Positions 1 to 64,000 of a stretch of 64,000 nucleotides of DNA are shown piece after piece. Within the stretch, counting starts at the first letter, position 1, and every line of letters begins with the position of its first letter. The translations under genes were made by a program, and so were the position numbers. Source of the stretch: Ureibacillus thermophilus (lineage in GTDB: Bacteria > Bacillota > Bacilli > Bacillales_A > Planococcaceae); the NCBI RefSeq assembly GCF_004331915.1, contig NZ_CP036528.1:2338273-2402272 (forward strand), written 5' to 3'. The notes below the pieces were generated by a model. The model was given only the letters and a program-made list of their open reading frames with translations, was not told where the DNA came from and searched no databases.

Positions 1-2
1 CC

Positions 3-185
3 TATAAATATTTTGCCGAATTTCAAAATGGCTTCTTCTTAAAAAACGAATATTTTTCATTGGGTGAAAAACAATTGAGCCATAAACGACATATTAAATT
101 CTATTTTAAATTACAAGAAATTATATCGAAATGGACTATCTCTACTCAAGAAAAAAGAGGATTATTTGGTTTTTTAGGGAATTAA
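3..185 (+). CDS. C-terminal part of an unknown protein, cut by window edge
   Basis: The third forward frame is open from the window edge to a TAA at 183-185 and encodes about 60 residues rich in Lys, Phe and Tyr (begins YKYFAEFQNGFLL, ends GLFGFLGN). The composition looks like real protein and no start is needed because the gene enters from outside the window. I do not recognise the family. The stop lies 32 bases before the next gene's ATG, so the two could be cotranscribed. It could still be a chance open frame. Confidence 0.45.
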   Translation, partial: YKYFAEFQNGFFLKNEYFSLGEKQLSHKRHIKFYFKLQEIISKWTISTQEKRGLFGFLGN

Positions 186-217
186 ATATATATCACATTC
201 TTGAGGAGGGATTTTTA

Positions 218-772
218 ATGGGGAAAAAAGTTTTAATTCTTGCCGGTGATGCAGTAGAAGCGCTTGAGGTGTATTATCCATATTATCGTTGTTTAGAAGC
301 TGGGTATGATGTAACAATTGCTGCACCATCTGCTAAAAAATTGCAAACAGTGGTGCATGATTTTGTCGATGGTGTCGACACGTATATTGAACGCCCAGCA
401 TATGGCTTACAGGCGCATGAAGCTTTCGAAAATATTAAACCTGAAGAATATGATGGCCTCATTATCCCAGGCGGCCGCGCGCCAGAGTACATCCGATTAA
501 ATGAATATGTTCCATCAATTGTTAAACACTTTTTTGAAGCAGGAAAACCCATTGCGGCCGTTTGCCATGCTGCACAAATTTTTGCCACAATTCCAGATGT
601 TATTAAAGGCCGCGAGTTAACAGCATATATCGCCTGCAAACCAGAAGTGAAAGCAGCTGGCGGCACATATATCGATCAAAACCTTCACGTAGATCAAAAC
701 CTTGTCAGCGGACATGCTTGGCCAGATTTGCCAGGACTTATGAGGGAATTCATCGCTTTATTAGAAAAATAA
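218..772 (+). CDS. DJ-1/PfpI family glutamine amidotransferase-like protein
   Basis: The protein has 184 residues and belongs to the DJ-1/PfpI superfamily, which includes intracellular proteases, chaperones and deglycases. The nucleophile elbow AVCHAAQ places the reactive Cys at residue 116, the usual acidic partner is Glu14 in the first strand-loop (GDAVEALE), and PGG at 84-86 is the conserved glycine turn. An in-frame ATG at 131 exists, but it overlaps the upstream partial gene and lacks a ribosome site. The ATG at 218 is preceded by GAGGAGGG with good spacing and starts the typical MGKKVLIL strand, so I chose it. Substrate and exact activity cannot be told from sequence; a role in protein or metabolite damage repair is an inference from the family. 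Confidence 0.85.
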   Translation: MGKKVLILAGDAVEALEVYYPYYRCLEAGYDVTIAAPSAKKLQTVVHDFVDGVDTYIERPAYGLQAHEAFENIKPEEYDGLIIPGGRAPEYIRLNEYVPSIVKHFFEAGKPIAAVCHAAQIFATIPDVIKGRELTAYIACKPEVKAAGGTYIDQNLHVDQNLVSGHAWPDLPGLMREFIALLEK

Positions 773-796
773 TAGTCGTCAAATCAAAATTCAGAA

Positions 797-1103
797 GAGG
801 CTGGGACATCAACCAAAAATTATTGGGGTAGCTGAAAGAGTTTTGATAAACAATTGAACGAACGAAAAATGGATTGGAGTGACGGTGCGAGTTCCTGTCA
901 CGCACCCTTAGTCGCAAAGCAAAGCTTTCCTGCGACGAGCCCTCTCGATACCACGAGGAGCGAAGGAATGAATCAGAGGAGGCTCGAGCCGGGCCCGCAG
1001 AAAGCGTCCCCGGAACGGAAATCAATTTTTAATAACATATCAAAAAAACATCATTTTCTCTTTGGAGAAAGTGATGTTTTTTTAGATTTGTCCCACCAGC
1101 CTC
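797..1103 (+). repeat. Family-1 dispersed repeat, copy 1 (forward)
   Basis: A 307-bp element with inverted ends: GAGGCTGGGACA at the left and a TGTCCCAcCAGCCTC-like right end. The interior folds into several hairpins: GGTGCG/CGCACC near 890-908, GTCGCA/TGCGAC near 911-937, GAGCC/GGCTC near 939-984, and a long AT-rich stem (AACATCATTTTCTC and its complement) near 1046-1080. Three further copies lie at 13860, 28316 and 59841. Short open frames inside it are not conserved as protein between copies. It resembles a non-autonomous mobile element or a structured-RNA repeat. Confidence 0.8.
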
Positions 1104-1105
1104 AT

Positions 1106-1225
1106 GTAGATACAATCTCAAAAGAAACGGAAGAATAATTAGCAGTCGTTGCTTAACTGACTGAAACCGCTGAAGATCGGTCTGCATCTGTAAAAGAATT
1201 ACGCGAGTTAGTATATCATTTTTAA
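1106..1225 (+). pseudogene. Remnant of a methyl-accepting chemotaxis protein C-terminus
   Basis: One frame reads VDTISKETEE-stop-LAVVA-stop-LTETAEDRSASVKELRELV and ends YHF-stop. With both TAA codons read as CAA (Gln), the pattern ETEEQLA...LTETAEDRSASVKELRELV resembles the conserved tail of chemotaxis receptors (TEEQ.A...I...AE.L...A.EL..LV). Two in-frame stops and the missing 5' part mark it as dead. It begins within three bases of the right end of repeat copy 1. The match is short, so the family assignment is tentative. Confidence 0.4.
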
Positions 1226-1279
1226 ATATACACTTAATAAACTAGTTTATTAGAAGTGTATTGGATAGTGAAAACGTGT

Positions 1280-1523
1280 TCAATCCAAATGAGCGCAATC
1301 TGTTGATTTTATTTTATCGTTTACACCCGTATCTCGAATAAAGTAATTGACAATCAATTCATAATCGTAAATGACATCCACCTGCTTTAAGTTGACGAAT
1401 GACAGTTTTTAACGCTGTTTCGATTTTGATTCCATCTCGTTTTTCTTCTTTCACCTTTTGATTGAGTTTAGGTATTAACGGATTATCAATTTTAACATCA
1501 AATATTCCTTTTCTTTTTGTCAT
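1280..1523 (-). pseudogene. Frameshifted unknown small gene
   Basis: The first frame encodes MTKRKGIFDVKIDNPLIPKL and continues to about TVIRQLK before ending at 1359. The frame shifted by one continues with LKQVDVIYDYELIVNYFIRD and ends at a TGA at 1280-1282. Both halves look like protein, so a single base gain or loss near 1385-1400 probably broke one gene. There is no ribosome site before the ATG, and the frame starts just beyond a terminator. I do not recognise the family. Confidence 0.35.
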
Positions 1524-1525
1524 GA

Positions 1526-1615
1526 TAAATAAAAAAGCACCCCCAACCATAAATCATTTCACATGAATCAGTCAAATGACCGATTCCTGTAAAATGTACT
1601 CATGATTGAGAGTGC
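1526..1615 (-). terminator. Very long-stem terminator after tRNA-Arg
   Basis: The arms 1537-1574 and 1577-1615 form a hairpin of about 38 pairs with a two-base loop. On the minus strand it is followed by TTTTTTATTT. Nearly all differences from perfect pairing are G-U wobbles when read as minus-strand RNA, which fits an RNA structure on that strand. It lies downstream of tRNA-Arg and would end that transcript. Confidence 0.65.
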
Positions 1616-1647
1616 TTGATACGATTGGGATTAACCCACTTTTTTAG

Positions 1648-1721
<74 letters not shown>

Positions 1722-1828
1722 ATTTTGTTTTCCCAAAGGACAATATTTATTATATTAGCGTAGTGTAAAAATGTCAATGGATTTTTTTAATTTTTTTCGA
1801 TGATTTTTCACACTACATTCTTCTAAAA

Positions 1829-2332
1829 CTATTCCAAACGAAACTCTTTTTGAGCAATTTCTTCTCCATTGTCTGTATAAGCAGTGAATTTCCATAAATT
1901 GTCCTTAAACTCAATCACTGCGTAGCTTTTTTTATCTAATCCCCGAGGCTTTAATAAGCTGCCAGGGTTTACAAACATGGTGTTCTCGACAAGTTCTGCG
2001 CCTAGCACGTGAGAATGGCCGAAAAAGACTGCATCCGCTTCCACTTCTTTGGCTCGATAAAATAAATTCATCGTTGTCGATTTTACATTATACAAATGGC
2101 CATGGGTTACATAAATCTTTTTCCCTTCCACTTCAAAAAGTTCTTCTTCTGGAAATCGTTTATCTCGATCGCAATTCCCACGAACTCGTTTTACTCCTTC
2201 GAAATATGGATGCTTATAATCCAATTCACTATCTCCACAGTGTATCACAACATCCACTTCTGGATGGCGATTTTTTACCGTTTGAATGATTTCTGCATCT
2301 CCATGGGTATCACTCATAACTAATAACTTCAT
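1829..2332 (-). CDS. YfcE/YsnB-type metallophosphoesterase
   Basis: A 167-residue calcineurin-like phosphoesterase of the MJ0936/YfcE group, homologous to B. subtilis YsnB. Metal-binding motifs are visible in order: SDTHGD (Asp8, His10), HCGDSE (Asp34), GNCD (Asn53), THGH (76-79) and GHSH (105-108), then MFVNPGS. The family hydrolyses phosphodiesters or phosphomonoesters in vitro, and the natural substrate is unknown. A GTG three codons upstream is possible, but the ATG at 2332 is better spaced from AAAGGG. It closes the racE-rph-rdgB-ysnB neighbourhood seen in Bacillus, although the PhnA-like gene lies between it and rdgB here. Confidence 0.9.
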   Translation of the reverse strand: MKLLVMSDTHGDAEIIQTVKNRHPEVDVVIHCGDSELDYKHPYFEGVKRVRGNCDRDKRFPEEELFEVEGKKIYVTHGHLYNVKSTTMNLFYRAKEVEADAVFFGHSHVLGAELVENTMFVNPGSLLKPRGLDKKSYAVIEFKDNLWKFTAYTDNGEEIAQKEFRLE

Positions 2333-2456
2333 TGGCTTCACCCTTTTCTTTAAAAAAACATATTCCTAAATAAAATATTAATAAATATTTCAAAAAATGT
2401 AAAAGGTCATTTAATAATTTTGGACGCCTTAATGAGTTAGTAAATCCTGTTTTACC

Positions 2457-2490
2457 AAAAAAATAAAAAGAGGCTGCTTAAGCCCCTCTT
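2457..2490 (-). terminator. Terminator after the PhnA-like gene
   Basis: AAGAGG (2469-2474) and CCTCTT (2485-2490) form a hairpin. On the minus strand a T-rich run (TTTTTATTTTTTT) follows. It lies directly behind the stop codon of the PhnA-like gene. Confidence 0.75.
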
Positions 2491-2491
2491 C

Positions 2492-2821
2492 TTACGCTTT
2501 TTTCACAAATTCCGATTTCAACTTCATCCCGCCGAAACCGTCAATTTTACATTCAATATTATGATCCCCTTCCACTAATCGAATGTTTTTCACCTTTGTA
2601 CCAATTTTTAAAGTGGAAGAGCTTCCTTTTACTTTCAAATCTTTGATAATTGTGATTGTATCGCCATCCTGCAGTATATTGCCGAATGCATCCTTTACAA
2701 CCAATCCATTTTCTTCAGCCTGTTCATCATCAGTCCATTCATAGGCGCATACTGGACAAATGAATAAATTGCCGTCTTCATACGTATATTCGGAATTGCA
2801 TTTTGGACAGTTTGGTATCAT
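2492..2821 (-). CDS. PhnA/YjdM family zinc-ribbon protein
   Basis: A 109-residue protein with an N-terminal zinc ribbon (CPKC at 5-8 and CPVC at about 22-25) followed by the PhnA domain ([27 protein letters not shown] and a C-terminal [14 protein letters not shown]). The family was named after an Escherichia coli phosphonate operon neighbour, but its role is not established. The gene is single, with its own terminator and a GGAGG-like site before the ATG. It stands between yfcE and rdgB. Some Bacillales carry PhnA genes elsewhere, so its position here looks accessory. Confidence 0.88.
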
Positions 2822-2916
2822 TTCATTTCCTCCATTTTTACAAGCATTCCTTAATAATATAATTAATACTTATGGAAATTTCAAATTTTTATAGAAATTT
2901 CCAAACTGTCCTTTTC

Positions 2917-3510
2917 TCACTTCAATACATTTGGCAATTCTTTTGTTAGCTTTCGAATGGCATTTCCACGGTGGGAAATGGCTCTTTTTTCTTCCGGTGT
3001 CAGTTCCGCCATTGTTTTGCCAAGCTCTGGTACATAAAAAATGGGATCGTATCCAAAACCATTTGTACCCCGTTTTTCATTTAAAATTTTCCCTTCGCAA
3101 GTGCCTAGGAAAGTTTGGGATTCAATATTTGGGCCGCTAATCGCGATGGCGCAAACAAAGCGGGCCGTGCGCTTTTGATCGGGCACACCTTTCAATTTTT
3201 CGAGCACCTTTTGAATATTTGCTTCATCATCATGATCTCCCGCATAACGGGCAGAATAGACCCCAGGTTCGCCTCCAAGGGCGTCGACTTCAAGGCCGCT
3301 ATCATCAGCTATCACCAATTTTCCAAGGGCTTTTGAGAGCGTTTCTGCTTTAATTACAGCGTTTTCTTCAAAGGTCCTTCCCGTTTCTTCTATCTCCACA
3401 TCGTTTGCAATATCTAGCATCGTTACAACTTCATAGCCCAATGGTTTGAAAATGGCTTTAAAATCTTTTGCTTTTCCTTTATTTTTTGTTGCAATGACGA
3501 CTTGTTTCAT
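2917..3510 (-). CDS. rdgB: XTP/dITP diphosphatase
   Basis: The 197-residue enzyme of the Ham1/RdgB family hydrolyses non-canonical purine triphosphates (dITP, XTP, ITP) to monophosphate and pyrophosphate, which keeps them out of DNA and RNA. Visible motifs are ATKNKGK near the N-terminus (substrate binding), EETGRTFEENA, IADDSGLEVDALGG (catalytic acids), SARYAG, GTNGFGYDPIF and ISHRGNA. The ATG follows AAGGGGA. The gene starts 14 bases after the stop of rph and is the counterpart of B. subtilis ysnA, so it is probably cotranscribed with rph. Confidence 0.95.
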   Translation of the reverse strand: MKQVVIATKNKGKAKDFKAIFKPLGYEVVTMLDIANDVEIEETGRTFEENAVIKAETLSKALGKLVIADDSGLEVDALGGEPGVYSARYAGDHDDEANIQKVLEKLKGVPDQKRTARFVCAIAISGPNIESQTFLGTCEGKILNEKRGTNGFGYDPIFYVPELGKTMAELTPEEKRAISHRGNAIRKLTKELPNVLK

Positions 3511-3523
3511 GTTTCAGTCCCCT

Positions 3524-4264
3524 TTAGTTTTGAATGAGCTTTGCATCTTCGCCAAGCACTGATTTTTGGATTTCGATTAATTCCAGAATTCCTTTTTCCC
3601 CTAAATCAAGCAATGTATTTAATTCATCTCGGGAAAAGGTTGCTTCTTCTCCAGTGCCTTGAATTTCCACAAATCGGCCGTTTCCTGTCATCACTAGGTT
3701 CATATCCACCATTGCTTCAAAATCTTCCGCAAAGTTTAAATCCAACACAGGCCCAATCGTTTCAATGAAACCTACACTTGTTGCCGCTAGAAAATCGGTT
3801 ACCGGAAATTTTTCAAAAGGTGATTCTTTATGGAGTTTTGCAAGAGCTTGCGTTAAAGCGACGAAAGCACCTGTAATAGAAGCAGTACGTGTACCGCCAT
3901 CTGCCTGAATGACATCACAATCAATCCAAATTGTTTTTTCACCTAATGCTTCCAAATCCACAACCGCTCTTAAAGCTCGTCCAATCAAACGCTGAATTTC
4001 CATCGTCCGGCCGCTGATTTTGCCGCGGGATGCTTCGCGGACTGTTCGTTCTTGCGTCGCCCTTGGCAGCATGGAGTATTCCGCCGTAATCCATCCTTTG
4101 CCTTGGCCGCGAAGGAAGCTTGGCACCTTATCTTCCAATGTTGCGGTGCAAATCACTTTCGTATTTCCTACTTGTATTAACACAGAACCTTCTGGATGCA
4201 TTAAATAATTTGTTTCGATTGTTACAGGTCTTAATTGATTTACTTCTCTTCCATCTACTCTCAT
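3524..4264 (-). CDS. rph: Ribonuclease PH
   Basis: This 246-residue phosphorolytic 3'-5' exoribonuclease trims the 3' ends of tRNA precursors. The N-terminal MRVDGRE..QLRP is diagnostic, and [44 protein letters not shown] and [18 protein letters not shown] are the RNase PH core. The open frame extends upstream, but the ATG at 4264 is preceded by AGGAGG and matches the family start. It lies upstream of rdgB in one transcription unit. Confidence 0.97.
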
Positions 4265-4388
4265 GTACTTTCCTCCTAAAAATAATCGCCCATATATTAG
4301 CATACTTTTCCTTTAGAAAAAAGTCATTGCACATTTTTAATAATTTGTAGGCATACACTCTTTTATAGCTTGTAGCATTTTTCTACAA

Positions 4389-4420
4389 GTAAAAAAGCTC
4401 GAAAAGTACCTTTCGAGCTT
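4389..4420 (-). terminator. Terminator between racE and rph
   Basis: AAGCTCGAAA (4395-4404) and TTTCGAGCTT (4411-4420) form a perfect 10-bp stem with a six-base loop. On the minus strand a T run follows. It should end racE transcripts before rph. Confidence 0.85.
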
Positions 4421-4429
4421 TCTGTATTT

Positions 4430-4487
4430 CTCATGCAATTCGGTACCACCCAATGAACAAGCGCCATCATGTACCGAATTGCATGAG
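4430..4487. repeat. Perfect 17-bp inverted repeat with 24-base spacer
   Basis: CTCATGCAATTCGGTAC at 4430-4446 is repeated in exact reverse complement at 4471-4487. It lies between racE and its terminator, with no T run of its own. In B. subtilis the gerM gene occupies this interval; here it is absent. Confidence 0.9.
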
Positions 4488-4506
4488 ATTTTTAAGATGT
4501 AAACAT

Positions 4507-5304
4507 TTATTTTAAATGGATTTTCCTTATATCCAAATGTTCCATTTCTAGCCAGTTTTCAGCAATTGAACGGAATATCGGCACTGAGCCGGTCACATAA
4601 AAAATGTGATGCGGTTTATTTTTTTCTGTTCGAAGTAAATTTTCATACATTAATCGTTCTTTTACCTCTTTTGCTGTTTCTTCGGCTGATGATAAAACTG
4701 TTATATTTGGTCCTACTACTTTTTCGATATGATGTTGAATCATTGGATAGTGAGTACAACCTAAAATGACTGTATCAAAACTTTTATTTTGAAGCGGCTT
4801 AAGACCATTTGCTACAAGCTCATAGGCAAATTGCCCTTCATATTCACCGCTTTCTACAAGCGGCACGAATGTCGGACAGGCAAGAGGAATGATTTTTGCC
4901 TTTGTGTTTAGCGAAAGAAGGGCACGTTCATATGCACCGCTTTTGATGGTTCCTTCTGTTGCAAGTACAACAATTTCATTGCGTCTTGTTTTTTTTACTG
5001 CTGCTCGGGCTCCTGCATTGATGACGCCCACAACCGGGATTGAAAGTTCTTTCCTTAATGCATCTAATGCAACAGCTGTTGCCGTATTACAAGCGATGAC
5101 TAGCATTTTTATATGTTTTTTTTCTAAGGCTTTTGCTAGCTGCAAGGTAAAGGTAAGCACCTCATCCTTTTTTCGTGGGCCATAGGGGCACCTTGCTGTA
5201 TCACCAATATAATAAATTACTTCATTCGGTAAAGCTTTCATAATTTGCTTTGCAACTGTTAAGCCGCCAACTCCTGAATCTAAAACGCCTATTGGGGCAT
5301 TCAC
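4507..5304 (-). CDS. racE: Glutamate racemase
   Basis: The 265-residue racemase converts L-glutamate to D-glutamate for peptidoglycan (and, in some Bacillales, poly-glutamate). The two catalytic cysteines are at 72 (VIACNTATA) and 183 (ILGCTHYP), and the N-terminal VLDSGVGGLTV with Asp9-Ser10 binds substrate. The start is a GTG with GAGGCGG upstream. No in-frame ATG gives the conserved N-terminus, because GVLDSGVGG begins at residue 6. The gene is followed by a strong terminator, and the position next to gerE and rph is as in B. subtilis. Confidence 0.95.
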   Translation of the reverse strand: MNAPIGVLDSGVGGLTVAKQIMKALPNEVIYYIGDTARCPYGPRKKDEVLTFTLQLAKALEKKHIKMLVIACNTATAVALDALRKELSIPVVGVINAGARAAVKKTRRNEIVVLATEGTIKSGAYERALLSLNTKAKIIPLACPTFVPLVESGEYEGQFAYELVANGLKPLQNKSFDTVILGCTHYPMIQHHIEKVVGPNITVLSSAEETAKEVKERLMYENLLRTEKNKPHHIFYVTGSVPIFRSIAENWLEMEHLDIRKIHLK

Positions 5305-5556
5305 TTATTACCGCCTCTATCCTATTTCATTTGTTATAATATTTTATCTATTCTATTTTGACTTATTTCATTACTAAGCTCAACGATTCTTTATTATATA
5401 CAAAGAAATAGGCAGAGACAATTTTTTCAACTGAATGCCGCCATCATCAATGCTAATTTGCCGGAATCCTATTGTTGTTAAACATTGAGTATTTTCATGT
5501 TTAGCGTTGTATGAAAACCAATTAATGAATAAAAATTCTACATCAACAGAATATTC

Positions 5557-5778
5557 TCAATGCAATGATAATTCATCCAGCCTTAGTAGTTCAATCAGTG
5601 CCTGTGATCTGCTGGAAACTCCCAGCTTTTGAATGGTGTTCGAGATATGATTTCTCACCGTTTTTTCACTGATGCCCAATTTTTGGGAAATTTCTTTCGT
5701 CGAATAATCTAAAATTAATAATTGAAATATTTCCCGCTCCCTTTTCGTTAGTAGCGAACGATGCTGCGGGCTACTCAT
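5557..5778 (-). CDS. gerE: Spore germination/coat regulator GerE (LuxR-type HTH)
   Basis: A 73-residue protein that is almost entirely a LuxR-type helix-turn-helix. LLTKREREIFQLLILDYSTK opens the domain, EISQKLGISEKTVRNHISN is the recognition helix region, and IQKLGVSSRSQALIELLRL closes it. Length and sequence fit GerE, the late mother-cell regulator of sigma-K genes for coat proteins. It supports the view that the organism sporulates. The 5305-5556 interval upstream is AT-rich; I see no clear sigma-K promoter there. Confidence 0.93.
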   Translation of the reverse strand: MSSPQHRSLLTKREREIFQLLILDYSTKEISQKLGISEKTVRNHISNTIQKLGVSSRSQALIELLRLDELSLH

Positions 5779-5846
5779 AAGGCAACACCCTCCTATCTCC
5801 TCTCTATGTAAGGTATGTTAGGAGGGGGAATGCGGTGAGGGCATTT

Positions 5847-6296
5847 TCACGATTTCCCGAATAATATTGTTTTTTGTTCTTCCGTCCATGAAGCAGGTCT
5901 TCCAGTTTCTTTATTGATTTGCACTAAAGCCCCTCTGCCTGTCAAAACAATTTCATCTTTTTCATTTTTGACCATATAATGGATATCTATGGATGAATTT
6001 CCAACGCGAGCTGTCTTTACATAAATTCGCAATTTTTCGCCGTAATACACTTGCTTTAAATAATCGCATTGCAAATCCGCTGCGACTGGAATATATTTTT
6101 CATCAGGCGATCCCCAATTGCTTTTTACATTTAGCCATTTAAAATATTCAATGCGTGCATGTTCAAAGTAAGAAAAAGGCACCACATTATTCAAATGGCC
6201 ATACATATCAACATCACCAAAGCGAACAATTTCTTCTGTGTAAAATTTAAATTCTTTCTCCCATTGCTTTAAATCTTCAATATAAGTTTCTTTCAT
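5847..6296 (-). CDS. Acyl-CoA thioesterase (hot-dog fold, YsmA-like)
   Basis: A 149-residue 4-hydroxybenzoyl-CoA-thioesterase-type protein. RFGDVDMYGHLNNVVPFSYF carries the catalytic Asp and the HxN motif at about residues 27-40. QVYYGEKLRIYVKTARVGNSS and the terminal GRPASWTEEQK are typical of the family. It probably hydrolyses acyl-CoA; the chain specificity is not visible. B. subtilis ysmA has the same neighbours (gerE on one side, sdhB on the other). Confidence 0.88.
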   Translation of the reverse strand: MKETYIEDLKQWEKEFKFYTEEIVRFGDVDMYGHLNNVVPFSYFEHARIEYFKWLNVKSNWGSPDEKYIPVAADLQCDYLKQVYYGEKLRIYVKTARVGNSSIDIHYMVKNEKDEIVLTGRGALVQINKETGRPASWTEEQKTILFGKS

Positions 6297-6470
6297 TTTT
6301 CCATCCCCTTATTTTATTGATATAACAATTATAATTATACAATAGTTATTTCTTCACTTAAATGCATGAAAATGTCGAACTTTGTTGAAGGAAATGAAAA
6401 GACGAAAGAATGGTTCTTTATAGAAACACTTACTATACTATGCAAAAGTGAACATTTGGTTATAATGTTT

Positions 6471-6508
6471 CAATAAAAAACAGCCTAATCGAAAAATCGA
6501 TTAGGCTG
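6471..6508 (-). terminator. Terminator of the sdhCAB operon
   Basis: CAGCCTAATCGA (6481-6492) and TCGATTAGGCTG (6497-6508) form a perfect 12-bp stem with an AAAA loop. A TTTTTTATTG tail follows on the minus strand, right behind the sdhB stop. Confidence 0.93.
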
Positions 6509-6520
6509 CCTTTCTTTATG

Positions 6521-7303
6521 TTAGTCTACCATATGGTCTGAACCGAAGAATTTACGGAACATATGAACAGTTGTTGCTCTGTTTAAAGAAGCAATAGATG
6601 TTGTCAAAGGAATTCCTTTTGGACAAGCTGCAACACAGTTTTGAGAGTTACCGCAGTTTGCAAGTCCACCTTCGCCCATAATGGCATCTAAACGTTCGTC
6701 TTTATTCATTGCACCTGTTGGGTGAGTGTTGAATAAACGTACTTGAGAAAGTGGTGCTGGTCCGATGAAGTTAGATTTCTCTGATACGTTAGGACAAGCT
6801 TCGAAGCACACACCGCAAGTCATACATTTTGACAATTCGTATGCCCATTGACGTTTGCGTTCAGGCATGCGTGGACCTTCACCTAAATCATAGCTTCCGT
6901 CGATTGGAATCCATGCTTTAACTTTTTTCAACGCATTGAACATGCGGCTGCGGTCAACTTGTAAGTCGCGCACAACTGGGAAAGTTTTCATTGGTTCTAG
7001 GCGAATTGGTTGTTCAAGTTGATCGACCAACGCAGAACAAGATTGACGTGGACGACCATTAATCACCATCGAACATGCACCACAAACTTCTTCGAGGCAG
7101 TTCATATCCCAAGTAACTGGTGTTGTAGCTTTTCCATCCGCAGTTACTGGATGTTGACGAATGTACATTAATGCCGAAATCACGTTCATACCCGGGCGAT
7201 ATGGTACTTCAAACTCTTCCCAGCGGCTTGCACCATTTGGATTATCTTGACGTAAAATTTTAAATCTTACTTTTTTTCCACTTTCCACTTGTTGTGTACT
7301 CAT
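6521..7303 (-). CDS. sdhB: Succinate dehydrogenase iron-sulfur subunit
   Basis: The 260-residue subunit of respiratory complex II carries electrons from the flavin to the membrane anchor. The plant-type [2Fe-2S] ligands lie in CLEEVCGACSMVINGRPRQSC, the [4Fe-4S] cluster in CMTCGVCFEACP and the [3Fe-4S] cluster in CGNSQNCVAACP. It is last in the sdhC-sdhA-sdhB operon and starts 2 bases after the sdhA stop, so translation is likely coupled. Confidence 0.97.
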   Translation of the reverse strand: MSTQQVESGKKVRFKILRQDNPNGASRWEEFEVPYRPGMNVISALMYIRQHPVTADGKATTPVTWDMNCLEEVCGACSMVINGRPRQSCSALVDQLEQPIRLEPMKTFPVVRDLQVDRSRMFNALKKVKAWIPIDGSYDLGEGPRMPERKRQWAYELSKCMTCGVCFEACPNVSEKSNFIGPAPLSQVRLFNTHPTGAMNKDERLDAIMGEGGLANCGNSQNCVAACPKGIPLTTSIASLNRATTVHMFRKFFGSDHMVD

Positions 7304-7305
7304 GA

Positions 7306-9066
7306 TTAATTATCCCCTTTCGAAGAGTAGTCACGTTTACGAGGTGGAATTAATGATACGTCCACTTCTTGATAAGTAATAATTGGCTCTCCAGTAGATG
7401 GATCAAATTTCGCCATTGTTGTTTTTAAGAAGTTTTCATCGTCACGTTCTGGGAACTCTGGTTTATAGTGCGCTCCGCGTGATTCGTTACGCAATAATGC
7501 TCCTTTTGTAATTACACGTGCAAGATAAAGCATATTTTTCAACTGACGAGTAAAGTGTGCACCTTGGTTGCTCCATTTTTGAGTGTCGTGGATGTTGATA
7601 TTTTCCCAACGCTCAAGCATGTCGCCAAGTGTGTCAAGAGTTTTTTGTAATCGATCGTTGTAACGCACAACTGTTACGTTGTCTGTCATCATTTCACCTA
7701 GTTCTTTATGAAGCAAGTATGCGTTTTCATTACCTTTGTCCATTTTTAGGATGTTATCCCATTTTTGTTGTTCTTGTTTTACATATTGATCATATAAAGA
7801 TTGTGGTAAATCCTCTGCATGTCTTCTTAAGCCTTCCATGTATTTAACTGCGTTAGGTCCAGCAACCATACCGCCGTAAATCGCAGAAAGCAATGAGTTA
7901 GCACCTAAACGGTTTGCACCGTGTTGTGAATAGTCACATTCACCAGCAGCGAATAGACCAGGAATTTCAGTCATTTGATCGTAGTCTACCCATAATCCAC
8001 CCATTGAGTAGTGAACTGCTGGGAAGATTTTCATTGGCACTTTACGTGGATCATCACCAACGAATTTTTCATAAATTTCGATGATACCACCAAGTTTAAC
8101 GTCAAGTTCATGTGGATCTTTATGAGATAAATCTAGATATACGATGTTTTCACCGTTGATACCTAATTTTTGGTTTACGCACACATCGAAAATTTCGCGT
8201 GTCGCGATATCACGAGGTACCAAGTTACCGTATTTAGGATATTTTTCTTCTAGGAAATACCAAGGTTTACCATCTTTATAAGTCCAAATACGTCCACCTT
8301 CACCGCGAGCAGATTCACTCATTAAGCGGTTTTTGTCATCGCCAGGGATGGCAGTTGGGTGAATTTGGATGAACTCACCGTTCGCATAAGAAGCACCTTG
8401 TTGATATACGATTGATGCTGCAGAACCAGTGTTGATAACAGAGTTTGTTGATTTACCGAAAATGATACCAGGACCACCTGTTGCCATTACAACGGCATCA
8501 GAGCGGAATGCTTTGATTTCAGAAGTTTTTAAATCTTGCGCTACGATACCACGGCAAATTCCTTCATCGTCAAGAACAACGCCAAGGAATTCCCAGTGTT
8601 CGTATTTTGTTACTAAACCTTCTACTTCATAGCGACGAACTTGTTCATCTAGAGCATATAGCAATTGTTGCCCAGTTGTCGCACCTGCGAATGCAGTACG
8701 GTGATGCAATGTACCACCGAAACGACGGAAGTCAAGTAAACCTTCTGGAGTACGGTTGAACATAACTCCCATACGGTCGAACATGTGAATGATGCCAGGT
8801 GCTGCTTCACACATCGCTTTAACTGGTGGCTGGTTTGCTAAGAAGTCCCCACCGTAGATTGTATCGTCAAAGTGGATCCATGGAGAATCCCCTTCACCTT
8901 TTGTATTTACTGCACCATTAATTCCACCTTGCGCACATACTGAGTGTGAACGCTTAACAGGAACTAATGAGAATAATTCTACTTCAGTACCCATTTCGGC
9001 TGCTTTCATCGTTGCCATTAGCCCAGCTAAGCCGCCACCAACAACGATTAATTTCTTTTTAGCCAT
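7306..9066 (-). CDS. sdhA: Succinate dehydrogenase flavoprotein subunit
   Basis: This 586-residue flavoprotein oxidises succinate to fumarate in the TCA cycle and respiratory chain. It has the N-terminal dinucleotide fold VVGGGLAGLMAT, the covalent-FAD region KRSHSVCAQGGINGA, and the catalytic stretches HPTAIPGDDKNRLMSE and RGEGGRIW. PAVHYSMGGLWVDYDQMTEI is the His-containing active-site loop. A GTG four codons earlier overlaps the ribosome site GAGGAG, so the ATG at 9066 (MAKKKLIVVGGG) is preferred. Confidence 0.97.
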   Translation of the reverse strand: MAKKKLIVVGGGLAGLMATMKAAEMGTEVELFSLVPVKRSHSVCAQGGINGAVNTKGEGDSPWIHFDDTIYGGDFLANQPPVKAMCEAAPGIIHMFDRMGVMFNRTPEGLLDFRRFGGTLHHRTAFAGATTGQQLLYALDEQVRRYEVEGLVTKYEHWEFLGVVLDDEGICRGIVAQDLKTSEIKAFRSDAVVMATGGPGIIFGKSTNSVINTGSAASIVYQQGASYANGEFIQIHPTAIPGDDKNRLMSESARGEGGRIWTYKDGKPWYFLEEKYPKYGNLVPRDIATREIFDVCVNQKLGINGENIVYLDLSHKDPHELDVKLGGIIEIYEKFVGDDPRKVPMKIFPAVHYSMGGLWVDYDQMTEIPGLFAAGECDYSQHGANRLGANSLLSAIYGGMVAGPNAVKYMEGLRRHAEDLPQSLYDQYVKQEQQKWDNILKMDKGNENAYLLHKELGEMMTDNVTVVRYNDRLQKTLDTLGDMLERWENINIHDTQKWSNQGAHFTRQLKNMLYLARVITKGALLRNESRGAHYKPEFPERDDENFLKTTMAKFDPSTGEPIITYQEVDVSLIPPRKRDYSSKGDN

Positions 9067-9110
9067 GATTCTTTTCACTCCTCTTTCTGATTGGATGTTC
9101 TATTTATTGA

Positions 9111-9716
9111 TTAAGCGAATGCTAGAATTGCAGATATACCAATGATGCTGATGATTACAAAGAAAATCATTGAAAGCCAAGTGAACACTTTTTGTGAGTG
9201 TGGAGATTGTGTAATACCCCAGCTTACACAGAATGCCCATAAACCATTAGATAAGTGCAATGTAGCTGCAAGGATACCCACAATGTAGAATCCTAACATC
9301 CAAGGATTTGCAACGATTTCTTCCATCATATTGAAGTTTACTTCTGCACCTAAAGCTTTTTGGATGCGTGTTTGGAAAATGTGCCAAGCAATGAAGATTA
9401 CTAGGAACACGCCAGTAATTCGTTGCAATAAGAACATCCAGTTACGGAATGTACTGAAGCGCTTGTTGTTTGGTGTTGCTGTAAAGGCAATGTAGATTCC
9501 ATATAAACCATGGAATAAGATTGGAATGTAGATCACAATCCATTCAATTACGATTAGCAAAGGAATTTTGTCCATTCCTGCTACAAAATTGTTGTAAGCT
9601 TCTTCTCCTCTTGTTGCTGTAAAGTTTGCTAATAAGTGGAAAATTAAGAAGAGCCCTACAGGTATAACACCAAGTAATGAATGTAGTCGGCGCCAGTAAA
9701 ATTCATTTTTTGCCAA
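9111..9716 (-). CDS. sdhC: Succinate dehydrogenase cytochrome b558 subunit
   Basis: The 201-residue integral membrane subunit anchors SdhAB and binds two haems in the B. subtilis-type complex II. Five hydrophobic spans are visible, and histidines lie in RRLHSLLGVIPVGLFLIFHL, FHGLYGIYIAF, IAWHIFQT and LHLSNGLWAF, consistent with bis-His haem b ligation and menaquinone reduction. It is first in the operon, with the promoter at 9832-9860 upstream. Confidence 0.95.
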   Translation of the reverse strand: MAKNEFYWRRLHSLLGVIPVGLFLIFHLLANFTATRGEEAYNNFVAGMDKIPLLIVIEWIVIYIPILFHGLYGIYIAFTATPNNKRFSTFRNWMFLLQRITGVFLVIFIAWHIFQTRIQKALGAEVNFNMMEEIVANPWMLGFYIVGILAATLHLSNGLWAFCVSWGITQSPHSQKVFTWLSMIFFVIISIIGISAILAFA

Positions 9717-9789
9717 GACTGATACCCCCTTAATAATGATAAAAATTGAGTAGTCAATAAGTCGTCACAAATTGTAAACGCTTTATGCA

Positions 9790-9817
9790 TTGACTGTGGA
9801 ACTCATAATGGTACAAT
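9790..9817 (+). promoter_or_regulatory. Candidate sigma-A promoter for yslB
   Basis: TTGACT at 9790-9795 and TACAAT at 9812-9817 are separated by 16 bases on the plus strand. The site diverges from the sdh promoter 15 bases away and lies about 190 bases before the yslB start. Confidence 0.5.
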
Positions 9818-9831
9818 ATTATGACAAATTC

Positions 9832-9860
9832 ATTGTACCCCCATGAACTAATACCGTCAA
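9832..9860 (-). promoter_or_regulatory. Candidate sigma-A promoter of sdhCAB
   Basis: On the minus strand TTGACG (9855-9860) and TACAAT (9832-9837) are separated by 17 bases. Transcription would give a leader of about 105 bases before sdhC. Confidence 0.65.
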
Positions 9861-10007
9861 GGTTCGTTGTAAAGAATTATTGAAGTAAATATTTTTTAAA
9901 ATTTTCTATAAAATTAACTTTTTTTCTTTCAATTAACATTTTTCTCTAATTTTTTATATTTCTACATGCTCATGAAAATGAAATTTTTAGAAAGAGGTTT
10001 TTTGTTT

Positions 10008-10424
10008 ATGTCAACCACACAAGTTTCATTTCCTCTATTTGGCTACGAACTAATCAGAGATTATTTATTGCCTTCTATTTTAGGCAAGCATGAAAAAGAT
10101 ATCCTTTATTGGGCAGGAAAAGATTTGGCGCGCAAATTTCCATGCACCGACATTCCATTAATCATATCGTTTTTCCAAGATGCAGGTTGGGGTGATCTCA
10201 CCCTTGAAAAAGAAACGAAAGATGGATTCATTTTTCATTTAACGAATGATCCACAACTATTAAAAATTAAAGAGCGGAATTTCCGATTAGAAGCTGGCTT
10301 CATAGCCGAACAAATTCAAAGCATCAACGGCTTTTTAGCTGAATGCTATGAAGAAAAAAAAGAACATCAAGAACAAGTTGTATTTACCGTAAAAATGGAT
10401 TTAAAAGAAAAGGTGAAGGCTTAA
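10008..10424 (+). CDS. YslB family (DUF2507) protein
   Basis: A 138-residue cytoplasmic protein of the DUF2507/YslB family, related in fold to V4R-type small-ligand domains. Conserved stretches are FPLFGYELIRDYLLPSILGK, ILYWAGKDLARKFP, FFQDAGWGDL and RLEAGFIAEQIQSINGFLAE. The function is unknown. An earlier in-frame ATG at 9966 exists, but AAAGAGG at 9991-9997 points to the ATG at 10008 (MSTTQVSFPLFG), which also fits the family. It lies between sdhC and lysC as in B. subtilis, but on the opposite strand to both. Confidence 0.9.
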   Translation: MSTTQVSFPLFGYELIRDYLLPSILGKHEKDILYWAGKDLARKFPCTDIPLIISFFQDAGWGDLTLEKETKDGFIFHLTNDPQLLKIKERNFRLEAGFIAEQIQSINGFLAECYEEKKEHQEQVVFTVKMDLKEKVKA

Positions 10425-10447
10425 GGGGCAAAATCGCCCCTTTTTTT
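10423..10447 (+). terminator. Terminator of yslB
   Basis: AAGGGGC and GCCCCTT form a 7-bp stem followed by TTTTTTT on the plus strand, immediately behind the yslB stop and before the lysC stop on the other strand. Confidence 0.85.
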
Positions 10448-10935
10448 CATATCAATTCTTCTAGAAGACCGAATTCATCGTGCAATGCATTGGCGGCATG
10501 AATCATATCATCTTGAGGTACGACAACGGAAACTTTAATTTCGGAAGTGGATACCATTTTCACAGGGATGTTTTCTTGATATAAACGGGCAAACATTCTT
10601 GCAGCTACCCCAGGATTGGATACCATTCCAGAGCCGACAATGGACACTTTTGCCAAGCCGACTTCAAAGTCCGCAAATTGGAAACCGAGTTCTTTTTTGT
10701 GATCTTCTAGCACTTTCACCGCATTGGCCAAATCTTCTTTTGCAATGGAAAATGAGATGGTTGGTTTTACTTCACTCATCACGGACTGTACAATAATATC
10801 GACATTCACATGATGCTTTGCGAGCGTATTGAATAAGTTCGCGAGGGAAGATTTTTCAAGCGATTCATAGCCGACTGTAAAACGGATAATATCAGTTTCA
10901 TATGCAACGCCTCGAACAATTAAATTTTTCTCCAT
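10447..10935 (-). other. Possible internally started LysC beta subunit
   Basis: Inside lysC an in-frame ATG (MEKNLIVRG) follows AAGGGAGAGATTGAA, a good ribosome site. In B. subtilis the equivalent position (MEQNLIVRG) starts the separately translated beta subunit, which consists of the two ACT domains. The predicted product has 162 residues and would bind lysine but have no kinase domain. Confidence 0.5.
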
Positions 10936-11673
10936 TTCAATCTCTCCCTTAATGAATGTGCCTCGAACATTTCTTGTACTCGATCGAACGATGATAGGAA
11001 TTTCGAATTTTTTTGCTAATTCCACCGCTCTCGGATGAACAATATTTGAACCTAAATAAGACAACTCAAGCATTTCGTCATAGGTGATCTCTTTCAATTT
11101 ACGGGCTCGCTTAATCTCAGTCGGATTCCCTGTATAAACTCCGTCAAGCTCCGTATAAATTTCCACCCGGTCTGCTCCAATACTTTTTGCAATCGCCACC
11201 GCTGTCGTATCTACTCCGCCTTCTCCAAGCAAAGTGATGTTATTTTCTTCATCAATCCCTTGTCCACCGGCTACAACGACAATTTCCCCTTTTTTAAACC
11301 TTTCAATAATGACATCTCCATTCACATCTTCAATGCGCGCATTCCCGCCCGTTTTGCGAGTGCTTTTAATTCCTAATTGCCAACCTGTCAGAGAAAGAGC
11401 TTTAAATCCTCTCTTCTGAATGGCAATGACCAGCAGGCTGCTCGCAATTTGCGCATTGGTTGAATGGATTGCATCCAATTCTCTTTCAGTTGGTCTATCG
11501 GATAAGGTATAAGCAATTTTATTTAAACTTCCATTGATTAATTCCGTTGATGGAACGACCGCTACGACATTGCGCCCAAATTTCTTTTCTTCAATCAACC
11601 TTTTTGCCGTTTCGCCAATTTGTTCAGGCGTAGATAAATTTTTTTCACTCAATTTCACTACCACATTGATCAT
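10447..11673 (-). CDS. lysC: Aspartokinase-like protein with degenerate kinase motifs
   Basis: The 408-residue protein aligns end to end with B. subtilis LysC (aspartokinase II; aspartate to aspartyl-4-phosphate, first step of lysine, threonine and methionine synthesis). The usual KFGGTSVG at the N-terminus is KLSEKNLS here (residues 7-14), ATGEQ is STNAQ (71-75), GRGGSDTTA is GEGGVDTTA (150-158), and the TTDPR loop is TGNPTE (181-186). By contrast TGWQLGI, ITYDEMLEL, NIVHPRAVELA and the two C-terminal ACT domains (LAKVSIVGSGMVSNPGVAAR, MVSTSEIKVS) are well kept. A lysine riboswitch precedes it. It could be a weakly active kinase, a pseudoenzyme or a lysine-binding regulatory subunit. The frame has no stop or shift. 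Confidence 0.9.
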   Translation of the reverse strand: MINVVVKLSEKNLSTPEQIGETAKRLIEEKKFGRNVVAVVPSTELINGSLNKIAYTLSDRPTERELDAIHSTNAQIASSLLVIAIQKRGFKALSLTGWQLGIKSTRKTGGNARIEDVNGDVIIERFKKGEIVVVAGGQGIDEENNITLLGEGGVDTTAVAIAKSIGADRVEIYTELDGVYTGNPTEIKRARKLKEITYDEMLELSYLGSNIVHPRAVELAKKFEIPIIVRSSTRNVRGTFIKGEIEMEKNLIVRGVAYETDIIRFTVGYESLEKSSLANLFNTLAKHHVNVDIIVQSVMSEVKPTISFSIAKEDLANAVKVLEDHKKELGFQFADFEVGLAKVSIVGSGMVSNPGVAARMFARLYQENIPVKMVSTSEIKVSVVVPQDDMIHAANALHDEFGLLEELI

Positions 11674-11726
11674 CGCTACACTCCCCTTAATTCACAAAAC
11701 AAATGAAGTTTCGTAGTTTATGACGA

Positions 11727-11930
11727 AAGAAAAAAGCAACTCTTCACAGGGTGGTGAAAAGCTGCCTCATTCTCCATTTTTTTGAGATAGCCCCCGAAAT
11801 CATAAAGATTTTAATTGACTAATATTTTCAAAATGCATTGGAACCAACTCGGCAAGCTTTCCGTTCCCTAGCCTATTGAAAGTTCACTCAACAGCCGGGT
11901 ACTTAGAATCTCGCACCACTTTCAGAAGAT
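11727..11930 (-). promoter_or_regulatory. Lysine riboswitch (L box) with terminator upstream of lysC
   Basis: The minus strand carries the L-box signature in order: GGTGCGAGATTCTAAGTA near the 5' end, GGGAACGGAAAGCTTGCCGA, and GGGGGCTATCTC before the expression platform. The platform ends in a hairpin (GGCAGCTTTTCACC with GTGAAGAGTTGC, 11735-11766) followed by TTTTTTC. It matches the B. subtilis lysC leader part by part. Lysine binding should favour the terminator and switch lysC off. Confidence 0.9.
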
Positions 11931-11947
11931 TTTCACTTTTTAAATTT

Positions 11948-11976
11948 ACAATATCATACAGTTATTCCTTTGACAA
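11948..11976 (-). promoter_or_regulatory. Candidate sigma-A promoter of the lysC leader
   Basis: TTGTCA (11971-11976) and TATTGT (11948-11953) are 17 bases apart on the minus strand. The site overlaps the last codons of uvrC and starts the riboswitch RNA about 15 bases downstream. Confidence 0.5.
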
Positions 11977-13749
11977 TGAGTCTTCATGGAAATAATGATA
12001 GATGGTTTCCGCCACCGCTTTCGGCATTTTGGCTTCCATTAATTCCTCCACCGTTGCCTCTTTGATTTTTTTGATGGAGCCAAAATGTTTTAATAACTGT
12101 TTCTTCCGCTTAGGGCCAACTCCTTCAATTTCATCAAGGGCCGATCGGAGGGAATGAGTTTGATGTTGTTGGCGCAAAAAGGTGATTGCAAAGCGGTGCA
12201 CTTCATCTTGAATGCGCTGAAGAAGATAAAAAGCATCACTCGTTTTTTTCAATGGAACAGGAGCAGGTGGTTCGCCATATAAAAGCTCTGAAGTGCGGTG
12301 TCTTTCATCTTTTGCAAGCCCGGCTATCGGGATTGACAGCCCCAGTTCGTCTTCTAGCACTTCTCTTGCTACCTCTATTTGCCCTTTTCCACCGTCCACG
12401 ATAATTAAGTCTGGGAGAGGCAAATTCTCCTTTAAAACGCGGATGTAGCGTCTTCGGATGACTTCCTGCATAGCGCCGTAATCATCGTGTTTTGCCGCCT
12501 CTTTCAATTTAAATTTGCGGTATTCCTTTTTGGCCGGCTTTCCATCAATAAATACAACCATAGCGCTGACCGGATCTGCTCCGTGCATATGGCTGTTGTC
12601 GAAGGCTTCAATGCGGTAAGGTGTGGAGATGCCCATAGCCTCGCCTAGTTGTTGGCAAGCACCAATGGTACGCTCTTCCTGTCGCTCAATTAATTGAAAT
12701 TTCTCTTGAATGGCAAGCATGGCATTTTTCCTTGCCAGTTCAACCAATTCCTTCTTTTGTCCCCGCTTTGGCACGAGCACTTTTATATTTAAAAGTTTTT
12801 CTAAAATAGTTTTATCGACGTTATCTGGAATTAAAATTTCTTTTGGCTTAATATGTCCCGAATCATAAAATCTGCCGACAAATGTTAAAAATTCTTCTTC
12901 CGGATCACGGTAAATCGGGAAAATGGACACATCTCTTTCGATTAATTTTCCTTGCCGGACGAAAAAGACTTGAACGCACAACCATCCTTTTTCCACAGCA
13001 TAGCCAAAGACGTCTCGATTCGTAAAATCTCCTGAAACGATTTTCTGCTTTTCCATCACCGTTTCGATATTTTGAATTTGATCGCGATATTCCTTCGCCC
13101 TCTCAAATTCAAGTTTTTCCGCGGCGTCCAACATCTTTTTCTCCAATTCTTTTTTCACTTCTTCATGTCCGCCATTTAAAAATTTCACGATTTCATTAGT
13201 CATGTCTTCATAGATTTTCGGGTCTATTTCTTTGACACATGGAGCCAAACATTGGCCTAAGTGATAATATAAACACACGCGGTCAGGCAGACGGTTGCAT
13301 TTTCTTAATGGGTAAATTCGGTTTAACAGTTTCTTAGTTTCATTCGCTGCGGAAACATTTGGGTATGGTCCAAAATATTTGGCTTTATCTTTTTTTACTT
13401 TTCTTGTCGTCAAAATGCGGGGATATTTTTCGTTTGTAATTTTTATATAAGGATAACTTTTATCATCCTTCAGCATCACATTGTATTTCGGGTCATATTG
13501 TTTAATTAAATTCAATTCTAAAATTAACGCTTCCAAATCGCTGGAAGTAACAATATATTCAAAATCCTCAATTTCACTTACTAGAAGCTGCGTTTTGCCG
13601 TCATGGGAACCGGTAAAATAAGAGCGCACTCTATTTTTCAATACTTTTGCTTTCCCTACATAAATGACTGTTCCTTGCCTGTCTTTCATTAAATAGCATC
13701 CCGGCAATTCCGGCAAAAGAGCTAATTTATTTTGAATTGTTTGATTCAT
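11962..13749 (-). CDS. uvrC: Excinuclease ABC subunit C
   Basis: The 595-residue nuclease makes both incisions in nucleotide excision repair together with UvrB. Domains in order: GIY-YIG nuclease at about 12-90 ([25 protein letters not shown]), a cysteine cluster near 155-175 ([17 protein letters not shown]), the UvrB-binding UVR motif at about 200-235 ([17 protein letters not shown]), the RNase H-like endonuclease ([30 protein letters not shown]) and a C-terminal helix-hairpin-helix pair ([20 protein letters not shown]). It lies between lysC and trxA as in B. subtilis; a repeat copy separates it from trxA here. Confidence 0.97.
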
Positions 13750-13859
13750 AAAATATCACCTTGCAATATATCAGCCTACTTATTATAAGTATATTATATG
13801 AATAGATGCTAATAAAAAGCGAGGAGTTTTCTCCCTCAGCATTTATTTCAAAGCAAAAA

Positions 13860-14165
13860 AAGGACTGGGACATAAATAAAAAATTATAGGGGCAGCTGAA
13901 AGTGTTTTGATAAAAAATTGATATTACTAAAAATTGATTGGAGTGACGGGGCAAATTTCTGTCGCGCACGCTTAGTCGCAATGCAAAGCTTTCCTGCGAC
14001 GAGCCCTCTCGAGACCACGAGGAGTGAAGGAATGATTCAGAGGAGGCTCGATTCGGGTCCGCGGAAAGCGTTCCCCGGAACGGAAATCAATTTTTTATAA
14101 CATATCAAAAAAACATCATTTTCTCTTTGGAGAAAATGATGTTTTTTTAGAGTTGTCCCAACCTC
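13860..14165 (+). repeat. Family-1 dispersed repeat, copy 2 (forward)
   Basis: A 306-bp copy lying between trxA and uvrC, colinear with copy 1: the left end ACTGGGACATAAATAAAAAATTA, the central GTCGCA...TGCGAC and GAGCCCTCTCGAGACCACG hairpins, the AACATCATTTTCTC stem near 14112-14150, and the right end TTGTCCCAACCTC. Apart from small substitutions the order of all hairpins is kept. Confidence 0.85.
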
Positions 14166-14174
14166 ATCCAAAAA

Positions 14175-14489
14175 TTATTTATTGTTGTTAATGAATTCAA
14201 CTAAAGATTCTTTTGGTTGGAACCCAACCGTTTTTGCTACTAATTGACCGTCTTTAAATAATAATAAAGATGGAATGGACATAATTTGATATTCTGCAGC
14301 AGTTGCTGGGTTATTATCAACATCCACTTTCACAATTTTTACTTCTGAACCCATTTCTGCATCAAGTTCTTCTAATACTGGAGCAATCATTTTACAAGGT
14401 CCGCACCAAGCTGCCCAGAAGTCTACCAATACTAATCCTGATGAGATTTCTTGTGCAAAATTTTGATCAGTAGCATGTACAATTGCCAT
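14175..14489 (-). CDS. trxA: Thioredoxin
   Basis: The 104-residue dithiol reductant maintains cytoplasmic protein thiols and serves ribonucleotide reductase and other enzymes. The active site WCGPC has Cys29 and Cys32, followed by the conserved cis-Pro at SIPSLLLFKDG and the GFQPKE turn. AGGAGG lies before the ATG. An extended -10 (TGCTATACT near 14524-14532 on the minus strand) may drive it. The gene is monocistronic here, between etfA and a repeat copy. Confidence 0.97.
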   Translation of the reverse strand: MAIVHATDQNFAQEISSGLVLVDFWAAWCGPCKMIAPVLEELDAEMGSEVKIVKVDVDNNPATAAEYQIMSIPSLLLFKDGQLVAKTVGFQPKESLVEFINNNK

Positions 14490-14631
14490 ATAAATTCCTC
14501 CTTAATGTAACATCTTTTAGTAGTATAGCATGTCAAAAATTCAAAGTGTAGTAAAGAGTTTCAAGTTCTTGTAACGGTTGAGCAAAATTCAATTATTTTA
14601 AACCGTTCTTATTCATGGAATATATGATACA

Positions 14632-14668
14632 CCATAAAACAACCACATCTCAAATAATTGAGATGTGG
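14632..14668 (-). terminator. Terminator of the fadR-fadB-etfBA operon
   Basis: CCACATCTCAA (14643-14653) and TTGAGATGTGG (14658-14668) form a perfect 11-bp stem with an ATAA loop. A TTGTTTTATGG tail follows on the minus strand, behind etfA. Confidence 0.85.
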
Positions 14669-14695
14669 CATCATGCAAGTGTTTATTTTCCTAGA

Positions 14696-15673
14696 TTATG
14701 AATTTACTTTTAACGCTTTTACTTCTTCAATTAATAGTGGAACTACTTCAAATAAGTCGCCGACAATTCCATAATCCGCAACTTTGAAGATGTTTGCTTC
14801 TGGATCTTTGTTAATGGCAACAATCACTTTGGAGTTGGACATACCTGCCAAGTGCTGGATTGCTCCAGAAATACCGCACGCAATATATAAATCAGGAGTT
14901 ACCACTTTACCTGTTTGTCCGATTTGCATTGCATAATCGCAGTATCCTGCGTCACAAGCACCGCGGGAAGCACCTACAGCACCGCCTAATAAGTCGGCAA
15001 GCTCTTTCAACGGTTTGAATCCTTCAGCAGATTTCACACCGCGTCCGCCTGAAACGATGACTTTTGCTTCCGTCAAGTCAACGCCTGTTGTTGCGTTGCG
15101 GATTACTTCTTTCACGATTGTGCGCAAGTTTGTAATTTCCACAGAAAGAGAATCCACATTTCCTGTTCGGCTTGCATCTTTTTCAAGAGGTGCAATGTTG
15201 TTTGGACGAACAGTAATAAACACAAGACCTTCTTTAATTTTTACTTTTTCAAATGCTTTACCTGAATAGATTGGACGGATAAATAGCACATCATCGCCAG
15301 AGCCTTCAATTTCTGTCACATCAGAAACCAATGCTGCCTGCAAGCGGGAAGCCACTTTTGGCGCCAAGTCTTTTCCTAAAGCTGTGTGCCCGATGACAAT
15401 TCCTTCAGGTTTTTCTTGTTCAATAATGGCAAGCAATCCTTGGCTGAAACCGTCAGATGTATAAGTTTTTAAGTGTGGATGTTCCACAACTACTGCACGA
15501 TCTGCACCATAAGCGATTAATTCATTAGCAAGGTCTGCCACTCCATGGCCTAATAGGGCAGCTACCACTTCTCCACCGTCTGAGATTTGTTTTGCTGCTG
15601 CAATTGCTTCAAAGGAAACGTTGCGTAATGCACCGTCGCGAACTTCACCTAATACTAATATTTTCTTTGACAT
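14696..15673 (-). CDS. etfA: Electron transfer flavoprotein alpha subunit
   Basis: The 325-residue FAD-binding subunit accepts electrons from acyl-CoA dehydrogenases together with EtfB. The C-terminal FAD domain shows SGGRGVKSAEGF, VGASRGACDAGY, QIGQTGKVVTPDLYIACGIS, GAIQHLAGM and AINKDPEANIFKVADYGIV. It is last in the beta-oxidation operon, 74 bases after etfB. Confidence 0.96.
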   Translation of the reverse strand: MSKKILVLGEVRDGALRNVSFEAIAAAKQISDGGEVVAALLGHGVADLANELIAYGADRAVVVEHPHLKTYTSDGFSQGLLAIIEQEKPEGIVIGHTALGKDLAPKVASRLQAALVSDVTEIEGSGDDVLFIRPIYSGKAFEKVKIKEGLVFITVRPNNIAPLEKDASRTGNVDSLSVEITNLRTIVKEVIRNATTGVDLTEAKVIVSGGRGVKSAEGFKPLKELADLLGGAVGASRGACDAGYCDYAMQIGQTGKVVTPDLYIACGISGAIQHLAGMSNSKVIVAINKDPEANIFKVADYGIVGDLFEVVPLLIEEVKALKVNS

Positions 15674-15747
15674 TGTACTCCCTCCATCACTGTACGAATC
15701 AAATTGTTCTATAACGCTACATTTCTACTATTTAATGAATAGACGAA

Positions 15748-16521
15748 TTAAATGACTTTTGCTTCAGTATGCAGCAAGTTCACTAATTCTTTTACTTGAT
15801 CTTTTAGCTCGCCTTGCAAGATGCGGCCAGCGGATTTTGCAGACGGTAAGTATACTTCCACAGTTTCAATTTTTGTTTCCACATCGTCTTCATCAATATC
15901 TAAATCGTCCAATTCCAATTCTTCCAGCGGTTTTTTCTTCGCTTTCATAATTCCAGGCAAAGAAGGATATCTTGGTTCATTTAATCCTTGTTGCGCTGTT
16001 ACAAGCAGCGGCAAGCTTGTTTCAATAATTTCAGAATCTCCTTCTACATCGCGAACGATTTTTACGTTGTTTCCATCGATTTCAAGTTTTGTAATAGTTG
16101 TTACATAGTTAATGCCTAAAAGGTCGGCAACACGAGGTCCAGTTTGTCCAGAACCGCCGTCAATAGCCACATTTCCGGCTAAAATTAAATCCGGATCTTT
16201 ATCTTTTAAATATTCTGCTAGAATATAAGCCGCACCAGCATGGTCCAACTCTTCCACATCATCTTCTGTATTGATTAAAACCGCTTCGTCTGCTCCCATG
16301 GCAAGGGCTGTACGAAGTTGTTTTTCAGCCTCATCATTGCCGATTGTAATCACTGTTACTTTTCCGCCATGTTGATCTCTAACTTGAATGGCTTCTTCAA
16401 TGGCATATTCATCATATGGGTTAATAATGAATTCAGCGCCATCTTCTTGGATTTTTCCATCTTGAATCACGATTTTTTCTTCTGTATCAAAAGTTCGTTT
16501 CATTAGTACGAAAATGTTCAT
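15748..16521 (-). CDS. etfB: Electron transfer flavoprotein beta subunit
   Basis: The 257-residue partner of EtfA binds AMP and docks acyl-CoA dehydrogenases. The signature region NVAIDGGSGQTGPRVADLLGI and the recognition-loop segment (PLLVTAQQGLNEPRYPSLPG, then IMKAKKKPLEEL) are visible. A strongly acidic stretch (ELDDLDIDEDDVETKIE) near residues 205-220 is normal for Bacillales homologues. AGGAGG precedes the ATG, and fadB lies 22 bases upstream. Confidence 0.96.
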   Translation of the reverse strand: MNIFVLMKRTFDTEEKIVIQDGKIQEDGAEFIINPYDEYAIEEAIQVRDQHGGKVTVITIGNDEAEKQLRTALAMGADEAVLINTEDDVEELDHAGAAYILAEYLKDKDPDLILAGNVAIDGGSGQTGPRVADLLGINYVTTITKLEIDGNNVKIVRDVEGDSEIIETSLPLLVTAQQGLNEPRYPSLPGIMKAKKKPLEELELDDLDIDEDDVETKIETVEVYLPSAKSAGRILQGELKDQVKELVNLLHTEAKVI

Positions 16522-16543
16522 GTAAATAACCTCCTACAAATCA

Positions 16544-17314
16544 TTATTTTCCGCTAAATGTCGGTTGTCGTTTTTCAATAAATGCTTGAATACCTTCTTT
16601 TGCATCTTCAGATTGGAAAACAATGCCGAATTGTTCTGCTTCAGCTTTAAGTCCATCCTCAAAAGATGCTTTACTATATTGCAATGCATGAATAGCTGAT
16701 TTTAATGAAACCGGGCTCTTTTTGGCAATTTTTTTCGCCAATTCCAATGCTTGTCCCAATAATTCTTCTTGTGGCACAGCTTTGTTTGCAAGCCCCCACT
16801 CTACAGCTTCAATGCCTGTAATCGGCTCGCCTGTAAAAATCATTTCAGCAGCTTTTGCAGTTCCAACATAGCGAGGAAGTCTTTGCGTTCCTCCAAATCC
16901 GGGAATAATGCCAAGGTTCAATTCTGGAAGACCTAATTTTGCGTCTTCTGCTACATAGCGAATATGGCAGCTCATGGCAAGCTCCAACCCTCCGCCTAAA
17001 GCCGCACCGTGAATGGCTGCAATCACAGGTTTTGGAAAGGCTTCGATACGGTTAAACACGGTTTGTCCGTTTTCAGCAAGCGCAGCTGCCTGATCTGGAG
17101 AAGAGAGGCTTGTAAATTCTTTAATATCTGCTCCAGCGGAAAAGAAACGTCCTTCCCCGTGAAGTAAAACGACGCGAACATCGTCATTTTGCTCAATTTC
17201 ATTCAATAATTCGTCCAATTCGCGGATGAGCTGCTGTGCAAGTGCATTGGCTGGTGGACGATGAATAGTTACAATGGCAACACCGTCTTCTGCTTTCCAA
17301 CTTAGAAATTCCAT
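16544..17314 (-). CDS. fadB: Enoyl-CoA hydratase/isomerase (crotonase family)
   Basis: The 256-residue crotonase hydrates 2-enoyl-CoA in fatty-acid beta-oxidation. The oxyanion-hole segments FFSAGADIKEF (about 57-67) and HGAALGGGLELAMSCH (about 100-115) are present, as is the acidic catalytic region GLPELNLGIIPGFGGTQRL. It sits between fadR and etfB in the same order as in B. subtilis and starts 12 bases after the fadR stop. Confidence 0.94.
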   Translation of the reverse strand: MEFLSWKAEDGVAIVTIHRPPANALAQQLIRELDELLNEIEQNDDVRVVLLHGEGRFFSAGADIKEFTSLSSPDQAAALAENGQTVFNRIEAFPKPVIAAIHGAALGGGLELAMSCHIRYVAEDAKLGLPELNLGIIPGFGGTQRLPRYVGTAKAAEMIFTGEPITGIEAVEWGLANKAVPQEELLGQALELAKKIAKKSPVSLKSAIHALQYSKASFEDGLKAEAEQFGIVFQSEDAKEGIQAFIEKRQPTFSGK

Positions 17315-17326
17315 GAAGACACTCCT

Positions 17327-17911
17327 TTATTTATTTTTTATCCCATTTAACAATAATTGCTTTACTTTAGGGATGTTATCTAAGAGGTTGTATCTAAAAT
17401 CATTCATCACCCAAGTTGTAATCGTCTCATCAATTGTTCCAAAAACCATTTGCCGCGCTATTCTCACATCCATCGTTGGATTGAATTCGCCATTCATCAT
17501 GCCTTCTATCAATATATTATCGAGAAGTTTCAAATATTCTTTTAAAATGGCATTTATTTTCAACCGAATTTCTTTATTGGATTGACGCAATTCTAATTGG
17601 GTAACCGTTGCAAGATAATGGTCGTTAGCAAGCACGTTAAAATGGTTATCAATCATTTTTGAGAGCTTATCTGTAGCACTGGACTCGGTTTTGATGATCT
17701 CTTTTAAATTTTCAATAAAGACGTTCATCTTCTCTTTAAACAATGAAATTAAAATATCCTCTTTATTTTTAAAATATAAGTAAATAGTCCCGTCTGCTAC
17801 ACCAGCTTGCTTTGCGATTTTCGAGATTTGCGTTTGATGGTAGCCATTTTCTGCAATGGCAATAACAGCAGCATCTATAATCTGCATATATTTTGGCTTA
17901 TCTCGACTCAT
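17327..17911 (-). CDS. fadR: TetR-family fatty acid degradation regulator FadR
   Basis: A 194-residue TetR repressor with the N-terminal helix-turn-helix at about 12-50 (IIDAAVIAIAENGYHQTQIS, KIAKQAGVADGTIYLYFKNK). The remaining helices would bind long-chain acyl-CoA. In B. subtilis FadR (YsiA) represses the beta-oxidation genes until acyl-CoA accumulates. A perfect 18-bp operator lies 32 bases upstream, so the gene probably represses itself with fadB and etfBA. Confidence 0.95.
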   Translation of the reverse strand: MSRDKPKYMQIIDAAVIAIAENGYHQTQISKIAKQAGVADGTIYLYFKNKEDILISLFKEKMNVFIENLKEIIKTESSATDKLSKMIDNHFNVLANDHYLATVTQLELRQSNKEIRLKINAILKEYLKLLDNILIEGMMNGEFNPTMDVRIARQMVFGTIDETITTWVMNDFRYNLLDNIPKVKQLLLNGIKNK

Positions 17912-17942
17912 AGATGTTCACCACCAAAAAAATATGAAAATA

Positions 17943-17960
17943 TGAATGATTATTCATTCA
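17943..17960. promoter_or_regulatory. FadR operator
   Basis: TGAATGATTATTCATTCA is a perfect palindrome apart from its centre and matches the B. subtilis FadR consensus TGAATGA(A/C)TANTCATTCA except for one central base. It lies directly downstream of the -10 of the fadR promoter, at the expected start of transcription. Confidence 0.9.
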
Positions 17961-17967
17961 TATTTTC

Positions 17968-17996
17968 ATATTATAATTTTATGAACTTTCTGTCAA
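17968..17996 (-). promoter_or_regulatory. Candidate sigma-A promoter of fadR-fadB-etfBA
   Basis: On the minus strand TTGACA (17991-17996) is followed after 17 bases by TAATAT (17968-17973), or after 15 by TATAAT. The FadR operator begins 8 bases downstream. The promoter lies just behind the lcfA stop and would give the four-gene operon its own start. Confidence 0.6.
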
Positions 17997-18007
17997 TAAA
18001 AAATGCA

Positions 18008-19702
18008 TTATTTCACTTGTAGCTCTTTTGTTTTTTGCTTTTCTTCTTCGACAAGTGTTCTTCTTAGGATTTTTCCAACGGCTGTTTTTGGCAATGAATC
18101 TCTAAATTCATAAATGCGCGGCACTTTATAAGCAGCTAAATTTTTCCGGCAATGTTTATCTAATTCTTCTTCTGTCACGGTTTTTCCTTCTTTTAATACG
18201 ATGTATGCTTTCACCGTTTCTCCTCTGTATGGATGTGGAACACCTACAACAACGCATTCTTGAACCGCTTCATGTTCATATAATACTTCTTCTACTTCGC
18301 GAGGATAAATATTGTATCCTCCAGCGATAATAATATCTTTTTTGCGGTCCACAACATAGAAGAATCCCTCTTCATCCATATAGCCCAAGTCGCCGGTTAA
18401 AAGCCAGCCATCAACAAATACCTTTGCTGTTTCTTCCGGACGTTTCCAATATCCTTTCATCACTTGCGGTCCGCGAATCGCAATTTCCCCGATTTCCCCC
18501 GGAGGCAAAATTTTATTCTCTTCCGCATTCAAAATGACAGCTTCCGTATCCGGCCAAGGAACTCCAATGGAGCCTATTACCCGTTTATCCCAAATAAAGT
18601 TTGCATGGGTTACCGGCGAAGTTTCAGTTAAACCATATCCTTCTACTAGTTTACCGCCTGTCACTTCTTCAAATTTTTCTTGCACTTCTACAGGCAGAGG
18701 CGCTGAACCACTGATACATGCATTGATGGAAGATAAATCATATTTTTTCAAATCCGGATGGTTCAAAATGCCGATATACATCGTCGGTGCCCCTGGGAAC
18801 AGTGTTGGCTTCTGTTTTTGAATGGTTTTTAGTACTTGCTCTACATCAAATTTTGGAAGCAACACCATCTTATTAGATTTCATGATTGTTAAGATTAACA
18901 CCGTTGTCATGCCATATACATGGAAGAACGGCAATAGCCCAAGCACAACTTCTTTTCCTTCTTGGCACTTATACAGCCATGCATCACACATCATGGCGTT
19001 GGAAATTAAATTTTTATGCGTCAACATTACGCCTTTTGGAGTTCCGGTTGTTCCACCCGTATATTGCAGTAGGGCTAAATCTTCTTCAAAGTTGAATGAA
19101 ATTCCATCAATCGGTTTTGGTTCTTCCAGACGCATAATTTCCGTAAACAAGTGGGTATTTCCTCGATGTTCCACTTTTACGCTAAAACCATATTGTTTCT
19201 TTTGAATATATGGATAGACAATGCTTTTTGGAAATGGAAGGTAATCTTTAATCCCAGTAATGATAACGTTTTCAATTTTAGTATTGTGTATTATTTTCAT
19301 AATTCTTGGATACAATATATCCAATGCTAAAATCACTTTTGCTTCAGAATCCTCCATTTGATATTCCAATTCCCTTTCCGTATAAAGCGGATTCGTTTGA
19401 ACGACAATTCCCCCTGCATATAAAACACCGTAATAAGCAATAACTGCCTGAGGACAGTTAGGCAACATGATGGCTACCCGATCGCCCTTTTCCACCCCTA
19501 GAGAACGCAAATAGTTTGCAAATTTTAATGCTGATTCATACAGCTCTTGATAATCCAGTTCCCTTCCCATAAAATGGATGGCAACCTTTTTTGGACTCTT
19601 TTTATAAGCCCTCGTCAAAAAGGTTTGTACGGGAAATTCCTCATATTCCAATGTATGCGGTATTTCAGCAGGATAATGTTTAAGCCACACTCTATCAGAC
19701 AT
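18008..19702 (-). CDS. lcfA: Long-chain fatty acid--CoA ligase
   Basis: This 564-residue AMP-forming ligase activates fatty acids to acyl-CoA for beta-oxidation. Motifs in order: the P-loop-like LLQYTGGTTGTPKGVMLTH (about 200-220), VEGYGLTETSPV, LTGDLGYMDEEGFFYVVDRK and the C-terminal Lys in LPKTAVGKILRRTL. The open frame extends further upstream, but the ATG at 19702 (MSDRVWLKHYP) has AAGGGGG eight bases before it and fits the family N-terminus. Confidence 0.95.
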   Translation of the reverse strand: MSDRVWLKHYPAEIPHTLEYEEFPVQTFLTRAYKKSPKKVAIHFMGRELDYQELYESALKFANYLRSLGVEKGDRVAIMLPNCPQAVIAYYGVLYAGGIVVQTNPLYTERELEYQMEDSEAKVILALDILYPRIMKIIHNTKIENVIITGIKDYLPFPKSIVYPYIQKKQYGFSVKVEHRGNTHLFTEIMRLEEPKPIDGISFNFEEDLALLQYTGGTTGTPKGVMLTHKNLISNAMMCDAWLYKCQEGKEVVLGLLPFFHVYGMTTVLILTIMKSNKMVLLPKFDVEQVLKTIQKQKPTLFPGAPTMYIGILNHPDLKKYDLSSINACISGSAPLPVEVQEKFEEVTGGKLVEGYGLTETSPVTHANFIWDKRVIGSIGVPWPDTEAVILNAEENKILPPGEIGEIAIRGPQVMKGYWKRPEETAKVFVDGWLLTGDLGYMDEEGFFYVVDRKKDIIIAGGYNIYPREVEEVLYEHEAVQECVVVGVPHPYRGETVKAYIVLKEGKTVTEEELDKHCRKNLAAYKVPRIYEFRDSLPKTAVGKILRRTLVEEEKQKTKELQVK

Positions 19703-19754
19703 CGACACATCCCCCTTGTGAAAAGTGAAAATTTTCTTACAATTGTTATCATTT

Positions 19755-19783
19755 ATTATAATGGAAAAAAAAAGCTCTTTCAA
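19755..19783 (-). promoter_or_regulatory. Candidate sigma-A promoter of lcfA
   Basis: TTGAAA (19778-19783) and TATAAT (19755-19760) are exactly 17 bases apart on the minus strand. Only a half-site resembling the FadR box (TCATTCA near 19840) is seen nearby. Confidence 0.65.
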
Positions 19784-19932
19784 ACTATTTTTTTAAAAAT
19801 ATAAATTTTTTCTCCATTATTCTTATTTTTTCTTTTTCATTCAATAGTTTTTAAGTTTATTTCCGGGTTGATTGTTGTCAAATAATAGACTTATTTTCTA
19901 TTTTAATATAATAACTTTGTGATTAAAAACAG

Positions 19933-19970
19933 CAAAAAAATAGTAGAAACGCATAATTACGCTTCTACTA
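19933..19970 (-). terminator. Terminator after the DUF350/small-peptide unit
   Basis: TAGTAGAA (19941-19948) and TTCTACTA (19963-19970) pair around a 14-base loop. On the minus strand TTTTTTTGCTG follows. It lies behind the 26-residue membrane peptide gene. Confidence 0.7.
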
Positions 19971-19994
19971 GAATTAAAAATTTAATAATATTCA

Positions 19995-20075
19995 CTACAA
20001 TGCAATTAAATAATATATTCCTATTATGAAAAATATAACGGCAACAACAATAAGTATTTTTGCTAAATTTTCCAT
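19995..20075 (-). CDS. 26-residue membrane peptide
   Basis: The minus strand encodes MENLAKILIVVAVIFFIIGI followed by YYLIAL and a TAG. It is one membrane span after a short polar start. GAGGTTCCT-ATG gives a strong ribosome site, which overlaps the stop codon of the DUF350 gene, so translation is likely coupled. A terminator follows. The start resembles the first span of DUF2905 proteins, which are longer; this could be a shortened relative or an independent small protein. Function unknown. Confidence 0.55.
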   Translation of the reverse strand: MENLAKILIVVAVIFFIIGIYYLIAL

Positions 20076-20084
20076 AGGAACCTC

Positions 20085-20504
20085 CTATATGATGCTGGCA
20101 CCGATGACGAAGGAAAGCCCCAGCGAAATGGTGAATGAAATCAATCCGACCGACCGGTTATCTGCTTCTAATTCCTTATCGACATTAAATTGGGGAGTAA
20201 AAAATTCAAACAAAAAGTAAGCAATGACTAACAAAACAAACCCGTATAATCCCCAACCAATCATTTCTAAAAAAGTGTTATGCCTTTCAATGGAATAGCG
20301 GAATATATTGCAAATGCCTAGTATTTTTCCTCCAGTGGCAAGCGCGACAGCAACATTTCCCTTCTTTATTTCATCCCAGTTTTTATATTTTGTTACAACT
20401 TCAAATAGAGCCATCGCAACAACTAAACATAATACGACAACGCTAAAATACCCCGCCGTTTCGATTAAAGGATGCCGCCAAAAATAAATTCCCACATTCA
20501 CCAT
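20085..20504 (-). CDS. DUF350 family membrane protein (YshE-like)
   Basis: A 139-residue protein with about four membrane spans (AGYFSVVVLCLVVAMALFEV, GKILGICNIFRYSI, GWGLYGFVLLVIAYFLFEFF, GLISFTISLGLSFVIGASII). It belongs to the DUF350/UPF0719 family. B. subtilis yshE occupies the same place between mutS2 and lcfA. Function unknown. It starts 4 bases after the mutS2 stop, so it is cotranscribed with mutS2. Confidence 0.9.
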   Translation of the reverse strand: MVNVGIYFWRHPLIETAGYFSVVVLCLVVAMALFEVVTKYKNWDEIKKGNVAVALATGGKILGICNIFRYSIERHNTFLEMIGWGLYGFVLLVIAYFLFEFFTPQFNVDKELEADNRSVGLISFTISLGLSFVIGASII

Positions 20505-20508
20505 CCCC

Positions 20509-22875
20509 TTATTTTAATTCAACAATGGTAACGCCTAAGCCACCTTCACCAGCTTCTCCATATCGGAATGAACGCACTCTTTTATGTTTTTTCAAATATT
20601 CATGGACGCCTTGGCGCAAAGCACCAGTTCCTTTTCCATGAATAATGGATACGCGGCTGTAATTGGCAAGAAGGGCATCATCCAAATATTTTTCCGTTTT
20701 CAAAAGGGCATCTTCCAGCCGTTCTCCGCGCAAATCTAATTCTAATTTAACATGATTGTTCCGATTTTTCACTGTCGTCAAGGTTACCATTTGTTTTTCT
20801 TTTTCCGGCTTCACGTATTCCAAATCCGATTCATCCAATTTCATTTTTAACATACCAATTTGTACAACCCACTCATGGTCGGACGCTTTTTCAATGAGCG
20901 TTCCCTTTTGGCCGAAGCTTAATACTTTCACTTCATCGCCAGGCTGCAAGTTTTGCGACCGTTCGCGGATTTTTGCCTGCTTTTTCAGAATCGGATTTTC
21001 TTCTGGAAGCACGCCCTCGAGCCGCTTTTTCGCTTCGATGAGCTCATGTTCTTTCACAGCTTGACTTGCATTTTGCTGCATTTCCCGCAGTTCTTTGATG
21101 ACTTGCTCCGCTTCATTCTTGGCTTCCTCGATCATCTTCCGCGCTTCTTCTTTCGCTTTTTTCTCAAGGCTTTCTTTCTTTTCATTCCATTCCTTCAGCT
21201 TTTCTTCCAGCTCGGCATGCAGACGCTCAGCTTCTTCCAAGATTTCATGGGCTTCTTCTGCTTCTTGTTCTGCCCGTCTTCTGCTTTCTTCCAATGAAGC
21301 AATCATGGACTCCACTTCTCTGCGGTCAGTGCCAGTAAATGATTTGGCTTGCTTGATGATGGATTCTTTTAGCCCGAGGCGTTTTGAAATTTCAAAAGCA
21401 TTGGAACGCCCAGGAACGCCAATTAATAGGCGGTAAGTCGGGCTGAGGGTCTCCACATCAAATTCAACGCTGGCATTAATGACACCTTTCCGATTATAGG
21501 CATATGCCTTCAACTCTGGATAGTGGGTTGTGGCCATAACGCGAGCCCCGCGCCCCACCACCTCATCCAAGATGGAAATCGCCAGAGCTGCCCCTTCTTG
21601 CGGATCGGTGCCTGCACCCAATTCATCAAATAAAATTAACGAATGTTCATCAAAGTGATTTAAAATTTCCACAATGTTCACCATATGGGCTGAAAAAGTG
21701 GAAAGGGATTGTTCAATGGATTGTTCATCGCCAATATCGGCAAATACTTGGCGGAATACGGCTAGCTCTGAGCCATCGACAGCTGGTATAGGCAATCCCG
21801 CCTGCGCCATTAACGTACATAATCCAACAGTTTTTAATGTCACCGTTTTTCCCCCGGTGTTCGGACCTGTAATGACGATAGCAGTATAGTCTCTGCCAAA
21901 TTCAATAGTATTGGGCACTGCTTTTTCCATTGGTATCAAAGGATGTCTTGCCTGGATAAGGCGCAAATATCCTTCATTGTTTACTTTAGGTTTTGTGCAT
22001 TTATGGTGAGCTCCGTATTTTGCCTTTGCCATAATGGCATCAATGTCGCCTAAAATGTTGACCAGTTCAAATAATTCATTAGCAACTTCTTGCACTTTTC
22101 CAGAGAGGGCAATCAAAATCTTTTCAATTTCCGCTTTTTCCCGCACCTTTAGTCGCTGAATTTCATTATTGATTTGCACGACGGATTCCGGCTCGATGAA
22201 GAGCGTTTGGCCGGATGAGGATTGGTCATGAACGATGCCGCCATAATAGCTTCGATATTCTTGTTTCACTGGTATAACAAAGCGGTCATTTCGGATTGTA
22301 ATAATGGCATCCGAAAGCATTTTACTAGCATTAGGGCCTTTTACTAAGCTGTCCAGTTTTTGGCGCACTCTTGCTTCTTGAGAGCGCAGTTGCTGTCTGA
22401 TCGATCTTAATTCTACGCTGGCAGAATCCAACACGACTCCATTTTCATCGATGCAGTCATCAATTTCATGCTGCAATGCAGTTAAAATCGGCATTTGATT
22501 TTTTCGTTCAATAAAATGAGCAATATCAATTTCTCCATCATTTTCAATATCATCTATAAAATTTCTTAATATGCGGCTTGCCCGCACAGTGCTTGAGATT
22601 TCCATCAATTCCATCGCACTGAGCATTCCGCCGATTTGGGCCCGCTTAATATGGGGGCGGATATCAAAGATGCCCCCCAACGGCACATGGCCTTTCACCC
22701 GCAAAATGGCAAGCCCTTCATCCATTTCTTCCAGAAGCTTCTCCACTTTTTCAAGTTCAGTTTCAGGGATGAGCTTTTCAATTCGCTCTTTCCCCAACGA
22801 GGATGTGCAAAATTCTGCGACTTGCGCCCGAACCTTATCAAATTCAAGGGTTTTTAATGCTCGTTCAGCAATCAC
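20509..22875 (-). CDS. mutS2: Endonuclease/ribosome-rescue ATPase MutS2
   Basis: The 788-residue MutS2 has a MutS-like core with ATPase motifs [19 protein letters not shown] (Walker A, about 330-350), [12 protein letters not shown] (Walker B) and [14 protein letters not shown] long charged coiled coil (about 515-625, rich in Glu/Lys) follows, and a C-terminal Smr nuclease domain has [12 protein letters not shown] and [15 protein letters not shown]. Roles reported for the family are anti-recombination and splitting of collided ribosomes. The GTG at 22875 ([12 protein letters not shown]) is eight bases from AGGAG; an earlier GTG overlaps that site. Confidence 0.95.
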
Positions 22876-22903
22876 TCTGAACACTCCTGTCTGTCATCTA
22901 GAT

Positions 22904-24613
22904 TTACTTATTTTTTCGGATAAATTCTTCAAACTGCTCAACGCTCCATGTATTGACTATCAGCTCTTTTTTCAACCAGGCTTTTTGGGCATATTTTATT
23001 CCAATTTCCATATAAGCAAGCTGGTCAATGGCATGGGCATCCGTATTAATGGCAATTGGCACTTCAAGTTCCATCGCCAGTTTCAAATGTTCTACACATA
23101 AATCCAACCGATAAGGACTTGCATTTAATTCCAATATTTTTCCATATTCTTTCGCCCAATAAATCAACTGTTTTACATCCGGTTGATAACCTTCCCGTTC
23201 AGCAATAATTCTGCCCGTGGGATGCGCAATCATATGCACATAGGGGTGTTGAATTGCCGCAAATAAACGCTCCATAATTTTTTCTTGCGGCTGAGAAAAA
23301 CTTGTATGAATCGATGCGATGACAAAATCCAATTCTTTTAACACATCATCATCGTAGTCAAGGGAACCATCCGGCAATATGTCCATTTCTGTGCCGGCGA
23401 ATAATGTAAAGTTAAGATGGGCTTGATTGAAGGCTTTAATTTCTTCCCATTGTTTTTTCAGCCTTTCCGGAGTTAATCCATTCGCTACTTTTAAATATTG
23501 GGAGTGGTCTGTAATAACGCCAAACCGGTATCCTCTTTGAATAAGCGCCTCCCCCATCTCATGCACCGTATGAGCGCCGTCAGAATAAGTGGTGTGCATA
23601 TGCAAATCTGCTTTAATATCGTTTAATGTAACGAGATTCTTTAGTTCATCCAGCCGTTCCAATTCCTGACCCGATTCCCGAACGGATGGAGGAATAAATG
23701 GAAGGCCGAAGTGGGCAAAAAACTCTTCTTCAGATTGGAACGCCACAATTTGTCCATCTGGCTGTTCTACTCCATATTCGCTGATTTTCTTTCCTTGTTC
23801 TTTAGCTAGTTGACGCATGCGCACATTATGGTCTTTTGAACCGGTAAAATGATGTAGGGTTGTTACATATTCAACATTTTTCACCATACGAAAATCGACG
23901 CTCACCAGTTCGTCCAAATCAAGGACAACGGAAACTTTTGTATCGCCGCTGCCAACAATTTCCTTGATTTTTAATTGGCTTAATAGTTGTTCCCTAACTT
24001 TTTCTGGACATTCTGTAGCAATCACAAAATCTAAATCTTTGCTTGTTTCATTCACCCGACGGAAACTTCCTGCTACAGAAAACCGTTCGACTTCTTTTAT
24101 GGAAGAAAGAAGCTGTTCAAGCTCTTTTACAACATTTTCAAGATACCAAATCGGAAGTCTTTCCTTCCGCACGCCAAATTGTTCAAGTTCTTTCAGGATT
24201 TTTTCTTCCGTTTTTGCTCCGAACCCCGGCAAATTGCGGACTTTTTTGGATTCACAGGCTTCTTTTAAAGATTCCGCACTATCTACACCCAGTTCCTGAT
24301 ACAATTTCGCAAGTTTCTTTCCTCCAAGACCCGGTATTTTTAAAAGGGGGATCAACCCTTTTGGTACTTGTTGTTCCAGCTCTTTTAAAACTTGGGATTC
24401 ACCCGTTTGAATAAGCTCGACGATGACTGCCCCAGTTCCTTTCCCAATTCCTTTTATTTTGGTAAAGTCATCGATTTCGTCAAGGCTTCTTTCATCGGTC
24501 TCCAAAGCATTGGCCGCTTTACGGAAGGCAGAAACTTTAAAGGGATTTTCCCCTTGCAGTTCAAGATACAATGCAATTTTTTCCAAAGTGCGTATAATCG
24601 TTTTTTTATTCAA
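22904..24613 (-). CDS. polX: DNA polymerase/3'-5' exonuclease PolX
   Basis: This 569-residue family X polymerase repairs gaps in DNA. Helix-hairpin-helix DNA-binding motifs are at about 50-130 (IKGIGKGTGAVI, IPGLGGKKLAKL, LPGFGAKTEEKI). The nucleotidyltransferase palm has VAGSFRRVNETSKDLDFVIA with both catalytic aspartates. The C-terminal PHP exonuclease domain has DLHMHTTYSDGAHT, ITDHS, EMDILPDG, ASIHTSF and NTDAH. It lies between mutS2 and cvpA as in B. subtilis (yshC). Confidence 0.95.
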   Translation of the reverse strand: MNKKTIIRTLEKIALYLELQGENPFKVSAFRKAANALETDERSLDEIDDFTKIKGIGKGTGAVIVELIQTGESQVLKELEQQVPKGLIPLLKIPGLGGKKLAKLYQELGVDSAESLKEACESKKVRNLPGFGAKTEEKILKELEQFGVRKERLPIWYLENVVKELEQLLSSIKEVERFSVAGSFRRVNETSKDLDFVIATECPEKVREQLLSQLKIKEIVGSGDTKVSVVLDLDELVSVDFRMVKNVEYVTTLHHFTGSKDHNVRMRQLAKEQGKKISEYGVEQPDGQIVAFQSEEEFFAHFGLPFIPPSVRESGQELERLDELKNLVTLNDIKADLHMHTTYSDGAHTVHEMGEALIQRGYRFGVITDHSQYLKVANGLTPERLKKQWEEIKAFNQAHLNFTLFAGTEMDILPDGSLDYDDDVLKELDFVIASIHTSFSQPQEKIMERLFAAIQHPYVHMIAHPTGRIIAEREGYQPDVKQLIYWAKEYGKILELNASPYRLDLCVEHLKLAMELEVPIAINTDAHAIDQLAYMEIGIKYAQKAWLKKELIVNTWSVEQFEEFIRKNK

Positions 24614-24699
24614 CGGCGACCCACCTTTTTTCTATAGTAAACTGCAAAAAAGTATCTCCATTCAAAGATGGAAGATACTTTTGGAAATCTGATGAATGT

Positions 24700-25245
24700 T
24701 TATTGATTTTCTAAATAAATATACCATAGTTTTTGGAATAATTGGGTAACGATCGGCGTATGCTCCAGCATAAGATTGGCGATGATGGAACTTCCCATGT
24801 ATTTTTGAACCGCTTCAATTGGCAGCAATGCAAACACATATAATAAAATGAACAGAATGAAATAAAATTCCACAAAACAAAGCAATGCTCCAAGCAAGCG
24901 GTTAAAGGATTTCAATACAGGCAAAAACGCCAAAAAATCAAAGGCGGAAGCAATAATTTTCATCGCCAGTTTTACGACGAAAAAAATCACCGCAAAGGCA
25001 ATGATGCGATAAAAAGTTTTATCAATATCCAATGCATCAAGCACCAATGTTAAGGAAGAATTAGGGTCAAGCCCTGGATATGGAATCCATAACACGAATT
25101 TTTCCGCCAGCGGTTTATAATAAACATAAGCAACCATTAATGCAACAAAAAAACCTACAAGGTTAACCGCTTGCATGATAAAACCGCGCTTTATTCCAAC
25201 GAGTAGACTCATCGCAAATATAATGAGTAATATGATGTCTAACAT
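24700..25245 (-). CDS. CvpA family membrane protein (YshB-like)
   Basis: A 181-residue protein with four or five membrane spans (MLDIILLIIFAMSLLVGIKR, GFIMQAVNLVGFFVALMVAY, IAFAVIFFVVKLAMKII, LLCFVEFYFILFILLYVFAL). The CvpA family was named for colicin V production; its role is linked to envelope stress in other bacteria. The ATG at 25245 has GAAGGG upstream and is preferred over a TTG three codons earlier. It starts 6 bases after the zapA stop. Confidence 0.9.
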   Translation of the reverse strand: MLDIILLIIFAMSLLVGIKRGFIMQAVNLVGFFVALMVAYVYYKPLAEKFVLWIPYPGLDPNSSLTLVLDALDIDKTFYRIIAFAVIFFVVKLAMKIIASAFDFLAFLPVLKSFNRLLGALLCFVEFYFILFILLYVFALLPIEAVQKYMGSSIIANLMLEHTPIVTQLFQKLWYIYLENQ

Positions 25246-25250
25246 GCAGT

Positions 25251-25511
25251 TCAACCCTTCAATTTTTTCAATTCTTCTTCTAATCTTTCAACTTCTTCTT
25301 TGAGCTTCAACAATTCATGAACCGTATTCACCGCGGTTAATACGGCTAGTTGAGTAGTATTAAGAGATGGGTTATGGGATTTTATTTCATTCATTTTATC
25401 ATCTACAATGGAAGCAACTAATCGCAAATGGCCGATGGATTCGGAACCAACTAATTTATATGTTGAGCCGTATATTTTTACTTCAATTTTATTTTTTTCT
25501 TGTTCAGCCAA
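25251..25511 (-). CDS. zapA: Cell division protein ZapA
   Basis: The 86-residue protein bundles FtsZ filaments at the division site. The N-terminal strand-rich part ([20 protein letters not shown]) and the helix with IVDDKMNEI...[19 protein letters not shown] are typical; the C-terminus is a Glu/Lys-rich coiled coil. The likely start is a TTG (LAEQEKN) with GGGGGTG upstream, which gives the length of B. subtilis ZapA. The longer reading begins with an unlikely Cys/Pro-rich tail. Confidence 0.9.
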
Positions 25512-25712
25512 GTCGACACCCCCTAACGGCTGACAACAACCCATGAAAACTTCCGTACAGTCAATTTATGTATAAAAAGAATATTTCGGAATCAATAAAT
25601 AAATCATAACATCTTTATTCCATGTCATACAACCTGCAGTTGTTAAGGTTTTTCATATTCCCTTGCATTTGATAAAATCATTATAAATTTTCATTTGGGA
25701 AAGGATACAAAT

Positions 25713-26651
25713 ATGACCAATATTGTCCTGCATTTATCAAAAGAACAGTGCAAAGAAGTCGAAGCTTATTATTCAAATTATCGGGTTGAACGGAATGCAC
25801 CGGGTGTTGTGTTTGCTGCAAAACTTTCTGATGCAGCCATTACTATATACAACTCCGGAAAAGTAATGTTTCAAGGTGCGGGGGCAGAACGGGAAGCCAA
25901 GCGTTTTGGAGTAATCTCGGAGAATGGGGCTAAAGTTTTTCAAAAGGTTAAAGGCGATTCGCTGCCGGAAAACTTTTCAAGCCTCTCCGTAATCGGCTCC
26001 GATGAAACGGGAACCGGCGATTATTTCGGCCCCATTACCGTTGCAAGCGTTTATGTACCAAAAGAAAAAATCGAACTTGTAAAAGAATTAGGCGTGAAAG
26101 ATTCAAAGCAGCTTACGGATGAAAAAATTCGGGAAATTGCCCCAAACCTGATTGCCTCCTGCATCCACAGCTTATTAATATTGCGCAACGACAAGTATAA
26201 TGAATTTCAAAGCCGCGGCTACAGCCAAGGGAAATTAAAGGCGCTTTTGCATAACCAGGCAATTAAGCATGTGCTTCAAAAAATTTCCCCGGAAAAGCCG
26301 GATTATATTTTGATTGACCAATTTGCCGAGCGGGAAACGTACTATCGTTATCTACAAAATGAAAAAGAAATTGTCAGTGAAAATATTTTATTCTCTACAA
26401 AAGGGGAACAGCTACATGTTGCTGTGGCAGCTGCTTCCATCATCGCCCGTTATGCCTTTTTAGCGGAAATGGATAAATTGTCCAGATTCATTGGATTTCC
26501 TCTTCAAAAAGGAGCAGGTTCTTTGGTGGACGAAATGGCAGCGAAAATTTTGCTTCAGCACGGCGAAAACACCCTGCGCTCAATTTCAAAATGGCATTTT
26601 TCCAACACGCAAAAAGCACAAATGATTTATGAAAAATTAAGAAAAAGATAA
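25713..26651 (+). CDS. rnhC: Ribonuclease HIII
   Basis: This 312-residue enzyme cleaves RNA in RNA-DNA hybrids and clears R-loops and primers. It has an N-terminal TBP-like substrate-binding domain (about 1-85) and the RNase H domain with IGSDETGTGDYFGPITVAS (catalytic Asp-Glu), KDSKQLTD and YILIDQFA, with VAVAAASIIARYAFL completing the site. The ATG at 25713 has GGGAAAGGAT upstream; a TTG six codons earlier is less likely. It is transcribed away from zapA, as in B. subtilis. Confidence 0.95.
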   Translation: MTNIVLHLSKEQCKEVEAYYSNYRVERNAPGVVFAAKLSDAAITIYNSGKVMFQGAGAEREAKRFGVISENGAKVFQKVKGDSLPENFSSLSVIGSDETGTGDYFGPITVASVYVPKEKIELVKELGVKDSKQLTDEKIREIAPNLIASCIHSLLILRNDKYNEFQSRGYSQGKLKALLHNQAIKHVLQKISPEKPDYILIDQFAERETYYRYLQNEKEIVSENILFSTKGEQLHVAVAAASIIARYAFLAEMDKLSRFIGFPLQKGAGSLVDEMAAKILLQHGENTLRSISKWHFSNTQKAQMIYEKLRKR

Positions 26652-26713
26652 AGGGCTTCCTCCATGAGGACAAGCCCATTTTTCTTCCATTCAATCATTA
26701 TGTATCACTGCAT

Positions 26714-28210
26714 CTAGTTCTTTAATATTTTTAAAATATGCTCCATCACTTCTAAATTATTTACAACGACGACATGCAATTTTTTTCTTGCTCTGCTGAT
26801 ATTTTGATAAAGCATTTTGGTTGGTTGATAATAAGGCTTCTTGAAATTCGTTTTTGACGCAAGTTTATTGTTTGGCTTATAGTAAAACGTCTCATCAATG
26901 ACTGCCGCTACATTATCAAATTCCTGCCCGATGACATCGGCTGTTGTTATAGCCAACGGATTCTTTGGATAGGGCTCCAGATACCTTGATGGGGTGAAAT
27001 CAATCACCTTCCAACCAGCCCGCTGCAAAAAGTGCAGATAGCTTTTCGTCGCCTCAACAGAAGAAAAATATTGAATGCTCACATTGGAATATTGCTGCAT
27101 CGGAGTATTCGATGACAAATCAAATAATTTTTTGATAAACGAATGAATTTCTTTATTATAGCGGATCACTTCCGTCAATTCATATTTTACCGGGTTCAAT
27201 GTCGTTTCAATAATTTTCGGTATTTTATTTTTCATTTCTAAAACCGTCAATACTTGGCTTGGATCATAGGAAAAAATGCATGTTGTTTTTAATTTTTCAA
27301 GAAGGCGGATAAATTCGTTCAACTTGTTCAAATAGAGCCGCTGCGCCTCATCAAAAATAATTAAGTCATATTTAGATAGATTTTTTTCATCCTGAATAAC
27401 CTCATAAAATTTGCTAATCGGAACAATTGGCCACCGATATTCATCTATTAGTTTGATATGGCCGCCATTCAACCTTCCGCAGTTAAAAATAATGACTTTT
27501 TTCGATTGGCGTATATACTCTTTGGCAATATCATAGGTAAGCAACGATTTCCCTGTACCCGGCCCGCCTTGGATGGCAAAGACTTTGGATTGCTCGGTTG
27601 GCTTTGCGGTAATGATTTCCCTTTTGTAAGTACTTTGTTGGGCGTTTAAGAAATATTTATCTTCCATAAAGGCTTCCGTTGCATTAAATGGGGATACTAA
27701 GTAATTGGATGGATCAAATAAATCATCCAAATTGTCGATGACATGGATTTGCTGCTGCAGCAGTTTTTCGACTAAGTATTGCATTTCAACTTCAACCACT
27801 TGATCCTGATCATTTAATTGATACAGAGTGTTTGTAGATGAAATGTAGGTAAAATTATAAACGCCCACATCTAAAAATTTTAAATAATGGCGGTTTTGCA
27901 CTAATTGTCTCGTTACCTTCTCGATATGCCCTTCCCTTTTCAATTCAATATTGACGACATAATTTTTCCCGATTCGTAATAAATCAAATTCCTTTCCGAT
28001 TTGCTTAATCATATAACCTACATAATATCCATTGTATATTTCAATGGCTTTTTTCTCTTTTCTCAGCTCTTCCACAAAGGCACGCAAATCATATAACTCA
28101 CTTGTCCGCAGTCTCGGATTGATGCCGAACTGTTCTAAATACTTGATGAAATTTTCCTCATCTAAATCTTCCTTTGCATTCAGCAGCGAAAATAAATTAA
28201 TCGGCCTCAC
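26714..28210 (-). CDS. DUF2075-type helicase/ATPase with possible N-terminal nuclease domain
   Basis: A 498-residue protein. The C-terminal two thirds form a superfamily-1 ATPase of the DUF2075 type. Walker A is IQGGPGTGKS (213-222), Walker B is LIIFDEAQR (283-291), FSYDPSQ follows, and the late motifs include TTADVIGQEFDNVAAVID and MLYQNISRARKKLHVVV. The first 180 residues contain EFDLL (74-78) and VNIELKRE (86-93), a D-x(12)-E-x-K arrangement resembling a PD-(D/E)xK nuclease core, followed by conserved Arg/Gln (TRQLVQNRHYLKF). The fold is inferred, not proven. The gene stands alone between rnhC and a family-1 repeat, where conserved Bacillus order would place pheT, so it looks like an accessory, possibly defence-related, gene. 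Confidence 0.8.
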   Translation of the reverse strand: MRPINLFSLLNAKEDLDEENFIKYLEQFGINPRLRTSELYDLRAFVEELRKEKKAIEIYNGYYVGYMIKQIGKEFDLLRIGKNYVVNIELKREGHIEKVTRQLVQNRHYLKFLDVGVYNFTYISSTNTLYQLNDQDQVVEVEMQYLVEKLLQQQIHVIDNLDDLFDPSNYLVSPFNATEAFMEDKYFLNAQQSTYKREIITAKPTEQSKVFAIQGGPGTGKSLLTYDIAKEYIRQSKKVIIFNCGRLNGGHIKLIDEYRWPIVPISKFYEVIQDEKNLSKYDLIIFDEAQRLYLNKLNEFIRLLEKLKTTCIFSYDPSQVLTVLEMKNKIPKIIETTLNPVKYELTEVIRYNKEIHSFIKKLFDLSSNTPMQQYSNVSIQYFSSVEATKSYLHFLQRAGWKVIDFTPSRYLEPYPKNPLAITTADVIGQEFDNVAAVIDETFYYKPNNKLASKTNFKKPYYQPTKMLYQNISRARKKLHVVVVNNLEVMEHILKILKN

Positions 28211-28315
28211 TGTAATAATCCCCTTTTAAATATTCCCTCTAATATGTAAAAACTACTTTAAACTGAATTATAGTCATATCCCATTTTTTTGCAAAGTCTA
28301 TTCTAAATAGAAAAA

Positions 28316-28633
28316 GAGGTTGGGACAAATCTAAAAAAACATCATTTTCTCCAAAGAGAAAATGATGTTTTTTTGATATGTTATTAAAATTGATTTCCGT
28401 TCCGGGGACGCTTTCTGCGGGCCCTCCTCTGAGTCATTCCTTCGCTCCTCGTGGTCTCGAGAGGGATTGTTGCAGGAAAGCTTTGAATTTACTTCCTTGA
28501 GCTTTCTCCGCTTTGCGACTAAGCGTGCGCGACAGCAACTCGCCCCGTCACTTCAATCAATTTTTCGTTAGTTCAATTTTTTATCAAAACTCTTTCAACT
28601 GCCCCTTTCATTTTTTGTTTATGTCCCAGCCTC
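28316..28633 (-). repeat. Family-1 dispersed repeat, copy 3 (reverse)
   Basis: A 318-bp copy in the opposite orientation to copies 1 and 2. The left end GAGGTTGGGACAAAT leads into the AACATCATTTTCTC hairpin (28338-28373) and then TTTCCGTTCCGGGGACGCTT, CTCCTCGTGGTCTCGAGAGGG and GCGACTAAGCGTGCGC. It ends ATGTCCCAGCCTC. It lies between the DUF2075 gene and the LysM-CAP gene and could end transcription of the latter. Confidence 0.87.
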
Positions 28634-28644
28634 TCGGAAAATAA

Positions 28645-29259
28645 TTATTTTTGAATAAACATTTGTGTCCAATAATGACCATCTTTTACATAGCCCACAC
28701 CGATATGCGTATAGTTTTTGTTTAAGATGTTTGCGCGGTGTCCTGGTGAATTCATCCACGCTTTTACTACTTGTTCAGGTGTACTTTGGCCCATCGCAAT
28801 ATTTTCACCGGCGGATTTATATTGGATACCGTAGTTTTTCATCATTGTAAAAGGTGAACCGTATATCGGGCTTGTATGGTCAAAATATCTATTATCATGC
28901 ATATCTTGAGATTTATGTTTTGCCACTCTCGCTAGTTCCCAATCAGATTTTAATGCAGGCAATCCTGCTTTTGCCCGTTCTGCATTGACTAGTTTTACAA
29001 CTTCTTCTTCATAAGCTTGCCCTACTTTTTCTGGCACATTGATTTTTTGTCCCGGATAAATTAAATTTGGATTTTCTAATTGCGGATTGGCATTAATCAG
29101 CTCTTGCACACCTGTTTGTGTTTTAACTGCAATTTTCCAAAGTGTATCTCCAGAAACAACTGTATATGTTCCAGCAGCCAAAGCCGTTGCTGGCAATAAT
29201 AACCCAATGGATAAGATAAGAGCTCCTGCGCTTTTTTGTAATTTCTTTTTCATCTTCAT
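28645..29259 (-). CDS. Exported LysM and CAP (SCP-like) domain protein
   Basis: A 204-residue exported protein. A signal peptide (about 1-28, ending LLLPATALAAG) is followed by one LysM peptidoglycan-binding module (30-76, YTVVSGDTLWKIAVKT..LIYPGQKINVP) and a CAP domain (84-204, VVKLVNAERAKAGLPAL, HTSPIYGSPF, SAGENIAMGQ, SPGHRANILNKNYTHIGVGY). The architecture is that of YkwD/SafA-like wall or spore-coat proteins; the exact role is unknown. Residues GENIA and HRANI are the CAP signature. AAGGATG precedes the start. Confidence 0.9.
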   Translation of the reverse strand: MKMKKKLQKSAGALILSIGLLLPATALAAGTYTVVSGDTLWKIAVKTQTGVQELINANPQLENPNLIYPGQKINVPEKVGQAYEEEVVKLVNAERAKAGLPALKSDWELARVAKHKSQDMHDNRYFDHTSPIYGSPFTMMKNYGIQYKSAGENIAMGQSTPEQVVKAWMNSPGHRANILNKNYTHIGVGYVKDGHYWTQMFIQK

Positions 29260-29458
29260 TCATCCTTCCTTTTTTTGTGTGCAAATTCATCATAAAAAGA
29301 ATTCGCGATGAATTCATCACAAAATATTTGGAAGGATTTTTACAGTCTCATTACATTGAAATATTAATTCTCAAAGACCTTGTTATTACTAGTTTTTACT
29401 CTTTGAATCTCGTAAAAAAATTGAAATATATTTGAAATAGGAATAAATTACTAGGTTT

Positions 29459-29677
29459 CTATATTCTTTTTGTATTTATATGATAATCTATAAAAGCGTC
29501 CACCCAGAAGGACTGTTCTGTTTTCCGCTTTTGAAGAAAAGAATAATCTTCAAAATCCATCTCATCTTGGAAACGTTTTGATTTCGTTAAATTCTTTAAA
29601 TAGTAGTACGTTGTAATATGAGCCGATTTTGGTAAATTTTCAATTAATTCGATTAATTGCCCTTTATTGATTGACAA
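29459..29677 (-). CDS. Unknown 72-residue protein
   Basis: A short charged protein starting MSINKGQLIELIENLPKSAH. The first 35 residues form one likely helix pair of the kind seen in small proteins beginning K-x-L-x-x-L-I-x-x-L-P; I do not recognise the family. The ribosome site AGGAGG lies eight bases from the ATG, which supports expression. It has no operon partner, no cysteines and no membrane span. Confidence 0.65.
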   Translation of the reverse strand: MSINKGQLIELIENLPKSAHITTYYYLKNLTKSKRFQDEMDFEDYSFLQKRKTEQSFWVDAFIDYHINTKRI

Positions 29678-29850
29678 TGTTCCTTCCTCCTAAATCTCAC
29701 ATTTTCTTCCTACCAAAATTAATATATTGCTATACTCCATAAGATATTCGTATATGAGTTTGAAATTACAATTAGATATTTTTATATATATTCATTAGTT
29801 ATATTAATAAGCATACTACATGCAGCAATCTCCCTTGTTCATTTTTGAAT

Positions 29851-29879
29851 GCATAACTTTGCAAAAATGATTCATATTA
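29851..29879 (+). promoter_or_regulatory. Weak sigma-G-like promoter before the 61-residue gene
   Basis: GCATA (29851-29855) and CATATTA (29873-29879) are 17 bases apart and resemble the sigma-G pattern GHATR-N18-CATWHTA. The predicted start falls close to the ribosome site, which weakens the call. A CATACTA further upstream (29812) lacks a good -35. Confidence 0.25.
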
Positions 29880-29901
29880 ACATTGAAGGGAGAGACAAGC
29901 A

Positions 29902-30087
29902 ATGGAACATCGAACGGATTTAGAGAACCATGCAAGGCATTTTGAAATGATTCGTGGAAAACAATCTGTTGGAAGCAAAGGAAAGAATATGGAAGAGTTT
30001 GGATTGGAAGAGGAATTTCATATTCCAAAAAAGAAGGAACATCCTTCCATTCGTGAAAGACATGATTCATTTTCAGAAAAGGAATAA
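29902..30087 (+). CDS. Unknown 61-residue hydrophilic protein
   Basis: A small, very polar protein (MEHRTDLENHARHFEMIRGK..., ending ERHDSFSEKE), rich in Glu, Lys, His and Arg, with no membrane span or cysteine. AAGGGAGAG lies before the ATG and a good terminator follows, so it is likely a real single gene. The size and composition resemble uncharacterised small sporulation proteins, and a weak sigma-G-like promoter precedes it. That link is inference only. Confidence 0.6.
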   Translation: MEHRTDLENHARHFEMIRGKQSVGSKGKNMEEFGLEEEFHIPKKKEHPSIRERHDSFSEKE

Positions 30088-30129
30088 TGGCGCGTGAAAC
30101 AACCTCCTGTTTAATGAATATAGCTTTGT

Positions 30130-30170
30130 AAAAGAGCGATGAAACATTTACTCGCTCTTTTCTTTTTTTA
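30130..30170 (+). terminator. Terminator of the 61-residue gene
   Basis: AAAAGAGCG (30130-30138) and CGCTCTTTT (30153-30161) form a 9-bp stem followed by CTTTTTTT on the plus strand. Confidence 0.85.
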
Positions 30171-30210
30171 AATATTACTGAAAGACGCTCCTCCCTTGCA
30201 GTGCCTTTGA

Positions 30211-30249
30211 ATAAAAAGCTGCCTAGAAACTCTATTTTCTAGACAGCTT
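30211..30249 (-). terminator. Terminator of the isochorismatase-like gene
   Basis: AAGCTGcCTAGAAA pairs with TTTTCTAGaCAGCTT between 30216 and 30249. On the minus strand TTTTTATTC follows, directly behind the stop codon at 30260. Confidence 0.85.
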
Positions 30250-30259
30250 GTTGAAACTT

Positions 30260-30808
30260 CTATTTTACAATGTTGCTGATAGCTTTAAATTCATCGCCTT
30301 TTGCGATTTGCTGCATTTCAAATAATGCCATTTCAACGCTTGTGAGTTTTGCGCCGATTTGCTTCATTTTCTCTAGACCAATTTCAGAATTTAAAGCCGT
30401 GCGGGACGATACGCAGTCAGCCAGCACTTCCACTTCATAGCCGTTTTGCAACAAGTGGGCAGTTGTTTGATATACGCATATGTGCGTTTCAATTCCGGCA
30501 ATTAATACTTTTTTGCGTCCAGTCGCTTGCAGGGCTTTAACAAATTCCTCCGTATCATAAGCGCTGAAGGTAATTTTTTCAATAGGCTTTTCATCCGGTA
30601 GATGCTGAGCAATTTCTTCCACTGTCGGGCCTAACCCTTTTGGATATTGCTCCAGCCATAATATCGGCAACCCTAAAACTTTTGCCCCTTGCACCATTTT
30701 GGCGATATTTCCAATGACAAATTCGCTATTGTCCACAATGCGGGCAAGCTTCCCCTGAATATCAATCAACACAAGCACAGCATTTTCTTTTGTTAACAAC
30801 TTCCTCAT
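30260..30808 (-). CDS. Isochorismatase-family cysteine hydrolase
   Basis: A 182-residue hydrolase of the isochorismatase/nicotinamidase superfamily. The triad is visible as Asp in LVLIDIQGKL (about 16), Lys in IEKITFSAYD (about 78) and Cys in AGIETHICVYQTTAHLL (about 111). The sequence is closest in style to the YcaC-like group with unknown substrate, not to true nicotinamidases. The gene is monocistronic with its own terminator. It lies in an accessory stretch between rnhC and pheT. Confidence 0.87.
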   Translation of the reverse strand: MRKLLTKENAVLVLIDIQGKLARIVDNSEFVIGNIAKMVQGAKVLGLPILWLEQYPKGLGPTVEEIAQHLPDEKPIEKITFSAYDTEEFVKALQATGRKKVLIAGIETHICVYQTTAHLLQNGYEVEVLADCVSSRTALNSEIGLEKMKQIGAKLTSVEMALFEMQQIAKGDEFKAISNIVK

Positions 30809-30945
30809 CCCCTTTTCTATTTCTTCACATTCTTTATTCTACAAAATGTTGAAAATTCCTTGAAAGTGAATTTTTTTCTTAAGGGCTTTTTTCTTTTCAA
30901 GATGCGCTATAATTAATAGTTGTATCCAATAATGCAAAAGAATGG

Positions 30946-31395
30946 ATGATGTGTGTGATTCGATTAAGTTGGCTGATCAGCTTGGCCATTACCTTTTTCG
31001 GCTTTTTAATTGTCAACCAGCTCTTTGAAACGGAAGTTAGTGGAACAACAGGAAATTTAGGATTCATCTGCATGATATTTTTGTTTCCATTTATTCTCTT
31101 AAGTTTATTTACAACGTTCCGCTATTTTTTAACCGTTGTTCGCATAGGAAAAAATCGAGGGAAATGGCTTGTTATTTATGGAGGCCTTTTGCTTACTGCA
31201 TTTTTTTTATACCTGTTTATGGATATGAAAAATTCGATTGGCGCCTCCCTTTTTGAAATCAGCGAAGAAACTGGACAACTTTATTTCGATGTTTATACCT
31301 TTGGACTGATTCATTCAATCAGTGGAGTGCTTGGTGCTTTATATGGCTCTTTCAATCCAAAAACTCAAGAAATAGATGAACGCCCTTCTAAATAA
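30946..31395 (+). CDS. Unknown membrane protein, about four spans
   Basis: A 149-residue protein with four hydrophobic stretches (LSWLISLAITFFGFLIV, LGFICMIFLFPFILLSLF, WLVIYGGLLLTAFFLYLF and LIHSISGVLGALYGSF) and a short polar tail. I do not recognise the family. The start is uncertain: ATG-ATG-TGT-GTG lies behind only a weak site (GGATG), and the GTG four codons in is an alternative. It points towards pheT, with a terminator between the two. Confidence 0.65.
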   Translation: MMCVIRLSWLISLAITFFGFLIVNQLFETEVSGTTGNLGFICMIFLFPFILLSLFTTFRYFLTVVRIGKNRGKWLVIYGGLLLTAFFLYLFMDMKNSIGASLFEISEETGQLYFDVYTFGLIHSISGVLGALYGSFNPKTQEIDERPSK

Positions 31396-31446
31396 TTCTA
31401 TAAATTACCTCTATCCTTTTCCTCATGGAGCCGGAAAAAGGGTGCA

Positions 31447-31477
31447 TAAAAAAAGGCTGGAATCAGCTCCAGCCTTT
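31447..31477 (-). terminator. Terminator of pheS-pheT
   Basis: AAAGGCTGGA (31452-31461) and TCCAGCCTTT (31468-31477) form a 10-bp stem. On the minus strand a TTTTTTT tail follows, behind the pheT stop. Confidence 0.92.
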
Positions 31478-31505
31478 GCATGTGTACTTGTGACAATTTG
31501 TAATG

Positions 31506-33911
31506 TTATCGGATTGCCGCGCCGGCTTCTTCTAATGCTTTCCATACTTTTTCATGAGCGCTTGCCACTTCTTCATCCGTTAAAGTTCGTTCAGGGTTGA
31601 AGTATGTCAATGTGAAGGCAACAGATTTTTTGCCTGCTTCGATGTTCTCTCCTTCATATACATCGAATACTTTCACCGATTTTAACAACTTCGTACCCGC
31701 TTTGCGAATGATGTTTTCAAGTTCTCCGGCAGAAACAGCTCGATCTACTTCCACGGCAATGTCCCGCGTTACCATTGGGAAGCGTGGTACCGGCTCGTAT
31801 TCAACTCCTTTTGCTTCAGCATGCAATAATGCATGTAAATTCAACTCTACTACATATGTTTCTTTTAAATCCCATGCTTTTCGTTCTGCTGGGTGAAGTC
31901 CACCAATGATACCAACTCGTTCACCATCAAGCAAAATGTTTGCTGTTTGTCCAGGATGAAGTCCATCCATCGTTGCTTTTTCATAGGTAATGCGTTCTGT
32001 TAAACCTAATTTTTCGATTAATCCTTCCACAATGCCTTTTGCCACAAAGAAATCCACATTGCGTTTATCTCCGAGCCACGCATCATCCACCCATTTTCCA
32101 GTGATGACAAAGGCTGCATGCTCCTCTTCAAATGGCAATCCTTCCTCTGTTTTGCCAAGGAATACAGAGCCGATTTCATATAAACATGCGGAATCCGCTT
32201 GGCGTGCCATGTTATAGCTTGCTGCTTGCAATAAATGCGGAATCAAGCTTTGGCGAAGTGTTGTGCGGTCTTCGCTCATTGGCATTAATAATTTCGTTGT
32301 TTCCTCTTTTTTCAACGCAAATTTTTGAGACCATTCTTCGGAAGTTAATGAATACGTAATGGCTTGATAGAGTCCTGCCCCTTCCAAGAAGTTGCGGACA
32401 ATGCGGCGTTTTTGTTGATAAGGTGTCAAACCACCGACCTGTGTTTTTCCTTCAGGCAATGTGATTGGGATTTCATCGTAGCCGTAAAGTCTTGCAATTT
32501 CTTCGATCATATCTTCTGCTATTTTGATATCTTGTCTGCGAGTCGGCACATCGATTACTAATAAACCGCGTTTTGCCTCCACATCAAATTTCAAACGTTG
32601 AAGGATGGAAATCATTTCTTCCAACGAAATTTTCATGCCTAATTTTGCATTAATATCATCCGGTGAAATGACAATGCGTGCTGGTGTTTTATCAAGTTCA
32701 TCGACAAGCACCGTTCCTTCCAGCACTTCTCCGCCAGCAAGTTCAGCAAGGAGCTGCACTGCCCGCTCTTGGGCCTCTAACACTCGATTTGGATCGACGC
32801 CTTTTTCAAAACGTACAGAGGAGTCGGAACGCAACCCTAAATCTTTTGATGTGCGGCGAACAGATAATCCGTCAAAATAAGCAGCTTCCAATACAACCGT
32901 TGTCGTTTTTTCCGTTACTTCTGAGTTGGCTCCGCCCATCACGCCTGCAACGGCAACCGGTTCTTTTCCATTTGTAATGACCAAATGGTGGCTTTGAAGT
33001 GTTCGTTCCTGATCGTCCAAAGTGACAATTTTTTCATCTTCATTTGCCAAACGGACGACGATTTCGCCTGTACCTAATGCATCGTAGTCAAAAGCGTGAA
33101 GGGGTTGGCCATATTCGAGCAATACGTAGTTTGTAATATCGACAACGTTATTGTGAGGACGAACGCCCGCTGCCATTAGATAGTGCTGCAACCATAATGG
33201 CGATTCTGCCACTTTCACATTTTTAATGACTTTTGCTGCATATAATGGATTTTCTTTTGGCGCTTCTACGCGAACTTTGATGTAATCTTCTGCTCTTTCT
33301 TTAGAAGCTTCATATTGAATTTCCGGCAATTTTACGTCTTTTGATAAAATAGCGCCCACTTCATAGGCAACCCCCAGCATGGAGAGGGCATCGGAGCGGT
33401 TTGGCGTCAAATCAAGCTCCAACACTGTATCCCGAAGTCCAAGAATTTCCAGCGCATCGGAACCAGGCACTGCATCATCAGGCAATACATAAATGCCATC
33501 CGCATACGCTTTTGGCACAACGCGACTTTCAATGCCTAACTCTTGCAATGAGCAAATCATTCCGTTTGATTCTTGGCCGCGCATTTTCGCTTTTTTAATT
33601 TTGATGCCATCTGGAAGTTTGGCACCAGGCAACGCCACGATTACCTTTTGGCCTGCAGCCACGTTTGGCGCGCCGCAAATGATTTGTCTAACATCCGTAC
33701 CGACATCCACTTGGCAAACGCTTAATTTATCGGCATCCGGATGTTTTTCTTTTGATAAAACATGACCAACGACGATATTTGTCATGCCTTGAGAACGATC
33801 GATGACGGAATCCACTTCAATACCAGCGCGAGTGATTTTTTCCGCTAATTCTTCTGCTGATAATCCTTGTATATCTACATATTCTTGCAACCATTTCAAT
33901 GAAACTAACAT
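31506..33911 (-). CDS. pheT: Phenylalanyl-tRNA synthetase beta subunit
   Basis: The 801-residue beta chain of the (alpha-beta)2 enzyme charges tRNA-Phe. It has an N-terminal OB-fold tRNA-binding domain (about 40-150, VVGHVLSKEKHPDADKLSVC), the B3/B4 editing domain with HNNVVDITNYVLLEYGQPLHAFD, a B5 domain, the catalytic-like core and the C-terminal ferredoxin-fold anticodon-binding domain (PRFPMVTRDIAVEV to TLTDEEVASAHEKVWKAL). It follows pheS by 12 bases in the T-box controlled operon. Confidence 0.97.
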   Translation of the reverse strand: MLVSLKWLQEYVDIQGLSAEELAEKITRAGIEVDSVIDRSQGMTNIVVGHVLSKEKHPDADKLSVCQVDVGTDVRQIICGAPNVAAGQKVIVALPGAKLPDGIKIKKAKMRGQESNGMICSLQELGIESRVVPKAYADGIYVLPDDAVPGSDALEILGLRDTVLELDLTPNRSDALSMLGVAYEVGAILSKDVKLPEIQYEASKERAEDYIKVRVEAPKENPLYAAKVIKNVKVAESPLWLQHYLMAAGVRPHNNVVDITNYVLLEYGQPLHAFDYDALGTGEIVVRLANEDEKIVTLDDQERTLQSHHLVITNGKEPVAVAGVMGGANSEVTEKTTTVVLEAAYFDGLSVRRTSKDLGLRSDSSVRFEKGVDPNRVLEAQERAVQLLAELAGGEVLEGTVLVDELDKTPARIVISPDDINAKLGMKISLEEMISILQRLKFDVEAKRGLLVIDVPTRRQDIKIAEDMIEEIARLYGYDEIPITLPEGKTQVGGLTPYQQKRRIVRNFLEGAGLYQAITYSLTSEEWSQKFALKKEETTKLLMPMSEDRTTLRQSLIPHLLQAASYNMARQADSACLYEIGSVFLGKTEEGLPFEEEHAAFVITGKWVDDAWLGDKRNVDFFVAKGIVEGLIEKLGLTERITYEKATMDGLHPGQTANILLDGERVGIIGGLHPAERKAWDLKETYVVELNLHALLHAEAKGVEYEPVPRFPMVTRDIAVEVDRAVSAGELENIIRKAGTKLLKSVKVFDVYEGENIEAGKKSVAFTLTYFNPERTLTDEEVASAHEKVWKALEEAGAAIR

Positions 33912-33923
33912 GATGTACCCTCC

Positions 33924-34961
33924 TTATCCTTCTGCCCGATGGAATTGTGATAAGAATCGAATGTCATCGATATAGAAATTGCGAATATCTTCTACTCCAT
34001 ACTTCAACATCGCAATGCGCTCTACACCAATTCCAAAAGCAAAACCAGAGAATTTTTTCGGATCATATCCGCCCATTTCAAGCACATTTGGATGAACCAT
34101 GCCGGCTCCTAAAATTTCAATCCATCCTGTATGTTTACATACATTGCATCCTTTTCCTCCACAGCGGAAGCAGGAGATGTCCATTTCTACAGATGGCTCT
34201 GTGAATGGGAAGAAACTTGGACGCAAACGAATTTCGCGATCTTCGCCAAACATTTTTTTCGCCAATTTATCAAGCGTGCCTTTTAAGTCGCTCATGCGAA
34301 TGTTTTCTCCAACTACAAGCCCTTCAATTTGCATGAATTGATGGGAGTGAGTCGCATCGTCTGTATCGCGGCGATACACTTTCCCAGGGCAAATGATGCG
34401 GAACGGTTTACCTTTTTTGGCAAGCATTGTTCTCGCCTGAACAGGAGATGTATGAGTGCGAAGAAGCGTTTCTTCCGTAATATAGAACGTATCTTGCATA
34501 TCGCGGGCAGGATGTCCTTTTGGCAAGTTCAACGCTTCAAAGTTGAAATAATCCGTTTCCACTTCAGGACCTTCCGCCACTTCATAACCCATGGAAATAA
34601 ATAAATCTTCCAATTCTTCCACAACGCGTGTTAAAGGATGTCTGTTTCCAACCCGCACTTTGCGTCCAGGAAGAGTTACATCCACCGATTCTTTTTCCAA
34701 CTGCTCTCGGATTTGCTGTTCTTCTAAAAATTTTGCCCGCTCTTCCAACTCTTGAGTAACCTTTTCCCGCACCGTATTGGCAAGAGCCCCGATTTTCGGA
34801 CGCTCTTCAGGCGAAAGTTTTCCCATTCCTTTCAACACTTCTGTGATGGATCCTTTTTTCCCTAAGTATTTCACACGAATATCATTCAGTTCTTTCAAAT
34901 TCGTACAAGCCGCAATTTTTTCAACGGCTTCTTGCTCTATTTGCTTGAGTTGCTGTTCCAT
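33924..34961 (-). CDS. pheS: Phenylalanyl-tRNA synthetase alpha subunit
   Basis: The 345-residue catalytic chain forms Phe-AMP and Phe-tRNA. The N-terminal coiled coil (about 1-85) binds t[14 protein letters not shown] is class II motif 1, [18 protein letters not shown] motif 2 and [17 protein letters not shown] motif 3. [17 protein letters not shown] is a cysteine cluster typical of the family. Two ATG codons are adjacent; the second (MEQQLKQ) has better spacing to AGGGAGG and matches homologues. Confidence 0.97.
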
Positions 34962-35090
34962 CATGTAACCTCCCTAAATACTTTATCATCTGTATGTTGA
35001 CCATTTTTGCACCAATATTGACAGATTTTGTGAATTTTTTATCTTTTGGTGAACAAATGGATGAATTTTGTGAATCTATTCATCCTTTGA

Positions 35091-35345
35091 TCAAAATAAA
35101 AAAACCTCGCCCCAAATCAAGGGACGAGGAACATTCGCGGTACCACCCTAGTTATTGCAAATATGCAATCACTTCATTGACATAACGGCATTGGCCGGCA
35201 ATCCTTTACAGAGAATAATCTCTGGTCCCGGACGCTGCTTGCGGGGTGAACTTCAATATTCTACTGCATACATAAGCTTTCAGTCGCGGCTTATGCTCCC
35301 TGTCATGCAGCCGATGAATATTTACTCTTCCCGCTCCAAACGCAT
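35091..35345 (-). promoter_or_regulatory. T-box leader (Phe) controlling pheST
   Basis: The minus strand carries the T-box sequence AGGGTGGTACCGCG (35137-35150) followed by a terminator stem (CCTCGTCCC / GGGGCGAGG) and TTTTTTTA. In stem I the specifier loop reads GAAG-TTC-A between GAATATT and CCCCGC, so the specifier codon is TTC (35248-35250), Phe. Uncharged tRNA-Phe would pair with the T-box bulge and allow read-through into pheS. Confidence 0.95.
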
Positions 35346-35376
35346 TTAACCATATTCAATTATAAATGGAAAAATC

Positions 35377-35841
35377 TTAGTTTATTCTACGATAAATCGC
35401 CAATTGTTTCAAGTGGTCCAAATCTTCCACCCTTCTAAAAACAAATTTCTGATCCGGTTTTTTCCCATTATGTAGCGTCATCATTTCTCCGTCAAAGGAA
35501 GGAATTCGGTGCAATTCAGTTCCGATTAAGGTTGGATTTAGGCTCACATCAATATAATGAATGATTCGATTTTCTTCTTCTTTCACTTCGAATTTTCCTA
35601 CGTAGGCAAGATATCCCCTTGCAGCTTTAGCCATTTCTTCCGTTGTTCCTTGAAGCAAATCACCAGATGCATATGGAGGACGCCCTTTGCGCATTAATTG
35701 GGCAGACACATATCCATCAGGATGATACATAAGATAACCAGTCGGATCCTCCCCTAAAGGATAAATCACCTGCCCATTGGAATCCCTGTCTTCAAATGAA
35801 ATTAACTGCCAAACTCCTATAAGCTGTTCGATTAATTTCAT
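35377..35841 (-). CDS. Lipocalin-like domain protein
   Basis: A 154-residue protein of the lipocalin-like (Lipocalin_5) type. Its opening LIGVWQLISFEDRDSNGQVI, GYLMYHPDGYVSAQLM, YLAYVGKFEV, HYIDVSLNPTLIGTEL and the final KFVFRRVE fit a small beta-barrel that may bind or transform a hydrophobic ligand. The function is unknown. The ATG at 35841 (MKLIEQL) has GAGGAGG upstream; the open frame extends five codons more. It has no signal peptide. Confidence 0.82.
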   Translation of the reverse strand: MKLIEQLIGVWQLISFEDRDSNGQVIYPLGEDPTGYLMYHPDGYVSAQLMRKGRPPYASGDLLQGTTEEMAKAARGYLAYVGKFEVKEEENRIIHYIDVSLNPTLIGTELHRIPSFDGEMMTLHNGKKPDQKFVFRRVEDLDHLKQLAIYRRIN

Positions 35842-36207
35842 AAAAAACCTCCTCATAAAAATTATAAAAATGGGAAATTTTAATTTCCCTCGTAAACCAT
35901 TCGAAATAAGGACAATGCTTATTGTAAAAAGTGATTTAGGAAAAGCTGCTTGAAGTAAATCCAGCTGTTACAGTTTAAAAATTGGAATGATGTATTTTTA
36001 CATAAAAAGGAGTAAATCGTTGTGTGAATACTGCGGAGTGTAAAAACATAAAGAAAGAAAAATTATATTTACATAATTTTGAAGAAGGAGAAAATGAAAA
36101 GGATTTTGTTTTAAGTTTTTTAATGATATAATTTTCAGAATAGTTTGTATATTCAAGTTCATTATATAATGAAACCCCTTTCATGACAACTCCCCATGAA
36201 AAAAAGG

Positions 36208-36283
36208 GCTTGTCTAAAAAGTCCATAAAAACAGAGCGAATGGAGAAAACAATGAGTTTTTCCATTCGCTCTGTTTCCTTATT
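36208..36283. repeat. Long hairpin element at the IS110 break point
   Basis: GGGCTTGTCTAAAAAGTCC is followed by a stem of about 20 bp (AACAGAGCGAATGGA and its complement, loop AATGA). It sits where the IS110 reading frame loses its homology. The first bases resemble the start of the family-2 repeats (GGGCTGTCCAGAAAGTC). Confidence 0.6.
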
Positions 36284-36298
36284 TTTGAAATTGGTTTG

Positions 36299-36682
36299 GG
36301 AATTTTCCTCTTCTTGATAAGTTTGTTCACGTTCAACTCTAAAGTGAGTTTTCGCAAGTTCATGAGCGTCGCTTTTATCTGTTTTTTGTCTCCTCATTGA
36401 AGCCATTTGAATATTCGCTTCGAGTGGGTTAACTCGATAATACATATAACCTTGATCACCTAAGAATCGTTCTAGTGGTTTTGAATATACGCCTGTTGCT
36501 TCAAAGACAATATCAGGGGCCTGTCCATCTTTTTGTGTTAAAGTTATAAGGGTTTCGTTTAATTTCTCGAAAGAGTAACGGTTATGGGTTATTTCACCCT
36601 CATATTCGCATTGACGATAACGGTCGTAAATGACCATTGTACTTTTCCCCATACTGACATCAAATGCCACTACGTGTTTCAT
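36299..36682 (-). pseudogene. IS110-family transposase, N-terminal fragment
   Basis: About 128 residues of the RuvC-like DEDD domain of an IS110-type transposase remain. FDVSMGKSTMVI holds the first Asp, DIVFEATGVYSKPLERFL the Glu, and KTDKSDAHELAKTHF the following Asp residues. Homology ends at about residue 125; the frame then runs on through unrelated sequence (to 35975), and the C-terminal serine domain is missing. The fragment is therefore dead. The change falls at a long hairpin (36208-36283). Confidence 0.85.
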
Positions 36683-36870
36683 ATTTTCTGCCTCTCCTTT
36701 TTAGCCAAACATAGAAGTTCTTCACATTGCCTTATCGATTCCACTTTCTTATACACGGTCTCTATGGACCCAACATACTAAACTGATTCAAATAAGGGTG
36801 TGAAGTTGGTCTGTTTTTAATACGGACTCTATTTGGTCCCAGGAGCTGTTCGACCTTCCTTCACTTCTAC
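36683..36870 (-). mobile_element. Non-coding flank of the IS110 remnant (possible former bridge-RNA region)
   Basis: This stretch of 188 bases upstream of the transposase start has no gene. In IS110 elements the non-coding end upstream of the transposase encodes the bridge RNA. I can point only to position; no specific fold was established, and the outer end of the element was not located. Confidence 0.3.
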
Positions 36871-36874
36871 TATA

Positions 36875-36917
36875 AAAAAATAGTAGCACAAACCTTGGCC
36901 TAGGTCTGTACTACTAA
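36875..36917 (-). terminator. Terminator of the TrmH-type methyltransferase gene
   Basis: On the minus strand TAGTAGTACAGACCT and AGGTTTGTGCTACTA pair (two wobbles) around a short loop, followed by TTTTTTTATA. It lies behind the methyltransferase stop at 36932. Confidence 0.85.
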
Positions 36918-36931
36918 TGTTAGTATGTTTT

Positions 36932-37693
36932 TTATTCCATCAACTTATACAATAAAATTCCGGTTGCAACTGCCACATTCAGAGATTCTGCTTGCCCGTA
37001 AATTGGGATTATTACGTTTTGATCGGTTTTCTCCAACAATTCCGGTTGGACGCCGCTGCCTTCATTTCCTACAATTAAAGCAAATTTTTCATGCTTATCG
37101 AGATTGCGGTAATCAACCGCATTCTCAAGGGCCGTACCGTAAATTGGAATCTGTCTTTCCTTCAATGCTTCAATCCAATCCAACAAATTTCCTCGAAGGA
37201 CTGGAAGATGGAAATGGGAGCCTTGGGCGGAACGCAATGTTTTTGGATTGTATAAATCTGCACAGCCTTTTCCTAAAATAACCGCATCGATTCCAGCTGC
37301 GTCTGCTGTGCGTACCATTGTGCCGATATTACCTGGATCTTGGACGCTATCGATGAGAAGCAATTTTGTCCATTTGAATTTTTCTGCTTCAGAAATATCA
37401 CTCTGTTTGCAATGGGCAAAAATACCTTGGGACGTTTCGGTTTCGGCGATTTCCTTTGCCACCGCTTCCGTCACTTCCACAAGCTGAACATCATCCAATG
37501 ACCATCTAAGGGGAAGGTCCACATCTTCCCGTTTGATAATCTGAATGATTTGTTCTTTATTTTTCAATGCTTCTTCCACTAAATGAAAACCTTCCACAAT
37601 ATATTCGCCAGTCTTATCCCGTTCTTTTTTTGTGGAAACGAGTTTTTTCCAATGTTTGACTAATGCATTTTGCTTTGATTCAATCCGCTTCAT
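36932..37693 (-). CDS. TrmH/SpoU family RNA 2'-O-methyltransferase (YsgA-like)
   Basis: A 253-residue SPOUT methyltransferase. The N-terminal RNA-binding part (about 1-95) is followed by the knotted domain with motif 1 LLLIDSVQDPGNIGTMVRTADA, motif 2 FALIVGNEGSGV and motif 3 IPIYGQAESLNVAVATGILLY. It likely methylates a ribose in rRNA or tRNA using S-adenosylmethionine; the target base is not visible. B. subtilis ysgA occupies the same place upstream of pheS. Confidence 0.92.
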   Translation of the reverse strand: MKRIESKQNALVKHWKKLVSTKKERDKTGEYIVEGFHLVEEALKNKEQIIQIIKREDVDLPLRWSLDDVQLVEVTEAVAKEIAETETSQGIFAHCKQSDISEAEKFKWTKLLLIDSVQDPGNIGTMVRTADAAGIDAVILGKGCADLYNPKTLRSAQGSHFHLPVLRGNLLDWIEALKERQIPIYGTALENAVDYRNLDKHEKFALIVGNEGSGVQPELLEKTDQNVIIPIYGQAESLNVAVATGILLYKLME

Positions 37694-37709
37694 AAGTTAA
37701 AGACCGCCT

Positions 37710-38828
37710 TTATTTCATTGTTTTGATTTCTCGATTTAATTCGAACAATGCTGTGCTAAGCTTTTGAATATCCTCTTCCTTCGTATGGATGCCAAAGGAG
37801 ATGCGGAAAAATGTGCGCGCTTCTTGTAAACTGCGCCCCATGGCAAGCATCGCCTTAGTGCCGGATTTGCTGTGAATATCGCAGGCACTTCCTGTGGAAA
37901 TGCAAATCCCTTTTTCATTTAATCTCAGCATCACATACTGCCCTTCTGCACCCTTCATGCATAAGCCGCAAATGCTTGGGAGCTGATGGGCTTCATCTGA
38001 TTCAATAAAATAGCAGCAAGTTTCTTGAATCGCTTCTTTTAATTGAATCCGAAGTTTCCAATATTGATTGAGATCATATTTAAAATGTTCCACACTTTTG
38101 GCAAAGGCATAAATGGCCGGCGTATCGACCGTGCCGCCTCTCAATCCCCTTTCGTGGGTTATCCCTGGATATAGGGGCAATATCCTTCTTCGCGGATTTA
38201 AATATACCGCACCGCAGCCTTTTGGTCCACCAATTTTATGGGCAGACACAGTGATGGCATCAACGTATGAGGAAAACTCCGAGATATCCAATTTGCAAAA
38301 GGATTGTACACAATCTACATGATAGGGAATGTTGTATGTTTGTGCAACTTTTGCAATCTCAAGCACCGGTTGGATGATTCCAATTTCAGAATTGACATGC
38401 TGAATGGAAATAAGTGCAGTATCCGGTCGAATCGATTTTTTCAGCAAGTCTAAATCGATTATCCCTTTTTCAGCAAGCGGCAGCCTTGTTATTTCATATC
38501 CTTCTCTTTCCAGCGTATTCATGGCCGCATGAATGCTCGTATGCTCCGCCATTGAAGTAATGATATGTTTTCCTTTTCCAGCACGGGCAAGGGACAAAAT
38601 CGCCAAAATATTTCCTTCCGTACCTCCACCCGTAAAAATAACACCATCCCGAGGAACGCCCATTTTTTCCGCAATTACATCCCTTGAATTTTCCAAAAGA
38701 AACGCAGCTTGTCCTCCTGCGTCGTGCAAGCTTGACGCATTGCCGAACACTTCCTTGCTAGCAATGCAATAGGCATCAATACTTTCATCCAGCATGGGCG
38801 TTGTGGCCGCATAGTCTAAATAAATCAT
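37710..38828 (-). CDS. nifS: Cysteine desulfurase NifS (NAD-biosynthesis type)
   Basis: A 372-residue PLP-dependent desulfurase. The PLP lysine lies in VSAHKIGGPKGCGAVYL and the catalytic cysteine in CISTGSACDIHSKSGTKAML. HVNSEIGIIQP and HVDCVQSFCKLDI are cofactor-contacting segments. It lies divergent to nadC-nadA and probably builds the [4Fe-4S] cluster of NadA, as proposed for B. subtilis NifS. The nadR repressor gene that normally follows nifS is not in the window. Confidence 0.92.
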   Translation of the reverse strand: MIYLDYAATTPMLDESIDAYCIASKEVFGNASSLHDAGGQAAFLLENSRDVIAEKMGVPRDGVIFTGGGTEGNILAILSLARAGKGKHIITSMAEHTSIHAAMNTLEREGYEITRLPLAEKGIIDLDLLKKSIRPDTALISIQHVNSEIGIIQPVLEIAKVAQTYNIPYHVDCVQSFCKLDISEFSSYVDAITVSAHKIGGPKGCGAVYLNPRRRILPLYPGITHERGLRGGTVDTPAIYAFAKSVEHFKYDLNQYWKLRIQLKEAIQETCCYFIESDEAHQLPSICGLCMKGAEGQYVMLRLNEKGICISTGSACDIHSKSGTKAMLAMGRSLQEARTFFRISFGIHTKEEDIQKLSTALFELNREIKTMK

Positions 38829-38907
38829 AAAAATTCCCCGTTTCTACAAATGATAACTATTAGCTGTATGATAGAAAAGCTTGTTTTATCCTTTATTTTA
38901 TGTAAAT

Positions 38908-38925
38908 ATAGATGTCAAGACAACT
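38908..38925. promoter_or_regulatory. Possible NiaR/NadR operator upstream of nadC and nifS
   Basis: The divergent region between nifS and nadC contains ATAGATGTCAAGACAACT, with an inverted GTC/GAC core. A NAD-dependent repressor site would be expected here; the match to a known consensus is from memory and weak. Confidence 0.25.
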
Positions 38926-38980
38926 GCAAATAATTTAAATACTTTTCATAAGAGCATATGACTATGCGAGGGATAAAAAT

Positions 38981-39829
38981 ATGAACCACATTCAATTAAA
39001 GGAAATGTTGAAACAGTTTTTCAATGAAGATATTGGAGATGGCGACCTTTCCAGCGAAACGATTTTCTCGAGCAAGGAGAAAGGCTCATTCACTTTCTAT
39101 GCAAAAGAAGAAGGCATTTTTTGTGGAGCGGACATCATCGAAACGGGATTTCACTTGCTTGACCCAACCTTGCAAATCACCTTGTTGAAAGAGGACGGCG
39201 ATGAACTTCGGAAGGGGGACCAAATCGCCGTCATTGAAGGCTCAATGCGCAGCCTCTTAAGCGGCGAACGGGTGATTCTAAATTTAATTCAACGGATGAG
39301 CGGCATTGCAACAAACGCAAGAAAAGCGGTCGAGTTAACAAAAGGAACAAAGGCAAAAATTTGCGACACCCGAAAAACGATGCCAGGCCTAAGAATGCTT
39401 GATAAATACGCTGTAAGGACGGGAGGCGCCTATAACCATCGGAGCGGTTTATATGACTGCATCATGCTAAAGGACAATCATATTGCCCTTGCCGGAAGCA
39501 TTACAAAAGCGGTGAAGTTGGCAAGGTCTAAAATCAGCCATACGGTGAAAATCGAAGTGGAAATTGAAACGAAAGAGCAATTGTTGGAAGCGATAGAAGC
39601 GGGGGCAGACATCATCATGTTTGACAACCGCACGCCGGAAGAAATTAAAGCATGGCTCCCTCTTGTGCCAGAACACATCGCAACGGAAGCATCCGGCGGG
39701 ATTACGTTAGACAACTTGCAAAGCTATGCAAAATCCGGCGTGGAATGGATTTCCCTCGGCTTTCTTACCCATTCAGTAAAAGCATTAGATATCAGCGCAT
39801 TAGTAAAAAGAAAGGATGTTGAACAATGA
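38981..39829 (+). CDS. nadC: Nicotinate-nucleotide pyrophosphorylase (quinolinate phosphoribosyltransferase)
   Basis: The 282-residue enzyme converts quinolinate and PRPP to nicotinate mononucleotide in de novo NAD synthesis. Conserved segments: [60 protein letters not shown] (PRPP and quinolinate contacts), [28 protein letters not shown] and [15 protein letters not shown] precedes the ATG. It overlaps nadA by four bases (ATGA). Confidence 0.96.
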
Positions 39830-40923
39830 TTTGCACTCTGCCGACATTCGGGATGCTGCCTGAAGAATACCGGCATCTTTCCCGGGAAGAAATGGAACAA
39901 CGGGTTTATGAAATAAAAAAACAATTGGGAAAAGAGTTATTTATACCCGCTCACCATTATCAAAAAGATGAAATCATTCAATTTGCCGATGCCATCGGTG
40001 ACTCCTTGCAGCTCGCCCAAGCAGCGGCAAAAAATAAAGAAGCAAAACATATCGTTTTTTGCGGCGTACACTTTATGGCTGAAACGGCTGATATGTTGAC
40101 CACGGAAGAACAAATCGTTTATTTGCCGGATTTGCGGGCAGGCTGTTCCATGGCGGATATGGCCAATATTTATCAAACAGAGGAAGCATGGGAAAAGCTG
40201 ACATCCATTTTCGGAGATACCATCCTCCCTTTAACCTACGTCAACTCAACTGCAGCGATTAAGGCTTTTACCGGCCGAAATGGCGGCGCTTGCGTCACAT
40301 CATCCAATGCGAAAAAAATGGTGGAATGGGCTTTTACCCAAAAAGAACGGATTTTCTTCTTGCCCGATCAGCATTTAGGCAGAAATTGCGCCTATGAATT
40401 AGGCATTCCACTGGAGCAAATGGCCGTGTGGGACCCGATTTCCGGAGATTTAAGCTATGAAGGAGATTTACAAAACATCAAAGTCATTTTATGGGATGGC
40501 TATTGTTCCGTCCACCAAGGTTTTACCGTGGAAAATGTTCAGGAAGTCCGAAAAAAATATCCGGATATGACTGTCATTGTTCATCCGGAATGCGCGTTTG
40601 AAGTAGTTCAAGCAGCAGACCTATCCGGTTCTACAAAATTCATCGTCGATACAATTCAAAAAGCTCCGGCCGGCTCCAGCTGGGCTATTGGAACGGAAAT
40701 GAACTTAGTAAAACGCATAATCGCAGAACACAAAGATAAGTACATTATCTGCTTAAATGACAATATGTGCCCGTGCTTGACGATGAACCGAATCGATTTG
40801 CCGCATCTTCTTTGGGCGCTTGACATAATTATTAAAGGCGAACAGGGAAATGTCATCAAAGTAGATGAAAGCACAACAAAAGAAGCTTTGTTGGCGTTAG
40901 ATCGCATGCTTCAGTTGGCATAA
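39826..40923 (+). CDS. nadA: Quinolinate synthase A
   Basis: The 365-residue [4Fe-4S] enzyme condenses iminoaspartate with dihydroxyacetone phosphate to quinolinate. Cluster cysteines are likely those in [29 protein letters not shown] and [40 protein letters not shown] and [13 protein letters not shown] are family hallmarks. It needs iminoaspartate from L-aspartate oxidase (NadB), whose gene is not in this cluster. A small spore protein gene follows. Confidence 0.95.
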
Positions 40924-40997
40924 TTGCAAGAATGAATGAAAAGAAACGCATAATTTCTTCGAGTGGAAACAAACTACTACTCGAGGAGGCGAATGGG

Positions 40998-41207
40998 ATG
41001 AACTTTCAAATTCGAGAAGCCATTACATCCAATGTAAAAGGAGATAGTCCTGAAGAATTCCGTGAAACGATTCAAGATGCCATTGCCCGCGGTGATGAAC
41101 ATCTTCTTCCTGGACTTGGCGTCTTCTTGGAGAAGTGGTGGCAAAATTCCAGCACAGAAGAACAATCCAAATTTACTGAAACCTTGTCTAAAGTATTTCA
41201 AAACTAA
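40998..41207 (+). CDS. sspI: Small acid-soluble spore protein SspI
   Basis: The 69-residue SspI family spore protein starts MNFQIREAITSNVKGDSPEE and carries the family block IQDAIARGDEHLLPGLGVFLE. GGAGG lies before this ATG; the open frame runs further upstream, but that extra part has no homology and no ribosome site. In B. subtilis sspI is sigma-G dependent and lies next to ysgA. Here nifS and nadC-nadA lie between. No convincing sigma-G promoter was seen upstream. Confidence 0.9.
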   Translation: MNFQIREAITSNVKGDSPEEFRETIQDAIARGDEHLLPGLGVFLEKWWQNSSTEEQSKFTETLSKVFQN

Positions 41208-41236
41208 AGGGCTGGAAAAACTCCAAGCCCTTTTAT
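41206..41236 (+). terminator. Terminator of sspI, shared with the MarR gene
   Basis: AAAGGGCT (41206-41213) and AGCCCTTT (41226-41233) form a stem extended by GGA/TCC, with TTTTATATT on the plus strand. It overlaps the 3' end of the convergent MarR gene. Confidence 0.75.
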
Positions 41237-41643
41237 ATTCCCCATTCCATTTTTAATATTTCTTTTAGCCTTTTTACATTCATTTCCCCAATTTCTTCTG
41301 CAATCATCTTCTCCAATTCCTTCTTTAATGCAAGATGCTTCTCATAACATCTCTCTCCTAAAGGGGTCAGTTCAATAGATTTATCCCTTAAATTAGCTTT
41401 TTTCGTTTCCACTAATTCTTTTTCTTCTAGTTGTTTAATAAATTTATGGGTTGCCTGGCGCGTAAAAGGAAGCCGCTTTGCTACATGGGAAATAAGAGGC
41501 TTATTTTTATAAACCCTTTCCAAAATGGAAAATTCTGAATTTGTAATGGGCATATCGCTAATTGCCTGCCATTTTTCGCTTTTTGTTTTGGATAATAATG
41601 AAGATTTTTCTTGAAGCAAATCGACTAATAAATCCCCCATCAT
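41233..41643 (-). CDS. MarR-family transcriptional regulator
   Basis: A 136-residue winged-helix regulator. The DNA-binding region runs from about 45 to 105 (NSEFSILERVYKNKPLISHV, AKRLPFTRQATHKFIKQLEE, then KELVETKKANLRDKSIELTPLG as the wing). Target genes and ligand are unknown. It has no operon partner; the SLH protein gene is divergent 175 bases away and is a candidate target. The second of two adjacent ATG codons is also possible as the start. Confidence 0.87.
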   Translation of the reverse strand: MMGDLLVDLLQEKSSLLSKTKSEKWQAISDMPITNSEFSILERVYKNKPLISHVAKRLPFTRQATHKFIKQLEEKELVETKKANLRDKSIELTPLGERCYEKHLALKKELEKMIAEEIGEMNVKRLKEILKMEWGI

Positions 41644-41818
41644 CTCACCCCTCTGTTTAGCTTAAGGTATTATCTTACAGATAAAGAAATTTCTATATCT
41701 TCTATCATACCGGAATGTGACCTTTTCGTCATTTACCGAAAAAACAATAAAGTTTATACTACTAGATGAAAATAGCAAATATTTCATAAGATCAGCTGAT
41801 TTTAAGGAGGGAAAGACA

Positions 41819-42922
41819 ATGGAAGGTAAATTTAGGTGGAAAAGAATGCTCTTCTATAGTTTTTTTATTGGCTTTATTATTTTTTTCATAAACGTAAAAA
41901 TTGGATTTGCTGCCACTTTCCGTGACGTTCCTGACAGCCATCCATCGGCACTGGAAATCAATTTTTTAGTGGAAACAGGGATTATTAAAGGATATCCGGA
42001 TCAAACTTTCAAACCTTCCAACAACGTGACCAATTCCCAAGTCGCTTTAATGATTGCTAGATCATTGAAGCTGGATTTAAACAATCGTCCAAATCCAGGA
42101 TTTAAAGATTTATCGAAAGTCGATGCAGATACTTATAAAGCCATAGTGGCGGTTGTTGATGAAGGGATATTCCCGAAAGGCGAAAACTTTCGCCCAGGCG
42201 AGCCCATCACTCGAGGCGAAATGGCGCAAGTTTTAGTCAATGCCTTCCATCTAAAAGGTTCAAGCAAGCAGCAATTTAAAGATGTTCCAAAAAACAGCAA
42301 ATATTATCAAGCCATTAACACGTTAGCCGCAAACAACATCACAACGGGCTATGAAGATGGCACCTTTAAGCCAAATCAACCCCTCACCCGCGCTCACTTT
42401 TCCACTTTCCTGTCGCGCGTTCTTGAGCCGGATTTCATTCCAGTTTCGAGCGGTTATGGCTACAATAAAGACTACCAATACATATATGAATTGTATGAAG
42501 ATTATACGTCTCGAGACTACTTTACCTATTTGTCATCAGATACTTCAGGGGATTGGTGGTTTGTTTCCGATGAAAACAATCAGGGAATCAAGTATGTCAA
42601 TCATGTAGATCAAAAAGGGTTCACCTTTAAAGGATACTTAGAGAATGGAGAAGTCGTTACGGATTTTTATATTCCCTATCCAGTAAAACTTGGCGCGAGC
42701 TGGTCTTATGCTTATAAAAACGGTTTTCGGCCGGTTACTTACATTGTGACAAGCATGACTGAAAGGATGACAACCCCTGCCGGAACATTTTCATCATTAA
42801 TGGAAATTGTCAGTTCCGATGGGTTCCAATATTATTATTCAAAAGAATATGGGCATATTTGCACAAAAGATTTAAAAACCAATAGCATTGTATATCAATT
42901 AATTCAGTTGAAGAAAAGATAA
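41819..42922 (+). CDS. SLH-domain cell-surface protein
   Basis: A 367-residue exported protein. After a signal peptide (about 1-31, ending KIGFAA) come three S-layer-homology repeats: TFRDVPDSHPSALEINFLVE (about 32-90), GFKDLSKVDADTYKAIVAVV (about 98-155) and QFKDVPKNSKYYQAINTLAA (about 160-212). They bind pyruvylated wall polymer. The C-terminal 155 residues, rich in Tyr and Trp, match nothing I recognise; they look like an extracellular beta domain. The ATG at 41819 has AAGGAGGG upstream; the longer frame lacks a ribosome site. Confidence 0.9.
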   Translation: MEGKFRWKRMLFYSFFIGFIIFFINVKIGFAATFRDVPDSHPSALEINFLVETGIIKGYPDQTFKPSNNVTNSQVALMIARSLKLDLNNRPNPGFKDLSKVDADTYKAIVAVVDEGIFPKGENFRPGEPITRGEMAQVLVNAFHLKGSSKQQFKDVPKNSKYYQAINTLAANNITTGYEDGTFKPNQPLTRAHFSTFLSRVLEPDFIPVSSGYGYNKDYQYIYELYEDYTSRDYFTYLSSDTSGDWWFVSDENNQGIKYVNHVDQKGFTFKGYLENGEVVTDFYIPYPVKLGASWSYAYKNGFRPVTYIVTSMTERMTTPAGTFSSLMEIVSSDGFQYYYSKEYGHICTKDLKTNSIVYQLIQLKKR

Positions 42923-42930
42923 ATAAGGCT

Positions 42931-42976
42931 TGAAAAAAGGCAATCCAGCGCCTCCCGGATTGCCTTGAATTTTTTA
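42931..42976 (+). terminator. Terminator of the SLH protein gene
   Basis: AAGGCAATCC (42937-42946) and GGATTGCCTT (42957-42966) form a perfect 10-bp stem followed by GAATTTTTTAT. T-rich flanks on both sides make it bidirectional, so it also suits argF. Confidence 0.88.
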
Positions 42977-43099
42977 TATTCTTACGATGCTTCATTCCAC
43001 TCCCTGAACTCCGCATCGAATATAAACAATTTTCATTTTCCCATTCCCCTGCCGTTTCCACTATCAGGGCAGAGGGCAATAGCTTTTCTTACGCATGAA

Positions 43100-44065
43100 T
43101 TAAGCAAGTAATGATAGAAGCACCGCTTTTTGCGCATGCAGTCTGTTTTCTGCCTGTTCAAAAACGTAAGAATTAGGTCCATCGATAACAGATGTTGCCA
43201 CTTCTTCTTCACGATGGGCTGGCAAGCAGTGCATAAACATGAAATCAGGTTTTGCATGAGCCACCAATTCATCGTTAATTTGATAGCCTTGGAAGTCTTT
43301 TAAGCGTTGAGCAGCTTCCTCTTCTTGACCCATGCTAGTCCATACGTCTGTATACACCACATCCGCATCTTTCACTGCTTCCACAGGATCATTTGTGATG
43401 GTGATAGTGCTTCCATTTTTCTCTGCAATCGCTTGAGCTTTTTTCATGATTTCTGCATTTGGCTCATAGCCTTTCGGAGTGGCAACAACAATATTCATTC
43501 CAACATGGGCACTAGCTACCACCAATGAATGGGCAACGTTATTACCATCGCCAACATAAGCAGTTTTCAAACCTCTTAATGTGCCTTTATTTTCAACGAT
43601 TGTTTCAAGATCAGCTAAAGCTTGGCAAGGATGGTATAAATCTGTTAAACCATTAATGACTGGAATAGTTGCATACTCTGCTAATTCCTCTACCATTTTA
43701 TGTGAATTGGCGCGGATCATAACCCCATCTAAATATCCAGATAAAACAAGACCTGTATCTGAAATTGGTTCTCCACGTCCAAGCTGCATATCTCTTGCAT
43801 GAAGGAAAATCGCTTTTCCACCTAATTGATGCATTCCTACTTCAAAGGAAATGCGTGTACGTGTGGAGTTTTTCTCGAAAATCATTCCAAGCACTTTTCC
43901 ATCTAGAAGCTTTGGACATTTACCGTTTTTTGTTACTTTTTTCATTTTTGTTGCAAGGGTAAGCAACTCTTGCACTTCTTCACTTGTATAATCAAGCAGC
44001 GTTAATAAATCTTTGCCCTTTAAACTGGAAACGGGCTTTAGCTGCACTTCCTCCAATAATTTCAT
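43100..44065 (-). CDS. argF: Ornithine carbamoyltransferase
   Basis: The 321-residue enzyme joins ornithine and carbamoyl phosphate to citrulline in arginine synthesis. Carbamoyl-phosphate binding is at [13 protein letters not shown], with [14 protein letters not shown] and the ornithine/cysteine loop [24 protein letters not shown] is also conserved. It stands alone, away from other arg genes, with a good promoter and an ARG box upstream. I call it argF rather than the catabolic arcB because of that site and the absence of arcA or arcC. Confidence 0.93.
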
Positions 44066-44102
44066 TTATCAATTTCCGCTCCTTCATTCATTTGATGCTT
44101 TC

Positions 44103-44131
44103 ATTATACATTTGTATATTTATAGAATCAA
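44103..44131 (-). promoter_or_regulatory. Sigma-A promoter of argF
   Basis: TTGATT (44126-44131) and TATAAT (44103-44108) are 17 bases apart on the minus strand, 38 bases before the argF start. Confidence 0.75.
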
Positions 44132-44185
44132 GTGTATTTTTATTATTTTTTAACTTTTTTACCGAAAAAATATTATTCAAATTGA

Positions 44186-44202
44186 ATGAATAAAAATGCA
44201 TG
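44186..44202. promoter_or_regulatory. ARG box (ArgR/AhrC operator) near argF
   Basis: ATGAATAAAAATGCATG matches the Bacillus ARG-box pattern CATGAATAAAAATGCAAG closely. It lies about 55 bases upstream of the argF -35. Confidence 0.6.
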
Positions 44203-44301
44203 TATATTTAAGATAAAAAGATTAGTTTTTTATAAATATTCGGAGAAATTGCTTAATTTTCCTTGGAAATGCGCTGAATGATGCATAAAAATGATTTTGG
44301 G

Positions 44302-44332
44302 TATAAAAAAAAGAGAGGTGCTAAGCCCTCTC
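44302..44332 (-). terminator. Terminator of the dUTPase-M42 peptidase unit
   Basis: GAGAGG (44313-44318) and CCTCTC (44327-44332) pair around GCTTAGCA. On the minus strand TTTTTTTTATAC follows. The stem overlaps the stop codon of the peptidase gene. Confidence 0.8.
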
Positions 44333-45410
44333 ATTCATATTTGATTTTATTCACTGCATCCCAATCTAGTCGTTTCACCACTTCTACGATCAATTTGACC
44401 GCATTTTCAAAATCATCGCGATGCAAGATGGATGCATGGGAATGAATATAACGGGTTGGAATTGTAATGGATAGTGCTGGAACACCGTTTCCTGTTAGAT
44501 GCATGGAACCGGCATCTGTTCCGCCTCCTGGCATCGCGTCAAATTGATATGGGATGTTGTTTTCTTCTGCCACATCGATGACGAAATCACGAAGTCCTTT
44601 ATGGGAAACCATTGAAGCATCGTAAATGATGATTTGCGGACCTGCTCCAAGTTTTGACATCGCTTCTTTCGGAGTGATGCCTGGTGTATCTCCTGCAACG
44701 CCTACATCCACCGCAAAACCGATGTCCGGTTGAATTTTATAAGTAGATGTTTTCGCACCTCTTAATCCAACTTCTTCTTGCACACAGCCAACGCCATAGA
44801 CGATGTTTGGATGCTTCTCGTTTTTCAACCGTTTCAACACTTCGATGGCAATAGCGCAGCCAATACGGTTGTCCCAAGCTTTTGCAAGAAGCATTTTTTC
44901 ATTTTTCATCACATTGAATTCAAAATATGGCGTAATCATATCACCTGGCCGGATTCCCCAGCTTTCCGCTTCTTCTTTGGAAGTGGCGCCTACATCAATG
45001 AACATATCTTTGATATCAACGATTTTCTTGCGTTGTTCCTGCGGCAAAATGTGAGGCGGTTTTGAACCGATGACACCGATGATTTCTTCTCCGGAACGAG
45101 TTGTAATCGTCACCCGCTGTGAAAGCATTACATGAGCCCACCAACCGCCAACTGTTTGGAATTTGATAAAACCTTTATCGTCAATTTGTGTCACCATAAA
45201 GCCCACTTCATCCAAGTGACCTGCAATCATAATTTTTGGTCCGTTTTCATCGCCGCGCTTTTCCGCAATTAAACTGCCTAAATTATCATATTCAATTTTG
45301 TCCGCGAATGGCTCGATATATCTTTTCATAACCTCTCTAGGCGCTTTTTCGTTTCCTGCGATGCCATTGGCGTCTGTCAATTCTTTCAGCATTTTCAACG
45401 TTTCACCCAT
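44331..45410 (-). CDS. M42 family metalloaminopeptidase (YsdC-like)
   Basis: A 359-residue dinuclear-metal glutamyl/leucyl aminopeptidase of the M42 family. Metal and catalytic residues are seen in [14 protein letters not shown] (His, Asp), [33 protein letters not shown] (catalytic Glu pair), [14 protein letters not shown] and the terminal [12 protein letters not shown]. It trims peptides in the cytoplasm, often as a tetrahedral dodecamer. The ATG at 45410 has AGGAGG upstream; the longer open frame overlaps the dUTPase gene. B. subtilis ysdC is also next to ysdB. Confidence 0.93.
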
Positions 45411-45423
45411 CCTGTTTTCCTCC

Positions 45424-45906
45424 TTAATATCCATTGCGCTGCCGCTCGTAGTTTTTTTCATTTTTTGCAATATATGCCTCTATTATATCTTCCAATGTAA
45501 AACCTAAGTTGTAGGCGAGCACACCATAATATTCCCATATTTTTAGATAATGCTCCTCAGTCGGATGATGAATAAAAGACAAAATGGCCTCTTGCGTTTT
45601 TAAAAACCAAGTCGTCAAGTTTTCTTCTCGCTTTATTTCAGGCCACTCATTTAAACTATAGCCCTTTTCGTTTCCTAATGAAAGTAGAAAGTGGATTGAA
45701 TCCACAAATTCTTCCAACAACACTTCCCGTTTGGAAGGACCTTTTGTACTCCAATATTTAAAACAGCGAGTTTCGTTGGCTAACTCGGCCAGTTCAATCG
45801 TTAATGCCAATCCTTTTTCTAAAAATACATCTCTGTTGATGTGCTGATTTTGTTGAATAAAAGAGTCTAGTTGTGCTTGCATTTGAAATAGTTCTTGAAA
45901 TTCCAT
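45424..45906 (-). CDS. Dimeric (all-alpha) dUTPase
   Basis: A 160-residue all-alpha NTP pyrophosphatase of the dimeric dUTPase type. [19 protein letters not shown] holds two metal-binding Glu and the base-recognition Asn. [19 protein letters not shown] holds the second Glu-Glu-x-x-Asp set. It hydrolyses dUTP (possibly dUDP) to dUMP, preventing uracil incorporation and feeding dTMP synthesis. It is transcribed just ahead of the M42 peptidase gene. Confidence 0.88.
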
Positions 45907-45935
45907 GAATTGTACCCCTCATTTTCTTAAAAAAA

Positions 45936-45964
45936 TGAAACTAATTTTCTATCTTAATCGTATA
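45936..45964 (+). promoter_or_regulatory. SigW-type ECF promoter of ysdB
   Basis: TGAAAC (45936-45941) and CGTATA (45959-45964) are 17 bases apart on the plus strand, the layout of B. subtilis SigW promoters (TGAAAC-N16-CGTA). It lies 36 bases before the ysdB start, and B. subtilis ysdB is a SigW gene. Confidence 0.8.
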
Positions 45965-45999
45965 GGATATGATACCTATTATACAAGGGGGAAGTTTTT

Positions 46000-46398
46000 A
46001 TGGCTCTTCTTTTGCGTCTGATTCTCTTTATCGTCATCATTTATATATTTTATAAAGTCTTCCGTTACTTAACAGACCCAAAAAGAAAGCTGGATGAAGC
46101 CTATGAAAAGGGGCAGTATTATTTTTATGATGATGTAAAAAATGTGCGAAAAAACTTTTTTATTTCTTACAAAGGAGCATTATTTGAGGGAGAAAAATAT
46201 TTAGGCACAACCGATGACGCCTTTGAAGTGGTATCCATTTTCGTCTGGGTTCATGATCCCGCAACATTGCACGGCTTTACAAAGGCTGATTTTAAATTTT
46301 TGGAAAAGGAAATCTTAATGAATTATCCGAAAGCAAAAATCAATTGGAAAAACCCTATTGAAAAATTGATGAAGGAAGAGGGGGAATCAGAAGTTTAA
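46000..46398 (+). CDS. ysdB: SigW-regulated membrane protein YsdB
   Basis: A 132-residue protein with a single N-terminal membrane span (LLLRLILFIVIIYIFYKVF) and a cytoplasmic or wall-facing domain (KRKLDEAYEKGQYYFYDDVK, NFFISYKGALFEGEKYLGTT, VVSIFVWVHDP). It matches the sigma-W pathway protein YsdB in size and location. The exact role in envelope-stress defence is unknown. AAGGGGG precedes the ATG, and a SigW-like promoter sits just upstream. Confidence 0.93.
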   Translation: MALLLRLILFIVIIYIFYKVFRYLTDPKRKLDEAYEKGQYYFYDDVKNVRKNFFISYKGALFEGEKYLGTTDDAFEVVSIFVWVHDPATLHGFTKADFKFLEKEILMNYPKAKINWKNPIEKLMKEEGESEV

Positions 46399-46403
46399 TG
46401 AAT

Positions 46404-46440
46404 GGAAAGCGGCCTTTTTCTAAAGCCGCTTTTAATTTTT
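46404..46440 (+). terminator. Terminator of ysdB
   Basis: AAAGCGGC (46406-46413) and GCCGCTTT pair around a loop of about nine bases, followed by TTAATTTTT on the plus strand. Confidence 0.8.
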
Positions 46441-46451
46441 GGAAACATTAT

Positions 46452-46715
46452 TCATCTATTCAAATAGATCAAAAAGAAAATCTGAATCATTGCAAGCATT
46501 GGAAATCCGAAAATGAATGGAGCATGCCTTGTTTTGTGCCGGAATAAAATCATTGCAACGACACCTCCACAAGCGCCGCCAATGATGGCGAATGTAAATA
46601 ATGTTTTTTCTGAAATCCGCCACTTTTTCTTTTTCGCCCTCGATTTATCAATCCCCATCAAGGCAAAGCAAACCGCAGATGCGATGAATACATATCCAAC
46701 AAGTATTTCATTCAT
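46452..46715 (-). CDS. DUF1294 membrane protein (YsdA-like)
   Basis: An 87-residue protein with three spans (ILVGYVFIASAVCFALMGID, LFTFAIIGGACGGVVAMILF, PFIFGFPMLAMIQIFFLIYL) and the DUF1294 signature DKSRAKKKKWRISEKTLF and FRHKTRHAPF. Function unknown. The ATG at 46715 with AGGAG upstream is clear; the longer frame begins inside the rplT 3' region without support. B. subtilis ysdA has the same neighbours. Confidence 0.92.
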   Translation of the reverse strand: MNEILVGYVFIASAVCFALMGIDKSRAKKKKWRISEKTLFTFAIIGGACGGVVAMILFRHKTRHAPFIFGFPMLAMIQIFFLIYLNR

Positions 46716-46776
46716 TTCTTTTCTCCTTAATAAAAAAGACTGATAGGAAATCCTACCAGCCTTTAGTTGTTTAAGA

Positions 46777-47136
46777 TTATTTTGCGATTGCTTTTTTAGC
46801 TTCTTCAGCAAGTTGAGCGAATGCTTGTGCATCGTTCACCGCTAAATCAGCTAACATTTTGCGGTTTACTTCGATACCAGCTTGTTTTAAACCGTGCATT
46901 AAGCGGCTGTAAGAAAGGCCGTTTTGACGAGCTGCCGCGTTGATACGTGTAATCCATAATTTACGGAAATCACGTTTTTTCTGACGGCGGTCACGGTATG
47001 CATATAAACCGGATTTCATTACCGCTTGGTTTGCTGTTCTATATAAAGTATGTTTTGAACCGAAATAACCTTTTGCTAATTTTAATACTTTTTTACGACG
47101 TCTGCGCGTTACTGTTCCACCTTTTACGCGTGGCAT
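46777..47136 (-). CDS. rplT: 50S ribosomal protein L20
   Basis: The 119-residue L20 is needed for early 50S assembly by binding 23S rRNA. It has the basic helical extension ([40 protein letters not shown]) and the globular end ([20 protein letters not shown]). In B. subtilis it also represses its own operon through a leader RNA; a similar leader lies at 48031-48190. It is third in infC-rpmI-rplT. Confidence 0.98.
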
Positions 47137-47193
47137 AGAAATTACCTCCTGCTATTCATTCGAAAATTTTATAATCCGTTCAAATTGGTTTCA

Positions 47194-47394
47194 TTATTTT
47201 TTGTATGCAAGTAAAGTTTTAATGCGTTTGTAGTCGCCTGAAGTCATTACTTTCGCTTTGCGAAGTTGGCGTTTTTGTTTTGTTGTTTTGTTTGCAGCTA
47301 AGTGGCTACCGTAAGCACGGTCAAATTTGAATTTACCTGTACCTGTTCTTTTGAAACGCTTAGCAGCGCCACGGTGAGTTTTCATTTTTGGCAT
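47194..47394 (-). CDS. rpmI: 50S ribosomal protein L35
   Basis: The 66-residue L35 is recognised by [20 protein letters not shown] and [19 protein letters not shown]. It is the middle gene of the infC-rpmI-rplT operon, with AGGAGG before the ATG. It is part of the large ribosomal subunit. Confidence 0.98.
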
Positions 47395-47426
47395 AGTATT
47401 TCCTCCTAAACCTTATTTCGTTTTCA

Positions 47427-47942
47427 TTATTTTTCATTTTTCGGCGCCAGCACTAAAAACATGCTGCGGCCTTCTAATTTCGGCTTTTGCTCTACCGTTG
47501 CATATTCAGCACATTCTTCTGCAAAACGATCAAGTACTCGTTGTCCAATATCTGTATGCGTAATCGCACGTCCTTTGAAACGCAACGTACATTTTACTTT
47601 ATCGCCCTTTTGAAGGAACTTAATTGCGTTCCGAAGTTTCGTTTGGAAATCATGTTCGTCAATTGTTGGGCTCAAACGAACCTCTTTCATATGAATGACT
47701 TTTTGATTTTTGCGAATTTCGCGTTCTTTCTTTTGCTGCTCAAATTTATACTTTCCGTAGTCCATAATTCGAGCAACAGGTGGTTTAGCTTGCGGTGCAA
47801 CAAGGACAAGATCCAAGTTTACTCGAGCAGCCATTTCCAACGCTTCATTACGGGATACGATTCCAATTTGTTCACCGTTTTGATCAATTACACGAAGTTC
47901 ACGTGCACGTATCCCTTCGTTAACGTACATGTCTTTGCTAAT
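47427..47942 (-). CDS. infC: Translation initiation factor IF-3, ATT start
   Basis: The 171-residue factor binds the 30S subunit, checks the initiator codon and prevents 50S joining. The N-domain has [20 protein letters not shown], the C-domain [20 protein letters not shown] and [14 protein letters not shown]. The frame continues upstream of the first ATG as ISKDM, and ATT (47940-47942) lies eight bases after GGAGGTGG. IF-3 genes normally begin with a rare AUU/AUA codon that IF-3 itself rejects, so I place the start there. Confidence 0.95.
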
Positions 47943-48030
47943 AAAAATCCACCTCCAAGGTTATGTCACGAATACACGGATGCACGGATGTAAATCCCAG
48001 GTTGAATTTTGCTGTTGTTCTGTTATGTCC

Positions 48031-48190
48031 ATAAAAAAAGACGGACATTTCAGAAGATGTCCGCCCGCCATAAAATACGCAAAAAGAGCGTATTCACTTT
48101 TCATGTTTATTAAACCTGTCAACTGCTTGATGCGTCGATCAGGTGAGAAGCGGGCAGCCTCTGCTTTCAACCACATTCAGTATTCCTAAC
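48031..48190 (-). promoter_or_regulatory. L20-type leader and attenuator upstream of infC
   Basis: The infC leader on the minus strand contains GCTGCCCGCTTCTCACCTGA and AGCAGTTGACAGGT, and ends in a hairpin (GGACAT-cttctgaa-ATGTCC, 48044-48061) followed by TTTTTTTA. GCCCGC can pair over a distance with GCGGGC just before the hairpin. The layout matches the L20 leader of B. subtilis, where L20 binding promotes termination. Confidence 0.75.
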
Positions 48191-48197
48191 CTTGCTT

Positions 48198-48226
48198 ATC
48201 GTAACATCCATTTAGGAAGATGTCAA
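48198..48226 (-). promoter_or_regulatory. Sigma-A promoter of infC-rpmI-rplT
   Basis: TTGACA (48221-48226) and TACGAT (48198-48203) are 17 bases apart on the minus strand, giving a leader of about 250 bases. Confidence 0.75.
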
Positions 48227-48283
48227 GTTTTTTATTTACAGACATCATTTTTATATTTGAAAAACATCCAATAAACTTTCAGA

Positions 48284-48500
48284 AGGGGCTGTCCAGAAAG
48301 TCGAACACTTTCGGAAACAGCCTTACTTCTTATAGCAATATTCTCTTAAAAACTTTCCCTGCGGTGGTCACAAAACGCGCCTCCTCGCCGCAATTGATCT
48401 GCGGCAAAAACTCTAGCAACAGCCGCAATTTATCTGCGGCGAAAGCATGTGCGACAGCCGCAAAGGAAGCGTCTTGAAATGACTTTTCTGACGCCCCCTT
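48284..48500. repeat. Family-2 dispersed repeat, copy A
   Basis: A 217-bp element starting GGGGCTGTCCAGAAAGTCG and ending TTTTCTGACGCCCCCTT, so the ends are imperfect inverted repeats. The first 40 bases fold (GGCTGT...ACAGCC with GAAAGT/ACTTTC). The middle contains two tandem 35-bp units (48387-48421 and 48422-48456), each a GCCGCA/TGCGGC hairpin, and a third partial unit. It lies between thrS and the infC promoter. Confidence 0.82.
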
Positions 48501-48514
48501 CTCTTCAATTTAAA

Positions 48515-50446
48515 TTACACTCTCGCATCTTTTCTAATGTCTTCAAGGAATTGCTCGAATGGCACTGTTTCGGAATCTTTGGAACCGTAGCGGCGGACAT
48601 TGACCGCATTCGCTTCCATTTCTTTGTCGCCCAATACAAGCATGTAAGGGATTTTCTTCATTTGGGCTTCGCGGATTTTATATCCAAGTTTTTCTTCACG
48701 TACATCGAGTTCTACGCGGATTCCAGCTTTGCGAAGGTCTTCTTCCACTTGTTTTGCATAATCGAAATGCACTTCGTTGGATACAGGAATTACGACTGCT
48801 TGAACAGGCGCAAGCCATGTTGGGAATGCCCCTTTATATTCTTCAATCAAGAAAGCCACAAAGCGTTCCATTGTGGATACAACGCCGCGGTGGATTACAA
48901 CAGGGCGGTGTTTTTCTCCATCTTCGCCGATGTACGTTAAATCAAAGCGTTCTGGAAGCAAGAAGTCAAGTTGTACTGTTGATAGCGTTTCTTCTTTGCC
49001 AATGGCTGTTTTTACTTGCACGTCAAGTTTTGGACCATAGAAAGCCGCTTCGCCTTCTGCTTCGAAATATTCTAGGCCTAGCTCATCCATTGCTTCTTTT
49101 AGCATGCTTTGTGCACGTTCCCACATTTCATCGTCATCATAATATTTTTCTGTGTCTTCAGGGTCCCGGTAAGATAAACGGAAGCGATAATCCGTAATAT
49201 TGAAATCTTTATACACTTCAAGAATCAAGTTTAATACCCGTTTAAACTCATCTTTAATTTGATCTGGACGAACGAAAATATGGGCATCGTTCAATGTCAT
49301 GCCGCGTACACGTTGCAAGCCGGATAAACCGCCTGATGCTTCATAGCGGTGCATCATGCCAAGTTCCGCAATCCGAATTGGCAACTCGCGGTATGAGTGC
49401 ATGCCACTTTTATAAATCATCATATGATGCGGACAGTTCATCGGACGAAGCACCAATGTTTCATTATCCATTTCCATTGGCGGGAACATATCTTCAGAAT
49501 AGTGCTCCCAGTGGCCGGAAGTTTCATATAAACGTTTTGAACCTAGCACTGGTGTGTAAACGTGTTTATATCCTAAGCTGATTTCTTTATCTACAATATA
49601 ACGCTCGATGATGCGGCGGATAGTGGCGCCGTTTGGAAGCCAAAGCGGCAAGCCTTGTCCCACTGTTGGAGATAAAGTGAATAATTCCAACTCTTTTCCA
49701 AGTTTGCGATGGTCGCGTTCTCTTGCTTCCTCAAGCATTTTTAAATGGTTTTGCAAATCTTCTTTTGTGAAGAAAGCTGTACCGTAAATGCGTTGAAGCA
49801 TTTTATTGTTTGAATCTCCGCGCCAGTAAGCTCCTGCTAATGAAAGCAATTTAAATTCTTTTAATTTACCAGTGGAAGGAACGTGTACACCACGGCAAAG
49901 GTCAAAAAATTCACCTTGGTAATAAATGGACACTTGTTCCCCTTCAGGAATGGCATCAAGAAGTTCCAATTTATATTCATCGCCAATTTCTTCGTAAATG
50001 CGGCGAGCTTCTTCGCGAGTGACATTTTTACGAATGATTTCAAGATTTTCGGAAATGATTTTTTTCATTTCCTTTTCGATTTTTGGAAGGTCTTCAGCTG
50101 TAATTGGTGTTGGCGAATCAATATCGTAGTAGAACCCGCCTTCAATCACCGGCCCGATTCCAAGTTTGGCCCCAGGGAATAAACGTTTTACAGCTTGAGC
50201 TGTTAAGTGAGCTGTTGAATGGCGCAAAATATCAAGGGCATCTTCGTGATCCGGTGTCACAATTTCAATGTTACCATCTTCTTCAATTGGTGTTTTTAAG
50301 TCCAACAATTTGCCATTGATTTTTCCTGCCAACGCTTTTTTGCGCAATCCCGGGCTGATGGATGCTGCGACATCTTCTGTTGTTGTGCCTTTAGGATACT
50401 CCTTTACAGCGCCATCTGGGAAAGTTAATTGAATCACTTCAGCCAT
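48515..50446 (-). CDS. thrS: Threonyl-tRNA synthetase
   Basis: The 643-residue class II synthetase has an N-terminal TGS domain (about 1-62), an editing domain with [15 protein letters not shown] and a C-rich site, the catalytic core ([13 protein letters not shown] with the zinc cysteine, [18 protein letters not shown], and [20 protein letters not shown] as motif 3), and a C-terminal anticodon-binding domain. The open frame continues upstream, but [12 protein letters not shown] at 50446, with AAGGAG seven bases before it, is the conserved start. A Thr T-box precedes it. Confidence 0.97.
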
Positions 50447-50502
50447 ATTCATTCTCCTTTTCTGTAGTATATTTCGCTCAAAATCTGTTGGAACAATACA
50501 AA

Positions 50503-50745
50503 TAAAAAACGCCATCCCAATAAAGGGACGACGCGATCGCTCGTGGTTCCACCCTTCTTCCTTCCGAAATGAAAATTTCAGACGAAGCTCTAGGTCGGTG
50601 TAACGTACCGACATCCGTCAGCGGATTTTCCCCGCTAAAGCTCCGAGGTAGTAAAGATTTGCGTCGTACTAGGAAACTTCCAGCCTTGGTTTCCCTCTCT
50701 ATCAGCCGTTTCACAAACTTCATGTCCTCTTCACTGCTAATTAAA
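50503..50745 (-). promoter_or_regulatory. T-box leader (Thr) controlling thrS
   Basis: The minus strand carries AGGGTGGAACCACG (50541-50555) and then a terminator stem (CGTCCC / GGGATGGCG) with TTTTTTATTT. In stem I the loop reads TACT-ACC-T between CAAATCTT and CGGAGC, the same spacing as in the pheS leader, so the specifier is ACC (50647-50649), Thr. Confidence 0.93.
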
Positions 50746-50763
50746 TATTTATCACAAAGAAAA

Positions 50764-50792
50764 GTATACGATGAGATTTGGAGAAATGCAAC
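50764..50792 (-). promoter_or_regulatory. Sigma-A promoter of the thrS leader
   Basis: TTGCAT (50787-50792) and TATACT (50764-50769) are 17 bases apart on the minus strand, just behind the dnaI stop. Confidence 0.75.
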
Positions 50793-50798
50793 TGTCGA

Positions 50799-51734
50799 TT
50801 AATTTCTTCGGTTTTTGCCAGTCATTTGAATCGGAATCGTCACCGCTTTGATGCGCTCCATGATTCTCCGCGCTTTCACAACTTCCACATCGCCTCGGGA
50901 GTTTTGCGCTAAATGATGTTCTAGGCCATCATAGTCAAAATTAGAAGTAATGAAAGTCGGGAGCTGTTCGCTCATCCGATAATGCAAAATAGGGCCTAAA
51001 ATTTCGTCCCTCGCCCAGCTTGACAATGATTCCGCCCCGATATCATCAAGCATTAGCACAGGCGCTTGCTTCACAAAATCAATTTTGTCTTGAAGGGTTT
51101 GTTCTTGAATGGAATTTTTTAATTCCCTCAAAAATTCCGGAACAAAAACAAGGACAGAAGGAACTTTTAAGCTGGCCAGTTCGTTGGCGATGGCTCCTAA
51201 TACAAAGGATTTCCCAACACCGAATTCGCCATGCAAATAAAATCCTTTTTTCGGCAATTCTCCTGTCTTTTTGTAATGGGCGATAAAATCTGCCGCCAAA
51301 TGGGCAATTTTAACCCGGGATTTATCATCAATAAATAAATCTTTTAATGTGGCCGATAGTACATCTTTCGGCATGTGCATGCTTGAAATCATCGATTCGA
51401 TTTCCCTGCGCTCGTCTTCAATAATTTTCTGCCGGCAGCGTTCATATTCTACATCAATCGTATTTTGGGAAATATATAATTTTGGAATAAAGCCCTTTAA
51501 ATAATTGGTGCATTGTTCTGTAGAACCGCAATTGCAGCATTCTCTCGATTGGCTGATATATTCATACAATTTTGCCAAACTGCGCTCCACCATTTCTTTA
51601 TTGACCACATCATCATGCTCCGCCAAAAATTTTTGAACGTCTGGATGCTCTAAAATTTCGTTTCGGAGGGCGCTGTAACGTTCTTGAAAAGATGGAATTT
51701 GGAACTTTTCTAAAGATTTTTTGATCGATTCGAT
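50799..51734 (-). CDS. dnaI: Primosomal protein DnaI (helicase loader), apparent ATC start
   Basis: The AAA+ loader places the replicative helicase DnaC on DNA together with DnaB and DnaD. Walker A is LHGEFGVGKSF and Walker B VLMLDDIGAES; the N-terminal zinc-binding region shows CCNCGSTEQC. ATG, GTG and TTG codons allow only a start at a TTG (51626), which removes about 36 conserved residues. The frame continues upstream as IESIKKSLEKFQIPSFQERY up to an ATC (51732-51734), preceded by AGGTGA at six bases. This gives 311 residues, the same as B. subtilis DnaI, and matches its N-terminus (MEPIGRSLQG). No other start codon lies in between. Confidence 0.85.
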   Translation of the reverse strand: MESIKKSLEKFQIPSFQERYSALRNEILEHPDVQKFLAEHDDVVNKEMVERSLAKLYEYISQSRECCNCGSTEQCTNYLKGFIPKLYISQNTIDVEYERCRQKIIEDERREIESMISSMHMPKDVLSATLKDLFIDDKSRVKIAHLAADFIAHYKKTGELPKKGFYLHGEFGVGKSFVLGAIANELASLKVPSVLVFVPEFLRELKNSIQEQTLQDKIDFVKQAPVLMLDDIGAESLSSWARDEILGPILHYRMSEQLPTFITSNFDYDGLEHHLAQNSRGDVEVVKARRIMERIKAVTIPIQMTGKNRRN

Positions 51735-51744
51735 GGTTGGTCAC

Positions 51745-53103
51745 CTACCCGTCAACAACTCCAAGTTTTTGCAATATTCTTTTGCGCTCTTCTTCAAAGT
51801 CGATATTCGCCTGTTGTTCTTCCTCTTTGTTGGTTTCTTTTTGTTTATAGAACCATTCCGGCACTTTTTCTTCTCTTACGTTTTTGTAGGATTTTTTGTA
51901 GCTGGATGAAGACTTTTTCGCTTCGCTTTCAAGCTTCCACTTCAAATATTGATCCCTTTCTGTGCGAGCCAGCTCCATCGCTTCTTTCGCCGTCCGAATA
52001 TTTTTGCGCATCCAATGGTCCGCAATCCGTTCAACGTATTTACGGGGCAATTTCATGTCTGTAGTAAGCATAACATATTCCAGCAGTACATTGACAACTC
52101 CGACTGGCATCCCATGCTTCATGATTAAATCTTCCGCAATTTCAACGGAAGACGGCATCGGCTCTTTTCCATCATTAATGTCTCTCAGCACCTGAATTGG
52201 AGGGGTTGTTTCAAGATATTGAATCAACTCCTGCTCTTTCGTCAACAGCTGCTTTTGTTCTTGTGGAGGTTTTGTTTCAAAAGTTTTTTCGAATTTTGGC
52301 ACTTCCTTGGAAACTGCTAATTTATAATAATCCCTCGCCGCCTTTTTCAATCCTTCTAAAGAAATATTCATATCATCATCGATGGCTAAAATGACAATTT
52401 TTTGCATATCCAACGGGGATAGCTGATAGAGGAAAGCGAGCTTGGCAATCCATTCTTTCACTTCTACAGTAAACACGCTTGAAGGAATTAATTGTTCCGA
52501 CAGTCCTGCCAGCAACAAATCGAAATCAAATTGTTCATAATAAAATGGGTAATGGCTTTGTTGGGATTTCATTTCGGCTTCTCTGAATTCCTGGGGAACA
52601 TTCGTATCGATTGGCTTAAACACATCTGTGAATGTTCTTGACACATCTTTATAGGCTGTTTTATCAATTTGTTTGATAAAGCGTTTGCGAAGTTTACGAT
52701 ATGCCTGTTCACCAATTCTACTAAACAAGAACATCGATAATAGCGGGTCGCGGAAAAATAATTCCGGATCGAGGGGGCGTATAAGCTCATAAATAAAAAA
52801 GCGGTTTTCCCCATCATCTTTTCGATAGGTTTTTAATAGTCCGATCGCTTCCAAAGCAATGCGAGCTTGAAACACCTTGCCAATCGGCATATCCAGCACA
52901 TTCATCAAATAATAATGATTCAACCCTTCCCGGTATGGATCTTCCCCTTCTGCCCACAAGGTCAAATATAGACTAATTGGCTCAGGACCCGTTAATGGTT
53001 GATAAAAAAGGGTCAACAGCTGTCTTTCCTTGGAAGAAAGAGAGGGAGGGAGTATGATGTCAAAATGATCCTTTGGTTGCAGCTCTTTATATAAATGAAT
53101 CAT
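51745..53103 (-). CDS. dnaB: Replication initiation and membrane attachment protein DnaB
   Basis: The 452-residue Bacillus-type DnaB (not a helicase) acts with DnaD and DnaI at oriC and at restart sites. The N-terminal winged-helix-like domain (IILPPSLSSKERQLLTLFYQ) and the C-terminal DnaB/DnaD-type domain (about 300-400, PSSVEIAEDLIMKHGMPVGV, VLLEYVMLTTDMKLPRKYVE) are seen. A charged tail follows. The stop is 10 bases before the dnaI start, so the two are coupled. Confidence 0.92.
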   Translation of the reverse strand: MIHLYKELQPKDHFDIILPPSLSSKERQLLTLFYQPLTGPEPISLYLTLWAEGEDPYREGLNHYYLMNVLDMPIGKVFQARIALEAIGLLKTYRKDDGENRFFIYELIRPLDPELFFRDPLLSMFLFSRIGEQAYRKLRKRFIKQIDKTAYKDVSRTFTDVFKPIDTNVPQEFREAEMKSQQSHYPFYYEQFDFDLLLAGLSEQLIPSSVFTVEVKEWIAKLAFLYQLSPLDMQKIVILAIDDDMNISLEGLKKAARDYYKLAVSKEVPKFEKTFETKPPQEQKQLLTKEQELIQYLETTPPIQVLRDINDGKEPMPSSVEIAEDLIMKHGMPVGVVNVLLEYVMLTTDMKLPRKYVERIADHWMRKNIRTAKEAMELARTERDQYLKWKLESEAKKSSSSYKKSYKNVREEKVPEWFYKQKETNKEEEQQANIDFEEERKRILQKLGVVDG

Positions 53104-53116
53104 TTTTTCCCCTCCA

Positions 53117-53584
53117 TCATTGTTTTTTGGACTGGCGATTCAGCAATTCCGTCAATTCTTCCATAAATACGTTGATATCTTTAAATTGCCGGTAAACCGA
53201 AGCAAAGCGAACGTAGGCCACTTCATCGACTTTTGCAAGCTCGTCCATCACCATTTCGCCAACATCCACAGAACTCACTTCTGAATTTCCAATTCTTCTC
53301 AATTGTTTCTCAATATCATAAACGATTTGTTCAAGTTGTTCTAATGGCACAGGGCGTTTCTCGCAAGCCCGAATCAGTCCGCGAAGCACCTTTTCCCGGC
53401 TGAATTCTTCCCTCGAACCATCCTTTTTTACAACAATTAAAGGCGTTTCTTCCACTTTTTCAAAGGTGGTGAAACGATATCCGCACGATTCGCATTCGCG
53501 ACGTCTACGAATCTCTTTATTATCATCAACGGGTCTAGAATCGACGACACGTGTTCCATTATAGTGACAACTTGGACATCTCAT
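53117..53584 (-). CDS. nrdR: Transcriptional repressor NrdR
   Basis: The 155-residue repressor senses nucleotides and controls ribonucleotide reductase genes. The N-terminal zinc ribbon is CPSC..(27)..CESC with [10 protein letters not shown], and the ATP-cone domain (about 49-139) contains [20 protein letters not shown] and [20 protein letters not shown]. It lies upstream of dnaB-dnaI, with 13 bases between, as in B. subtilis. No NrdR boxes occur in the window because no nrd genes are present. Confidence 0.96.
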
Positions 53585-53790
53585 AATTAATTCTCCCTGT
53601 CTAGTTTCTTAATTGTTATTATATCAAAATCCATACAACGTGACACTTTTCCTAAATACTCGAGTTTCGAAACAAGCAGATAAGTTATAATTCTAATACA
53701 CTTTCAACAAAAAATCGAGAAGAATTGCAGTGAAATCCATTGACGAGATTGTTAATATTTTCATTTTGGCAAGTGTACATTCGCTGCTCC

Positions 53791-53832
53791 AAATAAAAAG
53801 TGTAGACAAAGTCAAGAGACAATGTCTACACT
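53791..53832 (-). terminator. Terminator of gapB
   Basis: AGTGTAGACA (53799-53808) and TGTCTACACT (53823-53832) form a perfect 10-bp stem followed on the minus strand by TTTTATTTGG, directly behind the gapB stop. Confidence 0.85.
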
Positions 53833-53840
53833 CTCATCAT

Positions 53841-54860
53841 TTAAGCTGTTACTGCTTCCAATGCTTTGACAACTTTTTTCGTTAAATCTACTACACGTGC
53901 AGAATAACCCCATTCATTGTCATACCAAGCCATCACTTTTACTTTTCTTGTGCCCATCACCATTGTTAATTGAGCATCAATTGTGGATGAATAAGTTGTT
54001 GTATTGAAATCCACCGAAACAAGGGGCTCTTCAGTATAATTTAAAATGCCTTTCAAAGGACCTTCACTTGCTTTTTTGAAGGCTTCGTTAATTTGTTCTG
54101 CCGTTACATCTTGTTTTAAATCTACCACTAAGTCAACTAAAGAAACGTTAGGTGTTGGTACACGCAGAGCTAAACCGTGGATTTTTCCTGCCATTTCAGG
54201 AATGACTTTGCTTAACGCTTTTGCGGCACCAGTTGTTGTAGGAATGATGCTTTGGCCGCAAGCACGGGCACGGCGCAAATCTTTATGCATGTTATCTAGG
54301 TTTTTCTGATCGTTTGTATAAGCATGAACTGTTGTCATTAAACCGTTTTCAATTCCAAACTCTTCATGGAGCACTTTGACAACAGGGGCTAAGCAGTTTG
54401 TTGTACAAGAAGCGTTTGAAATAATATCGTGTTTTGATACATCTAATACGTCATCGTTAACGCCAACTACAATCGTTACATCTTCATTTTTCCCTGGCGC
54501 TGTTAAGATAACTTTTTTTGCACCCGCTTCCAAATGAAGAGCCGCTTTATCGCGCTCATTAAATTTACCTGTTGCTTCAATAACAACATCTACGCCAAGC
54601 TCTTTCCAAGGAAGTTTTGCAGGATCACGTTCAGCTACTAATTGAACACGCTTACCGTTAACGATTAAAGCGTTTTCTTCGTATTCAACTGTTCCTTCGA
54701 AATGACCGTGAACAGTATCATATTTAATCATATGTGCTAATGTTTTAGCAGGATAGCTGGCATTAACTGCTACTATATTTAAATCGTCTTGAACAATTGC
54801 TTGTCGGAACACCATACGACCAATTCGACCAAAGCCGTTGATAGCAATAGAAACTGTCAT
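53841..54860 (-). CDS. gapB: Glyceraldehyde-3-phosphate dehydrogenase, gluconeogenic (GapB)
   Basis: The 339-residue enzyme is recognised by INGFGRIGRMVFRQAI, SNASCTTNCLAPVVKVL (active-site Cys about 153), THAYTNDQKN and WYDNEWGYSARVVDL. The run ARACGQSIIPTTTGAAKAL and the PEMAGKIHGLALRVP segment are GapB-like. In B. subtilis GapB works with NADP in the gluconeogenic direction. A CcpN operator overlaps its -10, which supports the gluconeogenic assignment. speD, next to gapB in B. subtilis, is absent. Confidence 0.95.
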   Translation of the reverse strand: MTVSIAINGFGRIGRMVFRQAIVQDDLNIVAVNASYPAKTLAHMIKYDTVHGHFEGTVEYEENALIVNGKRVQLVAERDPAKLPWKELGVDVVIEATGKFNERDKAALHLEAGAKKVILTAPGKNEDVTIVVGVNDDVLDVSKHDIISNASCTTNCLAPVVKVLHEEFGIENGLMTTVHAYTNDQKNLDNMHKDLRRARACGQSIIPTTTGAAKALSKVIPEMAGKIHGLALRVPTPNVSLVDLVVDLKQDVTAEQINEAFKKASEGPLKGILNYTEEPLVSVDFNTTTYSSTIDAQLTMVMGTRKVKVMAWYDNEWGYSARVVDLTKKVVKALEAVTA

Positions 54861-54907
54861 TATATATCCTCCTATTTTACTTCAATTATGTTTACTTTTT
54901 CTCAATT

Positions 54908-54918
54908 AGTATAGCACA
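54908..54918 (-). promoter_or_regulatory. CcpN operator overlapping the gapB -10
   Basis: On the minus strand TGTGCTATACT matches the CcpN consensus TRTGHYATAYW at every position and contains an extended -10 (TGC TATACT). CcpN represses gapB and pckA in B. subtilis during growth on glucose. Confidence 0.8.
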
Positions 54919-55070
54919 TTCTAATAAATAGTGTACCATTATTTATAGGAATAAAAAATTTGTTATTTTCAGAATAATTGGAGAAAAGTAGTTTTATTAA
55001 AATTTCCTTTCGGACCATAGAGAATTCCTATGATCCAAATGGAGATTTCCTCAGTTTCGTTATCTAAAAT

Positions 55071-55664
55071 TTACAAAACATCCCATTCATTTAATATTTG
55101 TTCCAACTGCTTTCTTGTTTCGTCGATGGTGCCATTATTGTTGATGACTGCATCCGCTCCTTGTTCTTTCACGGATAGGGGCAGTTGGGATTGGATGCGC
55201 GCCTTTGCTTCTTCTTCCGACAATTGATTTCTTTCCATTAATCTTTGCAATTGAACATCTTCCGATACAGACACTACTAAAATTTTATCAACAAAATGTT
55301 GAAGCTTGCTTTCAAATAATAATGGAATGTCCATAATGACCGTTTTTTCTCCATTTGCAAGATGCTCATCACGCTGGCGAAGCATTTCTTTTCGAATAGC
55401 CGGATGAATAATGCTGTTTAATAACTGCCGCTTCTCTTCATTATTGAAAATGATAGCACCGAGTTTTTTTCGATCCAGCTCTCCATTTTCCGTTAAAATT
55501 TCTTTGCCAAAAACTTCGGCAATTTTTTGCAATGTTTCACTTCCTGGCTCTACGACTTGCCGCGCCACCAAATCTGCATCCACAATTGGAAAACCATATG
55601 CTTTCAACATATTGCTCACTGTGCTTTTACCGCTTGCAATGCTTCCTGTTAATCCAATAATCAT
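55071..55664 (-). CDS. coaE: Dephospho-CoA kinase
   Basis: The 197-residue kinase makes the last step to coenzyme A. The P-loop GLTGSIASGKST (about 4-15) is followed by FPIVDADLVARQV, IIHPAIRKEM, IMDIPLLFES and VSEDVQLQRLMERNQL. A GTG three codons earlier is possible, but the ATG at 55664 has AGAAGG at eight bases. It starts 13 bases after the mutM stop, so the two are cotranscribed. Confidence 0.95.
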   Translation of the reverse strand: MIIGLTGSIASGKSTVSNMLKAYGFPIVDADLVARQVVEPGSETLQKIAEVFGKEILTENGELDRKKLGAIIFNNEEKRQLLNSIIHPAIRKEMLRQRDEHLANGEKTVIMDIPLLFESKLQHFVDKILVVSVSEDVQLQRLMERNQLSEEEAKARIQSQLPLSVKEQGADAVINNNGTIDETRKQLEQILNEWDVL

Positions 55665-55677
55665 CTTTAACACCTTC

Positions 55678-56550
55678 TTAATGTTGACATTTTGGGCAAT
55701 AGACGCTCGTTCTTCCTCCGATGGTCATTGTCTTTGTATTGGCCGAACAGTTCGGGCAAATCTTTTTCCCGTACATTTTCAGCCGATGCTGCATTCCACC
55801 GGCTTCTCCGTTGATATTGCGGTAATCTGAGATCGTTGAACCACCCATTTCAATGCTTTCCAATAACACTTTTTGAATGGCTTCAAATAAAGCAATTTTT
55901 CGCTCTTTGCTGATTCTTCCTGTTTTTCTTGCAGGATGAATTCCTACATGGAATAAAGCCTCCGTTGCATAAATATTGCCGCATCCTGAAATCACTTGGC
56001 CATCCATAATGACTTCCTTAATCGGCTTATTAGCATATTTCGGAAGTTCGCATTTTGCTAAAAAGTAGTTTAATGCATTCTGATTAAATGGTTCCGGCGC
56101 AATTTGCAATAATGGCGGATGTTCATCAATAGTATGTAATAACCGAAACTCCCCAAATCTTCGAATATCGGAAAAAATGAGCAATTCACCAGTCGTTAAA
56201 GAAAAGCGGGCATGGATGTGTTTCTTGAATTTTTCTTCCAATATGTCTTCTTCCTTTTGAACGACAAACCATGCCCCGGTCATCCCTAAATGATTCACTA
56301 AGAGAAAGGGATTGCCATCTTTTTCTAAATCCATAAAAATATACTTTGCCCGGCGATGGACCCTTTTAATTTCCATCCCGCTTAAAGCCAATTCAAATGC
56401 AGCCGGCTCCATATTTTTGACAATGCACTGTTTCCCTAACTGATGGGATTGATAAATCGTCTCAGACAAGGATGCCCTTGAAATAACTTTGCCTACAATT
56501 TTCGGGGACAGCGCCCGAACAACCCCTTCTACTTCCGGTAATTCAGGCAT
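55678..56550 (-). CDS. mutM: Formamidopyrimidine-DNA glycosylase
   Basis: The 290-residue glycosylase/AP lyase removes 8-oxoguanine. The N-terminal MPELPEVE holds the catalytic Pro2 and Glu3; VHRRAKYI and LLVNHLGMTGAW line the site. CGNIYATEALFHVGIHPAR is the helix-two-turn-helix region, and the zinc finger CPNCSANTKTMTIGGRTSVY ends in CPKC. It is 12 bases downstream of polA. Confidence 0.96.
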   Translation of the reverse strand: MPELPEVEGVVRALSPKIVGKVISRASLSETIYQSHQLGKQCIVKNMEPAAFELALSGMEIKRVHRRAKYIFMDLEKDGNPFLLVNHLGMTGAWFVVQKEEDILEEKFKKHIHARFSLTTGELLIFSDIRRFGEFRLLHTIDEHPPLLQIAPEPFNQNALNYFLAKCELPKYANKPIKEVIMDGQVISGCGNIYATEALFHVGIHPARKTGRISKERKIALFEAIQKVLLESIEMGGSTISDYRNINGEAGGMQHRLKMYGKKICPNCSANTKTMTIGGRTSVYCPKCQH

Positions 56551-56562
56551 AATTTCACTTCC

Positions 56563-59190
56563 TTATTTCGCATCATACCAAGTCTTTCCATAAGAGATGT
56601 CCACTTTTAATGGTACCTCAAGGGTGATGGCGTTTTCCATTACTTCCGGCACCATTTTTTCCAGCTTTTCAATTTCTTCTTTCGGCGCTTCAAAAATCAA
56701 TTCGTCATGCACCTGGAGAAGCAGCTTTGCCTGCATTCCTTCTTGTTTTAACCTCGCATCAATATCAATCATCGCTTTTTTGATGATGTCTGCGGCGCTT
56801 CCTTGAATGGGCGTGTTCATCGCCGTGCGTTCTGCAAAACTTCTTAAGTTAAAGTTTTTGCTCGAAATATCAGGCAAATATCTGCGGCGATTTAAAAGTG
56901 TTGTAACATATCCTTTCATTTTCGCTTCTTGTACGATGTTGTCCATATATTCTTTAACACCTGGGAAGCTTTGGAAGTACTTTTCAATAAATTCGCCCGC
57001 TTCTTTACGGGAAATATCCAAGTTTTGGGATAATCCATAATCGCTGATTCCATAAATAATGCCGAAGTTAACCGCTTTAGCTGCCCTTCTCATATTCGAT
57101 GTGACTTCATCTTTCGAAACGTGGAACACTTCCATCGCCGTCCGCGTATGAATATCCATTCCTTGTTTGAAAGCATCCACCAAATTTTTGTCCTTTGACA
57201 TATGGGCCATGACGCGCAATTCGATTTGCGAATAGTCGGCGCTAAATAACAGCCAGCCTTCATGGGAAGGAACAAATGCTTTTCGTATTTTTTTTCCTTC
57301 TTCCAAGCGAATCGGGATGTTTTGCAAGTTTGGATCTGTAGAAGAAAGGCGTCCCGTAGACGTCAATGCCTGCATAAAACGAGTATGCACTTTGCCGTCT
57401 TCCGGATGGACTTCTTTCATCAATCCTTCAATATAAGTGGATTGCAGTTTCGCAAGGGTACGGTATTGTAAAATCGCTTGAACAATTTGGTGATGATGTT
57501 TTAATTTCTCCAGCACATCTGCCGCAGTAGAGTAGCCGGTTTTCGTTTTCTTAATAACCGGAAGACCCAACTTTTCAAACAAAATGACGCCCAGCTGTTT
57601 TGGCGAATTAATGTTGAATGTTTCCCCCGCAAGTTCGTATATTTCTTTCTCCAACGCCGCGATTTTTTCTTGCAATTCTTTTCCCATTTTTTCAAGGGCG
57701 GAAATATCCACTTTAATACCTTGGCTTTCCATCTCGCCTAAAATCACCGCTAAAGGCAATTCTAAGTCATGGTACAGGTCAAACTGCTCATTTTCTTTTA
57801 GCTTTTTTGTCGCCGCTTCTTTGCAGTGCCAAATGGCAAGAGCTTTTCGGCAAACGTGTTCTGCAAGATCATTTTGTTCTGGCAAGGCCCATTTTGCGCC
57901 TTTTCCGTAAACAGCTTCATTGGAATGGACATTGGTATAGCCGAATTCTTTTGCCAATGTCGCCACATCATCCCTTGAAATGGCAGGATTGAGGATGTAG
58001 GAAGCTAAAAGCAAATCAAATTCCACGCCGCGCAAAGTGACGCCTTGTCGTTTTAAAATGCATTGAGCCGCTTTTAAATCAGACATATATTTTTTTTTCG
58101 TTTCATCTTCCAAATATGCCTTTAATAGTTCGCTTTCGTTCAAGACATCCGCCGGTACAAAAAAAGTCTTTGTTCCATCTGTAAAACCGAATCCTAAAAT
58201 TTGGCAAGTATGATATTGCTCATTTTCCATTTCTACATGAACCGCCATAGAGTCGCTAAAATGCTCTTTTGTCAGTTCACGGACAATTTGATAATCAATT
58301 TCAGCTGTTTCTTTTTCTTTAGCTTCAAAGTCCGATTTTTCAATAAGGGATTTAAATTGCAGTTCTTTCCAAACTTCAAGCACTGCTTCTTCATCAGGGC
58401 CTGGATAATCCAAATCTTCCAATGTAATCGCAATCGGCGCTTTCGTGTTGATGGTTGCCAGTTGTTTGCTCATCTTTGCCTGTTCTTCGTTTTCAATGAG
58501 CTTTTCTTTCATTTTAGATTTCTTCATTTGTCCGATATTTTCATATAAATTTTCGATGGAACCGTATTCCTTTAGCAATTTAATAGCCGTCTTTTCCCCA
58601 ATGCCCGGAACGCCTGGTATATTGTCAGAAGCATCTCCCATCAGACCTTTCATATCGATAATATGTTTTGGAGATATGCCGTATTTTTCTTGGATGTGTT
58701 CCGGCGTATATTGTTCAATATCGGTCATTCCTTTGCGTGTCACATACACCTTCACTCGTTCCGTAGCTAGTTGCGTCAAGTCCTTATCCCCCGACACGAT
58801 GATGACATCAATCCCTTCTTCTTCCGCTTGGCGGGCTAAGGTGCCAATGATGTCGTCCGCTTCATACATTTCCAGCTCATATCTTGGAATACGGTAAGCA
58901 TCAATTAACTTTTGCAAATACGGAAATTGTTCCGACAACTCTGGCGGCGTTTTTTGGCGGCCGCCTTTATAGTCCTCAAAAGTTTCATGGCGGAATGTCG
59001 TTTTCCCTGCATCAAAGGCAACGAGCATTTTCGTCGGCTTTTCTTCCTCCAATATTTTTTGAAGCATCGTTGTAAAACCGTAAACCGCGTTTGTATGAAT
59101 TCCGCTGTCGTTTGAAAGAAGCGGCAATGCAAAAAAGGCTCTATATGCCAAGCTATTTCCATCTAACAATAATAATTTTTCTTTTCCCAC
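56563..59190 (-). CDS. polA: DNA polymerase I
   Basis: The 875-residue enzyme has the 5'-3' exonuclease (1-290, LLLDGNSLAYRAFFALP, YEADDIIGTLA, GLMGDASDNIPGVPGIGEKT), a 3'-5' exonuclease-like domain (about 310-470), and the polymerase domain (SADYSQIELRVMAHMS motif A, RRAAKAVNFGIIYG motif B, LLLQVHDELIFEAP motif C). The middle domain lacks the Asp/Glu residues of an active proofreading site, as in other Bacillus Pol I. The start is GTG. It fills gaps in repair and Okazaki fragments. Confidence 0.97.
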   Translation of the reverse strand: MGKEKLLLLDGNSLAYRAFFALPLLSNDSGIHTNAVYGFTTMLQKILEEEKPTKMLVAFDAGKTTFRHETFEDYKGGRQKTPPELSEQFPYLQKLIDAYRIPRYELEMYEADDIIGTLARQAEEEGIDVIIVSGDKDLTQLATERVKVYVTRKGMTDIEQYTPEHIQEKYGISPKHIIDMKGLMGDASDNIPGVPGIGEKTAIKLLKEYGSIENLYENIGQMKKSKMKEKLIENEEQAKMSKQLATINTKAPIAITLEDLDYPGPDEEAVLEVWKELQFKSLIEKSDFEAKEKETAEIDYQIVRELTKEHFSDSMAVHVEMENEQYHTCQILGFGFTDGTKTFFVPADVLNESELLKAYLEDETKKKYMSDLKAAQCILKRQGVTLRGVEFDLLLASYILNPAISRDDVATLAKEFGYTNVHSNEAVYGKGAKWALPEQNDLAEHVCRKALAIWHCKEAATKKLKENEQFDLYHDLELPLAVILGEMESQGIKVDISALEKMGKELQEKIAALEKEIYELAGETFNINSPKQLGVILFEKLGLPVIKKTKTGYSTAADVLEKLKHHHQIVQAILQYRTLAKLQSTYIEGLMKEVHPEDGKVHTRFMQALTSTGRLSSTDPNLQNIPIRLEEGKKIRKAFVPSHEGWLLFSADYSQIELRVMAHMSKDKNLVDAFKQGMDIHTRTAMEVFHVSKDEVTSNMRRAAKAVNFGIIYGISDYGLSQNLDISRKEAGEFIEKYFQSFPGVKEYMDNIVQEAKMKGYVTTLLNRRRYLPDISSKNFNLRSFAERTAMNTPIQGSAADIIKKAMIDIDARLKQEGMQAKLLLQVHDELIFEAPKEEIEKLEKMVPEVMENAITLEVPLKVDISYGKTWYDAK

Positions 59191-59248
59191 TCATGAGCAC
59201 TCCTTCAGTAAAACAATCATCTTCCATTACTTTTACACAGTTAACTCC

Positions 59249-59290
59249 ATTATAAAACACGTATCTGTCGAAAAACGACCGATACGTGTT
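59249..59290 (-). terminator. Terminator behind the 59315 membrane gene
   Basis: AACACGTATC (59256-59265) and GATACGTGTT (59281-59290) pair, with inner GTCG/CGAC around AAAAA. On the minus strand TTTATAATGG follows. It also separates that gene from polA. Confidence 0.8.
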
Positions 59291-59314
59291 ATTTTCCAAA
59301 CTTTTATTTCATTA

Positions 59315-59737
59315 TTAACGGGGTTGATGAATCTCCTCCACATAAAAAATTTCTTCGTAAATAACTGTCATGATAAAGGCATTTAAAAAAGAAATGACAA
59401 GGTATAAAGGCATGCCTCCTAATTCCGGTTCCATCCAAGAGCGGAAAAACACTTCTACAATCCCGACTTGCGAAAAATAGAAAAGCATGCCGACTCCCAC
59501 TTGCCAAATAGAACGTTTATCTTTTCTTTGTTCATAACGGAACACTTTTTTAAAACTATTTCGAACATCCTCCGCCACTAAGATGGAGAGAATGAAAAAT
59601 ACAATCATTGATGCAGGAATTTGCAATACTTTGATTTTTAAGAAAGCGTAAGGAGTTGAAAAAAATAATGCTGTCAAGCTGGAAGACATAATGAATGCCA
59701 GCAAAAGATTTTGAATCCACTTATTTAGCTTATGCAT
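59315..59737 (-). CDS. Unknown membrane protein, four spans
   Basis: A 140-residue protein with about four hydrophobic spans (IQNLLLAFIMSSSLTALFFS, LQIPASMIVFFILSILVAED, WQVGVGMLFYFSQVGIVEVF and MPLYLVISFLNAFIMTVIYE) and a basic loop (FKKVFRYEQRKDKRS). I do not recognise the family. It lies between polA and hflC, beside a family-1 repeat, and is not part of the conserved phoPR-polA-mutM block of Bacillus. Confidence 0.65.
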   Translation of the reverse strand: MHKLNKWIQNLLLAFIMSSSLTALFFSTPYAFLKIKVLQIPASMIVFFILSILVAEDVRNSFKKVFRYEQRKDKRSIWQVGVGMLFYFSQVGIVEVFFRSWMEPELGGMPLYLVISFLNAFIMTVIYEEIFYVEEIHQPR

Positions 59738-59840
59738 CCTTTCGCCTCGATTCTAATATTATATGTGTATCAATTATATAATGGGGCGAATGGAATGAGA
59801 AAGTTGTAATTATTGCTAGTATTGTATGTTCATATAAAAA

Positions 59841-60149
59841 GTTGGGACAAATCTAAAAAACGGGGCTGTCCACTTTTCAGACGCCCCCTTTAAAAATTGA
59901 TTTCCGTTCCGGGGACGCTTTCCGCATGCCCGGCTAGACTCTCCTCTGAGTCATCCCTTCGCTCCTCGTGGTCTCGAGAGGGATTGTTGCAGGAAAGCTT
60001 TGAATTTACTTCCTTGAACTTGCTCCGCTTAGCAACTAAGCGTGCACGACAGGAACTCGCCCCGTCACCCCAATCAATTTTAAGTTAGTTCAATTTTTTA
60101 TTAAAACTCTTTCAAGAGCCCCTTTAATTTTTGTTTATATCTCATCCTC
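59841..60149 (-). repeat. Family-1 dispersed repeat, copy 4 (reverse), chimeric with family 2
   Basis: Most of this 309-bp copy is colinear with copy 3 (TTTCCGTTCCGGGGACGCTT, CTCCTCGTGGTCTCGAGAGGG, GATTGTTGCAGGAAAGCTTT). The right end is decayed to ATCTCATCCTC. Where the other copies have the AACATCATTTTCTC hairpin, this one has GGGGCTGTCCA-CTTTTCAGACGCCCCC (59862-59889), which looks like the two ends of a family-2 element joined. Confidence 0.8.
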
Positions 60150-60158
60150 TTTAAGTGA

Positions 60159-61166
60159 TTAATCAATATAGCCAGATAATATTCTTGCGTATGGCGAGTC
60201 TGCTGGGAGCACAATGACTGTTTCATCGCCAATAGTTTTCTTATATGTTTCCAGTGTACGATATAATTGATAGAATTCCGGGTCTTTTGAGAAAGCTTCA
60301 TTATAAATTCTTGCTGCTTCCGCTTCCCCTTCTGCAATAATCAACGCCGCTTCTTTTTTCGCTGTGGAAATCATTTCTTGCACTTGGCGGTCAGTGTTTG
60401 CTTCAATACGATTTTTCTCTGCATCCCCTTCAGATAAATATTTTTGGGCGATGGATTCCCGATCGGAAATCATTCTCTTATAAACAGACTCTTCGTTTTC
60501 CTGAGGCAAATCTGTGCGGCGAATGCGCACGTCCACTACTTCAATTCCATAATTGTCTTTTTGCAATAATTCGTTTACACTTTTCGTAATTTTTTCTGAG
60601 AGGCTGCCGCGGCCGGAATTTTCATCATTGATAATTTCATCATAATTCGTTTGCCCAAGTTCTGTGCGCAACACGGAATAAATGAATTCTTCCATGCGGG
60701 CTTCTGCATTCACCAAGGATCGGGCGTTGGAAATTAAAGCTTTTGGATCCGTCACACGCCAAACAGCATAGTTATCAATAATGATGCGTTTTTTATCCAA
60801 CGTGTTGATTTCTTCTTCCGACATATCATAAACCATTAAATTTTTCGGCAATGTCGTTACACTTTGAATAAATGGAATTTTCATATATAGACCTGGTTGA
60901 TCTTGATATTTCACCACTTCCCCGAATTGCCGAACAATTTTATATTCATTCTCTTTAACTACATATATATTGGAAAGCAGTATGATGAGCACAGCAGCAA
61001 TAGCTGTGAGAATAATTGCGGTCTTTACGTATTTTTTCGGATTGAATGGCGGCTTTTCTTTGACAATTTTCGCATCTTGCACACTTTTCTTTTCTTTATT
61101 TTTATTGTTTCCGAAAAGGTTTTTTACAAATTTTTCTAAATCTCCGTCAAAGTTATTGTTGCTCAT
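60159..61166 (-). CDS. hflC: HflC-type SPFH-domain membrane protein
   Basis: A 335-residue SPFH/prohibitin-type protein. A cytoplasmic basic start is followed by one membrane span (TAIILTAIAAVLIILLSNIY, about 50-69), the SPFH domain (VKENEYKIVRQFGEVVKYQD to about 260) and a helical tail (ASTAKKEAALIIAEGEAEAAR-like). With HflK it forms a cage around the FtsH protease and limits its access to substrates. It overlaps hflK by four bases. Confidence 0.88.
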   Translation of the reverse strand: MSNNNFDGDLEKFVKNLFGNNKNKEKKSVQDAKIVKEKPPFNPKKYVKTAIILTAIAAVLIILLSNIYVVKENEYKIVRQFGEVVKYQDQPGLYMKIPFIQSVTTLPKNLMVYDMSEEEINTLDKKRIIIDNYAVWRVTDPKALISNARSLVNAEARMEEFIYSVLRTELGQTNYDEIINDENSGRGSLSEKITKSVNELLQKDNYGIEVVDVRIRRTDLPQENEESVYKRMISDRESIAQKYLSEGDAEKNRIEANTDRQVQEMISTAKKEAALIIAEGEAEAARIYNEAFSKDPEFYQLYRTLETYKKTIGDETVIVLPADSPYARILSGYID

Positions 61167-62134
61167 GAATTTCCGCCCCCCTCTTTGCTTTTCTCATCTT
61201 TGCTTTGAGTAGTTGTTTGCTGCGGCACTAATGGCAAATATTTTAATGTTTCTCCATCATCGTTCATAATGTAAATTTTTGCACCAGGCAATACTTCTTC
61301 CAACGTTTCTAAAATGAGGCGTTGGCGGGTAATTTGTTTATTGCCTACGTATTCATTGTACAGTTTGTTAAATACCGCCACATCCCCCTCTGCCTGCTGG
61401 ATGCGTGCGATTTTTTCAGCTTCAGCTCGGGAAATAATCGCATCTTTTTCCCCTTGTGCCTCGCTGATTTTTTGGTTTTCATATTTTTTGGCTTCATTGA
61501 TTTTCGTATTTTTCGTTTCACGCGCATCGGTTACTGCTGTAAAAGCAGCGCGGACTTCCTGATTCGGCAGCTCCACATCCTGCAATTTCACGGCTAAGAT
61601 AGTAACCCCTATATCATAATTTTCCATTACCGAAACTAGTAAATCCCTTGTTTTTTTCTCAATTTCCGCCTTCCCATCTGTCAGCGCTTCATCAATCGTT
61701 GAACTTCCAATGATGGAACGGATGGCGCTGGATGTGGCATGATGCAATAATTGCTTTGGATTTTCTGATTGGAATAAATATTTCACAGGGTCAGAAATTT
61801 TATATTGTACAACTAAATCGGTTAATACAATATTTTCATCTCCCGTAATCATCTTTGTTTCACTGTCTTTTGTGATGATTTCCCCATCTTTTGTCGTTTC
61901 ATAGCCAAATTGAAGGCTGTATGTTTCTTTTGACAGGACTTCAACTTTTTGAATTGGCCATGGCAATTTAAAATGCAGACCGGCATCTGTTATGGTCTCC
62001 GTTGCTTGTCCGAAAGTGATGACAACGGCTTGTTCAGATTCATCAACTGTATACCAAGTAGTAAAACCTGTAATAAGTACAATGATAGCAAGAATAACTA
62101 ATCCTGTCGTTAATAACGTTCTTTTTACACTCAT
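61163..62134 (-). CDS. hflK: HflK-type SPFH-domain membrane protein
   Basis: A 323-residue partner of HflC. A membrane span near the N-terminus (TTGLVILAIIVLITGFTTWY) is followed by the SPFH domain (VDESEQAVVITFGQATETIT, IVLTDLVVQYKISDP) and a charged coiled coil (about 200-265, KYENQKISEAQGEKDAIISR). The C-terminus is Gln/Thr/Lys-rich. The ATG at 62134 has GAGGG six bases before it. Repeats flank the hflK-hflC pair on both sides, and it interrupts the usual phoR-polA order. Confidence 0.88.
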   Translation of the reverse strand: MSVKRTLLTTGLVILAIIVLITGFTTWYTVDESEQAVVITFGQATETITDAGLHFKLPWPIQKVEVLSKETYSLQFGYETTKDGEIITKDSETKMITGDENIVLTDLVVQYKISDPVKYLFQSENPKQLLHHATSSAIRSIIGSSTIDEALTDGKAEIEKKTRDLLVSVMENYDIGVTILAVKLQDVELPNQEVRAAFTAVTDARETKNTKINEAKKYENQKISEAQGEKDAIISRAEAEKIARIQQAEGDVAVFNKLYNEYVGNKQITRQRLILETLEEVLPGAKIYIMNDDGETLKYLPLVPQQTTTQSKDEKSKEGGGNS

Positions 62135-62229
62135 CACTTACCCTCTCTTTCTCTTTTTTATATCACTAGCTAATTTACGTAATATTTAGAATAAAAGTTT
62201 CATAAATATGAAAAAATTTTTAAAAAAAG

Positions 62230-62398
62230 AGGGGCTGTCCAGAAAGTCGAACACTTTCGGAAACAGCCTTACTTCTTATAGGAATATTCTCTTAAAAACT
62301 TTCCCTGCGGTGGTTACAAAACGCGCCTTTTTGTCGCAATTTATCTGCGGCAAAAACTCTAGCGACAGCCGCAAAGGGGCTTTTTTCTGACGCCCCCT
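62230..62398. repeat. Family-2 dispersed repeat, copy B
   Basis: A 169-bp copy with the same first 100 bases as copy A (GGGGCTGTCCAGAAAGTCG, TTCTTATAGGAATATTCTCT, TTTCCCTGCGGTGGTTACAA). It has only one 35-bp hairpin unit and the same end TTTTCTGACGCCCCCTT. It lies between phoR and hflK. Confidence 0.82.
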
Positions 62399-62490
62399 TT
62401 TTAAGCGTATACTGATTTGAAAAAGGGAGTTTCTCTTTGAAGTCTAAAGGAGGAATATATAGTTTCCATAACAAGATTGTAAAAAGATTG

Positions 62491-63942
62491 TTAAGTTTCT
62501 TTATAAAGAGGAATCTTGACTCTCATACAAGTTCCTATTCCTACCGTGCTTTCCACTTCAATTTTTCCTCCGTGGGCGTCCACTAAATGTTTCACGATGG
62601 CAAGGCCTAAACCGGTGCCTCCAGAATTTCTGCTGCGGGCTTTGTCAATCCGATAGAAGCGTTCAAAAATACGTGGAATTTCACTTGGCTCAATTCCGCT
62701 GCCTTCATCCTCAACTTCCACAATGCCATAATCATCATCTTCTTTAATGCGCAATGTAATGGTAGTATCATTTGGAGAGTATGTGATGCTGTTCATTATA
62801 AGATTAGTAAAAATTTGGATTAAACGGTTTTCATCGCCAAGCACTTTTACATCCCGCACAATATCTACATCAAAATCCATATTTTTCTGATCCATTTTCG
62901 GGCTTGTCACTTCTACCGCTCGGATTAACACATCTTTTAAACTAGTCGGCAAGAACTTTACTGTAAATCCGTGTTGTTCAATTTTAGATAATTCCAGTAA
63001 ATCTTGAATGAGCATTTGAAGGCGATTGCTTTCCTGATAAATAATTTCCAAAAAGGAAAGGAGCATTTTTTCATCTTTATAAGCCCCATCGAGCAAAGTC
63101 TCCGAAAAACCTTTTATGGAAGTAATCGGTGTCCGGAGCTCATGGGATACATTGGCCACAAAGTCCTTGCGAATTTGTTCAAGACGAATCAGTTCGGTAA
63201 TATCATGCATAACGATGATAATGCCAAGCCACCTGCCATGCTCCCCCACAACAGGCGCCCCATACACTTGTTTATACATTTTTTCATTTTCTATTTCAAT
63301 TGCAATTTGTTTGCGATAAGGCAATTCTGTCAAAAACACATGGTCAATAAACCGTTCCAGTTCCTTTGGCAAATCAAGGGTTAAAAAATTTCTTCCCTTC
63401 ACGTCGCTCATCGATAAATGAAATTCGTCCAAAAAACGCGCATTGGCGATAAACACATTGCCTTCCCGGTCAATCATCATGAGTGCACTGCCCATATTTT
63501 CAATCAACGTGTTAAGCCGCTCATCTTCTATTTCCCGCATCATATCCATTTCTTGAAGATTTCGGGCCAATGTATTGACGGAATTGCGCAAATCAACGAT
63601 GACGGAAGGGCCGCTTGCATACGTCCGGGCTCGATAATTTCCCTTAATTAATTCTTTTGCCGTATGGATGACATTTTCGATCGGTTCCAGCAGTTGATTC
63701 GTTAAACGATTGGCCACATAAGCAATTAATAAAAAAGCTAATGTAAATAAAATAACCAAAATAAAGGCAAGCTGGTATTTAATTTGTTCAATTTGTTCTT
63801 CCGTAAACGGAATGTTATGTTTTATAAAAAAACTTTCCATATAGAAAGGAAATAGCTGACCTAGAACAACGCCAAGGACAGCTATTATCGAACCAGTGAT
63901 TAAAATGAAAATGAAAAACAATCGGTGATTGCGCACTTTCAT
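62491..63942 (-). CDS. phoR: Phosphate-regulon sensor histidine kinase PhoR
   Basis: A 483-residue sensor kinase. Two N-terminal spans enclose only about 30 outside residues (PFYMESFFIKHNIPFTEEQI). Then come a HAMP domain (about 75-125), a PAS domain (about 130-240, MIDREGNVFIANARFLDEFH), the HisKA H-box FVANVSHELRTPITSIKGFS and an ATPase domain (NLIMNSITYSPND, VEDEGSGIEPSEIPRIFERF, GGTGLGLAIVKHL). B. subtilis PhoR is about 95 residues longer because it has an outside PDC domain. The gene overlaps phoP by four bases (ATGA). Confidence 0.93.
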   Translation of the reverse strand: MKVRNHRLFFIFILITGSIIAVLGVVLGQLFPFYMESFFIKHNIPFTEEQIEQIKYQLAFILVILFTLAFLLIAYVANRLTNQLLEPIENVIHTAKELIKGNYRARTYASGPSVIVDLRNSVNTLARNLQEMDMMREIEDERLNTLIENMGSALMMIDREGNVFIANARFLDEFHLSMSDVKGRNFLTLDLPKELERFIDHVFLTELPYRKQIAIEIENEKMYKQVYGAPVVGEHGRWLGIIIVMHDITELIRLEQIRKDFVANVSHELRTPITSIKGFSETLLDGAYKDEKMLLSFLEIIYQESNRLQMLIQDLLELSKIEQHGFTVKFLPTSLKDVLIRAVEVTSPKMDQKNMDFDVDIVRDVKVLGDENRLIQIFTNLIMNSITYSPNDTTITLRIKEDDDYGIVEVEDEGSGIEPSEIPRIFERFYRIDKARSRNSGGTGLGLAIVKHLVDAHGGKIEVESTVGIGTCMRVKIPLYKET

Positions 63943-64000
63943 AGCTTTGGCTCCTCAAATTTATAACCGATTCCTCTTATGGTTTTTATAAACTTTGGTT
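63939..64000 (-). CDS. phoP: 3' end of response regulator gene phoP (cut by window edge)
   Basis: The last 20 codons read PKFIKTIRGIGYKFEEPKL and a TGA that overlaps the phoR ATG. This is the C-terminal hairpin of the OmpR/PhoB winged-helix domain. The position directly before phoR makes PhoP very likely. Confidence 0.88.
   Translation of the reverse strand, partial: PKFIKTIRGIGYKFEEPKL

Follow-up and report, generated by a model that had tools for sequence, protein, structure and literature searches.

The gene considered here lies in a 64,000-nucleotide stretch of Ureibacillus thermophilus DNA (the window), and raises the question of what a protein might do that shares its length, domain order and fold with LysC-type aspartokinases (B. 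subtilis aspartokinase II and C. glutamicum LysC; alpha2-beta2), but is without the residues that bind aspartate and ATP. An earlier note, made from the sequence alone, had described the gene as LysC-type along its whole length with an intact frame; this description was upheld, as the ORF opens with ATG, contains no internal stop codons and encodes a kinase domain followed by two ACT domains (Table 1). Full-length similarity places the product in the LysC-type aspartokinase sequence family. Matches to AA_kinase, ACT_9, ACT_7 and ACT were obtained with NCBIfam and Pfam models (Pfam AA_kinase and ACT above cut-off), and the protein passed the cut-offs of NCBIfam NF005155 ‘aspartate kinase’ (376.1 bits against 346) and TIGR00657 (316 bits against 208.7), with scores under each of those of NF005156, NF005154 and TIGR00656. 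The AlphaFold2 model (mean pLDDT 88.5, from a 36-row alignment) resembles the aspartokinases of P. aeruginosa and C. glutamicum, the top Foldseek match being 5yei (TM 0.85, 37% identity), followed by 3ab2 and 3aaw (C. glutamicum). Among the matches listed, the closest named relative was that of Ureibacillus terrenus, at 87% identity. The neighbouring ORFs, which we take to be uvrC-like (upstream), yslB-like (convergent) and, further out, sdh-like, presumably reproduce the position of lysC in B. subtilis, and the gene was taken as a true lysC orthologue rather than a stray paralogue.

Table 1. Features of the lysC orthologue and its leader, in window coordinates
Feature	Position	Strand	Basis
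lysC orthologue encoding an alpha-like product of 408 aa, active site broken	10447..11673	-	open ORF, NCBIfam/Pfam matches, predicted fold
Domain layout: kinase-fold half over residues 1-240 and two ACT domains over residues 247-403, limits approximate	within the 408-aa product		
Putative ACT-only beta product of 162 aa, starting at internal ATG 10935 (Met247)	10447..10935	-	start codon in 81/81 rows
Shine-Dalgarno-like stretch AAGGGAGAG, ahead of internal ATG 10935	10942..10950	-	predicted pairing
Shine-Dalgarno-like stretch AAGGGGAG, ahead of main ATG	11681..11688	-	read from sequence
Terminator-like hairpin and T run, between aptamer remnant and gene	11733..11768	-	3 in stretch against 2.0 expected
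Decayed lysine riboswitch (L-box) aptamer	11780..11929	-	26.4 bits against gathering score of 30
Promoter-like TTGTCA-17-TATTGT, upstream of aptamer remnant	11948..11976	-	weak, 9/12; 12 sites against 6.3 expected by chance

Residue numbers at the cited positions are identical, by alignment, in the window protein and in C. glutamicum aspartokinase. Ser9, Glu10, Lys11 and Asn12 replace Gly-Gly-(Ser/Thr)-Ser in the window, and the further substitutions are Pro41 (for Ser), Asn47 (Thr), Ala74 (Glu), Glu151 (Arg), Val154 (Ser), Glu175 (Asp), Asn183 (Asp) and Thr185 (Arg), with Lys7, Gly152, Asp155, Thr174 (the same as in intact relatives) and Tyr180 retained. The broken motifs reported in the earlier note were all recovered (KLSEKNLS for KFGGTSVG, STNAQ for (A/S)TGEQ, GEGGVDTT for GRGGSDTT and GNPTE for (S/A)DPR), as was the change of Ser154 to Val, but its list had missed those of Arg151 to Glu, Ser41 to Pro, Thr47 to Asn and Asp175 to Glu. 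In the aspartokinase family these residues bind ATP and aspartate. The full set of catalytic and substrate residues by which a family member would be recognised (KFGGTS, Ser41, Thr47, Glu74, GRGGSD, TD and DPR) is not present in the window protein.

The same losses were found in orthologues from the Planococcaceae, a comparison that the earlier note had proposed. The LysC alignment comprised 81 rows, being the window and the best 80 of at least 563 confirmed relatives in named genomes, and hence samples the closest relatives rather than the family at large. Glu74 and Arg151 were both absent from 38 of these rows (the carriers) and both present in the other 43, with no mixed cases. The carriers comprised every sampled row titled Ureibacillus, Lysinibacillus, Solibacillus, Caryophanon or Metalysinibacillus (five genera by record title), and the intact rows were those of Kurthia, Rummeliibacillus, Viridibacillus, Psychrobacillus, Paenisporosarcina, Chryseomicrobium, Sporosarcina, Planococcus/Planomicrobium and Bacillus-like organisms. 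A record titled Arthrobacter beigongshangensis (L121), the LysC of which clustered with Sporosarcina, is probably mislabelled or contaminated. In a quick maximum-likelihood tree of the 81 rows, all 38 carriers fell on one side of a single branch with an SH-aLRT support of 100. That Glu74 and Arg151 were lost once would be only the simplest reading and not proof, since the tree is unrooted and the program warned that the long branches of Caryophanon, L. alkalisoli and Metalysinibacillus may group falsely.

Comparison of 37 genomes of the same family, several of which are the same assemblies as loci in the 81 rows, placed the broken LysC in each of the 25 that belong to the window's genus (counting the window itself) and in two others (G036 and G030). 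An intact LysC was encoded by six of the 37 (G025, G028, G029, G031, G033 and G034); three yielded no LysC-like match (G026, G027 and G032), and the sole match in G035 was distant, at 32% identity. No description of an inactive LysC in these genera was found among the titles and abstract openings listed from the open-access literature, though subscription papers fell mostly outside this search and a prior account is possible; passages of PMC5584792 mention neither Lysinibacillus, Solibacillus nor the Planococcaceae.

As judged from the alignment, the losses fall disproportionately on the active site. Of the 16 active-site columns that are invariant in the 43 intact homologues the window retains five, and of the remaining 58 invariant kinase columns it retains 42 (Fisher p 0.004); across the 38 carriers 10 of the 16 active-site columns were lost in most rows, against 11 of the 58 others (Fisher p 0.001); these p-values are a guide only, because the active-site list (17 positions) was drawn up from recall after the alignment had been seen and the rows are related. 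The decay is graded across carriers. Glu74 and Arg151 were lost in all 38 and Asp175 in 36, and Gly9 was lost in 17, which are precisely the rows of the window clade (17/17); the Lysinibacillus fusiformis/sphaericus group retains Gly9. A link between E74 and R151, with a role in aspartate binding, is described in PMC4691045, as are mutants of the Arg151 equivalent (Arg169) in C. pekinense aspartokinase with a Vmax 2- to 5-fold higher. The loss of Arg151 alone therefore decides nothing on activity.

All 38 carrier ORFs are at least 400 aa with an open frame, and their ACT halves align without gaps. Rates of substitution were estimated by the Nei-Gojobori method from pairs with dS of 0.1-1.6, these pairs being non-independent. 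Median dN/dS was 0.127 for the kinase half and 0.048 for the ACT half in carriers (84 pairs), against 0.042 and 0.072 in intact homologues (41 pairs); pooled values were 0.154 and 0.060 in carriers, and 0.096 and 0.106 in intact homologues, so that the relaxation of the kinase half is about 3-fold by medians but only 1.6-fold by pooled dN/dS. Between the window and its four closest relatives, dN/dS ranged from 0.070 to 0.134 (kinase) and from 0.012 to 0.052 (ACT), with several dS values near saturation. Mean pairwise identities were 0.523 (kinase) and 0.784 (ACT) among carriers, and 0.683 and 0.648 among intact homologues. From the dN/dS pattern it follows that the kinase half is relaxed yet constrained, and that the ACT half is held more tightly than in the intact enzymes. 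The view of the earlier note that the ACT half is well conserved was reinforced by its columns invariant in intact homologues, all 48 of which are retained in the window. The equivalents of C. glutamicum Asp294, Gln298, Ser381 and Glu382 are also kept, and with them the effector-site residues of the alpha2-beta2 aspartokinase II, for which lysine binding is predicted only.

These comparisons suggest that the lysC product of the carriers probably no longer works as an aspartokinase and has been kept as a lysine-responsive regulatory protein, because the active site was lost on one branch, the ACT domains and the internal start of the beta product were held, and a lysine riboswitch precedes the gene in most carriers (see below). 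The pattern supports the proposal of the earlier note that catalysis may have been lost or strongly changed and a regulatory role retained, in that Glu74, Arg151 and, in 36 of 38 carriers, Asp175 have gone, and the ACT half has been kept with a dN/dS below that of intact homologues. The kinase could instead be changed and not dead, acting on another acceptor, or on aspartate poorly, with the ACT half still regulating. We regard this as unlikely, even though the kinase half is under purifying selection, mutants of the C. pekinense Arg169 were reported to be more active (PMC4691045), and several residues were retained (Lys7 in 38/38 carriers, Asp183 in 35 and Gly9 in 21) or replaced (Asp155 by the similar Glu in 30/38, Asp175 by Asn in 21 and Arg151 by Lys in 17). 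Because both Lys7 and Gly9 are retained, some phosphotransfer is possible in the L. fusiformis/sphaericus group. Against a changed kinase, no new residue (one present in at least 90% of carriers and in under 20% of intact rows) has become fixed at columns 9-12, 41, 47, 74, 151, 154, 155, 175 or 185, and the window clade is additionally without Gly9.

The LysC proteins of B. subtilis and C. glutamicum are made as a full-length alpha subunit and an ACT-only beta subunit, the latter from an internal start. Both are heterotetramers, according to PMC4691045. In our alignment, column 247 was a start codon in all 81 rows (ATG in 51, GTG in 24 and TTG in 6), with every one of the 24 Val rows using GTG and all six Leu rows TTG; elsewhere in these genes GTG makes up 22% of Val codons and TTG 16% of Leu codons. 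The identity of the residue changed nine times on the LysC tree, and only one other column is confined to Met, Val and Leu (at least five Met and at least five others), namely the true start. The in-frame internal start that characterises the alpha2-beta2 aspartokinase II is thus present in the window, and a beta product is predicted. ATG was used at this position by 35 of 38 carriers against 16 of 43 intact rows (Fisher p 2e-7, the rows being related). Pairing of AAGGGAGAG was predicted at -9.3 kcal/mol, where synonymous shuffles averaged -7.8, with 0.14 of them reaching -9.3. Counting against two products, the mean pairing energy of the internal Shine-Dalgarno stretch was -10.7 kcal/mol in carriers and -12.6 kcal/mol in intact rows, hence weaker in the carriers, and was reached by an average of 0.21 and 0.10 of synonymous shuffles, respectively. 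In intact rows the codon windows 240-244 were the top five in conservation, whereas in carriers the Shine-Dalgarno codons ranked 224 (counted from 0) of 402 windows, which is not unusual, and the two most conserved windows began at 249 and 250, right after the internal start.

It might also be supposed that only the beta product matters, and that the kinase half is a 5' part bringing ribosomes to the internal start. The permanence of the start codon, the preference of carriers for ATG, and the tightening of the ACT half beside a roughly threefold relaxation (by medians) of the kinase half are in keeping with such a role, but we consider it improbable: kinase-half dN/dS in the listed pairs was 0.06-0.36, far under 1, the predicted fold is intact at the pLDDT given above, and, of the 58 invariant kinase columns not on the active-site list, 47 persist in half or more of the carriers.

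The leader of the window gene holds only the remnant of a lysine riboswitch, in which a stretch of 28 consensus positions has shrunk to a single base and many of the pairs have been disrupted, and the gene cannot be classed as riboswitch-controlled by its aptamer. A surviving antiterminator, which would have allowed constitutive expression, was perceived by eye only and was rejected, as it is the terminator hairpin that forms in the predicted minimum-energy structure of the leader. Within the window's genus, a lysC riboswitch above the gathering score was found in 17 of 25 genomes; it is decayed in the window and was not found in seven more, and this absence or decay in 8/25 weakens the link to lysine. 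The riboswitch of G004 (L025 2861-3043) scored 63.4 bits, half the usual score, and is possibly in early decay. Outside the genus it was present in 16/16 carriers, the number covered by the test, from which G030 and five named carriers were left out. On our reading of the protein tree, five of the eight genomes without a riboswitch are on it, in three places, so that the riboswitch was lost more than once, or regained. Elsewhere in the window's genome, a dapA-like gene and an ABC-transporter-like operon each have a full lysine riboswitch ahead of them (L203 2122-3015 and L204 1875-4389, the genes being named from their translations), and transcriptional control by lysine is therefore intact elsewhere in this genome. 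That the gene is a pseudogene on its way out, as the lost active site and the decayed or missing riboswitches of the eight genomes might suggest, is highly improbable, given open frames in all 38 carriers across five genera, dN/dS far under 1 in both halves, an ACT half more alike among carriers than among intact rows, and, in the window itself, neither a broken frame nor a dN/dS near 1.

Returning to the regulatory reading, a partner may be sought among the other kinases of the genome. Five amino-acid kinase genes were found in that of the window: the LysC orthologue, a ThrD-type aspartokinase, and three that we take, by length, to be proB, argB and pyrH. The search for further aspartokinases that the earlier note had suggested thus returned a single one, the ThrD type, with intact motifs, and no DapG. 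Homologues of lysA and asd scored above cut-off, which together with the dapA-like gene indicates that these parts of the lysine pathway are present. Of the 27 carrier genomes searched, 26 encode the ThrD-type enzyme, its KFGGTS, GE, RGGSD and TDVD motifs being intact in 26/26. Its absence from the remaining carrier (G011) was put down to an assembly gap and not true loss, because the sequence lying downstream of it in a relative begins at base 42 of a G011 contig. Carriers therefore seem dependent on the ThrD-type enzyme. A non-carrier, G034, has no ThrD-type gene.

A DapG-type partner was considered and rejected. In the window's genome, a DapG-like query (L063 from G026; 243 aa, kinase only) matched only the LysC orthologue and the ThrD-type enzyme, and among the 37 family genomes (E at most 1e-25) it matched 2 of 27 carriers (G007 and G036), both through the LysC orthologue; short DapG-like genes occur only in non-carriers, and so this type is not the partner here. 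ACT-less DapG-like aspartokinases of about 240-275 aa are encoded by G026, G027, G028, G029 and G034, all non-carriers (loci L063 69-800 in G026, L058, L059, L060 and L061), and a separate regulator would be needed for them.

As the only further aspartokinase found in the genome, the ThrD type is the natural candidate, and may tentatively be named as the likeliest partner, this being the weakest step of our argument. The link between LysC and ThrD is one of co-occurrence only, with no coevolution signal. Among columns invariant in seven non-carriers and fixed differently in 26 carriers, a compensating change in ThrD was looked for, and one column alone qualified (27, Asp to Asn), which gives no signal.

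As a mechanism, the kinase domain would not phosphorylate aspartate, the ACT domains would bind lysine, and the gene would make a pseudo-alpha and a free beta subunit, which together would act in trans on another protein. In the known alpha2-beta2 enzymes the effector sits between subunits, bound by pairs of ACT domains that move the kinase domain; the pseudo-alpha and beta subunits could do likewise with a kinase not their own, or could keep a partner sequestered. It is conceivable, if somewhat doubtful in its entirety, that a two-product enzyme gene in the common ancestor of Lysinibacillus, Ureibacillus, Solibacillus and Caryophanon lost catalysis and became a dedicated lysine sensor, in which the old internal start supplies the main working part and, with the pseudo-alpha, regulates the ThrD type or some other target in trans.

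Several known systems invite comparison. With the LysC-type aspartokinases the carriers also have in common the lysine riboswitch (in most of those tested) and an internal start codon from which an ACT-only beta subunit would be made. Free aspartokinase beta chains from Thermus and Mycobacterium (2zho, 3s1t and 4go7) match about 155 residues of the model, with TM-scores of 0.82-0.85 by their own length, and alignments to 2dt9, 3s1t and 4go5 place this match in the C-terminal part of the window protein; these chains come from aspartokinases taken as working, whereas the window alpha has a broken active site. The NCBIfam TIGR02078 ‘putative Pyrococcus aspartate kinase subunit’ pair likewise concerns an aspartokinase homologue thought to be a subunit, but the match is weak (59.6 bits, far under the cut-off of 242.4) and covers residues 117-242 only. 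Regulators derived from enzymes include HisZ, which acts with HisG, and the kinase-fold domain of N-acetylglutamate synthase. As proposed here for LysC, these keep an enzyme fold for regulation after catalysis has gone, but they belong to other families, and the window gene is an orthologue at its old locus with a putative partner only. The HisG-HisZ complex is described in PMC10464499.

If the regulatory reading is true, the carriers would represent a clean conversion of enzyme to regulator in central amino-acid metabolism, with one inferred event, many living carriers and a graded decay. Lysine control in this group, which has L-lysine in its cell walls, would then be divided, a non-catalytic protein sensing lysine and one working aspartokinase providing the activity. 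Automatic annotation would probably call the window protein an active enzyme, because the equivalog cut-off of NF005155 is passed, and metabolic models of these species may thus include an enzyme that, on this reading, is missing.

Elsewhere in the same 64-kb window, and all on the reverse strand, lie a T-box leader (35349-35117), a ribosomal protein L20 leader (48172-48027) and a tRNA gene (1721-1648).
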